Source of the DNA: Candidatus Methanoperedens nitratireducens
GTDB taxonomy: Archaea > Halobacteriota > Methanosarcinia > Methanosarcinales > Methanoperedenaceae
NCBI RefSeq assembly: GCF_900196725.1
Contig: NZ_FZMP01000228.1
Location: 1-46,145, forward strand
DNA length: 46,145 nucleotides
Direction of reading: 5' to 3'
Numbering within the stretch: position 1 is the first letter of the stretch; each line of letters opens with the position of its first letter. Below are positions 1 to 46,145 of the stretch, piece after piece. Made by a program: the position numbers and the translations under genes. The notes under the pieces are model-generated. The model ran no database searches, had not been told where the DNA came from, and worked only from the letters and a program-made list of their open reading frames with translations.

Positions 1-21
1 TGAGGTATCGAGGTGATGGGA

Positions 22-645
22 ATGGCAGAAAAGACGGCTAAGAAGACAGTAAAATCCGAGGCGCCAAAGGAAGACAAAGAGGCTGTTAAAGCAATGTCGC
101 AGGCGCTGACAAAACCGGAAACTCAGAAGCTGGCAAAACCAGAGGCACAGAAGGCTGTTGTTGCAGCTGCCAAAGCACCATCAGAAGTTGCAGTTAAGGC
201 GCCAGCAGAGGTACAGATGCAGGAACCGAAAGTTGTAGCACCAGTAAAAACAGAGCCGCAGACGAAAGCAGAAGCACCACAAGCCAAAGCCACCAAGGAA
301 CCTGCGAAAGCCCAGCCTGAAACGATAGCAAAAACAGAGGCGCCAAAACCTAGAGAGAAAGCGGCAAGAGAAGCGGTGAAAGCGACGCCAGAGGTTTCAG
401 AGACGCCAAAAACTGATGAAGCAAAGGCAGAAGCTAAAGCTGGAGCTAAGAAAGAAGCCGACCCTAGCAAGGAATTCGTGGACGGCATCATGGCAGAGAT
501 GAGCTTGAAAGGCGCATCAAAGAAGAGGCTTATCAAGAAGCTGGCAGAGCAGTACAGTTTTGATAAGCAAAGGGTGCTGTTCAAGCTCAAGCGCGCGCTG
601 ATTACGGAGAGGTATACGGCGGCGCATGCGGAAGCGGAGCATTGA
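22..645 (+). CDS. Lys/Ala/Pro/Glu-rich protein with small basic C-terminal domain
   Basis: I do not recognise a named family. Residues 1 to about 145 are low-complexity Lys, Ala, Pro, Glu and Thr with repeated KAEAPK/AKAP-like units, resembling histone-H1-type tails. The last 60 residues look folded and basic (motifs KEFVDGIMAEM, KKRLIKKLAEQYSFDK, LFKLKRAL) and could be a small helical nucleic-acid-binding domain; that is inference. The ATG at 22 is chosen because GAGGTGA at 10-16 sits 5 nt before it; GTG at 13 and ATG at 16 overlap that site. The last 18 codons recur in degraded form at 1531-1584, on the far side of a PIN/UPF0175 pair, so a related second gene once existed there. A role in chromatin or RNA binding is a guess from composition only. 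Confidence 0.7.
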   Translation: MAEKTAKKTVKSEAPKEDKEAVKAMSQALTKPETQKLAKPEAQKAVVAAAKAPSEVAVKAPAEVQMQEPKVVAPVKTEPQTKAEAPQAKATKEPAKAQPETIAKTEAPKPREKAAREAVKATPEVSETPKTDEAKAEAKAGAKKEADPSKEFVDGIMAEMSLKGASKKRLIKKLAEQYSFDKQRVLFKLKRALITERYTAAHAEAEH

Positions 646-650
646 TTTAA

Positions 651-1154
651 TTATATTTTATCAATAAGTTCGAGAATTGTAAGGTATTGCTTTTGCCCCA
701 TCCAGAAGCCATCTGTTATCATCTTGTTTATTTTGGCTTTTGCATTTTCTTTTGATATTTTGCCTTTTCTGATCATTAAAAATATCAAATAAATTGTTCC
801 GTGAACTTCTACACCCAGAATTTTTCCTGCCGTTCTTGCGATATCGTCATCGATAATTGCAATCCCATCCAGGCTTTTTGCAAGAGATAACACTCCGATC
901 TCCCCACGATGGAGTTCTTGGTTAAGCTGGGTAAACTTACTTTTATTTTCTATTTTCCGTACTGAAATGACCTTATTTTTGACCAGTTCTTCTGCTACGA
1001 AGGCGTCTTCGCTTCCTGTCTGTTTGCCCCTAATTACTACTTCTTCATATACAGAATCAGGTATTATGCAATCTGCATCCAGTTCCTGAAAAATCCAGTT
1101 AAGACCTGCCTTGCACAGATATATCAGAGGCGTTGAATTGATTACAAAAATCAT
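651..1154 (-). CDS. PIN-like nuclease (DUF3368 family), VapC-type toxin candidate
   Basis: A 167-residue protein resembling the DUF3368 branch of PIN-domain proteins, which are predicted Mg-dependent RNases. Visible motifs are the N-terminal strand FVINSTPLIYL (the first acidic position is Asn, as I recall for many DUF3368 members), a central HRGEIGVLSLA with conserved Glu, IAIIDDDIAR with clustered acidic residues, and a C-terminal VHGTIYLIFLMIRKGKI segment like the TGTLG...G.I stretch of the family. Its ATG overlaps the stop of the upstream UPF0175 gene by 4 nt (ATGA), so the two are co-translated, the usual arrangement of a UPF0175/PIN toxin-antitoxin pair. The Asn in place of Asp may reduce catalysis. 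Toxin activity is inferred from family and context. Confidence 0.8.
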   Translation of the reverse strand: MIFVINSTPLIYLCKAGLNWIFQELDADCIIPDSVYEEVVIRGKQTGSEDAFVAEELVKNKVISVRKIENKSKFTQLNQELHRGEIGVLSLAKSLDGIAIIDDDIARTAGKILGVEVHGTIYLIFLMIRKGKISKENAKAKINKMITDGFWMGQKQYLTILELIDKI

Positions 1155-1450
1155 TGCACAGCAGCCTCAAAATCTTCCAAAATACTCTTTTTAGAAATGT
1201 GAAGTGGTATGCCTTTTTCATTCAAAATGTCAAGCATCTCACGAATTGAAATTCCTGCAATCTCTGCCGCTTTCCCCAGAGAGACTTTCTTTTGCATATA
1301 CTGATTCAATGAATATTCTATCAGCTTTTGCCTCATTCCAATGTCTATAATGCTTCTGATTACAGCGGACCTGTCCATGTGAAAACCGGCTGCAAGCATG
1401 TTTATTTTGTTTTCAATGTCCTCGGGCGCGGTAATGGATATATCTGGCAT
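1151..1450 (-). CDS. UPF0175 family protein, antitoxin candidate
   Basis: A 99-residue protein. The N-terminal half (ISITAPEDIENKINMLAA, then HMDRSAVIRSIIDIGMRQ) looks like a ribbon-helix-helix-type element. The C-terminal half carries the UPF0175 signature: QKKVSLGKAAEIAGIS, then EMLDILNEKGIPLHI, a helix-turn-helix-like segment. Members often sit directly before DUF3368 PIN proteins, as here, and are thought to be DNA-binding antitoxins. The frame is open back to 1489, but the ATG at 1450 is preferred because a TATA element lies about 20 nt upstream, giving a leaderless or near-leaderless message, and the extra residues are not family-like. The frame overlaps the PIN gene by 4 nt. Confidence 0.8.
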   Translation of the reverse strand: MPDISITAPEDIENKINMLAAGFHMDRSAVIRSIIDIGMRQKLIEYSLNQYMQKKVSLGKAAEIAGISIREMLDILNEKGIPLHISKKSILEDFEAAVQ

Positions 1451-1465
1451 GGGTTGTAATTTAGT

Positions 1466-1477
1466 TTTTATAAATAA
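1466..1477 (-). promoter_or_regulatory. TATA-box promoter of the UPF0175/PIN pair
   Basis: On the - strand an A/T-rich TTTATAAA element lies 16-27 nt before the ATG at 1450, too close for an SD-containing leader, so transcription probably begins at or just before the ATG. Confidence 0.5.
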
Positions 1478-1530
1478 AAAGATTTGCAATGCTGCGCTGA
1501 GGTATTAAGAAGGCAATATGTTTCATACCT

Positions 1531-1584
1531 AAGCGCGCACTGATCATGAAGAGGTATGCGGCGGCGCACGAGGCGGGGCATTGA
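1531..1584 (+). pseudogene. Remnant of the C-terminal end of the Lys/Ala-rich gene
   Basis: This 54-nt stretch aligns with the final 57 nt of the gene ending at 645, with one in-frame 3-nt gap. It reads KRALIMKRYAAAHEAGH and stop, against KRALITERYTAAHAEAEH and stop. No upstream coding part survives in this frame. It is the tail of a decayed tandem paralogue, separated from the intact gene by the UPF0175/PIN pair, which may have inserted into or replaced most of it. Confidence 0.65.
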
Positions 1585-1735
1585 GTTCAATTGACTGCGC
1601 CGCACCCTGAGTTCGTATCAGTTCGTTGTTTTTATAAAAGACTACTGCGCAGCCTTGCGTTCTTCGCGCCTTTTGCAGTGAATGCACACATGTAGTTGCA
1701 TCGCTTTTATTATCATCCGCCCCAATAACTTCTGT

Positions 1736-2074
1736 ATGGATCATCCTTATTTAATCAGGTTCTTGATAGGTGGCGCGGTAATTGCAGGAACAACGTGGGT
1801 TGCAGAATATTTTGACCCGAAGCCTGGGGGCATCATTGCGAACATACCCTCGGCGACCATTATAAGCCTGCTGATCATCGATAGCGTACTGGGCGAGAAA
1901 GGGGCAGTCCTTTTTGCGAAAGGAGTCGTGGTCGGGAATATACCGTGGTACGGTTATATTTTCGCCGTTATCCTGCTCACCCAGAGAATAGGTCTTGTAA
2001 AAAGCCTTGCTGCCGGGATGGTTATCTGGCTGCTGCTTGTGCCGGTTACATGGTGGCTTTCCAGGTTTGTTTAA
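1736..2074 (+). CDS. Small four-helix membrane protein, DUF3147/GlpM-like
   Basis: A 112-residue, almost entirely hydrophobic protein with about four membrane segments (YLIRFLIGGAVIAG, the stretch after GGIIANIPSATIISLLII, GYIFAVILL, and VIWLLLVPVTWWL). The motif FDPKPGGIIANIPS followed by a Ser/Thr-rich helix recalls the GlpM/DUF3147 group of small inner-membrane proteins of unknown function; that match is tentative. The frame opens at 1682, but the ATG at 1736 is preferred because the protein then starts with a short polar end and TATA-like CTTTTATTATC at about 1703 fits a leaderless start. It has no obvious partner; the methyltransferase 70 nt downstream has its own TATA. Confidence 0.6.
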   Translation: MDHPYLIRFLIGGAVIAGTTWVAEYFDPKPGGIIANIPSATIISLLIIDSVLGEKGAVLFAKGVVVGNIPWYGYIFAVILLTQRIGLVKSLAAGMVIWLLLVPVTWWLSRFV

Positions 2075-2143
2075 ATGATGGTGCAAGGCTCAGTGAATGG
2101 AAAAAGCTTTAATTAATAAAATGCGAAATCAGTTATAGCAGAT

Positions 2144-2740
2144 ATGGCTCATAAGTTCGATGTAAAAAGAGCGGAAATCCTTGACAGTCCAGATAGAATA
2201 CAATTCCTGAATCCGGATAGTATTCTGGACAGGATAGGTCTGGACAGGGAGATGATACTTGCAGATCTTGGTTGCGGGACAGGGTTTTTCACAATACCTG
2301 CGTCGTTGCGTGTCAAAAAAGTGTACGCTCTCGATGTGCAGCAGGAAATGCTTGATATTTTGCAGGACAAAATAAAAAAACAAAAGATCGCCAATATCGA
2401 GACCATTTTATCGGAAGAATCATCAATACCGCTGCCTGACGGTTCAGTTGATGTCCTGCTTATGGCTAATGTGTTCCACGAGCTTGAAGACAGAAGTGCC
2501 ATATTGAAAGAAGGGAAGCGTATTCTTTCAAGCAGGGGAAAACTGGCAATAGTCGATTGGAAGAAGATAGAAATGGACTTCGGACCGCCTGTGGAAGAGC
2601 GGTTGGCGGAAGAAGAAGTGATCTCAGTCTGCAAGGACAGCGGTTTTGAACTTGCGGTGCGGTCGGATGCGGGACCTTACAATTATTTGTTGGTTTTTGA
2701 TTGTATCAAGCATTTGCAGATGAACCCATCCACTAATTAG
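2144..2740 (+). CDS. Class I SAM-dependent methyltransferase
   Basis: A 198-residue single-domain enzyme with the Rossmann-like class I methyltransferase fold. Motif I is ADLGCGTGFFTIPA (about residues 40-53), motif II ends in YALDVQQEML, the motif after strand 4 is VLLMANVFHEL, and the post-core strand is GKLAIVDWKK. These bind S-adenosylmethionine; the substrate cannot be read from sequence. It resembles the UbiE/Methyltransf_11 group. The C-terminal third (PPVEERLAEEEVISVCKDSGF) is typical of small-molecule methyltransferases. The ATG at 2144 follows TATA-like TTTAATTAATAAAA at about 2109-2122, so a near-leaderless message is likely. It stands alone, with a repeat-bearing gap after it. Confidence 0.85.
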   Translation: MAHKFDVKRAEILDSPDRIQFLNPDSILDRIGLDREMILADLGCGTGFFTIPASLRVKKVYALDVQQEMLDILQDKIKKQKIANIETILSEESSIPLPDGSVDVLLMANVFHELEDRSAILKEGKRILSSRGKLAIVDWKKIEMDFGPPVEERLAEEEVISVCKDSGFELAVRSDAGPYNYLLVFDCIKHLQMNPSTN

Positions 2741-2826
2741 ACGGAAAGACTATATCGACAGGATGACATGAAAAACCTATCCTGATAATCCTGTAGTATT
2801 CTGAATTTTACGACCTATATAAACTC

Positions 2827-2916
2827 GCCACAGAGGCACGGAGAAACAAAGAAATATTTCAAAAAAGCTCTCTGTGCCTTAGCCCGAAGGTCTCCGTGCC
2901 TCAGCGCCTCTGTGGC
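2827..2916. repeat. Inverted-repeat element of the 'cacagaggcacggag' type
   Basis: The left arm at 2827-2843 (GCCACAGAGGCACGGAG) is complementary to 2892-2916 apart from an 8-nt insertion (TCAGCGCC-like) in the right arm. A third imperfect copy (CTCTGTGCCTT) lies at 2870-2880. The 274-nt gap from 2741 to 3014 contains no ORF. Similar 'tctccgtgcctctgtggc' sequences are scattered through intergenic regions of many bacteria and some archaea; origin unknown. It could fold as a long hairpin in RNA. Confidence 0.7.
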
Positions 2917-3014
2917 TCATTTATGCTCCACTCGTTTAGATGTTGGAATTATTGGATGGGCTTGCAGACGAAAAGTTATTTTAGTTAAACGAATATATAT
3001 TGTCGCTGATCATA

Positions 3015-3680
3015 ATGGATAAGATGGAAACCGACAGGATAAAAAAAATAGCACAAATAATCTCTGAAGTTTCGCATCTGGATGAAACCGATATGTTCAT
3101 CCTGCTGGCGCTGCTTGCTGACAGCAAGAAGACCAATGCCGAACTGGCCAAAATGCTGAAATTCAAAGACGGGAATTCTGTAGCATATCATATGCGCACT
3201 ATGCAGCAGGACGGGATCATTGAGCGGCATACCATTGTCCCGAACTGGAAGCGCATTGGATTGCCGACAGAATTCATCATACTGGCAGAAGCAGAGAACG
3301 AAGAACAGCTGCTTGAGCTCGAGAAAAGGCATGTGATAACGGCAGATGAATACTCTTCAGCGTATGGAGATATCGTTGTGACGCCAACGATTTCAGGCTG
3401 CGTTGTCCTGCAGGATGTCTACCAGTGCTACGGCGACAGGATCATGGGAATAATAATCGGCAGGGCAACATCTGACCAGGATGCTGCGGTTTATTGTAAG
3501 AATTATGTTGCGGGCAGGTATCCGGGCATTAAGGTAAGCCTGCTTATAAACAAGTACAGGACTATCAGTAATTTCTTCGTCGATAAGAAAGCCATAAAAA
3601 AACTAAAAGAATTCTTCCAGATAGGGAACAAAGGTGGGTCTGCCGACGCCCTGAAAGAATTACGTGACATGGAGATATAG
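3015..3680 (+). CDS. Lrp/AsnC-like winged-helix transcriptional regulator
   Basis: A 221-residue protein with an N-terminal winged helix-turn-helix at about residues 20-75: LLALLADSKKTNAELAKML is the HTH, followed by the recognition-helix region NSVAYHMRTMQQDGII and the wing ERHTIVPNWKRIGLP. This matches Lrp/AsnC-type archaeal regulators. The remainder (ITADEYSSAYGDIVV through IIIGRATSDQDAAVY) is longer than a standard RAM effector domain and its ligand is unknown. The ATG at 3015 is chosen because the TATA-like AAACGAATATATAT at 2987-3000 lies just upstream; TTG at 3000 overlaps that TATA. A hairpin with T-tract follows the gene. Targets are unknown; the next gene on the same strand is an exported protein with its own promoter. 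Confidence 0.75.
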   Translation: MDKMETDRIKKIAQIISEVSHLDETDMFILLALLADSKKTNAELAKMLKFKDGNSVAYHMRTMQQDGIIERHTIVPNWKRIGLPTEFIILAEAENEEQLLELEKRHVITADEYSSAYGDIVVTPTISGCVVLQDVYQCYGDRIMGIIIGRATSDQDAAVYCKNYVAGRYPGIKVSLLINKYRTISNFFVDKKAIKKLKEFFQIGNKGGSADALKELRDMEI

Positions 3681-3729
3681 GCATATAACTCGCATCGGTT
3701 TTAAAATTTCAATTATTCTCTATAGTGGT

Positions 3730-3759
3730 TTCTAATTTTAGTTATAATTAGAATTTTTT
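3730..3759 (+). terminator. Hairpin plus T-tract after the Lrp-like gene
   Basis: Perfect 8-nt inverted repeat TTCTAATT / AATTAGAA (3730-3737 and 3746-3753) followed by TTTTTTC. It is A/T-rich and so weak as a stem, but its location 50 nt past the stop and the T-run fit a terminator. A regulator operator is an alternative. Confidence 0.45.
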
Positions 3760-3790
3760 CGTTTTTGTTAAAAACAGGATAAAAAAACGA

Positions 3791-3803
3791 TAAATATAAA
3801 TAC
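3791..3803 (+). promoter_or_regulatory. TATA-box promoter of the exported protein at 3862
   Basis: TAAATATAAATAC lies about 60 nt before the ATG at 3862. A start of transcription near 3825 would leave a leader containing the strong SD GGGAGG at 3851-3856. Confidence 0.5.
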
Positions 3804-3861
3804 AATGCGTCAAAACAGGTCGGTACTTGGAAAGTAAATCTTGTATTTACGGGAGGAAATT

Positions 3862-5136
3862 ATGAATAAATATGCAAGTGGTATTGCAATAATAGCGCTT
3901 ATTCTGGGCTTATTCGCAGTCGGTGGTGTTTCAGCCCAGGTTGTAGGAGTTGAGGAAAGAGTTGTAAGCATGCCTGCCATGCCTGCGGCGGAGCAGTTCG
4001 GCAACTTCACAAAGCTTGAGATTTTACCCCGCTACGGCAATTTCAGGCTACAGTCCGGGGAGAGCAAGGAAATGACAATTACCATTAAAAACAAGGAGAA
4101 AAAAGCTGTCAGTGTAAAACCCAACATAGTGATACCCCCGTTCAGCGAATATATCATGGATAAGGAATGGATAACGGTTACACCTGCCAGCGCAGATATA
4201 CCAGCTGAAGGAAGCCAGAAGTTCACGCTAAAAGCATCTGTGCCAAAGGATACTTCTGTTGGTTATTATAACGCACAGATCGCTTTTACGGACGAGGAAA
4301 TGCCATCGCCCTATCCGCAGCCGGTTCCCAATTATGTCCATACCTTCAGCCTTTCAATTGACGCCTGGACACCGCCCATTATCCAGGTCACAACACCCTA
4401 TATAAGCGACCAGCTTGAGGCAGGGAAGGAATACGACTACGAGATAAAGCTCAAGAACACAGGCGACAAGGAGGTTGCTATAGCCCCAAAGATAAGCCAG
4501 GAAAATTACATGTACGGTCCCTACGGAATGGCTAAATCCGCCTTCCCTGACAGTGCGATAACAATAACTGCACCCAAGAGCGTACCTGCAGGCGCTACTG
4601 AGAGCGTAAAAATTCACGTTAAAGTGCCCGCAGACTCCAAGGGCATGTATAACGGAATGATAGACCTCGGCATAGAAGACCCATCCCTTCAAAGGTTTGG
4701 GGGGTCTGGAGGAATTAATCTTAATTTCAATGTCTGGAAGCAGCCAACCGAGCCTTTTGTCAAGAGCTTCACCCTGAAGCAGCCATCGCCCGTCACCATA
4801 GAGATCGGCTCCAGCTACTTTGGCGACCTCTACAGGCTTGCGATGTTTGCAGGCGGCATGAGTGCCAGCAACGCAAAAGAGCCTTCTTTTGAAATATACC
4901 TTGAAGGCGGGACAGGAAAAGCCGAGTTGAAACTCGAGAAGACAGTGATAAAAGGTGGTGTAAGTATGGGTGGCCAAATACCGCCGTGGGAGATGGATAG
5001 CACCGGCATATACCAGGATATAGGAACGCAGCATATTGAGACCTATACAGCCAATGTCACGGCAGGCGAATGGAAACTGAAAGTGCTGCCCAGAGACACA
5101 GACAAGTTTGAGTATACTATAACGATAGGGGAGTAA
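3862..5136 (+). CDS. Exported protein with Ig-like (NEW3-type) domains
   Basis: A 424-residue protein with a clear Sec signal peptide (NKYASGIAIIALILGL, cleavage near VSAQ). At about residues 45-155 and 175-290 there are two beta-sandwich segments in which 'LQSGESKEMTITIKNKE...VPKDTSVGYYNAQI' and 'LEAGKEYDYEIKLKNTG...VPADSKGMYNGMI' are parallel in layout, typical of NEW3/CARDB-type Ig-like domains in archaeal envelope proteins. The C-terminal third (VTIEIGSSYFG, TANVTAGEWKLKVLP) looks like a pre-peptidase-type beta domain. No C-terminal anchor is visible, so it is secreted or held by partners. The start is set by GGGAGG at 3851. A terminator hairpin overlaps its stop. An adhesin or S-layer-associated role is inference. 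Confidence 0.8.
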   Translation: MNKYASGIAIIALILGLFAVGGVSAQVVGVEERVVSMPAMPAAEQFGNFTKLEILPRYGNFRLQSGESKEMTITIKNKEKKAVSVKPNIVIPPFSEYIMDKEWITVTPASADIPAEGSQKFTLKASVPKDTSVGYYNAQIAFTDEEMPSPYPQPVPNYVHTFSLSIDAWTPPIIQVTTPYISDQLEAGKEYDYEIKLKNTGDKEVAIAPKISQENYMYGPYGMAKSAFPDSAITITAPKSVPAGATESVKIHVKVPADSKGMYNGMIDLGIEDPSLQRFGGSGGINLNFNVWKQPTEPFVKSFTLKQPSPVTIEIGSSYFGDLYRLAMFAGGMSASNAKEPSFEIYLEGGTGKAELKLEKTVIKGGVSMGGQIPPWEMDSTGIYQDIGTQHIETYTANVTAGEWKLKVLPRDTDKFEYTITIGE

Positions 5137-5157
5137 ATACTCCCTTTTGCTTTTTTT
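5129..5157 (+). terminator. Intrinsic terminator overlapping the stop codon
   Basis: Stem GGGAGT (5129-5134) pairs with ACTCCC (5139-5144) around loop AAAT, then TTTTGCTTTTTTT. The TAA stop is part of stem and loop. Confidence 0.7.
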
Positions 5158-5227
5158 CATGAAGTGAAAAACATGAGTAAGAACTATGAACCTCTGCCTT
5201 TATTGATAGAATGGAAGATGTTAAACC

Positions 5228-5830
5228 ATGAACACGCCGACAAAACTCGCAATCGGGCTTATTGGAATAGTATTAGCTCTTGGTATAGGGCTAAGCTTAA
5301 GCTACAAACAACCCGATCCTATGCCTCAGTGGGTGCATAAAGTAGACTGGCAAAACAAGCCTGGCGATGCTGCCAGAATAGAAGAACTTCTATGGACCGG
5401 GATAAGCCCGTACAGGACAGAATACGAGACGGTAAACATAAGCGCAGGTAGCGGGAGCAGTAGATTGCGCCTGCGGGTGGTAGCTACGGCAAAAGATTCG
5501 GAGTACCATGATATATACGATTTTGTATACGAGGGCGATAAACTGTTGCTTACCGGTTATCTCCTTGAGGCGATACCGCAGGAGTACAGGAACGAGGCGA
5601 TCAGCCTCGCTCTTGGGAACCAGGAAATAGCCTCTTCGGTTATCGGTTCAGGCGCTCCGAGCGTGAAGCGCGTACTGCCTGCTACGGCAGAAAAATTCTA
5701 TGCACCGAAAACATTGCTTAGCGTGACGTGGGAAGGGACTTCAGCATTAATAGACCCGGACGAGCGGAAAGTGGCAAATATCTGGAAAGCAGGAGCACAG
5801 GATTCCCAGGTTAGAGGCGGAAGCAAATAA
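5228..5830 (+). CDS. Membrane-anchored exported protein of unknown function
   Basis: A 200-residue protein not assigned to a family. An N-terminal hydrophobic segment (LAIGLIGIVLALGIGLSL, residues 7-24) without a lipobox Cys or clear cleavage site suggests a signal anchor, leaving about 175 residues outside. The outer part contains WVHKVDWQNKPGDAARIEEL, a beta-rich middle (SRLRLRVVATAKDSEYHDIY) and the end SVTWEGTSALIDPDERKV. The ATG at 5228 is preceded by only a weak GATGTTAAACC leader. It lies 90 nt past the terminator of the Ig-like gene, in the same direction, and converges with the 815-residue surface gene; both are envelope proteins, but a shared job is not shown. Confidence 0.65.
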   Translation: MNTPTKLAIGLIGIVLALGIGLSLSYKQPDPMPQWVHKVDWQNKPGDAARIEELLWTGISPYRTEYETVNISAGSGSSRLRLRVVATAKDSEYHDIYDFVYEGDKLLLTGYLLEAIPQEYRNEAISLALGNQEIASSVIGSGAPSVKRVLPATAEKFYAPKTLLSVTWEGTSALIDPDERKVANIWKAGAQDSQVRGGSK

Positions 5831-5835
5831 AGGAT

Positions 5836-5850
5836 ATGTTAAATTAACAT
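5836..5850. terminator. Palindrome in the convergent gap
   Basis: ATGTTAA-A-TTAACAT is a perfect 7-nt inverted repeat just past the stop at 5830 and between two converging genes, so it could serve either strand. There is no T-run, so this call is weak. Confidence 0.3.
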
Positions 5851-5882
5851 TGTTCCTTAAATATATGGTTTCGCAAATGTTT

Positions 5883-8330
5883 TCAATTTTTCCGATAAAT
5901 TTTACGATTTCTCCTCAGGTAATAAACTACCCCCATTGCCCCGCCTGTAAGCACAAATGCAGCCGATAGCTCCAGGAATTCTCCGGGTTGTTCAGTCTTC
6001 GAAATGTTCGAATAAGCCGAAGTCTGCGTAGTGTTCTTGATTGATTCTTCCGCGGAAGCATTGGAAACAGGTATCTCTACCTCAGGTCTTTTAACCCCGA
6101 CTATAGCAAAACTGCTGAAATTCCCCGTAAGACTGGCGTAATAGGTGTAATTCGACTTTCTCTCGGCAATCTGGGTCTCTTTCTTAACCCAGCCTCCCTG
6201 CCACTTATACATGCTGATATCCTCCGGGTCAAGACCGTTCTCCTCAAGCCAGCTATTGTTCACACGGAAAGCCACTACACCGTTGCTCACCTTTTTGCTG
6301 AAGCCACTTCTGCCCGCAAAGACGTTGAAATACTTATAAAGCTTACCCGGAGTATCGTCTTTTATGTTTTTTGACCTGTTCTTCAGTATCTCCACCGAAA
6401 CAGGCACTTCGCTCTCGCTTGCACTGCTTTCAAACGTAACCACCAGAACAGGGTCTGCCGCACGGAAAACATATGCTGAAGATACCCTGGAAAGCACATC
6501 CATTTCCCTTACCTCCCTGCGTTCAATGTTGCCGATATCTTCACTGGGTGCCATGCCACCCCCTCCGCCGCCACCCCGGCTGCTTGAGGTCCCGACCTGC
6601 CTGGTAATAGCTGCGCCTCCAAGGCAATCCTTGTCTGTATCCCTGCATAATGGCAATCTCACATAATCCGTATCAGTGATAGTATTACCGGACTCGGTTT
6701 TCGCGGTGAGGGTCGCAATATTCATAATGCATGAGTTATACGGCTCTTCACATTTAAATTTAGATAGATCAGCCGGGGTAGCAGGGTAGATAAAGCTGAA
6801 GTTCCTGGGATTATTTGCCTCAAGACCTGAGATATTGAAAAATCTCCCGGGGTAAAAAGGGTCATAAATAGAAACATCAGTCAGATTAACTGTACTGTTG
6901 GCTTCCAGCGTATAAGTAACCCTGGTCGTTCCTCCCTCAGTAACAACAACCATACCTCCATCGGCTCGTTTTATCCTGTGAACAGGGATTATTGGAAGGG
7001 AAACGGTAGTCGAGTTAGTGTAGTTGAACATAAAATTTGAACCGCTGTAGACCTGGACGTTCATTTGCAGAGTCAAATTAAAAACCCCGTCTTTTACCCC
7101 TGCATGGTCTATTTCGAAAGCTAACCTGCAACCTGAGACCCTGTTCTGGCAGGGTTTTGTTTCATTTCCCGCAAGCGTAACAGTAAAGGAGTTATTATCA
7201 TATGATTTATTATTATAAAACTCAGTTACTTTAACTACCAGCGAACTGTTCCCTGTGTTCTTAAAGGTACTGCTATATCCGATTAATTTCCCGAAGTGTC
7301 CGGTCTTTGCATCACGCCAGGTCTCGACCTGGGTACCATTATCATCAATCATGCCCGGTTCGATTAATTTCAGTTCGACATTAAGAGGATTCCTGACTGT
7401 CACCTTTATGGATTCAACTGCTTTTCCACCATAATCATCACTGCTGCTGAATTCCCATATATATACACCCTCATCGCCATCGGCAGGAGTCCATGTATAT
7501 ACCCCGGTACTGCTATCCAGGTTCCCTCTGGTCGCACTGGTTCCGTAGCGTATTGTATCCGAATCGGTATCACTCGTATTTATTTTAAAGGTCAGCAGTT
7601 GACCTTTGTACACTTCCTTATCTCCGATCGGTAACTGGATAGGGGGATTATTGGGCACCTGGATGTTGTGGGAGGCTGAAGTCAGGCTTAGACTGCCTCC
7701 CCCTGAGTTGTTGTATGCCCATACGGATATGTTGCTCCATTCATGTGGCCCTGCTGAGGCGTTGAAGTAAGTGCTGGTCACTCCGTTCTTCCATACACCA
7801 TTCACATTCACATTGTAACTATCAGTAACATTACCTGTTCCCGCCTTCCATACATGATTTACCCAGAAGTTGCCCTGTGTACTTGTGAGGCTAACCGGAA
7901 CAGGTGGTATGTATATTCGCTCTGGTGGGGATTTTGGCTGCGGAGTAGATGTTGATTGCGGAGTAGATGTTGGAAGCGGGGTTTGAGTTGGTTGAGGAGC
8001 AGGTGAAATCTTATAGAGTGTTTTATCAGCATTTACAACATCTGCACCTTTGATTCTAACATTTAAATAGCCTGTATCATATCCGGTTTTAGAATAACTG
8101 AAGTTGTATGTACCATCGGAGAGACCTGCCATAAGATAATAGCCATCTTTGTTAGTAATGTTCTCGATACTGCCGCTTTTCACTACCACCCCTTCCAGTG
8201 CAAATCCCTGGTCGTTATATACATGCCCGCCTGCGTTGTAACTGTTGGCTGCACTCCTATCAGGAGCCTTTGCCATTGAAAAAGGGATTAATAGTACTAA
8301 AAGTACTATTGCGATTTTATTTAGATACAT
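5883..8330 (-). CDS. Large surface protein, PGF-pre-PGF domain, C-terminal membrane anchor
   Basis: An 815-residue cell-surface protein. In order: signal peptide (IAIVLLVLLIPFSMAKA); a carboxypeptidase regulatory-like fold (GHVYNDQGFALEGVVVKSG, about 35-105); a Pro/Thr/Ser/Gln linker (about 108-140); a beta domain; a cadherin/Ig-like repeat with SDTDSDTIRYG and TPADGDEGVYIWEF (about 230-310); further CARDB-like domains; a Gly-rich hinge; a PGF-pre-PGF domain at about 610-755 (VSVEILKNRS, YKYFNVFAGRSGF, YYASLTGNFSSFAIVG); and a C-terminal helix (AAFVLTGGAMGVVYYL) with a basic tail. PGF-pre-PGF domains precede sorting or anchoring segments in archaeal surface proteins; here the end looks like a plain TM anchor. 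Many NxS/T sequons suggest glycosylation. It is the last gene of the five-gene - strand envelope run, 5 nt after its neighbour. Confidence 0.85.
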   Translation of the reverse strand: MYLNKIAIVLLVLLIPFSMAKAPDRSAANSYNAGGHVYNDQGFALEGVVVKSGSIENITNKDGYYLMAGLSDGTYNFSYSKTGYDTGYLNVRIKGADVVNADKTLYKISPAPQPTQTPLPTSTPQSTSTPQPKSPPERIYIPPVPVSLTSTQGNFWVNHVWKAGTGNVTDSYNVNVNGVWKNGVTSTYFNASAGPHEWSNISVWAYNNSGGGSLSLTSASHNIQVPNNPPIQLPIGDKEVYKGQLLTFKINTSDTDSDTIRYGTSATRGNLDSSTGVYTWTPADGDEGVYIWEFSSSDDYGGKAVESIKVTVRNPLNVELKLIEPGMIDDNGTQVETWRDAKTGHFGKLIGYSSTFKNTGNSSLVVKVTEFYNNKSYDNNSFTVTLAGNETKPCQNRVSGCRLAFEIDHAGVKDGVFNLTLQMNVQVYSGSNFMFNYTNSTTVSLPIIPVHRIKRADGGMVVVTEGGTTRVTYTLEANSTVNLTDVSIYDPFYPGRFFNISGLEANNPRNFSFIYPATPADLSKFKCEEPYNSCIMNIATLTAKTESGNTITDTDYVRLPLCRDTDKDCLGGAAITRQVGTSSSRGGGGGGGMAPSEDIGNIERREVREMDVLSRVSSAYVFRAADPVLVVTFESSASESEVPVSVEILKNRSKNIKDDTPGKLYKYFNVFAGRSGFSKKVSNGVVAFRVNNSWLEENGLDPEDISMYKWQGGWVKKETQIAERKSNYTYYASLTGNFSSFAIVGVKRPEVEIPVSNASAEESIKNTTQTSAYSNISKTEQPGEFLELSAAFVLTGGAMGVVYYLRRNRKIYRKN

Positions 8331-8335
8331 TTGAT

Positions 8336-9292
8336 TTATCCGCTTATTAACTTTATTTGCATATTATTCACTCGTGTGCCGTTGAGCGGCACTACTACTT
8401 CATTCTCTAAATCCCTCATGCTGGGGACAATATATCTTCCGACCTCGATGCTCTTTTTCTCAGGCAACTGGATTTCCCAGTTCGGTGTTCCCCCTGCATC
8501 GCTTTTTCCTTCAAGACTGATTATATTCACAGGCGGGACAAGATCTACCCTGAGAGTGGCATTATAAGTTTTCTTTGCAAAGTTATGGAAGCGGAATTTT
8601 ATAGTTATGTTGCCGTCCACCTGGGTTATATTCCATTTTGTAAGGACTACACGGGGTGTCAGGTTCTCTGGAGGGAAAACATCGTAATTATCCTCCAGTA
8701 CCTCAAGCATGTAATAATCCCGCGCAGATGCTTTTCCATTTAAAATCCTTTTTGCCATTTCTTCAGCGCAACGAGGCTTTCCTCCTGAACCGTTCACAGC
8801 TTTTCCGCAGAACCACCAGTTGTTCGCGGGTTCTACCGACGCAGCTTGAGGGTCAGGGAAAAGGATTTTCTTTAATCCTCCGATTTTCTGCAACAGGAAT
8901 ATATTCTCGGAATTCCTGATATAAATCGTCTGGTTCACTTTGCCATTCTCCCAGTTCGTCATGTTGACTGAGTCTCCAACACTATCAAGATAACTCCACC
9001 TCTCGGCGTAGCCCATTTCCCCGGACTCACCCCACTGGGTAATGCTTCCATTCCTGATATTGTCATAAGAGATCGTCTGGGTAGCATTGCCATCTGATGA
9101 GTAGCCTATCTGGATGGAGTCAGCATTATCAAAGCCTGTAACATGAGCATCCTGGCTCGTGTCCCCCATCGTGCTCGCCGCGATTTGAATGAGCTGGGCA
9201 GAACTCATGTCTTCCTCGGCAGATGCCAACGCTATTCCAGCCATTCCTGCCAAGACCAGTGAACATATTACGAGCAGGCGAATCCTTTTCAT
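8336..9292 (-). CDS. Secreted protein of unknown function
   Basis: A 318-residue protein with a Sec signal peptide (IRLLVICSLVLAGMAGIALASA). The mature part begins with DMSSAQLIQIAASTMGDTSQ and contains several N-glycosylation sequons, two Cys (WWFCGKAV and PRCAEEM) that may form a disulphide, and a C-terminal beta-sandwich-like part (GNITIKFRFHNFAKKTYNATL) resembling DUF11/CARDB-type folds. It has no C-terminal anchor. ATG 9292 is set by GGTGAG 3-4 nt upstream that overlaps the previous gene's stop (4-nt gap), so translation is coupled to the repeat protein before it; the 815-residue surface protein follows after 5 nt. The three are almost certainly one transcript. No function is recognised. 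Confidence 0.75.
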   Translation of the reverse strand: MKRIRLLVICSLVLAGMAGIALASAEEDMSSAQLIQIAASTMGDTSQDAHVTGFDNADSIQIGYSSDGNATQTISYDNIRNGSITQWGESGEMGYAERWSYLDSVGDSVNMTNWENGKVNQTIYIRNSENIFLLQKIGGLKKILFPDPQAASVEPANNWWFCGKAVNGSGGKPRCAEEMAKRILNGKASARDYYMLEVLEDNYDVFPPENLTPRVVLTKWNITQVDGNITIKFRFHNFAKKTYNATLRVDLVPPVNIISLEGKSDAGGTPNWEIQLPEKKSIEVGRYIVPSMRDLENEVVVPLNGTRVNNMQIKLISG

Positions 9293-9296
9293 GTTC

Positions 9297-9755
9297 TCAC
9301 CCTTTCGTAATGGTTTTCTTCTCGTTTCTTTCGGTTGTGACCTGGTTCTCTGTGTTTCCGAGGAAGACGTTTATGTCCTGATTCAATATCTGGATATTGC
9401 CCTCTACCGCAACTTCAATTCCCTGCGAAACGTTGCCGGAGCCATGATTCTCAGCACCCTGATTAAGATCAACTATTATGAGATTGATTCCATTAATGGT
9501 GTTGTTCACCATTACATCGGGATCAGTTATGACCACGACATTGTCTTGGTCTAAAATCTGTATATTCCCGCTCACAAGAACATCTGTATACTGGTTTACG
9601 TTACCGCTGCCGTAATTCCATGCTTCCTGCTTTACCTTGACCACAGCCGCATTCCCGCCGATCAGGTCTGCTTTCTGGTTAATGTCCGCATTTACGGGGA
9701 ATGACAGCGCCGATGCTGTGAGTATAAACGCCAGTACAGCTATAATTTTCATCAT
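9297..9755 (-). CDS. Small secreted protein with tandem GSGN/NIQILxQD repeats
   Basis: About 152 residues. The signal peptide is MKIIAVLAFILTASALSFPV, with cleavage near NADI. The mature protein holds two aligned repeats of about 36 residues: 'NYGSGNVNQYTDVLVSGNIQ' then ILDQDNVVVI, and 'NHGSGNVSQGIEVAVEGNIQ' then ILNQDINVFL. The regular Gln/Asn/Gly spacing recalls curlin-like or other beta-solenoid/amyloid repeats, but I cannot assign a named family. ATG 9755 (or 9752) follows a strong GGAGG at 9765-9769; the frame extends back to 9806 without support. It overlaps no gene but ends 4 nt before the next start. The upstream Gly/Asn-rich protein shares a GGNA...GxGN motif, suggesting a matrix or fibre pair (inference). 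Confidence 0.7.
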   Translation of the reverse strand: MMKIIAVLAFILTASALSFPVNADINQKADLIGGNAAVVKVKQEAWNYGSGNVNQYTDVLVSGNIQILDQDNVVVITDPDVMVNNTINGINLIIVDLNQGAENHGSGNVSQGIEVAVEGNIQILNQDINVFLGNTENQVTTERNEKKTITKG

Positions 9756-9852
9756 GCTGCTCACCTCCTTTTGGTGATTTTGATTCAATTCTGGTTTTCT
9801 ATGCAAGTAAAGAAATTAAAGGGAAGGTTAAACTAACCCCCCTCCTTAAACC

Positions 9853-10620
9853 TCACTTTAGTGATTTGTCGGTATTTTCGATTGTGGGATTTTCTTTCTC
9901 TATTATTATCTGGCTGTCTTCGTTATCGAATACAGGTATGGTGAAATCTATCGTTGAATCTTCGTGTGCATTAGCAACCTGGAACTCGCGTATATCAACC
10001 GGCTGGATAAGCTCCTGATCGACATAGATCTCTGCCGAAGCTGTCTGAATAATATCATTCGACTGGATGACATCACCGCTGTTGCCCTCGCCACCGATGG
10101 CTGTTGCGCTTGAGTCCTGATCCAAATCAGATGCCGCTACGCTGTTGCAGCCGTTGCCGCCGTTGCCGCTGTCGCCATTGCTGTCACCGCCACTGCCTGC
10201 ACCAGTAGCATCAGCGACACCAAGACCATTGCCATTGAAATCGTCTCCGCCTCCGTTAGCACCGCTGCCAGTACCTTTGGCTGTGGCTTTGCCAGTGCCG
10301 TGCCCACCAACGCCGCTCCAGTCACCGCTGTTGCAGCCTCCAAGCTTGTTGCCATTACCTGTTTTCTGAATTCCGGTATTGACGGAGATTGCCTCTGCGT
10401 TTCCGCCAAGACCGATATTATGGTTATCCAGATTGCCATTGTTTGTCAGTATCTGGTTTACATTAGCTTCAGCCGCTTGTGCACCATTTACATCCACATG
10501 GATTTTCTTTTCGTTCATTGCTTGCGCGTTCGAATCGATTTTAGGATTTGCCATTGCTGCTGGTATCAATCCTATCACTAACATTCCTGTCAGTATCGAT
10601 ATTATCAATGTTTTCTTCAT
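9853..10620 (-). CDS. Secreted Gly/Asn-rich low-complexity protein
   Basis: A 255-residue protein. The signal peptide is KTLIISILTGMLVIGLIPAAMA, with cleavage before NPKI. Residues about 45-90 carry Asn/Gln-rich pieces (NVNQILTNNGNLDNHNIG, GGNAEAISVNTGIQ, TGNGNK). Residues about 93-165 are almost pure Gly, Asn, Ser, Asp and Ala with two GCNS motifs holding the only Cys. The last 90 residues are acidic (DIREFQVANAHEDSTIDFTI). The layout suggests an extended extracellular structural protein. The ATG at 10620 has GAGGTGA 5 nt upstream. A 97-nt gap separates it from the repeat protein that follows. The proline-rich and Ala-rich ORFs overlapping it in other frames are shadows of the GC-rich low-complexity codons. 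Confidence 0.7.
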   Translation of the reverse strand: MKKTLIISILTGMLVIGLIPAAMANPKIDSNAQAMNEKKIHVDVNGAQAAEANVNQILTNNGNLDNHNIGLGGNAEAISVNTGIQKTGNGNKLGGCNSGDWSGVGGHGTGKATAKGTGSGANGGGDDFNGNGLGVADATGAGSGGDSNGDSGNGGNGCNSVAASDLDQDSSATAIGGEGNSGDVIQSNDIIQTASAEIYVDQELIQPVDIREFQVANAHEDSTIDFTIPVFDNEDSQIIIEKENPTIENTDKSLK

Positions 10621-10651
10621 ATATTCACCTCATTCATATTTTCCTATTCTA

Positions 10652-10698
10652 ACCCGGCGCTTTAACCGGGTAAATGCGCCCCTGGGTCTTGAACCCAG
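10652..10698 (-). promoter_or_regulatory. Structured spacer between lipoprotein and Gly/Asn-rich genes
   Basis: On the - strand the lipoprotein stop is followed directly by hairpin CTGGGT-TCAAG-ACCCAG (10698-10682), then by two mutually exclusive stems: GGCGC with GCGCC, and ACCCGG (10671-10666) with CCGGGT (10657-10652). No T-run follows. The segment lies 30-80 nt before the next start, so it could be an mRNA processing, stability or attenuation element. Confidence 0.4.
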
Positions 10699-11256
10699 TT
10701 ATTTCTGCTCCCCGCCAGGCGCCCCGAACGTTATATTCCATGCCGCTCTCCGTACCACCGTACCGTTCTCGGAGACTTGGACAAACATCCGGACAAAGCT
10801 GATATTCCCCACCCGTTTTATCGTGAAGTTCTGAGTCCAGTTGTTATCGGCAGTGTAAGTTATATTGGTCTGGTCATACCATTCCTGCCCGAACTGAGGC
10901 TTGAATACGGTGATCACTGTTTCATTCAATCTCGGGTTCGTGAGCTGAAGAGTTACAGTGACCTTGTTGGTCTTATTGAGTTCATTCGATTTGATGACCA
11001 ACCGCAGCATGTTTGAACCTGCATTGCCGGTGTCGGATGCATAACCCTCCAGGCTAATGTTATCCTGGCTGGCATTCTGGCTTCGGTTCATACCGGGAAG
11101 GTTCAGGTCGGCTTTATTTTCGTTGCCGATGCATCCTCCTATGATGGATATGACTGTAAGTACACCCACAACCTTGCATAACCCTGAGATAGAGAACAGC
11201 CCTATCTGAAATTGTTTGTTTTCCAATTTATCCCACCACTTTTCCTGTATCCCCAC
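10699..11256 (-). CDS. Lipoprotein with Ig-like outer domain
   Basis: About 185 residues. A hydrophobic stretch VVGVLTVISIIGGC ends in a lipobox (IIGGC), so Cys is probably lipid-modified and the rest sits outside the membrane. The mature part starts with a polar Asn/Ser linker and continues as one beta-sandwich-like domain (KVTVTLQLTNPRLNETVITV, then TVVRRAAWNITFG) with many NxS/T sequons. The start is uncertain: GTG 11256 gives 28 residues before the hydrophobic core; TTG at 11223, preceded by GGTGG, gives a more usual signal length. It is the first gene of the - strand envelope run, but structured RNA separates it from the next gene, so the levels of the genes may be uncoupled. No specific function is recognised. 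Confidence 0.65.
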   Translation of the reverse strand: MGIQEKWWDKLENKQFQIGLFSISGLCKVVGVLTVISIIGGCIGNENKADLNLPGMNRSQNASQDNISLEGYASDTGNAGSNMLRLVIKSNELNKTNKVTVTLQLTNPRLNETVITVFKPQFGQEWYDQTNITYTADNNWTQNFTIKRVGNISFVRMFVQVSENGTVVRRAAWNITFGAPGGEQK

Positions 11257-11558
11257 AATGCTCTCTGGTTTTTCAAGTCCCCGGTTCCCGGAGGAGTCCG
11301 GAGTACTTCTTAAATTGTTGTATTAGCATAATATTATTACATACCTTAAAAAACATTAAGAACAGGGGACATCTAAACGTTACATATGGCTATGCATATG
11401 CATTTGCATATGCCAAAGCAGGTGGCAATGCATGTAGCGAATACACATTGTAGCTGCATATGTAAAAAAATAATATTAAAAGTAATGTAAATATGGCAGC
11501 ATTTTTTCTTGATTTTACCGTCTTTTTTATATTCCTTCATAACTTATACTGGCATGTA
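11257..11558. promoter_or_regulatory. Divergent intergenic region rich in GCATATGC/TGCAT motifs
   Basis: This 302-nt gap separates the - strand envelope genes from the + strand FAD enzyme. It has a perfect inverted repeat GCATATGCA-TT-TGCATATGC (11394-11402/11405-11413) and further copies of CATATG, ATGCAT and TGCATATG at 11381-11462, then TATA-like TAATATTAAAAG at 11471-11482. A second loose inverted pair is GCTGCATAT (about 11453) against ATATGGCAGC (11491-11500). The motif cluster looks like an operator region. No ORF or RNA gene is seen. Confidence 0.5.
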
Positions 11559-12854
11559 ATGAAAACTATGATCATAGGCGGCGGGCTTGCTGGGCTGGCT
11601 GTCGCTTACAGGCTTACAGGAAGGGACGAGGTAACTGTCATCGAGAGAGAGGAAAAAGTCGGGGGCGTGGCTGCAAGCTACAGTGTACAGGCACCGCACA
11701 TGAACACGGGAACATACAATATCGAAAGGTATTACCACCATATTTTTGCCGGCGATAAAGAACTTATATCTCTTATCGAAGAACTTGGTCTTAAAGAGCG
11801 GCTTGAGTGGATAAGAGGCACCACGGGTTATTATTTTGATGGCAAGATATACCCGATGAACACGCCTTTTGAGATACTGAGAGCGCTGCCGCTTATGGAT
11901 GTTATCAGGCTTACATGGCTTGTATTGAAAGCAAAATCTATAAAAGACAGGTCTCCTTACGACAATGTTGCTGCGAAAGATTGGATAATCGGAACTGCAG
12001 GCGAGTCTGTATATAATAATTTTTTTGAGCCCCTGCTCCAGAGCAAGTTCGGGGATAATAAAGAGCGGGTATCGGCAGCATGGCTTCTGGGGCGCGTGCA
12101 GATCCGCTCGAACAGGGGCGCAAAAGGCGAGACCCTTGGATACATGCGCGGCGGTTTCCATGCTCTTATAGAGGCAATGGCAGACAGCATCATGAAAAAA
12201 GGCGGAAGAATAATGAACGGCGAAGTATCCCGGATCGAGGTCATCGATGGCGCCGCGAGAGGCGTTGTTGTGAACGGAGAGAAAATCGAATGTGACAGGG
12301 TCATATCAACAGTGCCGCCCCATGCCCTTGAAAAAATAATCGACACACGGCTTTTGGGACTGGACATGAATATCAGCTATCAGGGGACTGCATGCGTGCT
12401 GTTTGGATTGTCAGAAAAACTCATGGATGATATTTACTGGTTGAACATAAAAGACGATGTACTTTTCGGCGCGGTGATAGAACACACAAACTTCATCCCG
12501 CCATCGGATTATGGGGAGCACCTGGCATATGTGACCTCATACTTCCAGAATCCTGATAACGTTCTCTGGAGATCCAGCGATGAAGAGGTCGTCGGATTAT
12601 ACATGAGGGGGCTTGAGAAGCTCTTCCCCGGGTTCCGGAAAAAGGTGAAATGGTGGCGCCTGCGGCGGGATATGGATACTGCTCCAGTGTATGAGGTAGG
12701 GTACGGGAAAAAAGTCCTTCCTTATAGAACGAATATCAAGGGACTTTATCTTGCAGGCATGTTCTCGGAGGCGAATTATCCCGAGAGGAGCATGAACGGC
12801 TCGATAGTGGCAGGGTTTAAGTGCGCTGAGGCAATAATCAAGACGGAGGTATAA
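11559..12854 (+). CDS. FAD-dependent amine oxidase/desaturase-like oxidoreductase
   Basis: A 431-residue flavoenzyme. The N-terminus KTMIIGGGLAGLAVAYRL is a dinucleotide-binding GxGxxG motif; VTVIEREEKVGGVAASY follows with the ribose-binding Glu and the GG motif of the amine-oxidase superfamily. The C-terminus GLYLAGMFSEANYPERSMNG is the second FAD-contact segment. The family includes protoporphyrinogen oxidase, phytoene desaturase and UDP-galactopyranose-mutase-like enzymes; members coupled to glycosyltransferases are common and their substrate is uncertain. The frame opens at 11493, but ATG 11559 places the FAD motif at the N-terminus. It ends 2 nt before the apparent start of the GT2 gene and carries that gene's SD in its last codons, so they form an operon. 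A role in lipid-linked sugar metabolism is inference. Confidence 0.8.
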   Translation: MKTMIIGGGLAGLAVAYRLTGRDEVTVIEREEKVGGVAASYSVQAPHMNTGTYNIERYYHHIFAGDKELISLIEELGLKERLEWIRGTTGYYFDGKIYPMNTPFEILRALPLMDVIRLTWLVLKAKSIKDRSPYDNVAAKDWIIGTAGESVYNNFFEPLLQSKFGDNKERVSAAWLLGRVQIRSNRGAKGETLGYMRGGFHALIEAMADSIMKKGGRIMNGEVSRIEVIDGAARGVVVNGEKIECDRVISTVPPHALEKIIDTRLLGLDMNISYQGTACVLFGLSEKLMDDIYWLNIKDDVLFGAVIEHTNFIPPSDYGEHLAYVTSYFQNPDNVLWRSSDEEVVGLYMRGLEKLFPGFRKKVKWWRLRRDMDTAPVYEVGYGKKVLPYRTNIKGLYLAGMFSEANYPERSMNGSIVAGFKCAEAIIKTEV

Positions 12855-12856
12855 AA

Positions 12857-13564
12857 ATAGTCGAAGTTTCAATCGTTCTTCCGGCATACAACGAAGCAGC
12901 AAGAATAGAGAGCACAGTAGAGAGAACAGCAGCAGCACTTCGTGAACTTACACCGTCATTTGAACTCATAATCGCAGAGGATGGCAGCAGGGATGGCACG
13001 GATAAGATCTGCGAGGCCCTCGCAAAGAAATATGATTTTATAGTGCATCTTCATTCGGATGAGAGGCAGGGAAGGGGACGCGCACTGAACCGCGCTTTCA
13101 AATCATCAAAAGGAGAGATACTCGGTTACATCGATGTTGACCTTGCTACGGATATGAAGCACCTTAGCGAACTGATCCAGCACATCCGCGACGGCTATGA
13201 TTTTGCCACCGGCTCGCGCATGCTTCCTGAGAGCAATGTAAAAAGACCTTTCAAGAGGGGGTTTGCAAGTAAAGGTTTTAATTTCCTGACACGTTTTATG
13301 CTTGGCTCAAAACTCTATGACCACCAGTGCGGCTTTAAATCATTCAGGCGCGAGCCGCTTTTCAAGCTCCTTGATGATGTCAGGGATACCCACTGGTTCT
13401 GGGATACCGAGTTATTTGTCCGGGCGCAGCGCGCGGGCTTTAAGGTCAGGGAGTTCCCTGTGGACTGGAAACACGGCGGCGCCACGAAAGTCAATTTAAT
13501 GAGGGACGTCTTCGGGATGGGCTCCCAGATATTCAGGTTATGGTATGAATTCTTATGGGATTAG
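12857..13564 (+). CDS. GT2 glycosyltransferase (dolichyl-phosphate sugar synthase-like), apparent ATA start
   Basis: A 235-residue family 2 glycosyltransferase. It reads VEVSIVLPAYNEAARI at the N-terminus (nucleotide binding), AEDGSRDGT, then GYIDVDLATD with the metal-binding DxD, and the acceptor region LYDHQCGFKSFRR followed by DTHWFWDTELFVRAQRAGF, typical of DPM1/ArnC-like enzymes that transfer sugar to polyprenyl phosphate. After the in-frame TGA at 12827 no ATG, GTG or TTG occurs before GTG 13043, which would delete the whole donor site. GGAGGT at 12845-12850 stands 6 nt before ATA 12857, so initiation at ATA (or an ATG misread as ATA) is the best model. It overlaps the next gene by 10 nt. 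Confidence 0.8.
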   Translation: MVEVSIVLPAYNEAARIESTVERTAAALRELTPSFELIIAEDGSRDGTDKICEALAKKYDFIVHLHSDERQGRGRALNRAFKSSKGEILGYIDVDLATDMKHLSELIQHIRDGYDFATGSRMLPESNVKRPFKRGFASKGFNFLTRFMLGSKLYDHQCGFKSFRREPLFKLLDDVRDTHWFWDTELFVRAQRAGFKVREFPVDWKHGGATKVNLMRDVFGMGSQIFRLWYEFLWD

Positions 13565-15744
13565 CTGATATCGTTATCTGGTGGCTGGCTTTAGAAATAA
13601 TCGGCTTTGCCGCCCTCCCGATCGCCTCATATATCTGCCTTAATTTAAAGGATTACGGGTATTCCATATCCAAGCTCCTGGGATTATTGCTGCTGACTTA
13701 CATAAGCTGGATTATCTCTTTTTTAGCAGGATACTCAACCTATTCTATCGCACTGGCTTTAGGCATCATAGCTGTAGTCTCGCTTATCATCTACCGGAAA
13801 AAAGGTCTTCTTATTGATAAGGACTACGCAATAAAATTCGAAGTATTGTTTCTTCTTGCCTTTTTGAGCTTTGCGGTTATCCGCGCCTACAGCCCTGATA
13901 TTTACTGGACGGGAGGCGAGAAGATCATGGATATGACCTACATAAACAGCCTCCTCAGGACTTCGCAATTTTCCCCTGCCGACCCGTGGATGTCGGGTAC
14001 CTCGATATATTATTACTATTTCGGTTACCTGATAGTTGCCGATCTAATAAAAATATCAGGAGTTCTGCCTTCTATCGCGTTCAACCTTGCTACGGCATCT
14101 TTTTTTGCGCTCTCGCTGACCGCAGCGTTCGGCATTGGATATAACCTTACGGAAAGAATGAAATACGGGGTTATTACGGCTTTTTTTGTAACTCTTGCGG
14201 GAAACCTTGTCGGGTTTTTCCAGTTGGTTGATATTTTATTCATCCAGAAAGGAGGCATGAACGGTACGCTCTCGTTCAATTACTGGACAAGCTCGCGTGT
14301 GATACCCAATACTATCAATGAATTCCCTTTTTTCAGCTTTCTCCATGGCGATGTGCATGCACATATGATCTCAATAGCCTTTCAGCTTCTTATCATACTC
14401 CTCCTGTTGAATGTGATGAAATCCGGAGCGCCAGGTATAGCTTCCATATTGACCCTGGCTTTATCAATCGGCTTCCTGTATCCGTTGAATACGTGGGACT
14501 ACCCGGTTTATCTGTTCCTGGCAGTTTTTGTCCTGACATCTCAATTTTTCTTATCAAAAAAACTATCATTCAAACCGGTAAAAGGTTTCGCTATATTGAC
14601 AGCAGCGATCGGTGCAACAGCAGCGTTCAGCTATCTTCTCTATCTCCCCTACCATGCATCCTACAAAGTTGATAAAACGATCTCTTTTGTTGATTCGGGG
14701 AGAACATCGCTGATATTCTATCTTGCCATCTATGGGGCGTTCATTTACTTATTATACAGTTTTGTTATGTTAAACTATAAAAAATCCGACCTGAAACAGG
14801 GATATTATAATATCTCTCTTATTCTGCCCTCGATAACTGCATCGGTTGTTATATTGATATCGGCAATAGAATTAAAATCATTTATTTCAGATAATGCAAG
14901 CAACCCGAATATCAGCGAGCTTGAGTTGATGATCTTGCTTGTGCCGCTGCTTATTTTATCAGCTATCTCGATGATCAGGGAAAAGGACGGGAACAGGGTT
15001 TTTGTTCTCATTTTGATAATAACAGGTATTTTTATATCCCTTTTCTGCGAATTTTTTTATATAAAAGATGCCCTGGGGAGCGGAAACCCTGCGTATATCC
15101 GTCTGAACACGGTGTTCAAATTATACCTCCAGAACTGGGTTCTGTGGGGAGCTTCGGCAGGAGCTATCGTATTTTATTTCAGGGAGAGTTTTACAGGAAG
15201 GAAGGTGTGGAGCATCATAGCTATAATCCTGGTACTGATGGTCTCCATATACCCTGTTCTCGCAACCATCGGGAAATCAGGAGGTTTCGTAGGCAAATCC
15301 ACGCTTGATGGTGAAGCTTATGTCAGCAAGGAGCATCCCCAGGACTATGAGGCTATACTCTGGTTCAGGAACATAAGCGGGCAGCCCGTTGTGCTTCAGG
15401 CGCCGGGGGACCTATACCAGTGGAACACATATGTGACCGCATTTACCGGTCTTCCTACAGTAATTGGCTGGGCAGGGCATGAGAAGAACTGGAGATACCC
15501 CTGCGGCTATGAGGTAGATTCACGCTGGTCTGATGCAGGTACGATATACACATCGCTTAATTTTGATGAAGTTGATTCGCTTTTGCGAAAGTACAACATA
15601 TCCTATATCTATTTTGGAGATGCTGAGATAAAGAAGTACAGTAGTCCGAAGTTGTTCGAGGCGCATCCTGAGAGATTTGAGAAGGTATTTGATTATGGGG
15701 ATGTGGTTGTTTATAAGGTAAAAACAGGTAACTCTGGAAAATAA
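13555..15744 (+). CDS. DUF2298 / 'chlor_Arch_YYY' polytopic membrane protein
   Basis: A 729-residue protein with about 14 membrane helices, matching the DUF2298 family, seen mostly in archaea and Chloroflexi. The name-giving YYY is visible in TSIYYYYFGYL, preceded by SPDIYWTGGEKIMDMTYINS and SPADPWMSG. The large extracytoplasmic loop after helix 1-4 has acidic residues like GT-C glycosyltransferases, and the soluble C-terminal part (about 560-729: LDGEAYVSKEHPQDYEAILW, PTVIGWAGHEKNWRYP) also resembles GT-C enzymes. It probably uses polyprenyl-phosphate sugar made by the GT2 enzyme upstream. It starts 10 nt inside the GT2 gene. The exact reaction is unknown. Confidence 0.85.
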   Translation: MGLADIVIWWLALEIIGFAALPIASYICLNLKDYGYSISKLLGLLLLTYISWIISFLAGYSTYSIALALGIIAVVSLIIYRKKGLLIDKDYAIKFEVLFLLAFLSFAVIRAYSPDIYWTGGEKIMDMTYINSLLRTSQFSPADPWMSGTSIYYYYFGYLIVADLIKISGVLPSIAFNLATASFFALSLTAAFGIGYNLTERMKYGVITAFFVTLAGNLVGFFQLVDILFIQKGGMNGTLSFNYWTSSRVIPNTINEFPFFSFLHGDVHAHMISIAFQLLIILLLLNVMKSGAPGIASILTLALSIGFLYPLNTWDYPVYLFLAVFVLTSQFFLSKKLSFKPVKGFAILTAAIGATAAFSYLLYLPYHASYKVDKTISFVDSGRTSLIFYLAIYGAFIYLLYSFVMLNYKKSDLKQGYYNISLILPSITASVVILISAIELKSFISDNASNPNISELELMILLVPLLILSAISMIREKDGNRVFVLILIITGIFISLFCEFFYIKDALGSGNPAYIRLNTVFKLYLQNWVLWGASAGAIVFYFRESFTGRKVWSIIAIILVLMVSIYPVLATIGKSGGFVGKSTLDGEAYVSKEHPQDYEAILWFRNISGQPVVLQAPGDLYQWNTYVTAFTGLPTVIGWAGHEKNWRYPCGYEVDSRWSDAGTIYTSLNFDEVDSLLRKYNISYIYFGDAEIKKYSSPKLFEAHPERFEKVFDYGDVVVYKVKTGNSGK

Positions 15745-15834
15745 CCGGATTTTAAATATAATTTTATATTATGAGTGCATCTTATGTAAAATTCATTTTT
15801 AATAAAATCCTTGAGGAGTTCAGGGTGATTTTAA

Positions 15835-16128
15835 ATGAGAACGCTTGAAGAGATAAAAGAGATATTGAAAAAGCAAAAGCCAGCCATAAGAAAGAAATAT
15901 GGTGTAAGAGAAATTGGAATCTTCGGCTCTTATGTGAGAGGAGAACAGAAAAAAAAGAGCGATGTGGACGTTCTGGTTGAGTTTGAAAAGCCAATAAGTC
16001 TTTTGAAATTAGTGAATCTGGAAAACTTCTTAGCCGATCTCATAGATATAAAGGTGGATGTAGTGCCTAAGGAAGATATCAGGTATGAATTAAAAGAGAG
16101 GATTCTGAAGGAAGTAGTGTATGTATGA
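15835..16128 (+). CDS. MNT-type nucleotidyltransferase (MntA-like antitoxin)
   Basis: A 97-residue minimal nucleotidyltransferase. It has the Pol-beta motif IFGSYVRGEQKKKSDVDVLV (GS then D-x-D) and the third acidic strand LIDIKVDVVPKEDI. MntA partners of HepT act as antitoxins by transferring AMP to the HEPN toxin. The ATG at 15835 follows GGGTGA at 15822-15827. Its stop overlaps an ATG (ATGA) exactly as in intact MNT/HEPN pairs, but the HEPN frame ends after 18 codons, so this is an orphan antitoxin unless a partner acts in trans. The related intact pair lies at 35284-35918 on the other strand. TATA-like TTTAAATATAATTTTATATT at about 15751-15770 may be its promoter. Confidence 0.85.
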   Translation: MRTLEEIKEILKKQKPAIRKKYGVREIGIFGSYVRGEQKKKSDVDVLVEFEKPISLLKLVNLENFLADLIDIKVDVVPKEDIRYELKERILKEVVYV

Positions 16129-16181
16129 AGCGAGACGTGTCGCCGTATATTAAAGATATCATCGAGCATATGGAAAAATGA
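16125..16181 (+). pseudogene. Truncated HepT (HEPN toxin) remnant
   Basis: The frame begins ATG AAG CGA GAC and reads MKRDVSPYIKDIIEHMEK before TGA at 16179. This is the usual HepT N-terminus (compare [16 protein letters not shown] at 35631), but the rest, including the catalytic RX4HxY, is missing. The 140 nt that follow, up to leuS, contain no continuation that I can recognise. Confidence 0.7.
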
Positions 16182-16327
16182 AACAAAAGTGCGAATTTTT
16201 ATAAACAGAAGATATCGGATAGAAAATACAATTTCCAGATAGGTTCTAAGTAAAATATCCCCCATTATACTCACAAGTGAATCCCAAACCGTTAAATCTT
16301 TTTACTATCAGGTAGTGCAAAGTGCGA

Positions 16328-19183
16328 ATGAAAGAACGTTACAACCCGCATGAAATCGAGGAAAAGTGGCAGCGCAAGTGGCAGGAAGCCAGAATATTCC
16401 AGCCTGAGCCTGATGAAAGGGAGAAGTTTTTCATAACAATCCCTTACCCTTACTTAAACGGCAACCTTCATGCAGGTCATACCAGGACTTTCACCATCGG
16501 TGATGTAGTTGCGCGGTACAAACGGATGCTGGGCTGCAACGTGCTGTTCCCGATGGGGTTTCATGCTACAGGGACGCCGATTGTGGGGCTGGCGGAACAG
16601 ATCCAGAAAAAAGACCCTGAGACAATAAGGGTGTATAACCAGCTTCACGGAATACCGCTTGATGTCCTGGAGACCATCCAGACACCTCTGCAAATAGTAG
16701 AATATTTCAGCATAGAAGCGGAGGCTGCCATGAAAAGCATTGGCTTCTCTATTGACTGGCGAAGAAGATTCACGACCACAGATCCCCATTACCAGAAGTT
16801 CATAACATGGCAGTTCAACCTTCTCCATGCAAAAGACAAAGTTGTAAAAGGGGCGCATCCAGTCAGATGGTGCCCGAACGACCAGAACCCTGTCGAAGAC
16901 CACGATATCCTGAGAGGAGAGGATGCCACCATAATCGAATACACCCTGATAAAATTCAAACTCAACGATGATATCCTTCCCTGCGCAACGCTGCGCCCTG
17001 AGACCGTGTTCGGGGTCACGAACCTCTGGGTAAACCCGAAGAACCATCATGTAAGGATAAAAGTCAATGATGAGACCTGGGTTGTCAGCAAAGAAGCGTA
17101 TGAGAAGCTTAAATTCACGGATAAGAAAGTAGAATTTCTGGAAGATGCCAATGCCGGCGAACTGATAGGCAAAAAAGTGAAAAATCCGGTTACAGGTTCT
17201 TCCATTCTGATACTTCCCGCCTCATTCGTAAGCCCGGCGAACGGAAGCGGCATTGTCATGAGCGTACCGGCACATGCGCCATACGATTACCTTGCGCTTC
17301 GCGATCTAAAGGGTGCAGACTTAACTGAATACGGCATCACGGAGGACGTTTCCACAATACAACTAATCTCTCTAATTAAAGTACCCGAATACGGGAAATA
17401 CCCGGCAGTGGATGCTGTCAACGAGCTAAAAGTGAAAGACCAGAACGACCCCAAGGCAGAAGAAGCCACCAAGCTCGTGTACAGGCGGGAATTCCACGGC
17501 GGCATGCTCACCGAGACCACGGGTAAATATGCAGGCATGGCTGTCTCAAAGATCAAAGACGTGCTGACACAGGACCTTATTTCCGAAGGGGTGGCTGATG
17601 TTTTCTATGAGTTCAGCGAGCAGCCCGTGATATGCAGGTGCGGAGCTACATGTGTCATAAAAATGGTCGAAAACCAGTGGTTTTTGAATTATTCGGACCC
17701 CGCATGGAAAGCGCTTGTCTACAGATGTCTTGAAAAAATGCAGATAATCCCGCCTGAGCTAAGGGTGGATTTTGAGAACAAGGTGGACTGGCTGAAGGAT
17801 AAAGCCTGCGCACGGCGAAAAGGGCTCGGAACAAGGCTTCCCTGGGACCCTGAATGGATGATCGAATCGCTCGGGGACTCAACAATATACATGAGCTATT
17901 ATATCCTTGCTAAATACCTTGATAAGATCAAGCCTGAACAATTAAAAGAAGATTTTTTTAACTACTACCTGCTGGATGAAGGCACGCCTGAAGCCGCTGC
18001 GTCAAAGACCGGGATGGATGTCGACCTCATTAAAAGGATAAGGCAGGATTTTGAATACTGGTATCCGGTTGACCTGCGCTCGTCAGGGAAAGACCTGATA
18101 CCCAATCATCTTTTGTTCTTCCTATTTCACCATGTTGCGATATTCCCCGAAAAATACTGGCCCTGCGCCATAGCCATCAACGGCTTTGTTTCGCTTGAAG
18201 GGCAGAAGATGAGCAAATCCAAGGGACCCCTGCTCACTTTGAAATCCGCGGTTAACGAGTACGGCGCTGATATCACCCGCCTCTATATCCTGAGCACGGC
18301 AGAGCATGTCCAGGATGCTGACTGGAGGAAAGCTGATGTTGATGCCACAAGAAAACAGGTTGAGAGGTTCTATAAAATAGCATACGATATCATCAGTGCA
18401 GAGGATGCAGGCGAATTAAAACTGATCGACAGGTGGATGCTGAGTAAACTACAGTACAGGATACAGGAGACCACTGATGCTCTTAACAAAATACAGACAA
18501 GAAGAGCGGTCCAGAACGCCTTCTACCTGCTCATGAACGATATAAAATGGTACGAACGCAGGGGGGGCGGCGCTGCGCGAAAACAGATACTGAGCGCCTG
18601 GATCAGGTTAATGGCGCCATTTACACCCCATATATGCGAGGAGATAGAGGAAGAGATGGACGGGAGTTTTATCTCCCAGGCAGAATTCCCGAAGGCAGAC
18701 CCGGCTCTTATAGACAGGAGCGCCGAGCTTGCAGAAGAGATAACGAGCAATACGCTCAGGGATATGGAAGAGATCATCAGGCTTATTAGGATAAAACCTA
18801 AGAGGATAATCCTGTATACATCCGCATCATGGAAAAAAATGGTGCTAAGGAGAGCCATAAGACTTAAAAGAGAGAACAACCTTGACATGAAGAACCTTAT
18901 GAACGCACTTATGAGCGACCCTGCAATGAGAGGGCAGGCAAAGGAAATACCCAAATTCGCTCAAAAGGTAATTACCGATATCCAGGGAATGGAGCCTGAA
19001 CTGATGAATTCACTGCTTGAGGTGGATTTTGATGAGACTTCTGCCTTAAACGAAGCCAGGGATTTCTTAAGCCAGGCTGTAGGATGCAGTATAGAAATAT
19101 ACAGCGCGGATGCGCCTGAGTACGACCCGCAGGGGAAAAGCCGTTTCGCATCCCCGATGAGACCTGCAATATATATCGAATAA
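16328..19183 (+). CDS. leuS: Leucyl-tRNA synthetase, archaeal type
   Basis: A 951-residue class I synthetase that charges tRNA-Leu. The HIGH-type motif is PYPYLNGNLHAGHT near residues 40-53, the KMSKS motif is GQKMSKSKGPLL near 628, and the CP1 editing domain lies between (CATLRPETVFGVTNLW and GSGIVMSVPAHAPYDYLAL). Length and domain order are those of the archaeal/eukaryotic form: the C-terminal anticodon-binding region is followed by an extra C-terminal domain. The start is ATG 16328 or in-frame GTG 16322; neither has a good SD. TATA-like GTTAAATCTTTT at about 16291-16302 suggests a short leader. It is expressed alone; the downstream signalling operon has its own promoter. Confidence 0.95.
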   Translation: MKERYNPHEIEEKWQRKWQEARIFQPEPDEREKFFITIPYPYLNGNLHAGHTRTFTIGDVVARYKRMLGCNVLFPMGFHATGTPIVGLAEQIQKKDPETIRVYNQLHGIPLDVLETIQTPLQIVEYFSIEAEAAMKSIGFSIDWRRRFTTTDPHYQKFITWQFNLLHAKDKVVKGAHPVRWCPNDQNPVEDHDILRGEDATIIEYTLIKFKLNDDILPCATLRPETVFGVTNLWVNPKNHHVRIKVNDETWVVSKEAYEKLKFTDKKVEFLEDANAGELIGKKVKNPVTGSSILILPASFVSPANGSGIVMSVPAHAPYDYLALRDLKGADLTEYGITEDVSTIQLISLIKVPEYGKYPAVDAVNELKVKDQNDPKAEEATKLVYRREFHGGMLTETTGKYAGMAVSKIKDVLTQDLISEGVADVFYEFSEQPVICRCGATCVIKMVENQWFLNYSDPAWKALVYRCLEKMQIIPPELRVDFENKVDWLKDKACARRKGLGTRLPWDPEWMIESLGDSTIYMSYYILAKYLDKIKPEQLKEDFFNYYLLDEGTPEAAASKTGMDVDLIKRIRQDFEYWYPVDLRSSGKDLIPNHLLFFLFHHVAIFPEKYWPCAIAINGFVSLEGQKMSKSKGPLLTLKSAVNEYGADITRLYILSTAEHVQDADWRKADVDATRKQVERFYKIAYDIISAEDAGELKLIDRWMLSKLQYRIQETTDALNKIQTRRAVQNAFYLLMNDIKWYERRGGGAARKQILSAWIRLMAPFTPHICEEIEEEMDGSFISQAEFPKADPALIDRSAELAEEITSNTLRDMEEIIRLIRIKPKRIILYTSASWKKMVLRRAIRLKRENNLDMKNLMNALMSDPAMRGQAKEIPKFAQKVITDIQGMEPELMNSLLEVDFDETSALNEARDFLSQAVGCSIEIYSADAPEYDPQGKSRFASPMRPAIYIE

Positions 19184-19243
19184 GGCCTTAAATAATCTAA
19201 TTAGAAATCTCAAATCGGTTATCAATCCGACCGGAAAGGAACT

Positions 19244-19253
19244 AAAATATTTA
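19244..19253 (+). promoter_or_regulatory. TATA-box promoter of the Roadblock-KaiC signalling operon
   Basis: AAAATATTTA preceded by a purine-rich BRE-like AGGAACT. The ATG of the first gene is 38 nt downstream, leaving a short leader with GGTGA at 19283. Confidence 0.5.
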
Positions 19254-19290
19254 TCTGATAAAGTTGAGTAGTATATTATTGCTGGTGAAC

Positions 19291-19656
19291 ATGACCACAA
19301 CGGAAATGCTTGAGAAGATTTTAAATGACCTCAAATACATCGGAGGTATAGAAGCCTCGGCTGTGGCAAGCAGGGATGGTTTACTTATCTCCTCAACTGT
19401 TCCCCGCAAGTTCCATGCAGATACGTTCGTAGCCATGGCCGCTACAATGCTGGGAGCCGCGGAAACTGCAACAACAGAACTCGGAAAGGGCATTCCGGAA
19501 AGAATTATTGTAGAATCAAAGCACGGAAAAATAATCGCAACAGGAGCGGGCCCAAAAGCGCTGCTTCTGGTTATGACCGAACCGAACGCAAGTCTCGGAT
19601 TAATCCTGGTAGAGGTAGTAAAAGCGTCCGAGAAAATAAAAGAAGTGCTGGGGTAA
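19291..19656 (+). CDS. Roadblock/LC7 domain protein (MglB-like)
   Basis: A 121-residue protein that is a single Roadblock/LC7 domain: LEKILNDLKYIGGIEASAVA, SRDGLLISSTVP, a central amphipathic helix (AMAATMLGAAETATTEL), then RIIVESKHGKIIATGAGP and LLLVMTEPNASLGLILVEV. Such proteins dimerise and regulate or scaffold NTPases, as MglB does for the GTPase MglA; no MglA-like GTPase is nearby, so the partner here may be the KaiC-like ATPase that starts 5 nt downstream. The frame opens earlier at 19264, but ATG 19291 is preceded by GGTGAAC and fits the family length. It is the first gene of the operon. Confidence 0.85.
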   Translation: MTTTEMLEKILNDLKYIGGIEASAVASRDGLLISSTVPRKFHADTFVAMAATMLGAAETATTELGKGIPERIIVESKHGKIIATGAGPKALLLVMTEPNASLGLILVEVVKASEKIKEVLG

Positions 19657-19661
19657 ATAAT

Positions 19662-21104
19662 ATGAAACAGGTAGCGACAGGAGTAACAGGTCTTGATAAT
19701 ATCCTGGAAGGAGGGTTCCTGCGACCATCAACTATATTGATAGCAGGCACCGCAGGGACGGGAAAAACTACCTTTGTGATGCAGTCCATCTTTAATGCGG
19801 CGAGAAACGAAGAAGTATGCATGTATATTACTGCGCTCTCAGAGCCTATTGCCATGATCAATAATTTCATGTCAAAATTCTCTTTCTATAACATTTCATT
19901 ACTGGGGAAAGGCAATGTGAAATACGTGCCCATCGATATCGAAACGATCCATAAAGGCTCAAAAGCGATAATTGACGAAATGGAAAGGAACATAGAAGTG
20001 ATCAAGCCTGATAGGATCGTTATCGACCCTGCTAACGTGTTCGTATACGGACTTGATGAGGAATCCCAGCGCCAGTTCTATTATGATTTTTTCACAAGCA
20101 TGAAGGGATGGAACTCCCTTGTCCTGTTAACAGGCGAATTTACCTCTGATACGCTTGTTAAAAGCACGCTGAGCTACCTGGTCGATGGCGTCATCCATAT
20201 CAGCAACGAACCATTTTTAGACCGGAACGTGCGTTACCTCAATGTTCTCAAAATGAGGGGACAGGATTTTCACGGAGGCAAGCATTCATGTAAAATAACA
20301 AAAGACGGGTTCATGGTGTTTCCAAGGGTATCCCCTGCAGTCAGAACATCCGTATCAAAAGAACGGTTATCCACGGGGATAAAAGGTCTTGACCAGATGA
20401 CAAGTGGCGGATTTAACCGGGGCTCGTCAATATTGATCTCAGGTTCGAGCGGGACTGGTAAAACAACGATCGGAACACAGTTCATTGTGGACGGCCTGTT
20501 AAAAAAGGAGCCCGGCGTAATAGTCTCTTTTGAGGAAGATGCGCTGCAGATACGTGAGAATTCTAAAGTGTTCGGCTGGAACCTGGAAGAGCATGAGAAG
20601 AATGACCTCTTCAGGATAATATCCCCTGTTGGATCCGATGTCCATGAACTGGCGCTCCAGCTTTACGAGACAATTGAAAAAATAAATGCCAGGCGTTTGC
20701 TGTTTGACGGTACAGGCAAGCTGAACAGGATAATGCCCCAGTTTATACCGTTTCCGGAATACATGGACAATATTATCAATAACGTAAAAAATAAAAATGT
20801 AACAGCCATATACACAAATGAAACCTCGAACCTGACAGGGACTACGCAGATCACAGGTACAGGGATATCCCCAACAATGGATACTGTTATCCTGCTGCGG
20901 TACGTGGAGATAAGGAGCGAAATGCGAAAAGCGCTCTCGGTGCTCAAGATGAGGGGCAGCGATCACGATAAGGATATAAGAGAACTTATCATCACCAAGA
21001 AAGGTGCTGAAATAAGACTGCCGTTCAGCGAATATTCAGGCTTATTATCAGGAAGCCCCATGAAGACATTATCTGATGCTTTCGTAGAAGCTTTCAGAAA
21101 ATAA
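19662..21104 (+). CDS. Double-domain KaiC-like RecA-family ATPase
   Basis: A 480-residue protein with two RecA/KaiC domains. Domain 1 has Walker A GTAGTGKTT (residues 29-37) and Walker B-like DRIVIDPANVF. Domain 2 has SGSSGTGKTT (near 263) and the catalytic Glu pair VSFEEDAL. In domain 1 the corresponding site reads ALSEP with only one Glu, so the two domains probably differ in ATPase activity. Both end in the family motif LKMRG. KaiC-like proteins form hexamers and act as signalling ATPases/autokinases; this is not a proven clock protein, as no KaiA or KaiB is present. It follows the Roadblock gene by 5 nt and precedes two small membrane proteins by 5 nt. Confidence 0.9.
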   Translation: MKQVATGVTGLDNILEGGFLRPSTILIAGTAGTGKTTFVMQSIFNAARNEEVCMYITALSEPIAMINNFMSKFSFYNISLLGKGNVKYVPIDIETIHKGSKAIIDEMERNIEVIKPDRIVIDPANVFVYGLDEESQRQFYYDFFTSMKGWNSLVLLTGEFTSDTLVKSTLSYLVDGVIHISNEPFLDRNVRYLNVLKMRGQDFHGGKHSCKITKDGFMVFPRVSPAVRTSVSKERLSTGIKGLDQMTSGGFNRGSSILISGSSGTGKTTIGTQFIVDGLLKKEPGVIVSFEEDALQIRENSKVFGWNLEEHEKNDLFRIISPVGSDVHELALQLYETIEKINARRLLFDGTGKLNRIMPQFIPFPEYMDNIINNVKNKNVTAIYTNETSNLTGTTQITGTGISPTMDTVILLRYVEIRSEMRKALSVLKMRGSDHDKDIRELIITKKGAEIRLPFSEYSGLLSGSPMKTLSDAFVEAFRK

Positions 21105-21109
21105 CCAAT

Positions 21110-21391
21110 ATGTTAAACATTTCGCTTCAAAATCTCATTGAAATATATGCATGGACCGTAGCGGGCATTATAATGATATTTATAACCGTAATTGCCAAAT
21201 TTTATCAAAAAAAGTTCGGCATAAAGACCTTTTATTATTTTTACGTTTTTCCGATATTGGTTCTTTTTACAGCAGCTTTTCATCTATTTTCCTATGACTC
21301 GTATCTGTCCGAATCAATAGAACTCATAGGTTCTATCGGTTCTTTCCTGGCAAGCTTTTTCCTGTACAGGCTTATGGTAGGTGTAAAATGA
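21110..21391 (+). CDS. Small 3-TM membrane protein, first of a related pair
   Basis: A 93-residue protein with three hydrophobic helices (about 13-30, 42-60, 70-88). The sequence between helices 1 and 2, KKFGIKTFYYFYVFP, matches MGMKKYYYMYYLG in the next gene, so the two look like an old duplication. No named family is recognised. Its ATG lies 5 nt after the KaiC-like gene and it overlaps the next frame by 4 nt, so it is translated with both. It might anchor the KaiC/Roadblock proteins to the membrane or serve as an accessory to the sensor kinase; both are inferences from position. Confidence 0.7.
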   Translation: MLNISLQNLIEIYAWTVAGIIMIFITVIAKFYQKKFGIKTFYYFYVFPILVLFTAAFHLFSYDSYLSESIELIGSIGSFLASFFLYRLMVGVK

Positions 21392-21681
21392 GCTGGGAAC
21401 TGCTCGATATCACATCCTTTATTTTATTTACATTGATATTTTATTTTTTAGGTGTACTCAGCAAGCGGCTGGGCGAAGTCATGGGTATGAAAAAATATTA
21501 CTATATGTATTATCTGGGTATGGCTCTTATGTTATCAGGTTCGGTTGTAATGACTCCATTCTTCAATATTGGAAATCCCAAGCTGTATGGGTATGCTTTG
21601 TTCGCGCTCGGTTTAACTGCCGGATTGATCGCATCAATAAAATACTGGGGATGGCTGTTCAAGGAGCTTTTTAAAGGATAA
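21388..21681 (+). CDS. Small 3-TM membrane protein, second of a related pair
   Basis: A 97-residue protein with three hydrophobic helices (about 8-25, 38-58, 68-88). It has the same aromatic-rich YYYMYY loop as its upstream neighbour and ends with the short amphipathic tail WLFKELFKG. The ATGA overlap with the preceding gene and a 3-nt gap to the PhnD-like lipoprotein place it in the middle of the signalling operon. The likely product is a heterodimeric membrane partner of the 93-residue protein. No enzymatic motif is visible. I do not recognise a family for it. Confidence 0.7.
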   Translation: MSWELLDITSFILFTLIFYFLGVLSKRLGEVMGMKKYYYMYYLGMALMLSGSVVMTPFFNIGNPKLYGYALFALGLTAGLIASIKYWGWLFKELFKG

Positions 21682-21684
21682 TCA

Positions 21685-22596
21685 ATGAGAAATATATATT
21701 TAATAATTTTTATTATAGTAATAGTAACATCGGGTTGTATTGAAAAACATGAGATAGTGGACCTGAGCCTCGTCCAGGAGCCGGATATCAGGGAAAATGA
21801 TCCTGCGGTTATCGTTGCTATTGCCCCGGTGGTATCCCAGAAAGAGTCCTATGTATATTATGAGGACATGATACAGTATATCTCCAGAAAATTGGGAGGA
21901 CCTGTAAGGATAGTGCAGAGACGTACATATCTGGAAATAAACGATCTGATACGGAACAATGAGATAGATTTTGCCTTTGTGAGCAGCGGTCCGTATATTG
22001 AAGGCAATTCGAAGTTCGGTATGAAGCTTCTTGTAGTGCCTGAGGTAGATGGAAAAACAACATATAATTCCTACATAATTGTTCCCAGGAACAGCAGCTA
22101 CACTAACCTGCTCGACCTGCGCGGCAGGAGGTTTGCGTTCTCAGACCCTTTATCAAATTCGGGAAAGCTTTATCCTGCATACAGGCTTTTTCTCATCAAT
22201 GAAACGCCCGAATTTTTTTTTGGGAGAGGTGAAAAAGGGAGATATAACTATTTTTATACTTACAGCCATGACAACTCCGTTATTGCCATAGCAGAAAAAC
22301 TGGCAGATGGTGCAGCGGTGGACAGCCTGACATATGATTATATGAAGAATACAAAACCTGAAATCGTATCAAAAACAAGAATAATTGAAGTTTCGCCTCC
22401 TTTTGGAAATCCTCCTGTAGTAGTCCCGAAAGATATAAATCCGTTTTTAGAGAAAAGGCTTAAGGATATTTTCTTGAATATGGATAAAGATGAAGAAGGC
22501 AGGAAGATACTATCCAGGATAATGATAGATAGATTTGTAAATATAAACGATAATGCCTATGATACCATCAGAGGAATGAGGGAAGAAATCAAATGA
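21685..22596 (+). CDS. PhnD-like phosphate/phosphonate-type substrate-binding lipoprotein
   Basis: A 303-residue lipoprotein with the signal YLIIFIIVIVTSGC, whose lipobox Cys is at residue 18. The mature part is a type 2 periplasmic-binding fold of the PhnD group: VIVAIAPVVSQKESYVYYED, then MIQYISRKLGGPVRIVQR, IDFAFVSSGPYIE, and LLDLRGRRFAFSDPLSNSGK with the ligand-gripping SDPxSxSG. No ABC permease or ATPase gene accompanies it, so transport is unlikely. Its end overlaps the start of the membrane histidine kinase by 4 nt. PhnD-like domains act as extracellular sensors for kinases in several bacteria, and this protein is best read as a ligand-binding partner of that kinase. The ligand is unknown; phosphonate is not implied. 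Confidence 0.85.
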   Translation: MRNIYLIIFIIVIVTSGCIEKHEIVDLSLVQEPDIRENDPAVIVAIAPVVSQKESYVYYEDMIQYISRKLGGPVRIVQRRTYLEINDLIRNNEIDFAFVSSGPYIEGNSKFGMKLLVVPEVDGKTTYNSYIIVPRNSSYTNLLDLRGRRFAFSDPLSNSGKLYPAYRLFLINETPEFFFGRGEKGRYNYFYTYSHDNSVIAIAEKLADGAAVDSLTYDYMKNTKPEIVSKTRIIEVSPPFGNPPVVVPKDINPFLEKRLKDIFLNMDKDEEGRKILSRIMIDRFVNINDNAYDTIRGMREEIK

Positions 22597-25271
22597 TAAG
22601 CCTTCGGTTTAAAATCGTTATATCAACACTGTTTATAGGGTTACTGGTTATTATAGGGTCTTATCTGGTTATCCAGGATCTTCAAACAGATATCATTGAG
22701 AAAGAGTTCCGTGAAAAAGGATTTTTATTAGCAAACAACCTTGCATTAGAAACTACAAACCAGGTTCTTGTAAATGATGTAGTAGAGCTCAGGAATTCAA
22801 TTAAAGAGTTAAAGGACAGCTATCCGGATATTGAATATATTTTTGTGACAGACTCGGAAGGAATAGTGCTGGCACATACGTTTGACAACGGTTTCCCGAA
22901 AGCGCTTCAAAATCAGAGCAGACCTTATAACGTGATGAAGGAATTTGTATACATCAGTGACAGAGGGACTATGCACGAATTTGACGCTTCCCTTTTTAAG
23001 AATATAGGTTATGTGCATGTGGGCTTATCTGAGAACAGCGTCAGAGCGCAAATCCAGGATGCATCTCAAAGACTGCTGCTTTTAGCCGTATCATCCATGA
23101 TATTCTGGGGGATATTCATTTACCTCATCGGGCTATGGCTGACAGACCCCATCCTCAAGCTTACCAAAGGAGCTAAAAGGATAAATAACGGCATCCTTGA
23201 CCAGAAAATAGTGGTTCAATCAAAAGACGAACTCGGGGAGCTTGCTTCTACATTTAATGACATGGCATCAAGCCTTGACCAGAAAATCCGGGATTTAGTA
23301 GCATCAAAGGAACAGACAGAGACTGCGCAGAAATACCTGGAAACGTTATTTGACAGCATTGATGACGGCATAATCGTGTTGAATGCGGACCATAAGATCA
23401 TCAAAATGAACAGGTCATTCCCGAATATCATGAACCTGCCCCGGGAACAGGTTCTGGGCAAAAGCTGCCACGAACTGATCTTCAAAGCTGCTCCGCCTGA
23501 GAAGGAAAAAGAGTGCCCGGTCAGTTCGATCCAGCAAACAAAGAAGCCGATAAGGATTTTACATGAGATCTATATCAAAGGGAAACGAAAAATCCTGGAG
23601 ATCAACGGTTCTTTGTTCTCAGATAATACGGGAGAACCTGAGGTTATCCTTGTATTGAGGGATGTGACCCAGGAGAGGATCCTTGAAGAAGAAATAATCA
23701 GGCGGAACCGGGAACTTACAGCGCTTAATGAGATATCCAGGATTATAAGTGAAACGTTCGATCTGGACAAAATATTATCAAAAACGCTTGAAAATCTATT
23801 AAAGCTCGCCGGCATGGAATCCGGAGAGATATACCTGCTGGATGAACCGTCAGGAAAATTTACTCTTAAAATACATACAGGCAGTGAAGAAAATATAATT
23901 CCTGAAATAACCCCTGCGTATATACGCGGCGAAATACTGGTCTCGGATAGTATACAAAAAATACCTGAGTTCGCATCAAACCGGAACCCTGGTTTCTTTT
24001 ATGCCGGGATCCCTGTAAAGTTAAAAGACAGAGTCTCCGGGATAATTACATTGTGGGGCAAAGAACCGCGTGCATTTTCAGCAAGGGAGAAGGAACTTTT
24101 CTTATCAATAGGCAACCAGCTCGGAGTGGCTATGGAGAATATAACTTTCTATAACAACATTAAATACCTGAAAGAATTCAATGAAGAAATACTGAACAAC
24201 GTCAATCTTGCAATCCACGTTGTTGATAAGGATTTTAGGATACTTGCTGTTAATGACGAATTACTGAAACTTAATAAGGGTAAACTTAAAAAGGAACAAA
24301 TAATAAATAAAAACCTCTTTGAAGTTTTCCCGTTCCTTAAGGAAAAATATTTCAATAAAGAGTATGAATATGTTCTCAACACAGGGGAACTTTTCCAGAC
24401 AGAAGAAAGGACCGAATATGAAAACGATGTGATCTACACAAGCACATCCAAAATCCCGATCAAGGATGAAAACGGAAAGGTTGAAAAAATCATAACTGTA
24501 ATGAAGGACGTATCCAACCAGAAGAGGCTGGAAGAAGAACTAAAAGATTCCTACGAGGAACTCAGGCTAACGTACGTGAAACTCAAGGAACTTTACAAGA
24601 TAAAAGATAATTTCCTTTCAAATATGTCGTATGAACTGAGAACCCCGCTTACATCCATTATCGGATATACCGAACTGATGCTTGATGAGAACGTAACCTC
24701 GGAGCAGAGGCATAAACTTGAAATAATCCTGCGGAACTCACAGAGGCTATCAAAGCTAATAAAAGGATTGCTTGATACCGCGATCATTGAGTCCAAAAAT
24801 CCCCAGCTTGATATGCAGATGTTATCAGTTTATGATATAATAAATCATGTAGCAGAGGATATGAAGACATTAGCGTCCATAAAAAACATCCCGATAAATG
24901 TCGAGGTTCCGCAACGGTTAATGGTTGAAGGGGACAGGGACAGGTTGATGCAGGTCTTTTCAAACCTGATAGACAATGCCATTAAATTCACAATAAAAGG
25001 GAGTATAAAAATAACAGCCGAAGAAGAGAACGAATCCGTGCACATTAAAATCGATGATTCAGGCATAGGCATACCCGCGGATAATCTTGATATGATATTC
25101 GACAGGTTCTATCAGGTGGATTCGGTGAGCCCGCAAAAAGAAGAAAGTGCAGGTCTGGGTTTATGGATTTCAAAGAACATAGTAACAGCGCATCGCGGCA
25201 AGCTCTGGGCGGAAAGTAAAAATAGGGGAAGTACATTTCATGTTTTATTGCCGAAAAGGAGAATCCAATGA
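22593..25271 (+). CDS. Membrane sensor histidine kinase with PAS-GAF-PAS, His replaced by Tyr
   Basis: An 892-residue protein. TM1 at about 7-28, an extracytoplasmic sensor domain (30-155), TM2 at about 157-180, HAMP (TDPILKLTKGAKRINNG, 183-235), PAS (about 250-360), GAF (about 375-510), a second PAS (about 525-640), HisKA (about 668-735) and HATPase_c (about 775-888). The HATPase N box (NLIDNAIKF), G1 (DDSGIGIP) and G2 (AGLGLWISK) are intact. The phospho-acceptor site reads MSYELRTPL, with Tyr680 (codon TAT, 24630-24632) where kinases have His, so normal autophosphorylation on His is not possible. A CAT-to-TAT change would explain it. It may be a pseudokinase, use another residue, or be a recent mutation. 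It overlaps the lipoprotein upstream and the receiver downstream by 4 nt each. Confidence 0.9.
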   Translation: MISLRFKIVISTLFIGLLVIIGSYLVIQDLQTDIIEKEFREKGFLLANNLALETTNQVLVNDVVELRNSIKELKDSYPDIEYIFVTDSEGIVLAHTFDNGFPKALQNQSRPYNVMKEFVYISDRGTMHEFDASLFKNIGYVHVGLSENSVRAQIQDASQRLLLLAVSSMIFWGIFIYLIGLWLTDPILKLTKGAKRINNGILDQKIVVQSKDELGELASTFNDMASSLDQKIRDLVASKEQTETAQKYLETLFDSIDDGIIVLNADHKIIKMNRSFPNIMNLPREQVLGKSCHELIFKAAPPEKEKECPVSSIQQTKKPIRILHEIYIKGKRKILEINGSLFSDNTGEPEVILVLRDVTQERILEEEIIRRNRELTALNEISRIISETFDLDKILSKTLENLLKLAGMESGEIYLLDEPSGKFTLKIHTGSEENIIPEITPAYIRGEILVSDSIQKIPEFASNRNPGFFYAGIPVKLKDRVSGIITLWGKEPRAFSAREKELFLSIGNQLGVAMENITFYNNIKYLKEFNEEILNNVNLAIHVVDKDFRILAVNDELLKLNKGKLKKEQIINKNLFEVFPFLKEKYFNKEYEYVLNTGELFQTEERTEYENDVIYTSTSKIPIKDENGKVEKIITVMKDVSNQKRLEEELKDSYEELRLTYVKLKELYKIKDNFLSNMSYELRTPLTSIIGYTELMLDENVTSEQRHKLEIILRNSQRLSKLIKGLLDTAIIESKNPQLDMQMLSVYDIINHVAEDMKTLASIKNIPINVEVPQRLMVEGDRDRLMQVFSNLIDNAIKFTIKGSIKITAEEENESVHIKIDDSGIGIPADNLDMIFDRFYQVDSVSPQKEESAGLGLWISKNIVTAHRGKLWAESKNRGSTFHVLLPKRRIQ

Positions 25272-25666
25272 CAGGTAATGTTTCTGTTAAAAAGGTGCTT
25301 GTTGTGGACGACGAGCCTGATACGCTTGAGCTTGTTAAATTAGTCCTTGAGAGCGCCGATTTTAAGACAATGCTGGCTACGAGCGGGAGGGAAGCGCTGA
25401 AACTGGCTGAGGCATCAAAACCGGACCTTGTGCTTCTTGATATTATGATGCCCGATATGGACGGATGGGAGGTTTTCAGGAAATTGAAGGAGAAGTATCC
25501 GGCTATACCAATAGCTATTTTAACAGCTAAGGCACAGAATATAGACAGGTTGCTGGGATTGCACGTATTAAAAGCTGATGATTACATAACAAAACCTTTT
25601 GGTAAAAACGAATTAATAGACCGGGTGAAAAAATTAACAGGTATGGTTACGGTGACCAAAAGCTAA
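25268..25666 (+). CDS. CheY-like single-domain response regulator
   Basis: A 132-residue receiver domain with no output domain. The acidic pair is VVDDEPD, the phospho-acceptor Asp lies in LLDIMMPDMDGWEVF, the Thr is in AILTAKA, and the Lys is in YITKPFGK, so it is complete for phosphorylation. Its ATG overlaps the kinase stop by 4 nt. Because the adjacent kinase lacks its His, the phosphate may come from another kinase, or the receiver may act as an allosteric partner. A stand-alone receiver in archaea often signals by protein-protein contact; the KaiC-like ATPase in the same operon is a possible target (inference). Confidence 0.9.
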   Translation: MTGNVSVKKVLVVDDEPDTLELVKLVLESADFKTMLATSGREALKLAEASKPDLVLLDIMMPDMDGWEVFRKLKEKYPAIPIAILTAKAQNIDRLLGLHVLKADDYITKPFGKNELIDRVKKLTGMVTVTKS

Positions 25667-25695
25667 AAAACCAAAGAGAACAAAAGGGAGAAAAC

Positions 25696-26295
25696 ATGCA
25701 GGAACCAAAATACAAAGTTCCGTTCTATACAGAAGAACGATGGCAGAACTGGATAACTAAAGTAAAGGATAGCGGATTTAAGCTCGATGACCAGGACAAA
25801 GGCGCGATTTTTGTGTACATGGAAGACGATGTTGTACTTGCATGTTTGAAGGTAATAGCAAAATATGATAAGAACCTGATATCTGCGGAGGAAGCACTGA
25901 AAGACCTGAACGATATAAAAGAGATCGTCCTGAAGAAAGCAGATTCCATAAACAAGGATATCGACATGATGATAGAATCCACGCAACTTGCGCTGATGGG
26001 CGTTTTTGCTGCGTGCGAATGTTATGTGGAAAAGGCGTTTGAGAAAACGAAATCCCTTGATAAGCTGATAAAGGGCGCAGTTGAGGCTGAGAAGGAAGAT
26101 AACATGGGAGCTGCGCTTGGCTGTATCGCAGAGATCGGCGCGAACGTGCTTGCAGGCGGGAAGCTTGATGATAAAGTTCTTGAAGATGTCCCTGAAGGAC
26201 TTGTGGCTGAATGGCTTGATGGTATTGATTCGATCGGCGCAGCCATGATCGGTGACCAGAGTTATCGCGATGATGAACCCGATGAGGGTGATTAG
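25696..26295 (+). CDS. DUF2150 family archaeal protein
   Basis: A 199-residue mostly helical, acidic protein matching what I know of DUF2150, an uncharacterised family found in methanogens and relatives. Recognisable stretches are EERWQNWITKVKDSGFKLDD near the N-terminus, ACLKVIAKYDKNLISAEEAL, and a C-terminal half with LALMGVFAACECYVEKAF and EWLDGIDSIGAAMIGD. No catalytic motif or membrane segment is visible. It has an SD (GGGAGAAAAC) before ATG 25696, starts 29 nt after the receiver gene and 22 nt before the next methyltransferase, so it is most likely part of the long transcript from 19.2 kb. Its link to the signalling proteins is by position only. Confidence 0.7.
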   Translation: MQEPKYKVPFYTEERWQNWITKVKDSGFKLDDQDKGAIFVYMEDDVVLACLKVIAKYDKNLISAEEALKDLNDIKEIVLKKADSINKDIDMMIESTQLALMGVFAACECYVEKAFEKTKSLDKLIKGAVEAEKEDNMGAALGCIAEIGANVLAGGKLDDKVLEDVPEGLVAEWLDGIDSIGAAMIGDQSYRDDEPDEGD

Positions 26296-26317
26296 CGGCT
26301 AAAAATTAACTCAAGAT

Positions 26318-27247
26318 ATGCTCATACATGATATTTTACGGCTTGAAAGCTCAGATAACATATACTTTGTTGAAGAAAGCTACGCAGCTTTAAAAAATAA
26401 TACGCTATCCTTACAATATTTAAAAAATATCCTGAAAGAGCCGCCGGATGAGCTCAACGGGGTTGAAGATGAGAGCGGCAATATAATCGGGCTGGCTCTA
26501 TTTAATCCTGAAACCGAGGAATTCCCTGCTTTTTGGGCTGTTTTTACAAGCCTTGTCTCCTCCATTCCCGCGCCGAACGGGAGCAGCAGGAGGTTTTCTG
26601 ACCTTGCAGGCAGTTTAAAGTTGGATCAGGTACACAAAACCACTTATAAAGAGTTCAACACTGCGATAATCGAGTATTATTCCCTGACGCTGGTGAACAG
26701 GCAGTTATGTGAAGGCTGCCGTATATCAAAGGAACCTTACGGGATGGTTTATATCGAGAGCAGAAAAAGCAGGCTGACGGAACTGCTTGGTAAATATGAA
26801 CTGCGCGGGGATATACTTGAAATATGCTGCGGCAACGGCATGTCTACACTGCCTCTTCATGAGCTGGGTTACAGTCCTTTAACGATCGATGATGATAAGT
26901 GCCAGATATGCCAGGGGCTTGAACATGAGGCGCTGCACCCGGAAAAGACCATCGTCCTGGATGCAACGAACCTTTCACAGTTTTTCAGGGAAGGGTCTTT
27001 TGACACGGTAGCGGGTTTCATGCTCGGCACGATATATACTTTTAATAAGGATATATGGGAAAAAATGGTAAGTGAAGCGGTCAGGCTCCTGAAACCGGGC
27101 GGGATGATGCTTCTGACCGTAAATAAAAGGGAGGAGATGGAGATCCTTAAAAGCGTACTCGATATGACAAGGATGAAAGGGGATATAATCGATAATACGG
27201 ATGATAAAGGCATTTATGACCAGTGGGTATATGTTGGGACCGGTTAA
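26318..27247 (+). CDS. SAM-dependent methyltransferase with N-terminal extension
   Basis: A 309-residue protein. Residues 1-150 form an extension with no family that I recognise (YFVEESYAALKNN, then LEEFPAFWAVFTS-like helices and a Cys pair, LCEGCRISKEPYG). The C-terminal half is a class I methyltransferase: motif I is ILEICCGNGMSTLPL, a second strand ends LTIDDDKC, then FDTVAGFMLGTIY and LLKPGGMMLLTVNK. The substrate is unknown. ATG 26318 stands 22 nt after DUF2150 and the stop comes 14 nt before the RlmE start, so it is in the same transcript. Close pairing with an rRNA methyltransferase hints at translation-related modification, but that is a guess. Confidence 0.75.
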   Translation: MLIHDILRLESSDNIYFVEESYAALKNNTLSLQYLKNILKEPPDELNGVEDESGNIIGLALFNPETEEFPAFWAVFTSLVSSIPAPNGSSRRFSDLAGSLKLDQVHKTTYKEFNTAIIEYYSLTLVNRQLCEGCRISKEPYGMVYIESRKSRLTELLGKYELRGDILEICCGNGMSTLPLHELGYSPLTIDDDKCQICQGLEHEALHPEKTIVLDATNLSQFFREGSFDTVAGFMLGTIYTFNKDIWEKMVSEAVRLLKPGGMMLLTVNKREEMEILKSVLDMTRMKGDIIDNTDDKGIYDQWVYVGTG

Positions 27248-27261
27248 ACACGGACATAACT

Positions 27262-28038
27262 ATGCCGCGTGATCGCAGGGATTATTTTTACAGGAAAGCC
27301 AAGGTAGAAGGCTACCGCTCCAGGGCTGCTTTTAAGCTTAAACAGATCAATGAACGGTTCAACATAATCAGGAAAGGGGATACTGTTGTCGATCTCGGCG
27401 CGGCTCCGGGCGGGTGGCTCCAGGTGGCAAAGGAACTATCAGGCGGCACGGTGGCAGGTGTTGATCTGCTGCCAATAGAGAAAATCGAGGGTGTGGAAAC
27501 GATAAAAGGGGATATCCGTCTTGATACTACGGTTGATAAGATCAAGGAATTAATACAGAGGGGCAGTAAAAAAGAAGGTGCTGATGCCGTTATCTGCGAC
27601 GCTGCGCCCAATCTTTCGGGGAACTGGAGCTACGACCACGCCCGTTCCATCGACCTCGCCACCTCTGCCCTCGAATGCGCCAGGAAAATCCTGAAGCCCC
27701 GCGGCAGGTTCGTGGTAAAGGTCTTCCAGGGTGACATGTTCCCGGATTTCATGAATAAAGTTCGCCGGTCTTTCGTTAAAGTGCAGGCTTTCTCCCCTGA
27801 AGCTTCGCGAAAACAGAGCGCAGAGATATACGTTATCGGGAAGCAATTGCTACCTGAGGCGGTAAAACCCGGTGGAGAGTATATAGTGACCATTGAAAAT
27901 GTCGGGGCTGGCGGAGACGGGATAGCCAGGGTCAATGATTTTGTGGTGTTCGTAAAAGGTGCAGAGAAAGGGGAGACGCTTAAGATCAGGATACGGCATG
28001 TCAAGCCGAATTTTGCTTTCGGGGAGAGGATTGAATAA
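27262..28038 (+). CDS. rlmE: RlmE/FtsJ-type rRNA 2'-O-methyltransferase with TRAM domain
   Basis: A 258-residue enzyme predicted to 2'-O-methylate 23S rRNA (U2552 in E. coli numbering). The FtsJ fold starts at YRSRAAFKLKQINERF (first catalytic Lys), followed by the SAM motif VVDLGAAPGGWLQVA, VICDAAPNLSG (catalytic Asp), GRFVVKVFQGD (catalytic Lys) and SRKQSAEIYVIG (catalytic Glu), so the K-D-K-E tetrad is complete. The C-terminal 60 residues (IENVGAGGDGIARVNDFVVF) form a TRAM RNA-binding domain, a feature of archaeal RlmE. The frame is open from 27223, but ATG 27262 begins the conserved MPRDRRDYFYRKAK and avoids overlap with the upstream gene. It is the last gene of the long + strand run. Confidence 0.9.
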   Translation: MPRDRRDYFYRKAKVEGYRSRAAFKLKQINERFNIIRKGDTVVDLGAAPGGWLQVAKELSGGTVAGVDLLPIEKIEGVETIKGDIRLDTTVDKIKELIQRGSKKEGADAVICDAAPNLSGNWSYDHARSIDLATSALECARKILKPRGRFVVKVFQGDMFPDFMNKVRRSFVKVQAFSPEASRKQSAEIYVIGKQLLPEAVKPGGEYIVTIENVGAGGDGIARVNDFVVFVKGAEKGETLKIRIRHVKPNFAFGERIE

Positions 28039-28105
28039 AACTTACCCGTTTTTAGTGCCTGAGATACAAATATTTATTTAGTATCGCACTACAATTGCTT
28101 TATCT

Positions 28106-28555
28106 ATGGACTTGGCAAAGATCGAAAAAATTCTGAAAAAAGAGCCTGATGAAGCGGCTGAAGAATTATTAAAAGAAGTTGAAAAAGTCTATGGGGAAGT
28201 GCCGTATATCCTCAATTTCATGAGAGATTCACCTGAGCTGCTTGTATCCAAGATTATATACGAGAATGCAATAGTCCGTGAGTTCAAGCGCCTCGATGCA
28301 AAAACTGTAGAACTTATATCAATAGGCGTGGCTGCAGCGCTGCGGTGTGAACACTGCCTTAAACTGCACATCCGCGTTGCCCAGAAACTGGGCGTGACAA
28401 AAGAGGAGATTTTTGATGCCATACTGATCGCGGGTTCACTGTCCAACGCCGCCGTACTTGCTGAGGGAACAAGGGCGATGGATGCTGAAAAGCTCGGGCT
28501 TAAGGACGAGTGCGAGGTATGCGGGATTCCTGAAGGGAAAGAGAAAAAGGATTAG
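28106..28555 (+). CDS. Carboxymuconolactone decarboxylase/AhpD-family protein
   Basis: A 149-residue protein of the CMD/AhpD fold. The active-site motif is RCEHCLKLHIR (CxxC followed by His), as in AhpD-type thiol peroxidase reductases, embedded in AKTVELISIGVAAAL and followed by VTKEEIFDAILIAG. Length fits a one-domain member that forms trimers or hexamers. A further CEVCGI near the C-terminus gives an additional CxxC. It likely acts as a thiol-disulphide or peroxide-detoxifying protein, useful in an anaerobe; the true substrate is unknown. It has its own TATA-like AAATATTTATTTAG at 28068-28081 and converges with mmp10, leaving only 12 nt between the stops. Confidence 0.85.
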   Translation: MDLAKIEKILKKEPDEAAEELLKEVEKVYGEVPYILNFMRDSPELLVSKIIYENAIVREFKRLDAKTVELISIGVAAALRCEHCLKLHIRVAQKLGVTKEEIFDAILIAGSLSNAAVLAEGTRAMDAEKLGLKDECEVCGIPEGKEKKD

Positions 28556-28567
28556 AGCAACTAAGAT

Positions 28568-29797
28568 TTATCGTTTCGGCGTCATCCCGAGCACATTTAT
28601 CATCTGGATAAGCTCTGTGAAAGCCTCAAGCTCCCTGGCAAGAACCTCTTCTTTAGTCATCGAAATACTCATTTCCCCATCCACGGTCAGCATATCGGGA
28701 CCCCTTCGCACCAGCCTTTCCACCCCATCGCCAGATAGTATCTTCTTGACCTCGGGGTCGTGGACGAACGCCCTGCCCGGAAACAGGACGGTCTCTTTTA
28801 CCTGTGATAAGTCCAGAGCTTTTATATCTTCGATTGTTATCAGGCAACCGATATCCTTTTTTACCGGAACTACGTTAACCCGCCCGCCCAGCTTATCGAA
28901 AATCTCTTTCAACAACGGCGCGGCAACTTCACTTGTTATTATTGTCACTTCTTTTGTGATTTTTGGTAACTTCGAAAGCGCCTCAGGCTCATTCCTTATA
29001 GCGAACGGCGAGCCGGTTTCGGGGTCGTACAGCGGCGTACCTGTGACGCGGAACCCAAACCGGCTGTTTATGTCATCAACGATTGACTTGAACTCCGAAA
29101 TAGTATGTGAAGTAATGTCTTCTAAAACAGGAGCATTGTCAAGTATCAGGCCCTGCCCGTACGTATTGGCAAAACGCATCAGGATAAAACCCTTTACGCC
29201 CATCTCTTCAAGGTCTGCACATGTTTTTAAAAGGACTTCGCCGTCATTTACTCCGGGAATAAGCACCGCTGCCGCATACACGTTGCATTTTCCTGCAAGA
29301 ACGCGAAGCGCGCCAAGTGAATCCTCGGGTGTTTTATCGTTCATATACTTTCGCCGAAGCTCCGGCTCCGTGGCAAAAACCGTAAATGTGACTTCGTTTA
29401 CGCCGTGGTCGATGAAGAACTCCGCATCATTTTTATTCAGTCCTTTCCCGCTTGTGTAGCCGAGGTGTATCGGCTTTTTAAACTGTGACAGGAATTTCAC
29501 AAGAGATTTAAGCTCGGGATAACAACTGACATCGCCGCCCCCGCTCACATTGAATTTTGATACGTTCTTATTGAAAAAAACAGCCTGCTGGACTTCCTGA
29601 GCGATCATGGAAAGCGGCTTGAAACTCGAATAGCCTTCTTTTACGCTTCTTGTGCAGTAATTGCAGCCTTTCTGGAAGGGAAGGCAGTGCTTGCAGCCAA
29701 AGGGCTGGACTTCCTTTACTCCTTTAAAGTAGCAGTACCTGCAAAAACCCCGGCAGTCATGTCCGGGTCTTCCTCCGAGGTCGGCGAGAATTTCCAT
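28568..29797 (-). CDS. mmp10: Mmp10-type radical SAM methyltransferase (McrA arginine methylation)
   Basis: A 409-residue protein matching methanogenesis marker protein 10, the B12-dependent radical SAM enzyme that C-methylates an active-site Arg of methyl-coenzyme M reductase. The N-terminus [20 protein letters not shown] carries the radical SAM CxxxCxxC (CRGFCRYC), followed by a second Cys cluster ([15 protein letters not shown]). Other motifs are [15 protein letters not shown] (SAM-binding GGD) and [10 protein letters not shown]. Its C-terminal 120 residues would hold the cobalamin/partner region. The frame opens at 29842, but the family begins at MEILADLGG, so ATG 29797 is used. No mcr genes are in the window; the presence of this gene implies Mcr elsewhere. 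Confidence 0.9.
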
Positions 29798-29814
29798 GCT
29801 GTCCGAGATGCAGG

Positions 29815-29830
29815 AGAATATAATAAATCT
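29815..29830 (-). promoter_or_regulatory. TATA-box promoter of mmp10
   Basis: AGATTTATTATATTCT on the - strand lies 18-33 nt before ATG 29797, consistent with a leaderless or very short-leader message; no SD is visible. Confidence 0.5.
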
Positions 29831-29877
29831 ATGGGAGGGCATCGAATAAGGAATGTCTGGATGCTCTTAAATCGTGG

Positions 29878-32187
29878 TTATTTATCAATAACCCTGCGTA
29901 CGGTATTCAACAATTCCTCAACCGTATAAGGTTTCATCAAAAAAGCATGTACTACGCCTGCAATATTTGCAAGCATATCATCCTCAGCCGACCTGCTGAC
30001 AGCAATGAGCCTGACATCCGGGTTGATTTTGCGAAGAACCCAGATACAGGCCGGACCATCCATGACCGGCATCATCATATCAATGAGAACTGCCTTTATT
30101 TCCCCTTTGTGGCTGGAATATAATGAAACCGCCTCTGCTCCGTCACTGGCTATGAGAACTCTGTATCCATGTGCTTCCAGTGTTTCTCTTGCCATCTCAC
30201 GGGTATTGGTTTCATTATCAACAACCAGTATCAGTTCTTTACGTTCCGCTACAGGTTCAGGCTGGTGTACATCTGTTTCCCGTATCTTGGCTTTAACTGC
30301 AGGCAGATAGACCTTGAATATCGTTCCCTTCCCGGCTTCACTGTGGACAGTTATAAATCCACCGTGGCTTTTTACAATAGCAAGGGATGTTGAAAGACCA
30401 AGCCCTGTGCCTTTGCCGGGCTTTTTTGTCGTGAAAAACGGTTCAAAAATCCTGTTCATTATTTCAGGAGGGATGCCGGTTCCCGTATCTGAGACGCTGA
30501 TAATAATGTATGGACCGATTTTAGCTTCTGCATTAACACGAATAAAACTCTCATCAATGAAAAGATTTTCTGCAGAGATACGGAGGATACCGCCATCCGA
30601 CATCGCGTAGCGGGCGTTTACGCAGAGGTTCATCAGAACCTGCTGCAATTGAACGGCATCACCAATGATGTTCCATATGTCCCCGGATACATCAGTCCTG
30701 ATTTCTATGGAGCTTGGGAAGGTCTCTTTTGCGAAATTCTCAGCATCGGAGATAAGATCTGCTACCTGGATATTCTTGCGTTCTCCTTCAACCCCCCTTG
30801 AAGATAATAGGATCTGCTTTATCAAGTAAGCTCCGCGTTTAGCATTCCTTTCAAGTATCCCGAGCAGTCTTCTGCTCTCATCATCCGTTAATTTTTCTTT
30901 TAATGATTGCAGCGACAGAGTTATCGGTGCCAGCACATTATTGAGGTCGTGTGCAATGCCTCCAGCTAGTGCGCCGATACTTTCCAGGCGCTGTGCACGA
31001 AGGAACTGTGCTTCGAGTATCTTTTTCTCGGTTATGTCCGTGTTAATTATAAGAATTGATTTCGAATTTCCATTGCTATCCCGCACCAGAGTCCAGCGGC
31101 TTTCCACGATAATCTCCCTGCCCTCTTTTGTTATCTGGCTAAGCTCGCCGTTCCATTCATCCCTATCTATCACGTTTTTGCGGGCTTCGATGAGAGAAGG
31201 TGGTTCTTCTTTATACAGAAGCTCATTTGCATTTTTGCCGATGGCTTCATCCGCCGTCCAGCCGTACAGGCGCTGTGCACCCTGATTCCAGTATGTGATC
31301 CGATGTTCCATATCCCGAACAATAATGGCATCATGAGCTTTATCGAGGAGGGCAGCCTGCTCCTGTATTTGTTCTATTGCACGTCTGCGCTCTGTGATGT
31401 CCTTCACGGTTCCTATACTGGCTACCTTCCCACGGTAGGTTATAAGCCCGACGTTTATATTGACGGTAGTTCTTGTCCCATCCTTTTTGATTCCATGGAA
31501 TTCATATTCCCTGAGGACATCTTCTCCCGCCTGCCTCCTGAAGTAGCGGTTTACAACCATCTCTAAATCTTCTGGTGCAACAAGCTCCCGGAAGTCTTTT
31601 CCGATAACCTCCTCTACTGTGTAACCACACATTCTGGCAAACGCTTCATTCGCGAATTCAATTTTACCATCCTGGATAAGAAATACCCCATCCTGGATGT
31701 TCTCAATTAACGTGCGGTATTTCTCCTCCGATTGTTGCAGAACCTCCTCAGTGCGCTTATGATATGTAATGTCGCGAGCAATACCCTGATAGCCGACTAC
31801 CCTCCTGTCATGGGTTTGCGGCTTTACTGTAAATTCCATGGTAATATAACCACCAGACTTTGAAAGAATACGCAATTCAAAGCCTTGCGGGTGTATTTTT
31901 TCGCCAAAGATGCACCGATAAACCAATACTTCGAGGGGCAAATCATCGGGGTGGACGAGAGGCTGGAAATTCTTTCCGATATATTGTTCGCGCTGCCAGC
32001 CTGTAACAGTTTCAAAAGCAGTATTCAGGGAAGTGATCGTGCCCTCCGGAGAGAGCGTGAAGATTATGTCCTTTACATTCTCAACGATTTCTCGATATCG
32101 TCCTTCTGATTTTTCTAATTCGGCAACTTTCCGGCGCAGTTTTATTAATTCATCAGCAGTTGCTTTTGATTCATCTTCGTTTTTCAC
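29878..32187 (-). CDS. Soluble hybrid histidine kinase: 3 PAS, HisKA, HATPase, receiver
   Basis: A 769-residue cytoplasmic protein with no membrane segment. After a short coiled coil come three PAS domains (about 22-140, 148-265, 270-392), HisKA with the phospho-acceptor His in GIAHDLNNVLAPI, HATPase_c with N box NLCVNARYAM, G1 SDTGTGIPPEI and G2 GKGTGLGLSTS, and a C-terminal receiver (about 645-766) with phospho-acceptor Asp in VLIDMMMPVMDG and Lys in LMKPY. This composition (HDLNN-type kinase) is common in bacteria and in methanogenic archaea that acquired such kinases by transfer. The start is GTG 32187, preceded by AGAGGTAACCAAG. The PAS ligands are unknown. The next DNA-binding output is not in the window, so the receiver probably passes phosphate on. 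Confidence 0.9.
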   Translation of the reverse strand: MKNEDESKATADELIKLRRKVAELEKSEGRYREIVENVKDIIFTLSPEGTITSLNTAFETVTGWQREQYIGKNFQPLVHPDDLPLEVLVYRCIFGEKIHPQGFELRILSKSGGYITMEFTVKPQTHDRRVVGYQGIARDITYHKRTEEVLQQSEEKYRTLIENIQDGVFLIQDGKIEFANEAFARMCGYTVEEVIGKDFRELVAPEDLEMVVNRYFRRQAGEDVLREYEFHGIKKDGTRTTVNINVGLITYRGKVASIGTVKDITERRRAIEQIQEQAALLDKAHDAIIVRDMEHRITYWNQGAQRLYGWTADEAIGKNANELLYKEEPPSLIEARKNVIDRDEWNGELSQITKEGREIIVESRWTLVRDSNGNSKSILIINTDITEKKILEAQFLRAQRLESIGALAGGIAHDLNNVLAPITLSLQSLKEKLTDDESRRLLGILERNAKRGAYLIKQILLSSRGVEGERKNIQVADLISDAENFAKETFPSSIEIRTDVSGDIWNIIGDAVQLQQVLMNLCVNARYAMSDGGILRISAENLFIDESFIRVNAEAKIGPYIIISVSDTGTGIPPEIMNRIFEPFFTTKKPGKGTGLGLSTSLAIVKSHGGFITVHSEAGKGTIFKVYLPAVKAKIRETDVHQPEPVAERKELILVVDNETNTREMARETLEAHGYRVLIASDGAEAVSLYSSHKGEIKAVLIDMMMPVMDGPACIWVLRKINPDVRLIAVSRSAEDDMLANIAGVVHAFLMKPYTVEELLNTVRRVIDK

Positions 32188-32463
32188 CTTGGTTACCTCT
32201 GCATTGTAATATTAGTCGCACACCTCCACATGTTCAAGTGTGGTTCGTAGTAGCCGAATAAATCGTTTGTTTTCAGTCTAATATAAGGAGGTGGATGGGG
32301 CATAACTTTAACATTACAACTCTACTTAAAAACATTACTCTTCCCTGTAGTATCTTGAAAAATATTTGAGTTAATAAAAAATCCGGTGGAATAAAGGCAA
32401 GCCCGAACACTACAACAACCTTTACATATCTTTAAGCGTTTTTAGTACCTGAAAAGACCAGAT

Positions 32464-33750
32464 ATGACCACACTTGACCCATGGGGCGCCGTAAAAATCG
32501 ATAACTACTCAAAACTCTTTGATGAGTTTGGGATATCGAGGTTCGATGAGCTTCTCGGACGGATACCCAACCCGCACAGGTATATGCGAAGACATATTAT
32601 TTTCGGGCACCGCAGCTACGAAACAGTCCTGGATGCGATGCTCTCAGGCAAGCCTTTCGCTGCAATGAGCGGCTTCATGCCCTCCGGCAAAGCCCACCTG
32701 GGGCACAAGATGGTGATGGAAGAGATAATCTGGCACCAGCAGCAGGGCGGGGATGCGTTTTTAGCAATAGCGGACAGGGAAGCGCATGCAGTCAGGGGTA
32801 AAAGCTGGAGGGAATGCAGGGAACTGGGGATAAACGAATATATCCTGAGCGCGATAGCACTTGGGCTTCAGCCAGGCGCGCATATTTATTTCCAGTCAGG
32901 CTCAAATCAGGTGAAAGACCTTGCTTTTGAACTCGGGATAAAGGCGAATTTTTCCGAGTTGAGCGCCATATACGGCTTCAACGGGGAAACGAACGTCGCG
33001 CATATGATTAGCGCCCTGACTCAGAGCGCTGATATACTCCAGCCCCAGTTAAAGGAGTTCGGCGGACCAAAACCTGTTGTCATCCCCGTTGGCGCTGACC
33101 AGGACCCGCATATCAGGCTGACGCGCGGGCTTGCGTATAAGGTGAATATGTTTGTAGTGGAAGAGCGCAGAGAGGAAGGTAAAGTATACACAAGCGTGCG
33201 CGGCAAAGCAGCCCCAAAAGATGCCCTCATGGAAATCGCGAAGCGCACAGGCGGCAAACTTTACGAAGAGCATGTGGATATTTTTAAGTCAAGCTTCGCT
33301 GAAGTGGAATCCGTTGTGAGGGAAGTGGAATTAAAATATGGCGGTTATGCCTTCATGCCTCCCGCCTCAACTTATCATAAGTTCATGACTGGCTTGCAGG
33401 GCGGAAAGATGTCAAGCAGCATCCCTGACAGCTACATTGCCCTCACAGACCCGCCAGAAGAAGGCGCAAAAAAGGTGATGCGTGCAAAGACCGGCGGCAG
33501 GGTGACGCTGGAAGAGCAAAAAGTAAAAGGCGGTGAGCCTGACCAGTGCAGCGTATATGAACTGCTGGTTTTCCACCTGGTCGAGGACGATAACGAGCTT
33601 AAAGATTACTATAAGGAATGTGTGGGAGGCACGCGCATGTGCGGCGCATGCAAGAAACATACTGCCGAACTGATGAAGGCGTTCCTGAAAGAGCATCAGG
33701 AGAAGAGGGAGCTGGCAAGGAAAAGGTTGGGGGAGTACGGGCTGAAATAA
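32464..33750 (+). CDS. trpS: Tryptophanyl-tRNA synthetase, archaeal type
   Basis: A 428-residue class I synthetase that charges tRNA-Trp. The archaeal/eukaryotic N-terminal extension ([20 protein letters not shown]) leads to the HIGH motif in [13 protein letters not shown] (near residue 80), [12 protein letters not shown], the Trp-pocket region [14 protein letters not shown], and the KMSSS motif [12 protein letters not shown] (near 315). Length fits the archaeal form. Near the C-terminus there is a CxxC-type cluster, [14 protein letters not shown], which occurs in archaeal TrpRS. ATG 32464 is supported by the family start. A weak TATA (CTTTACATATC) lies about 40 nt upstream. A terminator overlaps the stop. 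Confidence 0.95.
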
Positions 33751-33765
33751 AAGCCCGGAATTTTT
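33738..33765 (+). terminator. Intrinsic terminator overlapping the trpS stop codon
   Basis: Stem CGGGCT (33738-33743) pairs with AGCCCG (33752-33757), loop GAAATAAA contains the TAA stop, and GAATTTTTATT follows. Confidence 0.6.
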
Positions 33766-33772
33766 ATTCTGG

Positions 33773-34576
33773 TCATTGCCGCATTATTTTTTCCAAATTT
33801 TTCAAATCAAACAGCTCCAAATCAGGATCCTTTATCTTTTCCTGGAACGATTTTGCGAAAATTGCGTAATGTTCCTTTCTTTCATGATTATTCCATTGCA
33901 CGAATTTCGCTTTCTCCTTCAATTCAGCTAAAATCTTCCTTGCATTAACTTTATCCTGCCATTTGCATTCCGCGAATAGAATTTCTTTTGTCTGCTCGTT
34001 GATTGAGACAATATCAATCTCCGCAGTTTTTCTTTCATTCGTTTCCATATCCCGGTAAGCCCCCCACCATTTTCCCACATCTGTTGAATTTATGGGGTTG
34101 GCTAATCTGACCGCTTCGCTACAAACAATTTCAAACTGTTTTCCTACATAAGAATTGAAGTTCTGCCTGAAATTATACTCAAAACCATCAAATATGAACG
34201 AATCAAGTTCTTTTATGAATGGGTAAACGAAGCCAAACCAGAATTTAAAGTAGTTATCCTTTAAGGAATAAATTGTATTCCTGCTTTTTTCCTTCACAGT
34301 TACGGGTTTTAGTAGTTCTATCAATTCCAGCTCTTCTAAGGTGTTCAAATATCTCGTTAGAACTGTTCTTTCAACCCCCAAGGCATTTGATATCTCATTT
34401 AACGTATTTTTGCCGGCAGATATTTCTTTTAATATGGAGAAATACGTTTTAGGCTCTCTTAACTCTTCTTTCAGTATTATATCTGTTTCCTGATAAAGCA
34501 GGGAGCCCCTTGTTGCTATTGCCGCTTTGGCATTTTCGTACACGGTTTTGCTGCCGTCAAACTCAAGAATATACAA
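33773..34576 (-). pseudogene. 5'-truncated archaeal AAA ATPase (DUF234 C-terminal half)
   Basis: The 267-residue frame matches only the C-terminal part of archaeal Pro-loop-containing ATPases with DUF234: LLYQETDIILKEELREPKTY, a winged helix (ISNALGVERTVLTRYLNTLE), YFKFWFGFVYP, and the nuclease-like AEIDIVSINEQTKEILFAECKW (restriction-like D...ExK). The Walker A and B ATPase domain is missing. Codons before the TTG at 34576 still read KGTGGIPLY, the family motif that normally ends the ATPase domain, and break off within the stop region of the methyltransferase gene at 34597. A deletion therefore joined the fragment to that gene's end. The D-ExK part could still be made, but without an SD or family start it is probably dead. 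Confidence 0.7.
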
Positions 34577-34596
34577 AGGTATGCCGCCGGTGCCCT

Positions 34597-35247
34597 TTAT
34601 CCGGGCTTCCGTGCCCTATACAAAGAGAGCGTGCCGAACACCGTCGCATATCTGGTTGTCTCTTCAACTTCCTCAAAACCAGCCTCGCGGAACATCTCAG
34701 GTAGCAAGCCCTTTATATTATCCAGAGTGTCCTCAAACAATCCCAAGAAACGTGATATTAAGTACATCAGGACATTTTGCGGCTTCCCGAAGTCGGCGAT
34801 ATGCATTTCCCCGCCGGGCTTGAGTACCCTGAATACCTCTCTAAATGTACGAGCTTTATTCTCATGGGTCAGATGATGAATGACAAGGCTGGATACGACA
34901 CGGTCAAAAAAGTTGTCGGGATACGGCAGTTCAAAAGCTGACCCTTGATCTAATTTTATATCCACGCCTGCCTTTTTAACTTTCAATCTTGCTATATCGA
35001 GGATTTTGGGATCGATATCAAGCCCGATAATCTCAACTTCTGGATAGGTCTTCTTGATGAGGATGGTCAGTGTTGCTGTACCGCAGCCCGAATCAAGCAC
35101 CCTGTGGCTTTTCTCGAGCCTCATTTGCTCAATCAGGCGGCGCTTGAAGGTAAGTTCGCGGATGGTCAGTCGCATCACGAGGTCATAGAGCGGGGTCAAA
35201 AATTTGAATCCGAGGGCGGGGATGAATTTTGGGGGAGGTTGGGGCAT
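34597..35247 (-). CDS. Class I SAM-dependent methyltransferase (UbiE-like)
   Basis: A 216-residue enzyme. The N-terminal lead-in FLTPLYDLVMRLTIRE is of the UbiE/Methyltransf_11 type, followed by motif I VLDSGCGTATLTILI, motif II GLDIDPKILDIA, FDRVVSSLVIHHL, and VLKPGGEMHIADFG. The tail (LPEMFREAGFEEVEETTRY) is typical of small-molecule or quinone/lipid methyltransferases, but the substrate is unknown. No good SD is visible (GGGGAGGTTGGGGC lies within the coding start), so its ATG at 35247 is the simplest choice. It sits in a - strand islet with a HepT/MntA pair upstream and a truncated ATPase joined 20 nt past its stop. Confidence 0.85.
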   Translation of the reverse strand: MPQPPPKFIPALGFKFLTPLYDLVMRLTIRELTFKRRLIEQMRLEKSHRVLDSGCGTATLTILIKKTYPEVEIIGLDIDPKILDIARLKVKKAGVDIKLDQGSAFELPYPDNFFDRVVSSLVIHHLTHENKARTFREVFRVLKPGGEMHIADFGKPQNVLMYLISRFLGLFEDTLDNIKGLLPEMFREAGFEEVEETTRYATVFGTLSLYRARKPG

Positions 35248-35283
35248 GGTTTTACAAACAGAAATTGCAAAATTTTATTTTAA

Positions 35284-35631
35284 TCAAAGATTTCCCTCTC
35301 TCTCAATCAGTATTTTTACTTCTTTTTTCAATTCGGGAATATCTTTTTTTACTGTATCCCAAACAGCGTCTAAATCCACACCAAGATAATCATGAATCAG
35401 CTTATCTCTCATTCCAGCCATTTTCCTCCATGGTATATCAGGATATTTTTCTCTTATCTCGGTGGATACTCTTTTTGTGGCTTCCCCTACTATTTCAATC
35501 TGCCTTACCACACCATCCTGAACCAGACTGTTATCCATAAAATCATCATAGTTCAGTCCTTTGATATATTCTTCGATTCGGGATATAGCGTCCAAAATAT
35601 GCTTTAAATAAACAATATCATCTTTCTTCAT
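35284..35631 (-). CDS. hepT: HepT-like HEPN toxin
   Basis: A 115-residue helical protein of the HEPN/DUF86 family. The catalytic RX4HxY is [13 protein letters not shown], and other family marks are [16 protein letters not shown] at the N-terminus and [13 protein letters not shown]. HepT is an RNase toxin that its MNT partner neutralises by AMPylating the Tyr in the RX4HxY motif; both His and Tyr are present, so it looks active. It begins inside the stop of the MNT gene (ATGA overlap). It is complete, unlike the remnant at 16125. The pair gives a working toxin-antitoxin module. Confidence 0.9.
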
Positions 35632-35918
35632 TCGTAAATTACCTTCATTTCCTTTTTAATCCTGCCAATTAAATAAGGGCTTATGGATTTTTCAGTCAGT
35701 AAATCGACCTTCATACCAAGTGCATCAGACAGCTCCTGCTCTATTCCCACAATATCAAGTAGACTTTTCCTCTCTGAAAATTCGACAAGAATATCTATAT
35801 CGCTCTTTGGCTTTTCTTCTCCTCTTGCGTAAGATCCAAAGATAGCTACCTTTTTTACGCCGTGTTTTTTAATGAGAGAGATGATTTTTTTAAAGAGGTG
35901 TTCTTTGTTCACTTTCAT
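35628..35918 (-). CDS. mntA: MntA-like nucleotidyltransferase antitoxin
   Basis: A 96-residue minimal nucleotidyltransferase with [20 protein letters not shown] (GS...DxD) and the third acidic strand [15 protein letters not shown]. It should transfer AMP from ATP to HepT. It is clearly related to the orphan at 15835-16128 (FGSYVRGEQKKKSDVD), though not identical. It is the first gene of the two-gene unit, followed by HepT with a 4-nt overlap. The start at 35918 gives the usual family length; upstream, AACGGCATTGAATAATT offers no clear SD. Confidence 0.9.
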
Positions 35919-35985
35919 AATTATTCAATGCCGTTTTGGGATATTAAGAATTTCGGGTACACCATATAATCTAAAATGCAAAATA

Positions 35986-36828
35986 TCAGGCTGATGGCAA
36001 GCTAATTTCAAACTCCTCGCCATTGAGTTTGCCATGTAGATAATCTATTGTTTGTTCAATAATCTCAAGATCACCATAATCAAACTCCTTGTGATGGTTA
36101 GGGCAAAGAACGAGAAGATTACCCAACACACTTCTGCCACCCTCGGATACCGGTTCAATATGTGCAACTTCTATATAGTATCCTCCATCTTTTTTAGGTA
36201 TTCTCACATTGCAATTCGGAAATTGACAGCTAAAGTGACAGAGATCCTTAAGAGCCTTTACCAGTATGGTATCATTTCTGATTGTTTGAGAAACTATCTT
36301 TTTAATCCTTGCAGAAGGGATTCCAGCCATTACATTATTCAGTTGACGCAATCTTTCAATTGGTATGCCATCCGGAATAATTTCGTCTAGTGTTGAATCA
36401 TCAGCGATTTCCATCTCCAACCATTTTTGTGCTATTTCGTGCTCACCTGAGAGCCATCCTTGCTGTGGAAACTTGAATTCATCAGGTTTAGGTAAATTTA
36501 ATCTTTGAAGCGATTTAACTTTAAAAACAAGACAAAAGCCCTGTGAAGGTGCCTCGGTATAGTAAGACTGTTTATCGTCAATTTCACCGAATCTCTTTTT
36601 GATTTTGCGTTTTGCTTCCTCTTTGCTATCATATGAAAATCTATCAACATCTTCAACGATAGTTCTCCAAACAATACTTTTTTCTGCAGACTCATACCAG
36701 TATAAGACAGCATCTATATTCAATTCATTTATAGGCCAGTACTGTTTTCTCCACATATTGAACCAAGGTCCATCAGCCATCTCGGCGGCTGATGGAGGCA
36801 ACTTAGGTCGACTTGTAATGAACTTCAT
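35986..36828 (-). CDS. HNH endonuclease with possible N-terminal PUA-like domain
   Basis: A 280-residue protein. The C-terminal HNH domain (about 200-265) is complete: zinc-type CQFPNC, then YYIEVAHIEPVSEGG, LGNLLVLCPNHHKEFD with the His-Asn-His set. The N-terminal 125 residues (LYWYESAEKSIVWRTIVEDV, YYTEAPSQGFCLVFKVKSL, then PQQGWL) have the strand pattern and final GW of PUA-like/EVE domains that flip and read modified bases. A PUA-like plus HNH fusion is the layout of modification-dependent restriction nucleases; I infer, but cannot prove, such a role here. The ATG at 36828 lacks a strong SD. The gene lies beside a HepT/MntA pair, in a defence-like islet, and ends the run of - strand genes before ppsA. 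Confidence 0.7.
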   Translation of the reverse strand: MKFITSRPKLPPSAAEMADGPWFNMWRKQYWPINELNIDAVLYWYESAEKSIVWRTIVEDVDRFSYDSKEEAKRKIKKRFGEIDDKQSYYTEAPSQGFCLVFKVKSLQRLNLPKPDEFKFPQQGWLSGEHEIAQKWLEMEIADDSTLDEIIPDGIPIERLRQLNNVMAGIPSARIKKIVSQTIRNDTILVKALKDLCHFSCQFPNCNVRIPKKDGGYYIEVAHIEPVSEGGRSVLGNLLVLCPNHHKEFDYGDLEIIEQTIDYLHGKLNGEEFEISLPSA

Positions 36829-36860
36829 ATTTATTTTACTAATAATGGTAGGGCACTTTC

Positions 36861-39215
36861 TTACACCTTCCTCTCCCTTGCCGCCTTCAGCATTAACTGC
36901 ATCTCAGTCCTCGCCACCATCTCTCTCACAGTCTCCACCGCATCAATATTTGCAGAAATGCTTGTTATCCCAAGCTCCACAAGCCGCTTTGCCACCTTCG
37001 GATTGCTGCCAGCCTGTCCGCAGATGCTCGTCTTCACGCCTGCCTTATTGCATTCGGTGATAACATACTCGATGAGCTTCAACACGGCAGGATGCATCTC
37101 ATTATAAAGATGCGCCACATGCTCATTGTTCCTGTCCACAGCGAGAGTGTACTGGGTGAGGTCGTTGGTGCCGAAGCTCACGAAATCCAGGCCTTCTGCT
37201 ATGAAATCATTGATTATGAGCGCGGCTGCGGGGATCTCAACCATTATGCCGATGTCGATCTTATCAATATCCAGCCCCTTTGAGCGCATGAACTCCTTCG
37301 CCCGTTTCAGTTCCGAGGGATGCTGCACAAGGGGAATCATAATCCCCATATTGCTGTATCCGCGCTTGATGAGTTCCTTGAACGCCTTCACCTCAAGATC
37401 GAAGTGCTCGGTATCGAGAAGGTCGCGCCTTATGCCGCGGTATCCCAGCATCGGGTTCGGCTCTATTGGTTCGCCTTCTCCGCCCTCCATTGCCCTGAAC
37501 TCATCCGTGGGCGCATCCAGCGTCCGCACCCATACAGGCTTCGGATAGAACGCATCCACAACGGTCTGGATACGCGAAACAAGCTCATCGACGTATTCAT
37601 CCGCTTTACCTTCCTTGATGTACTGCTTCGGATGTTTGGGAAGACCGAGAATCATGTGCTCGATACGCAGAAGCCCGACACCGTCAGCCTGCGTCTCGAC
37701 CGCCCTTTGCGTGGCTTCGGGGATGGAGACGTTCACCTTGACCTCTGTAGCGGTGATGGGTTTGGATTTTGCAAATGATAATTGCATCTGCGGCGGCGGA
37801 GTTATAGGTGCAACGGTATCTTTCTTACCTTCGAACACAAGCCCTTTCTCGCCGTCAACCGTTATTTTCATATTGTCGGTCAGTAGTTCTGTCGCCCTTC
37901 GCGTTCCGACAACAGCCGGGCAGCCCAGCTCACGCGAAACTATAGCTGCATGGCATGTCATCCCGCCCTCGTCAGTCACTATAGCGGCTGCGCGCTTCAT
38001 GGCAGGGACCATATCCGGGGTTGTCATGACAGCCACGAGTATGTCGCCTTCCTTGACCTTTCCGAGTTCGGTCACGTCTGAGACGAGTTTTGACTCGCCA
38101 TAAGCCATCCCTGGCGATGCGCCCAATCCTTCAAGCAGGGCGGACGTCGCTACTTTTTCCTTCACATCTTTTTTCTTCTTTATGGTAGTTATGGGTCTTG
38201 ACTGGAGGATGTATATCTCATTATTTTTAATTGCCCATTCCACATCCTGGGGAGTCCCGTAAAGGTCTTCGACAACTTCCCCGAACCCGACCAATTTCAT
38301 TATTTCATCATCATCAAGTACAATGGCATTCTTCTTATTCTCAGGTACGGGTATATCAATCGTTTTACCCGTATGCATGTCCTTTGTATGCATGATATTT
38401 TTAGTAGCTATCTTGCGCTCAAGGATTTTTCTTGCCTGCTTATCCACAGAATAATAATCCGGAGAAACCGAACCTGAGACCACGGTCTCACCGAGCCCCC
38501 ATGAGCCTTCGATGATCGTGATGGGTTCCCCTGTTGCAGGGTGGGATGAGAACATGACGCCTGCTTTCTCAGCATCCACCATCATCTGGACTACCGCGCA
38601 CAGGTTCACTTTCCTGTGGTCAAACCCCTGCTTGACGCGGTAATAGATGGCGCGTGCCCCGTAAAGCGATGCCCAGCATTTCTTGACCGAATCAATTATG
38701 TTCTGCTCTCCCCTGATGTTGAGGAAAGTATCCTGCTGGCCCGCAAAACTGGCATCAGGCAGGTCTTCCGCTGTGGCGCTGGAACGCACTGCTACGAAAA
38801 CCTCGAATTTCTCTTCTTCGTCCTCCTTGAGAATTCTCAGGTCTTTTATTTCTTTGAATCCCTTTCCCTTGAGCTGGTTGGAAAGCTCTCTCTGGCACAG
38901 TTCCCTGTATTTTGACCTTATGCTCTCTTCAATATCGGCAGGGATACTTGCTTCCATGATTATCTTTTTTGCGTTCTTCTCGGCTTTCCTCAGGATATCC
39001 GCATCATCAACATCCACTTCAAGCGACCTGAAAAGCTCGTCGCTGATGCCATTCTCATCTATGAACCTGCGAAAAGCCTGCGCTGTCACCGCAAACCCGC
39101 CAGGTACGGGCAGTTCTGCGCGTATCATCTCACCTAAACTCGCACCTTTTCCGCCCACTATAGCTATATCCTCTTTCCCAACTTCTTCAAGCCATACGAC
39201 CGAATCATTTGCCAT
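36861..39215 (-). CDS. ppsA: Phosphoenolpyruvate synthase (pyruvate, water dikinase)
   Basis: A 784-residue enzyme that makes PEP from pyruvate and ATP, opening gluconeogenesis in an autotroph. The N-terminal ATP-grasp domain has GGKGASLGEMIRAELPVPGG and FVAVRSSATAEDLPDASFAG; the swivelling phospho-His domain has GGMTCHAAIVSRELG (catalytic His near 417); the C-terminal PEP/pyruvate barrel has VGLLRIEHMIL, TLDAPTDEFRAM and FGTNDLTQYTLAVDRNN with the Mg ligands. Length and order are normal. ATG 39215 has AAGGAGA 6 nt before it, inside the end of the HTH gene, giving an 11-nt overlap, so the regulator and enzyme are co-translated. The next gene downstream, HNH, is unrelated. Confidence 0.95.
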   Translation of the reverse strand: MANDSVVWLEEVGKEDIAIVGGKGASLGEMIRAELPVPGGFAVTAQAFRRFIDENGISDELFRSLEVDVDDADILRKAEKNAKKIIMEASIPADIEESIRSKYRELCQRELSNQLKGKGFKEIKDLRILKEDEEEKFEVFVAVRSSATAEDLPDASFAGQQDTFLNIRGEQNIIDSVKKCWASLYGARAIYYRVKQGFDHRKVNLCAVVQMMVDAEKAGVMFSSHPATGEPITIIEGSWGLGETVVSGSVSPDYYSVDKQARKILERKIATKNIMHTKDMHTGKTIDIPVPENKKNAIVLDDDEIMKLVGFGEVVEDLYGTPQDVEWAIKNNEIYILQSRPITTIKKKKDVKEKVATSALLEGLGASPGMAYGESKLVSDVTELGKVKEGDILVAVMTTPDMVPAMKRAAAIVTDEGGMTCHAAIVSRELGCPAVVGTRRATELLTDNMKITVDGEKGLVFEGKKDTVAPITPPPQMQLSFAKSKPITATEVKVNVSIPEATQRAVETQADGVGLLRIEHMILGLPKHPKQYIKEGKADEYVDELVSRIQTVVDAFYPKPVWVRTLDAPTDEFRAMEGGEGEPIEPNPMLGYRGIRRDLLDTEHFDLEVKAFKELIKRGYSNMGIMIPLVQHPSELKRAKEFMRSKGLDIDKIDIGIMVEIPAAALIINDFIAEGLDFVSFGTNDLTQYTLAVDRNNEHVAHLYNEMHPAVLKLIEYVITECNKAGVKTSICGQAGSNPKVAKRLVELGITSISANIDAVETVREMVARTEMQLMLKAARERKV

Positions 39216-39648
39216 ATTCTTTCTCCTTTAACGACTTTTGAATTTTATTGAGCTTTTTATCGTAACTTTCAACGCCAAGTTTTAACATAAAAGGCAGTTT
39301 TTCCCGTGAAAAACCGAACTCCTTGGCGATGTTTTCAAGAAAATATACATCCATTCCCTTATGCTGCGCCCTCTCGACACGTACAGCTTCGATCAGTGCC
39401 ACTGCTTTAATAAAGGCTTTGACGAAATCAAAGGTAGGTGTCACAGTGCCGTTCTCGATACGCGATATTGACTCCCTGCGCAGGTCCATTAATTCCCCCA
39501 TATCCTCTTGAGACATATCATATCTCATCCTGTACTCCCGTATCACTTCCCCGGGGTCCAGGCTCAGAAGGATCTCCGCTGCAACGTCTTTCTCAAAAGA
39601 GATCAGCCAATCGGGCGTGTATATTAAAGGCTTTGATGATAATTTCAA
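39205..39648 (-). CDS. XRE-type HTH regulator overlapping ppsA
   Basis: A 147-residue protein. A short N-terminal lead is followed by an HTH_3/Cro-type domain at about residues 28-82 (VIREYRMRYDMSQEDMGELM, LRRESISRIENGTVTPTFDF), then a helical C-terminal part (DVYFLENIAKEFGFSREKLP) that may oligomerise or sense a ligand. The frame opens at TTG 39660, but TTG 39648 is better because GGAGG at 39653-39657 precedes it by 5 nt. It overlaps ppsA by 11 nt. Such regulators upstream of PEP synthase are known in methanogens from genome context; autoregulation of the pair is likely but unproved. A TATA-like element sits around 39709-39722 (AAATAAGAAGCC region), not distinct. Confidence 0.8.
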   Translation of the reverse strand: MKLSSKPLIYTPDWLISFEKDVAAEILLSLDPGEVIREYRMRYDMSQEDMGELMDLRRESISRIENGTVTPTFDFVKAFIKAVALIEAVRVERAQHKGMDVYFLENIAKEFGFSREKLPFMLKLGVESYDKKLNKIQKSLKEKEYGK

Positions 39649-39763
39649 GCAATCCTCCAAATAAATGTTACATCATATGTCTCATTTATTTGCAAGATGT
39701 ATAAGGATGGCTTCTTATTTAAATATTTCTTATTACTCCCGTTAAATTACATGATTTATCATG

Positions 39764-40372
39764 TCACTTTTTCCCGGAGCCTCTTTTCCCAAAGCTGGCT
39801 TTTCTTAGCCTGGTATTCTGGTCGAAAAGTCCCATGAAAATCTTATTTTGTTTTGTTTCCCTGCTGTATTCGTCAAGCTGCCCCTCAAGTTCCCGTATCT
39901 TATCCTGGAGCTCATCTATCTTTGCATCCTTTTCTTCAAGCTCCTCTTCCAGGTTCTTAATCGTGACCTCCCGGCGATGTATTGTAAATTCCATCTTTTT
40001 CTTATCAGCCGGGTGTATAGACTGTACGGGTCTCCTGACCTTTATTTCGACCTTTTTTTCAAGTTCAGGTGTGGCTTTGCCCGGAACGGGGGCAGAAAGA
40101 AGGGACTCATCCACCTGTCTCCCTTTCAGTTTCTCGATATACAGCCTGGATATCCGGTGTTCCTCGGCAGAAAGGGTCCAGGAAGTTCCTTTATAGCGCT
40201 TTTCCTGGCATGCAAGATCAAGCAGCCTGTTTGTGGCAGGTATGCCCAACCAGCCAATGTTCTTATAATAATCTAAGAGACCGGGCAGGTTGTTTTGACC
40301 TACCCTCTCAAGCATGAACCGGAGCCACTTTCGTTGAGTCTCTATCGATATATCTGTGAGTTTTTCCAGCAT
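39764..40372 (-). CDS. FlaD/E-domain protein with coiled coil, partner of MamK-like actin
   Basis: A 202-residue protein. Residues 1 to about 85 resemble the archaellum accessory FlaD/E domain (Arch_fla_DE): RKWLRFMLERVG, LPGLLDYYKNIGWLGIPATN, then SAEEHRISRLYIEKLKG. Residues about 125-175 are a coiled coil with strong heptads (IKNLEEELEEKDAKIDELQ), and the end is basic (RKASFGKRGSGKK). FlaD/E domains bind FlaC and the archaellum base or connect it to chemotaxis proteins. No archaellin genes are near, so this is not a standard archaellum operon. It starts one nt after the stop of the actin-like gene, so they are co-translated. It could link the actin filament to the archaellum or other membrane complex (inference). 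Confidence 0.75.
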   Translation of the reverse strand: MLEKLTDISIETQRKWLRFMLERVGQNNLPGLLDYYKNIGWLGIPATNRLLDLACQEKRYKGTSWTLSAEEHRISRLYIEKLKGRQVDESLLSAPVPGKATPELEKKVEIKVRRPVQSIHPADKKKMEFTIHRREVTIKNLEEELEEKDAKIDELQDKIRELEGQLDEYSRETKQNKIFMGLFDQNTRLRKASFGKRGSGKK

Positions 40373-40373
40373 C

Positions 40374-41429
40374 CTACGCGCTGCTGTGCCAGAATTGCTT
40401 CGGCATGTCCATCGCCAGCTTTAATGCGCCATCCGCGCCACCGAAAACAGGGTCGGTGCATTTAAAGACCTTGCCGCCGTCGATGAGTTCAAGCTCACGT
40501 TCCAGGACCTTGTCAAGCTGTCTGATCTGGCTGCCTCCGCCTGCCAGCCAGATGTTGGAGCGCAGAGCATCCTGGAAATCAGGGTCATATGTAGAGATGA
40601 GCCTTGAGATCCCGCCCACGATATCAGGCAGTATGGATTCACATGCTTTCTTCATTTCCTGTGTAATTGTGAGTTTCAATACGGAAGAATCGACCGGGAC
40701 ATCCATGATAAGCTCTTCTTCCGGGTCGCCTACAAATGAATGCTGGTCTTTCCACCGCTTTGCCATTTCGGTTGTTACCCGGACATTTGTATACTGGTCT
40801 GAGATATGCTTCACAAGTTCCTTATCAATGAAGTTCCCCGCCTTATTGGTACTGATCTGGTCATCAGGTTCGGGGAGCGTGCCGTGGACGCGGCATAGAT
40901 CGGTGGTGCCTGCCCCGATATCGACTACCAGGGAATGCTCAAGCTGCCCGATATTATAAGCCACGCAGAATGGTTCGCTTGCTACCATTATACCGTCAAA
41001 GAACTCCTTTGCCATCTCGGTTATTATCTTTTTGCTCAGCACGCTTGCCTGTGCAGGCACTCCTACGATAGCGTACTTCTTGGCATTATTGGTCGCATCT
41101 ACAGAGTTCAGTACATAATCAAGCAATCCCTTTGCAGCTTCTATGTCCTCTCTCTGGTTTTTCAACACGCCGTTCTCGATCGGTTTGTATATATTAAGAG
41201 CGACCCTGTGGTGGATCGCTTCCTCTCCATACAGATGCTCTTTCTGCAGGAATTTTGAAGCGACAGCGTCTTTGGGGCTTCCTACCACGGTCAGAATGCT
41301 GTTCTTCTTACCATCGCTGGTCGAGATGGCTGTATGGTTTGTTCCCAGATCGATTCCTATATACATGGTCTTACCATCAGCACTTGCTGATTCAGTAGCG
41401 ATTTTGTTAGCTTTACTTTTTGATGCCAT
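40374..41429 (-). CDS. MamK-like actin homologue
   Basis: A 351-residue actin-fold ATPase. After a 20-residue Ser/Lys-rich tail come phosphate-1 loop GIDLGTNHTAIS, then VVGSPKDAVASKF, YAIVGVPAQASVLSKKIITE, phosphate-2 VVDIGAGTTDLCRV, the adenosine-binding NIWLAGGGSQIRQLD and the end ALKLAMDMPKQFWHSS. These, especially SPKD, VGVPA, ASEPFCVAYNIG and the terminal 'MP.QFW', resemble the magnetosome filament protein MamK more than MreB, ParM or crenactin. It probably polymerises in the cytoplasm. ATG 41429 follows GAGGA, with TATA-like ACTATATATTTAGG at about 41481-41494. It forms a two-gene unit with the FlaD/E-domain protein. Nothing magnetosome-like is nearby, so the cargo is unknown. Confidence 0.85.
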   Translation of the reverse strand: MASKSKANKIATESASADGKTMYIGIDLGTNHTAISTSDGKKNSILTVVGSPKDAVASKFLQKEHLYGEEAIHHRVALNIYKPIENGVLKNQREDIEAAKGLLDYVLNSVDATNNAKKYAIVGVPAQASVLSKKIITEMAKEFFDGIMVASEPFCVAYNIGQLEHSLVVDIGAGTTDLCRVHGTLPEPDDQISTNKAGNFIDKELVKHISDQYTNVRVTTEMAKRWKDQHSFVGDPEEELIMDVPVDSSVLKLTITQEMKKACESILPDIVGGISRLISTYDPDFQDALRSNIWLAGGGSQIRQLDKVLERELELIDGGKVFKCTDPVFGGADGALKLAMDMPKQFWHSSA

Positions 41430-41634
41430 AAGCTTTCCTCATTATAATTATTATGGTAATCATATAATTAGTGTTGTGCCTAAATATATAGTTTACGTAA
41501 CCTGAACCAAAAAGTAAATGTGCCTCTGCATAGCGGTCATTTTTTACGGTAAAATCCTAAAAAATGCCGCAGCGTATTGAATAAAGCGATTTGGCAATTT
41601 AGCAGTCAGTTTTGCGCTTTAACAGTTACATCGG

Positions 41635-42843
41635 TTATCTTCCAAGCGCAGCATGGGCATTTGAAAGATGCCTTGCTGCCAGCGCACCGATTAATGACAA
41701 CTCACCTGCCAGTATAGCCGCTGCGATTATCTCGGCAAGCTTCCTGGCGTTCGTACCGGGCGGGTTTCCTGCCCCTGCTACCCCAAGCATATTCAGGCAC
41801 TCCTGCTGCGTGCCTATGCGCGTTCCCCCTCCCACAGTTCCCACAGCCAGCGACGGCAATGTAACAGAGCAATAAAGCCCGTCATCTGCGGGTTCCATCG
41901 TTGTTATGGCATTGCTTGCCTCAACAACATGCGCCGGATCCTGCCCGCATGCAATGAACATGGCTGCTGCGATGTTCGCAGCGTGGGCGTTAAAGCCGAG
42001 CGAACCCGCGCGCGCCGAGCCCAACAGGTTTTTCCTGTAATTCACCTCAGCCATTTTCTCAGGTGTCGTGTGGAGTTTTTCCATAATTATTTCCTTTTCG
42101 ATTATTACATCGGCAGATACGGTCTTTCCCCTGCCCATTATAACATTGATTGCAGCAGGCTTCTTATCCGTGCACATATTACCGGACAGCGCAACGAGGT
42201 CAACGTCGTTCTCTTCAAGAACGAGGTCAACTGCCGCATCAGTAGCAATAGTGACCATATTCATGCCCATGGCATCCTTCGTATCATAGGCGAACCGCAG
42301 GTAAACGCTCCTCCCGGCCACGAACGGTTCAACAGAAAGCAACTCCCCGAAACGCGTCGTTCCTTCGGCTCTTTCTTTCAGGCGCTGGAAATGCCCGGAA
42401 ACCCATTCCACAAGATTTTTTGCACCGATCACGTCTTTTGCCCTGAAAACAGGGGCGCGCGTCATCACATCCCCGAATATCCTGACGTTCGCACCGCCAG
42501 AGGCTGAAATGACGGAGCATCCCCTATCGGCGCTTGCGACAAGCGCGCCTTCGGTGGTAGCAAGGGGGATGTAATAATTTCCATTTGCGTATTCTCCTTT
42601 CACCTGCAGCGGCCCCGCAACTCCCAGAGGGACCTGGACTGCACCTATCATATTCTCGATGTTGTGTTTTGTTACGTCCTCAGCGTCAAATGAAAAATTG
42701 CTTATATGTTTGAGCTCTGTCCCTGTAATTTCGGAAACCGCTGTTCGCCGCAGTTCAATCGCTGCTCCGGCATCAAGCATGTGACCGACCTCGTGGAAGC
42801 TCACATCGCCCTTTTTGAGTTTTTCAAGGAGTACCCTGTCCAT
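41635..42843 (-). CDS. hmgA: HMG-CoA reductase, class I
   Basis: A 402-residue NADPH-type enzyme converting HMG-CoA to mevalonate for archaeal isoprenoid lipids. Catalytic residues are readable: Glu in LATTEGALVASADRGC, Lys in CTDKKPAAINVIMGRGK, Asp in ACGQDPAHVVEAS, and His in LSNAHAALGR at the very end. The ENMIGAVQVPLGVAGPL region is the substrate-binding family motif. No membrane part is present, as usual in archaea. ATG 42843 is preceded by TATA-like TTTTTAAATACC about 25 nt away, giving a short leader. A second, class II enzyme sits two genes upstream on the same strand. Confidence 0.95.
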   Translation of the reverse strand: MDRVLLEKLKKGDVSFHEVGHMLDAGAAIELRRTAVSEITGTELKHISNFSFDAEDVTKHNIENMIGAVQVPLGVAGPLQVKGEYANGNYYIPLATTEGALVASADRGCSVISASGGANVRIFGDVMTRAPVFRAKDVIGAKNLVEWVSGHFQRLKERAEGTTRFGELLSVEPFVAGRSVYLRFAYDTKDAMGMNMVTIATDAAVDLVLEENDVDLVALSGNMCTDKKPAAINVIMGRGKTVSADVIIEKEIIMEKLHTTPEKMAEVNYRKNLLGSARAGSLGFNAHAANIAAAMFIACGQDPAHVVEASNAITTMEPADDGLYCSVTLPSLAVGTVGGGTRIGTQQECLNMLGVAGAGNPPGTNARKLAEIIAAAILAGELSLIGALAARHLSNAHAALGR

Positions 42844-42886
42844 AAGAGGGCGTTAATTGGTTTTGGTATTTAAAAAGATAACAGAT

Positions 42887-43258
42887 TCACAGGTTTATCA
42901 CAAGCTGTCCTTCCTCGCAATACTCAAGCATCAGGTCGGCGACTTCAAAGGAATGTATCATTTCAACGCCTTCGATGAGTTCATCTTTTTCAAACCCTAT
43001 CATTGCCGATGCAAGTTCGCAGCATTTGAATTTCACTCCCATTTCCATACATTCCCTGACGCGCTCATCATACGGGGGCGTGCCCTGCTTCCCTTTTTTA
43101 GCGAGGATGACTCCCATCGGTCCCCAGAGGACGACCACCACGTCTATCCCTTTCTTGCGAAAGTATTTCGCGAACCGCAGTATCTCCATCGGGCTTGTGC
43201 TCTCATACACCATGTTCTTAAGGAACAGGAGAACTTTTGTGACCTTCCTTTCGGGCAT
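42887..43258 (-). CDS. DsrE-like small protein
   Basis: A 123-residue protein of the DsrE/TusD-like fold: KVLLFLKNMVYESTSPMEIL, then VVVVLWGPMGVILAKKG, RVRECMEMGVKFKCCELASA, and VADLMLEYCEEGQLVINL. In DsrE relatives a Cys in a similar place carries persulphide sulphur in relay; here the CC pair in FKCCELAS and a C-terminal Cys are candidates. ATG 43258 is one codon inside the open frame and begins MPERKVTK. It lies between the class I and class II HMG-CoA reductase genes, about 40-50 nt from each, all on the - strand. A sulphur-relay or related role is inferred from the fold only. Confidence 0.7.
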   Translation of the reverse strand: MPERKVTKVLLFLKNMVYESTSPMEILRFAKYFRKKGIDVVVVLWGPMGVILAKKGKQGTPPYDERVRECMEMGVKFKCCELASAMIGFEKDELIEGVEMIHSFEVADLMLEYCEEGQLVINL

Positions 43259-43307
43259 CAATATATACTTTGGAAGAGAAGGTATTTAATCCCTGCTCAT
43301 GCGCAGC

Positions 43308-44585
43308 TTAACGCTTACTTTTCTGCATCATCTCGTCCAGCAATTCCTTTGCCCTGTCAGCCCTGACCTTCCTTTCTTTGACCATTATCTCTGCTATCTT
43401 ATCCACCATATCTCCTGTGGCGCCTGCCTGGATAGCGACGTTCCTTGAATGAAGCCCCATATGTCCCCTCTGGATGCCTTCTGTGGCAAGGGCGCGCATG
43501 GCTGCGAAATTCTGAGCCAGTCCCAGCGCAGCAAAAACCTCGCCCATTTCCGTCGCCGTTTTTACGCCGAGGATTTTAACAGCCGCGCGGGCGATCGGGT
43601 TTGTCTTTGTTGCGCCGCCGACAAGACCTACTGCCATGGGCATCTCGATAGTGCCCACAAGGTCTCCGTTTGCGTTCTTCTCGTAGCAGGAGAGAGGGCG
43701 GTAGACTCCGCTGCGTGAGGCATATACATGCGCTCCGGCTTCGATGGCTCTGGTATCGTTCCCGGTAGCAAGAACAGCCGCAGTCACGCCGTTCATTATG
43801 CCTTTGTTGTGTGTTGCAGCACGGTACGAATCTCCTGCCGCGAAGTGATACGCAGCAAGAATGCCGTCCACGACATCTTCGCCGCCTATGGCTTCCTTTG
43901 TGAACACCGCCCTGGCTCTCATTATGCGCTTGTCCGCGAAATTCGAGATTATCCGAAGATATACCCTGCCGCCTGCTAATTCTTCAATATACGGGGCGAC
44001 CGTTTCAGCCATCGTATTCACGGCATTGGCTCCCATGGCATCCCGGCAATCCACCATCAGGTGCGTGATCACCATCTTACCGCCCGGCGTATCGATGACC
44101 CTTACTTCCACGTCTTTTGCACCGCCTCCGAACTTCACCAGTACAGGATCAACCTCGTTCGCGCGCCTGATAATCTCATCCTTTTTCTCAAGTATGTTCA
44201 TCCTTGCGCCGCTTGGGTCTGCAATCCCCACAGCCTGTATCTGGCCTATCATAACAGGACCTGTGCTGCTCGTTGTGAATCCGCCTCCATCCCGCGCCAT
44301 CTTTGCCGCATTGCTCGCCGCAGCTATGACCGAAGGTTCTTCTATCGCCATCGGGATAAGATAGTCTTTCCCGTTGATCTGGAAGTTGACAGCTACGCCC
44401 ATCGGCACTTCCATGACGCCTATTAAGTTCTCGACCATGCGGTCTGCGGCATCAAGGGACAGGGCGCCAGCGGCGCTGATGCTTGAAGCCTCTTCTTCTG
44501 TGAGACCTGAGAATTCGGATACGATCTTGAGCCTGTTTTCCGGGCTTAGCTTGTAGAAACCTGAGATTTTAGACGTTTTAGCCAT
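43308..44585 (-). CDS. HMG-CoA reductase, class II
   Basis: A 425-residue enzyme of the class II (Pseudomonas mevalonii/Archaeoglobus-like) branch: RLKIVSEFSGLTEEEASSI at the N-terminus, Glu in AIEEPSVIAAASNAAKMAR, Lys in ATHNKGIMNG, Asp in TGNDTRAIEAGAH and His in GHMGLHSRNVAIQAG. All four catalytic residues are present. The C-terminal flap (VDKIAEIMVKERKVRADRAK) is typical of class II. It may run with NADH or NADPH and act in synthesis or breakdown of mevalonate. Having class I and class II genes within 3 kb is unusual. ATG 44585 has CTCTTGAGGGTGTATC upstream, a weak GAGGGTG-type SD. Confidence 0.95.
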   Translation of the reverse strand: MAKTSKISGFYKLSPENRLKIVSEFSGLTEEEASSISAAGALSLDAADRMVENLIGVMEVPMGVAVNFQINGKDYLIPMAIEEPSVIAAASNAAKMARDGGGFTTSSTGPVMIGQIQAVGIADPSGARMNILEKKDEIIRRANEVDPVLVKFGGGAKDVEVRVIDTPGGKMVITHLMVDCRDAMGANAVNTMAETVAPYIEELAGGRVYLRIISNFADKRIMRARAVFTKEAIGGEDVVDGILAAYHFAAGDSYRAATHNKGIMNGVTAAVLATGNDTRAIEAGAHVYASRSGVYRPLSCYEKNANGDLVGTIEMPMAVGLVGGATKTNPIARAAVKILGVKTATEMGEVFAALGLAQNFAAMRALATEGIQRGHMGLHSRNVAIQAGATGDMVDKIAEIMVKERKVRADRAKELLDEMMQKSKR

Positions 44586-44660
44586 GATACACCCTCAAGA
44601 GGACTCAAAAAGGCAGGGAAGTATAAATAGATTTTCGGCTGTTGGTCGAGGCTTCGAAAC

Positions 44661-44669
44661 GTATATATT
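44661..44669 (+). promoter_or_regulatory. TATA box of tRNA-Lys
   Basis: GTATATATT about 32-40 nt before the mature 5' end of the tRNA; a good fit to an archaeal tRNA promoter with a short 5' leader. Confidence 0.55.
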
Positions 44670-44700
44670 GGGAGAACATTATTAGAGAAAAGCCTTTTTC

Positions 44701-44774
44701 GGGCTGGTAGCTTAGACAGGCAGAGCGTCGGACTCTTAATCCGACGGCCGTGGGTTCAAATCCCTCCCAGCCCG
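44701..44774 (+). tRNA. tRNA-Lys (anticodon CTT)
   Basis: The acceptor stem GGGCTGG pairs with CCAGCCC (44767-44773), then discriminator G. The anticodon stem TCGGA/TCCGA encloses loop CTCTTAA with anticodon CTT at 44735-44737, read as Lys. The T loop is TTCAAAT; the T stem has one U-U mismatch (44751/44765). There is no intron and CCA is not encoded. The next 209 nt (44775-44983) hold no gene that I can see. Confidence 0.95.
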
Positions 44775-44983
44775 CTACTGATTTTAATTTTAACAGAGCT
44801 CAAAATAATAAGCAAAGGTACCATACCTCAAATTTTATTAATGTTCAAGATAAGCGGTTGCATCTTTAACAAACTAAAGATGCCTGAGACGTGGCGAAAT
44901 ACTTTTAGGAACAATCTGACTAACTATATAATTAGCCAATTATATTGCAATAAAGATTCTAGTTACTGTTAGCTAAATGTTAT

Positions 44984-46075
44984 TCAAACCCTTATTTTTA
45001 TTTTGCCATCCATTAAAGATATAATTTCTCCTGTTTCTATTTTTATAGGTTGGATGTTTTTCATGGTTATTGAATTATTGCCAATATCAGTAACTTGGAA
45101 TTCTCCATATTTATCCCCAACTATAATCACTTTCTGATCCCTGTATTGGACAATATCAAACACCAGTTCATCTTGATTCACTTGCTTTGGGTAGATAATT
45201 ATTGTCTTATATTTTTTATAATCATCTATTTCCTTCCAATATTCTATTGGTGAATCGCCTGCTGCCATAATATTCTTTACAGTTATATTATCTTTAGAAA
45301 TAATAAATTGTAAACTCTGGTTTGTGATTTTTTCCAATGTAACTGCATAGCCTTCCTTGATCTTAAAAGTCTCATTTATTTTTAATTTTTTATCTTTCAT
45401 ATCCAAAATAACAGGATATAGAAAGTTTACCATAGCCGGAAGTATTTTTTCATACGTTTCTCCCAGAAAGATGATTTTGTTTTCTTCGCTGGGCGTCGTA
45501 TATATCGCATCCCCCGGTTTCACACTATCTTTCAGGATTTTTAACTCAAGCTTTTCTCCGGTATCAAATCTATACGAAATAATATCTCCATTCTGTTGTT
45601 TAGTATAATTTTGTGGCACAATAGTAACTGTAACATTAGGTTCAAGACCGTAGTTTAGGGCAGGAATATTTGTAGCAGGAATGATCTGAAATGCAAAAGC
45701 TCTATAAGTCTCATTATTTTTATAAAGCAAGAATTCAAGCTTCGGGTAACCGTCCGTAAGATTGGGAGTAAAAGAAATAGTCTGGTTAAAACTACTGCCA
45801 CTGTTCAGCCTTATCTCCTTACTATAAATTTCCTCTCCTGTCAGGCGAACTTTTATCTCATAATCTATAGTCTTACCTTCGTGATTTTCAAGCATTATTC
45901 TGTAAGAAGCTGGTTTTCCATAGAATATTTCACTTTCATTTACTGCGTAAAATGCTGTAGTTAGCTCTGGCTGAGACTGAGATTTTTCTCCAGCAAGTTT
46001 TATTAAGGCAAAACTAGCTCCTATTCCACCTACCACAGCGATTATTATGAATAGTATGGGCACAAATTTTCTCAG
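44984..46075 (-). CDS. Membrane-anchored exported protein, S-layer-domain-like, probable CTG start
   Basis: About 363 residues. A signal anchor (KFVPILFIIIAVVGGIGASF) leads to an outer part. The first 115 residues form an Ig-like beta domain (YGKPASYRIMLENHEGKTID, like DUF1616/CARDB). The middle (FKIKEGYAVTLEKI, LQFIISKDNITVKN) resembles repeats of methanogen S-layer proteins (DUF1608 type), a tentative match. Its start is unusual: in frame, GTG 46063 is 19 nt from the SD, while CTG 46075 sits 7 nt after GGAGG (46083-46087) and adds LRKF, a normal basic lead for a signal. CTG is therefore the better start. TATA-like GTTATATGG lies about 46112-46120. Confidence 0.65.
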   Translation of the reverse strand: MRKFVPILFIIIAVVGGIGASFALIKLAGEKSQSQPELTTAFYAVNESEIFYGKPASYRIMLENHEGKTIDYEIKVRLTGEEIYSKEIRLNSGSSFNQTISFTPNLTDGYPKLEFLLYKNNETYRAFAFQIIPATNIPALNYGLEPNVTVTIVPQNYTKQQNGDIISYRFDTGEKLELKILKDSVKPGDAIYTTPSEENKIIFLGETYEKILPAMVNFLYPVILDMKDKKLKINETFKIKEGYAVTLEKITNQSLQFIISKDNITVKNIMAAGDSPIEYWKEIDDYKKYKTIIIYPKQVNQDELVFDIVQYRDQKVIIVGDKYGEFQVTDIGNNSITMKNIQPIKIETGEIISLMDGKIKIRV

Positions 46076-46145
46076 TTTTTCACCTCCGTATTAAACATTA
46101 ATTACCTGCTTCCATATAACAATACCTTCGCCATTAAGGAGTATT

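Follow-up and report, generated by a model that had tools for sequence, protein, structure and literature searches.

The window analyzed here is a 46,145-nucleotide stretch of DNA of Candidatus Methanoperedens nitratireducens, corresponding to contig C11 of a 250-contig, 3.5 Mb genome. Two genes follow each other closely on its minus strand: the stop codon of an actin gene (40376-40374) is separated by 1 nt from the ATG (40372) of a gene encoding a smaller protein, referred to below as the partner or candidate adaptor. Both open reading frames stand at the coordinates, and with the spacing, given for them in an initial annotation made from the sequence alone, and all five motifs quoted in it (GIDLGTNHT, GVPA, ASEPF, IGAGTTD and MPKQFW) are present in the actin translation. 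The features of the locus are listed in Table 1. By eye, GAGG at 41437-41440 is a putative ribosome site of the actin gene.

Table 1. Features of the actin and partner genes in the window
Feature	Position	Strand	Basis
MamK-type actin, 351 aa	40374..41429	-	ORF, profile and fold matches
FlaD/E-domain adaptor with predicted coiled coil, 202 aa	39764..40372	-	ORF, PF04659
FlaD/E head of the adaptor, residues 15-84	40121..40330	-	PF04659, 52.2 bits; aligned in relatives
Single long helix, probable coiled coil, residues 121-196	39785..40012	-	AlphaFold2 model
Conserved adaptor tail, approximately residues 126-192 (HRREVTIxNLE ... KIF ... QNxxL); candidate filament-binding segment	39797..39997	-	
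TATA-box-like stretch upstream of the actin gene	41481..41492	-	By-eye reading

Family and fold of the two proteins

The family of the actin is indicated by profile comparisons. Among the NCBIfam actin families, MamK scores best (393.7 bits), followed by BeeR (199.1), with MreB (71.0) and salactin (44.4) far lower. Because this score lies 6 bits under the curated MamK cut-off of 400, the protein is, by its profile, close kin of the MamK family rather than a certified member. Two NCBIfam MreB models remain below their cut-offs (71 bits against 293 and 52.1 against 365.75), whereas the broad Pfam model MreB_Mbl is passed (81.6 bits, cut-off 27); a MamK-type protein of bacterial origin passes it as well (62.7 bits). 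The other Pfam matches are Actin, with 61.3 bits, and Salactin, a broader model than its NCBIfam counterpart (which has a cut-off of 400) and one that is weakly passed (34.8 bits, cut-off 27.1). A search of the window's genome for salactin returned no match, but such a search cannot exclude weak ones, since it overlooked even the 34.8-bit match of the actin itself.

The structural comparison points to the same family. The best sequence match in the PDB is MamK (5ljw, 265.6 bits), and the predicted model of the actin (pLDDT 82.9, with the N-terminal 18 residues at low confidence) most closely matches the MamK double-helical filament 5ljv, with TM scores of 0.86/0.92. The annotation had read the protein as more similar to MamK than to MreB, ParM or crenactin, and this reading is upheld against MreB by the NCBIfam scores, the tree described below and the best fold match; crenactin and ParM were compared through the Pfam and PDB listings.

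The domain assignment of the partner is likewise borne out by the profile search. The Arch_fla_DE model (PF04659) matches it well over the cut-off of 21 bits. The AlphaFold2 model (pLDDT 83.0, pTM 0.50) shows a head made of helices, then a linker predicted with less certainty and a single 76-residue helix. Of the coiled coil and basic tail described in the annotation, the basic C-terminus is confirmed, whereas the model predicts a single long helix whose pairing into a coiled coil is only probable. Searches of the PDB found no relative of the partner, with a best E of 0.96 for sequence and 5.2 for fold.

Conservation of the pair and anatomy of the partner

The co-occurrence of the two genes was surveyed in 185 genomes of the order, in which the actin was counted at E 1e-10 or better. 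It is present in 54 genomes belonging to four lineages: Methanoperedens (19 genomes; g1, which we take to be ANME-2d), an ANME-2 family (6; f3, presumably ANME-2a/b), one genus of Methanosarcinaceae (3; g27) and a group consisting mostly of Methanolobus (26; g23, below called Methanolobus). The partner gene lies directly after the actin gene, on the same strand, in 54/54 cases (19/19, 6/6, 3/3 and 26/26, respectively), with 11 of the 26 Methanolobus partners recognized by an N-terminal motif only. Measured to the first start codon, the gap between the genes is 0-3 nt in 18 Methanoperedens loci including the window, -4 to 27 nt in 11 Methanolobus loci and 25-46 nt in nine others; the genes flanking the pair vary between lineages. 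None of the three outcomes named in the annotation as contrary to its reading (a grouping of the actin with MreB or Hsp70, a chance-level FlaD/E score, a pair not conserved in relatives) occurred.

The archaeal actins cluster as a single group (support 100/100) in trees that include 39 or 36 MamK-type proteins of bacteria. Methanoperedens stands on one side of it, and on the other branches first the ANME-2 family and then g27 with Methanolobus, which belong to one family (f5). Because the archaeal actins form a single group with this branching, their history fits descent within the order accompanied by losses. The place of the group among the bacterial MamK-type proteins is unsure (87/53), and MreB, when added, shows a very long branch. 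Neither the head nor the tail of the partner was matched at E 0.001 in 32 actin-bearing bacterial loci, several of which end at contig ends. Chance-level matches occur there to the head in L116 (E 0.029) and to the tail in L107, L112 and L113 (E 0.24-0.91).

The partner proteins differ widely in length and share a common plan. They measure 190-214 aa in the mapped Methanoperedens loci, 487-607 aa in 11 Methanolobus loci, 630 aa in g27 (the one protein uncut by a contig end) and 1657 and 1940 aa in two ANME-2 genomes. Outside Methanolobus, the N-terminal head is FlaD/E: the PF04659 cut-off is passed by 17/17 partners scanned out of 28 head-bearing ones, including all 6 of the ANME-2 family and all 3 of g27, and in the remainder the head was recognized by alignment or match. 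In Methanolobus, no FlaD/E head was detected, as four partners have no Pfam match and 11 score at most 2.5 bits with the head HMM; a NIYRKP motif lies near the N-terminus, where the others have the head. The C-terminal tail is recognizable in all lineages. A tail HMM built without Methanolobus sequences gives 25.8-48.1 bits with the last 100 residues of 11/11 Methanolobus partners, compared with a maximum of 17.3 bits for a control of 96 coiled-coil middle segments of equal length from long partners (8.2 bits for the 31 Methanolobus segments among them). By these alignments, the partner consists of an N-terminal head, a predicted coiled coil whose length varies greatly and a C-terminal tail that is conserved. 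This adaptor-like architecture agrees with the annotation. The tail is likely the filament-binding end, because it is conserved in all four lineages as the constant companion of the actin, and the head is taken as cargo-binding because it changes between lineages.

The active site of the actin is less uniform. For MamK mutated at E143 and D161, a loss of ATPase activity is reported (PMC5059902). By motif and spacing, these two residues are matched by E152 and D170, the candidate ATPase residues of the window's actin, the latter opening the phosphate loop DIGAGTTD (residues 170-177). Both residues are kept in 19/19 Methanoperedens actins, 18 of which have AGTTD as the loop and 1 GGTTD, and in 3/3 actins of g27. 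The catalytic E is replaced by D in 6/6 actins of the ANME-2 family, and in Methanolobus it is present in 15/30 rows and missing in 15/30, some genomes being counted twice. Instead of AGTTD, the Methanolobus loop reads ASKTD, ASKLD, YSKTD, SHKTD and others, and the six commonest loops, which account for 18/30 rows, are every one altered. Since the catalytic E and the loop are so often changed, ATP turnover of the Methanolobus actin may be slow or absent. Such alterations would agree with an actin-fold protein acting as a regulator, which would signal to the partner and build no filaments; the intact active site throughout Methanoperedens and the close match of the actin to filament-forming MamK in sequence and fold make this very improbable.

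Archaellum, chemosensory and polyphosphate genes

The annotation offered the archaellum base as one possible object of the pair. In its specific form, this explanation states that the filament would anchor the archaellum motor or set its position, through docking of the FlaD/E head in the ArlCDE ring. It is consistent with the head HMM, which matches the FlaD/E domain of a protein of the genome's own archaellum locus over its length (72.7 bits), with the polar position of FlaD in Haloferax (PMC6509185), and with the presence of archaellins in 47/54 actin-bearing genomes versus 89/131 others (P 0.01). The archaellum locus of the window's genome, with archaellin, FlaJ and the strong FlaD/E matches among the matches listed, is on contig C241, while the pair is on C11. 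The association disappears when labels are permuted within the four lineages (47 observed, 46.4 expected, P 0.45). Furthermore, no archaellin was found in four pair-bearing ANME-2 genomes, G015 (100% complete), G019 (97%), G018 (80%) and G021 (83%). Each of them contains a single FlaD/E match, of the adaptor's strength, and no true FlaJ, their FlaJ-like matches reaching at most 39.4 bits versus at least 526 for true FlaJ. Because these four genomes retain the pair, the archaellum reading is weakened, and Methanolobus, in which archaellins occur in 27/27 genomes, yet with a partner lacking a detectable FlaD/E head, also speaks against it. A link specific to the archaellum base is therefore unlikely, and this part of the annotation is not sustained.

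The alternatives given there, chemoreceptors or another membrane structure, fit better than the archaellum base. CheW is present in 49/54 actin-bearing genomes versus 73/131 others (Fisher P 2e-6, 185 genomes), and with labels permuted within the four lineages 49 are observed and 43.7 expected (P 0.0018), although these P values overstate independence, because genomes inside a lineage are kin. Among genomes at least 90% complete, CheW is found in 15/16 Methanoperedens with the actin versus 3/7 without it (P 0.017), and in 3/3 versus 2/5 of the ANME-2 family (P 0.20). All four archaellum-less genomes have CheW, and gene clusters with CheA, CheB, CheC, CheD, CheR, CheW and receptors can be read by eye in G015 and G019. 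In the window's genome, the CheW match is on C241, with other Che genes beside it (by-eye reading).

Exceptions occur in both directions. The actin is present without a CheW match in G055 (100% complete, with archaellins), G012 (79%), G066 (74%), G181 (60%) and G182 (73%), and the sole CheW match of G183 is partial. Conversely, the Methanoperedens genomes G041, G042 and G069, each at least 90% complete, have CheW without the actin, so the module is dispensable for chemotaxis. A second FlaD/E match, which may be an orphan adaptor, is present in G050, G054, G056 and G061, Methanoperedens genomes that lack the actin. G055 would suit a general cytoskeleton, in which the pair determines cell shape or distributes DNA or some other large body, with the FlaD/E head serving only to anchor it to membrane or pole. 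An actin combined with coiled coils of great length, as much as 1940 aa, resembles cytoskeletal pairs, and salactin is reported to extend from the poles, with a possible role in DNA partitioning (PMC10746226). A patchy spread (54/185) and co-occurrence with CheW are unexpected for a housekeeping scaffold, and we consider this explanation rather unlikely, though somewhat less so than an archaellum-specific one.

At least 21/26 Methanolobus genomes carry a CheW gene on the strand of the actin and upstream of it, with 1.4-17.6 kb between match starts; in four of the other five the contig breaks about 2-8 kb upstream, and G128 has no CheW in about 19 kb. In loci L043, L044, L046 and L048, the nearest genes upstream of the actin encode MCP and CheW; in L042, these are separated from the actin by ppk and ppx. 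CheR is called in 4/5 of these loci. This synteny is possibly one inherited arrangement, and it also includes polyphosphate genes.

The latter raise the question of storage granules, that is, whether the filament positions polyphosphate bodies. Genes for polyphosphate kinase and Ppx/GppA stand directly upstream in several Methanolobus loci, some of which also have a CHAD gene, but among 34 genomes PP_kinase was found in 3/19 with the actin, all of them Methanolobus, versus 7/15 without it. Granule placement is accordingly extremely improbable, and a polyphosphate link outside Methanolobus was rejected, with PP_kinase in 0/16 of the other actin-bearing genomes.

Two further candidates were discarded. 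CheF was found in 0/31 Methanoperedens genomes, whether or not they have the actin, so its lack is not accounted for by the pair, and the idea that the pair replaces it was rejected. The MCP of the Methanolobus loci contains HAMP repeats and lacks any strongly hydrophobic segment, in which it differs from four receptors of G000, G015 and G019. A search for this receptor at E 1e-30 found it strongly in Methanolobus and genus g24, weakly in G016, G018 and G021 (ANME-2 family, actin present) and in G023, G032, G158 and G166 (actin absent), and not in Methanoperedens, which excludes it as a general cargo.

The proposed module and known systems

That the two genes form a filament-adaptor module is probable and well supported. 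From fold and family we infer that the actin polymerizes into a MamK-like double-helical filament. The conserved tail of the partner, shared across lineages, would bind this filament, the coiled coil would bridge a lineage-specific distance between filament and cargo, and the N-terminal head, which is FlaD/E in Methanoperedens, the ANME-2 family and the one Methanosarcinaceae genus, would hold the cargo. The filament would then position the cargo or share it out at division, as MamK and MamJ do for magnetosomes.

The most likely cargo would be a chemosensory array or an accompanying polar assembly. In haloarchaea, FlaD/E-domain proteins are located at the cell pole and act as a link between chemotaxis and the archaellum motor. 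Proteins bound by FlaCE and FlaD in Halobacterium also interact with Che proteins (PMC2666748), and the ArlCDE ring is described as receiving CheF and CheY-P (PMC9126983). In Haloferax, FlaD and CheW are reported to reach the pole independently of each other (PMC6509185), and MinD-family proteins, not actin, are named for placing the motility and chemotaxis machinery (PMC11588486), both of which count against such a cargo. Given the module, the chances that its cargo is chemosensory or chemosensory-motility are even or slightly better. Taken as a whole, the best explanation is a MamK/MamJ-like filament-adaptor module placing chemosensory or other polar machinery, which we put forward tentatively, at just under an even chance.

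A wider and more doubtful extension would be an actin cytoskeleton that archaea devote to the sensory and motility pole, in which MamK-type filaments with exchangeable adaptors both place and share out chemosensory arrays. It would date back at least to the ancestor that Methanoperedens shares with the ANME-2 family and the Methanosarcinaceae, with the length of the adaptor set in each lineage, and kept in archaellum-less methane oxidizers for a non-swimming task.

The placement of archaella and chemosensory arrays in Archaea is only partly known, MinD-family proteins being described for it in Haloferax (PMC11588486), and the functions of archaeal actins are reported to be little studied (PMC10746226). 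The pair is a compact and conserved two-gene candidate whose head comes from the archaellum switch, and it probably connects a filament inside the cell to the machinery for sensing or swimming. Because it also occurs in Methanolobus, a genus with cultured strains, deletion and labeling are perhaps practicable. The head-spacer-tail anatomy is a simple guide for seeking other actin-adaptor pairs, and the archaellum-less ANME-2 cells raise the question of why they retain this one. An account of the pair was not found among the matches listed in the literature search, which covered few subscription journals and preprints, while archaeal proteins in the MamK branch were noted already in 2009 (PMC2651865). 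Within the literature searched, a putative MamK-type filament system with an archaeal adaptor is thus an unreported pair, its MamK-branch relatives and salactin having been known before.

Several known systems are comparable with parts of the module. ArlD and ArlE share the FlaD/E domain of the head, but in the one protein of the genome's archaellum locus that was compared it occupies residues 195-281 of 297, so that the order is reversed relative to the candidate adaptor, whose gene lies outside the archaellum locus and is kept in genomes without archaellin and FlaJ. Crenactin is an archaeal actin with partner proteins, the Arcadins; it belongs to another actin family and is set apart here by description. 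Salactin, found in Haloarchaea and other Methanotecta, is the archaeal actin reported as closest to MamK (PMC10746226), whereas the window's actin reaches 44 bits with NCBIfam salactin and 394 with MamK. The MinD-family placement of Haloferax (PMC11588486) is a task of the same kind as that proposed for the pair, performed by a ParA/MinD ATPase instead of an actin.

Two magnetosome systems are also comparable. In Desulfovibrio magneticus RS-1, MamK and Mad28 act with a set of Mad coiled-coil proteins, that is, actin-like proteins working with coiled coils; this system, compared by description, organizes bacterial magnetosome chains, and its available description does not mention a FlaD/E domain (PMC12748827). 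In Magnetospirillum, MamJ is reported to interact with both the filament and the magnetosomes and to affect filament dynamics (PMC5059902). The likeness to MamK-MamJ would lie in the same actin family, by sequence and fold, and in a filament with a separate cargo-tying adaptor. The archaeal actin is about 38% identical to MamK in the fold alignment, and its partner, likened to MamJ by description, differs in having a FlaD/E head and a predicted coiled coil.

Archaellum and chemotaxis genes in Methanoperedens and ANME-2 relatives

Among the 31 Methanoperedens genomes (G000 and G041-G070), archaellins are present in 28 and CheW in 23, and CheF was found in none. In the actin-bearing ANME-2 family genomes G015 and G019, no match was found to archaellin or FlaJ, and each carries what, judged by eye, appears to be a complete chemosensory gene cluster (loci L168 and L169, respectively).

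The adaptor is the FlaD/E-domain coiled-coil protein encoded directly behind the actin. The Methanoperedens genomes G050, G054, G056 and G061, which lack the actin, hold two FlaD/E matches each, one of which may be an orphan adaptor. The adaptor frame of G019 (locus L033) stops at 888 aa and overlaps the next frame, of 423 aa, by 4 nt. Both may belong to a single long gene, divided either naturally or by the assembly.

Coordinates of the reductase genes and of the G019 adaptor frame
Feature	Sequence	Position	Strand
HMG-CoA reductase	window	41635-42843	-
HMG-CoA reductase	window	43308-44585	-
Adaptor frame	L033 (G019)	1321-3987	

Metabolic genes beside archaeal actins

Two neighbouring HMG-CoA reductase genes lie shortly 5′ of the window actin and differ in class, one being of the NADPH type (TIGR00533, 519 bits) and the other of the "degradative" NAD type (TIGR00532, 512.6 bits). 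At six loci of the genus Methanolobus (L041, L042, L045, L047, L050 and L051), the actin is directly preceded by polyphosphate kinase and Ppx/GppA genes, and in most of the six a CHAD-type gene stands ahead of these; the protein families were scanned at L042 and L047.

An amidase relative at bacterial MamK-type loci

An actin was called at 32 of the bacterial MamK-type loci, and at 20 of these (L094, L095, L096, L098 and 16 others) a relative of an N-acetylmuramoyl-L-alanine amidase gene stands directly 5′ of it, on the same strand. The Amidase_3 domain was confirmed in all four of these amidase-relative genes that were scanned, and the adjacency spans several phyla. The bacterial MamK-type actin and the amidase form a gene pair.
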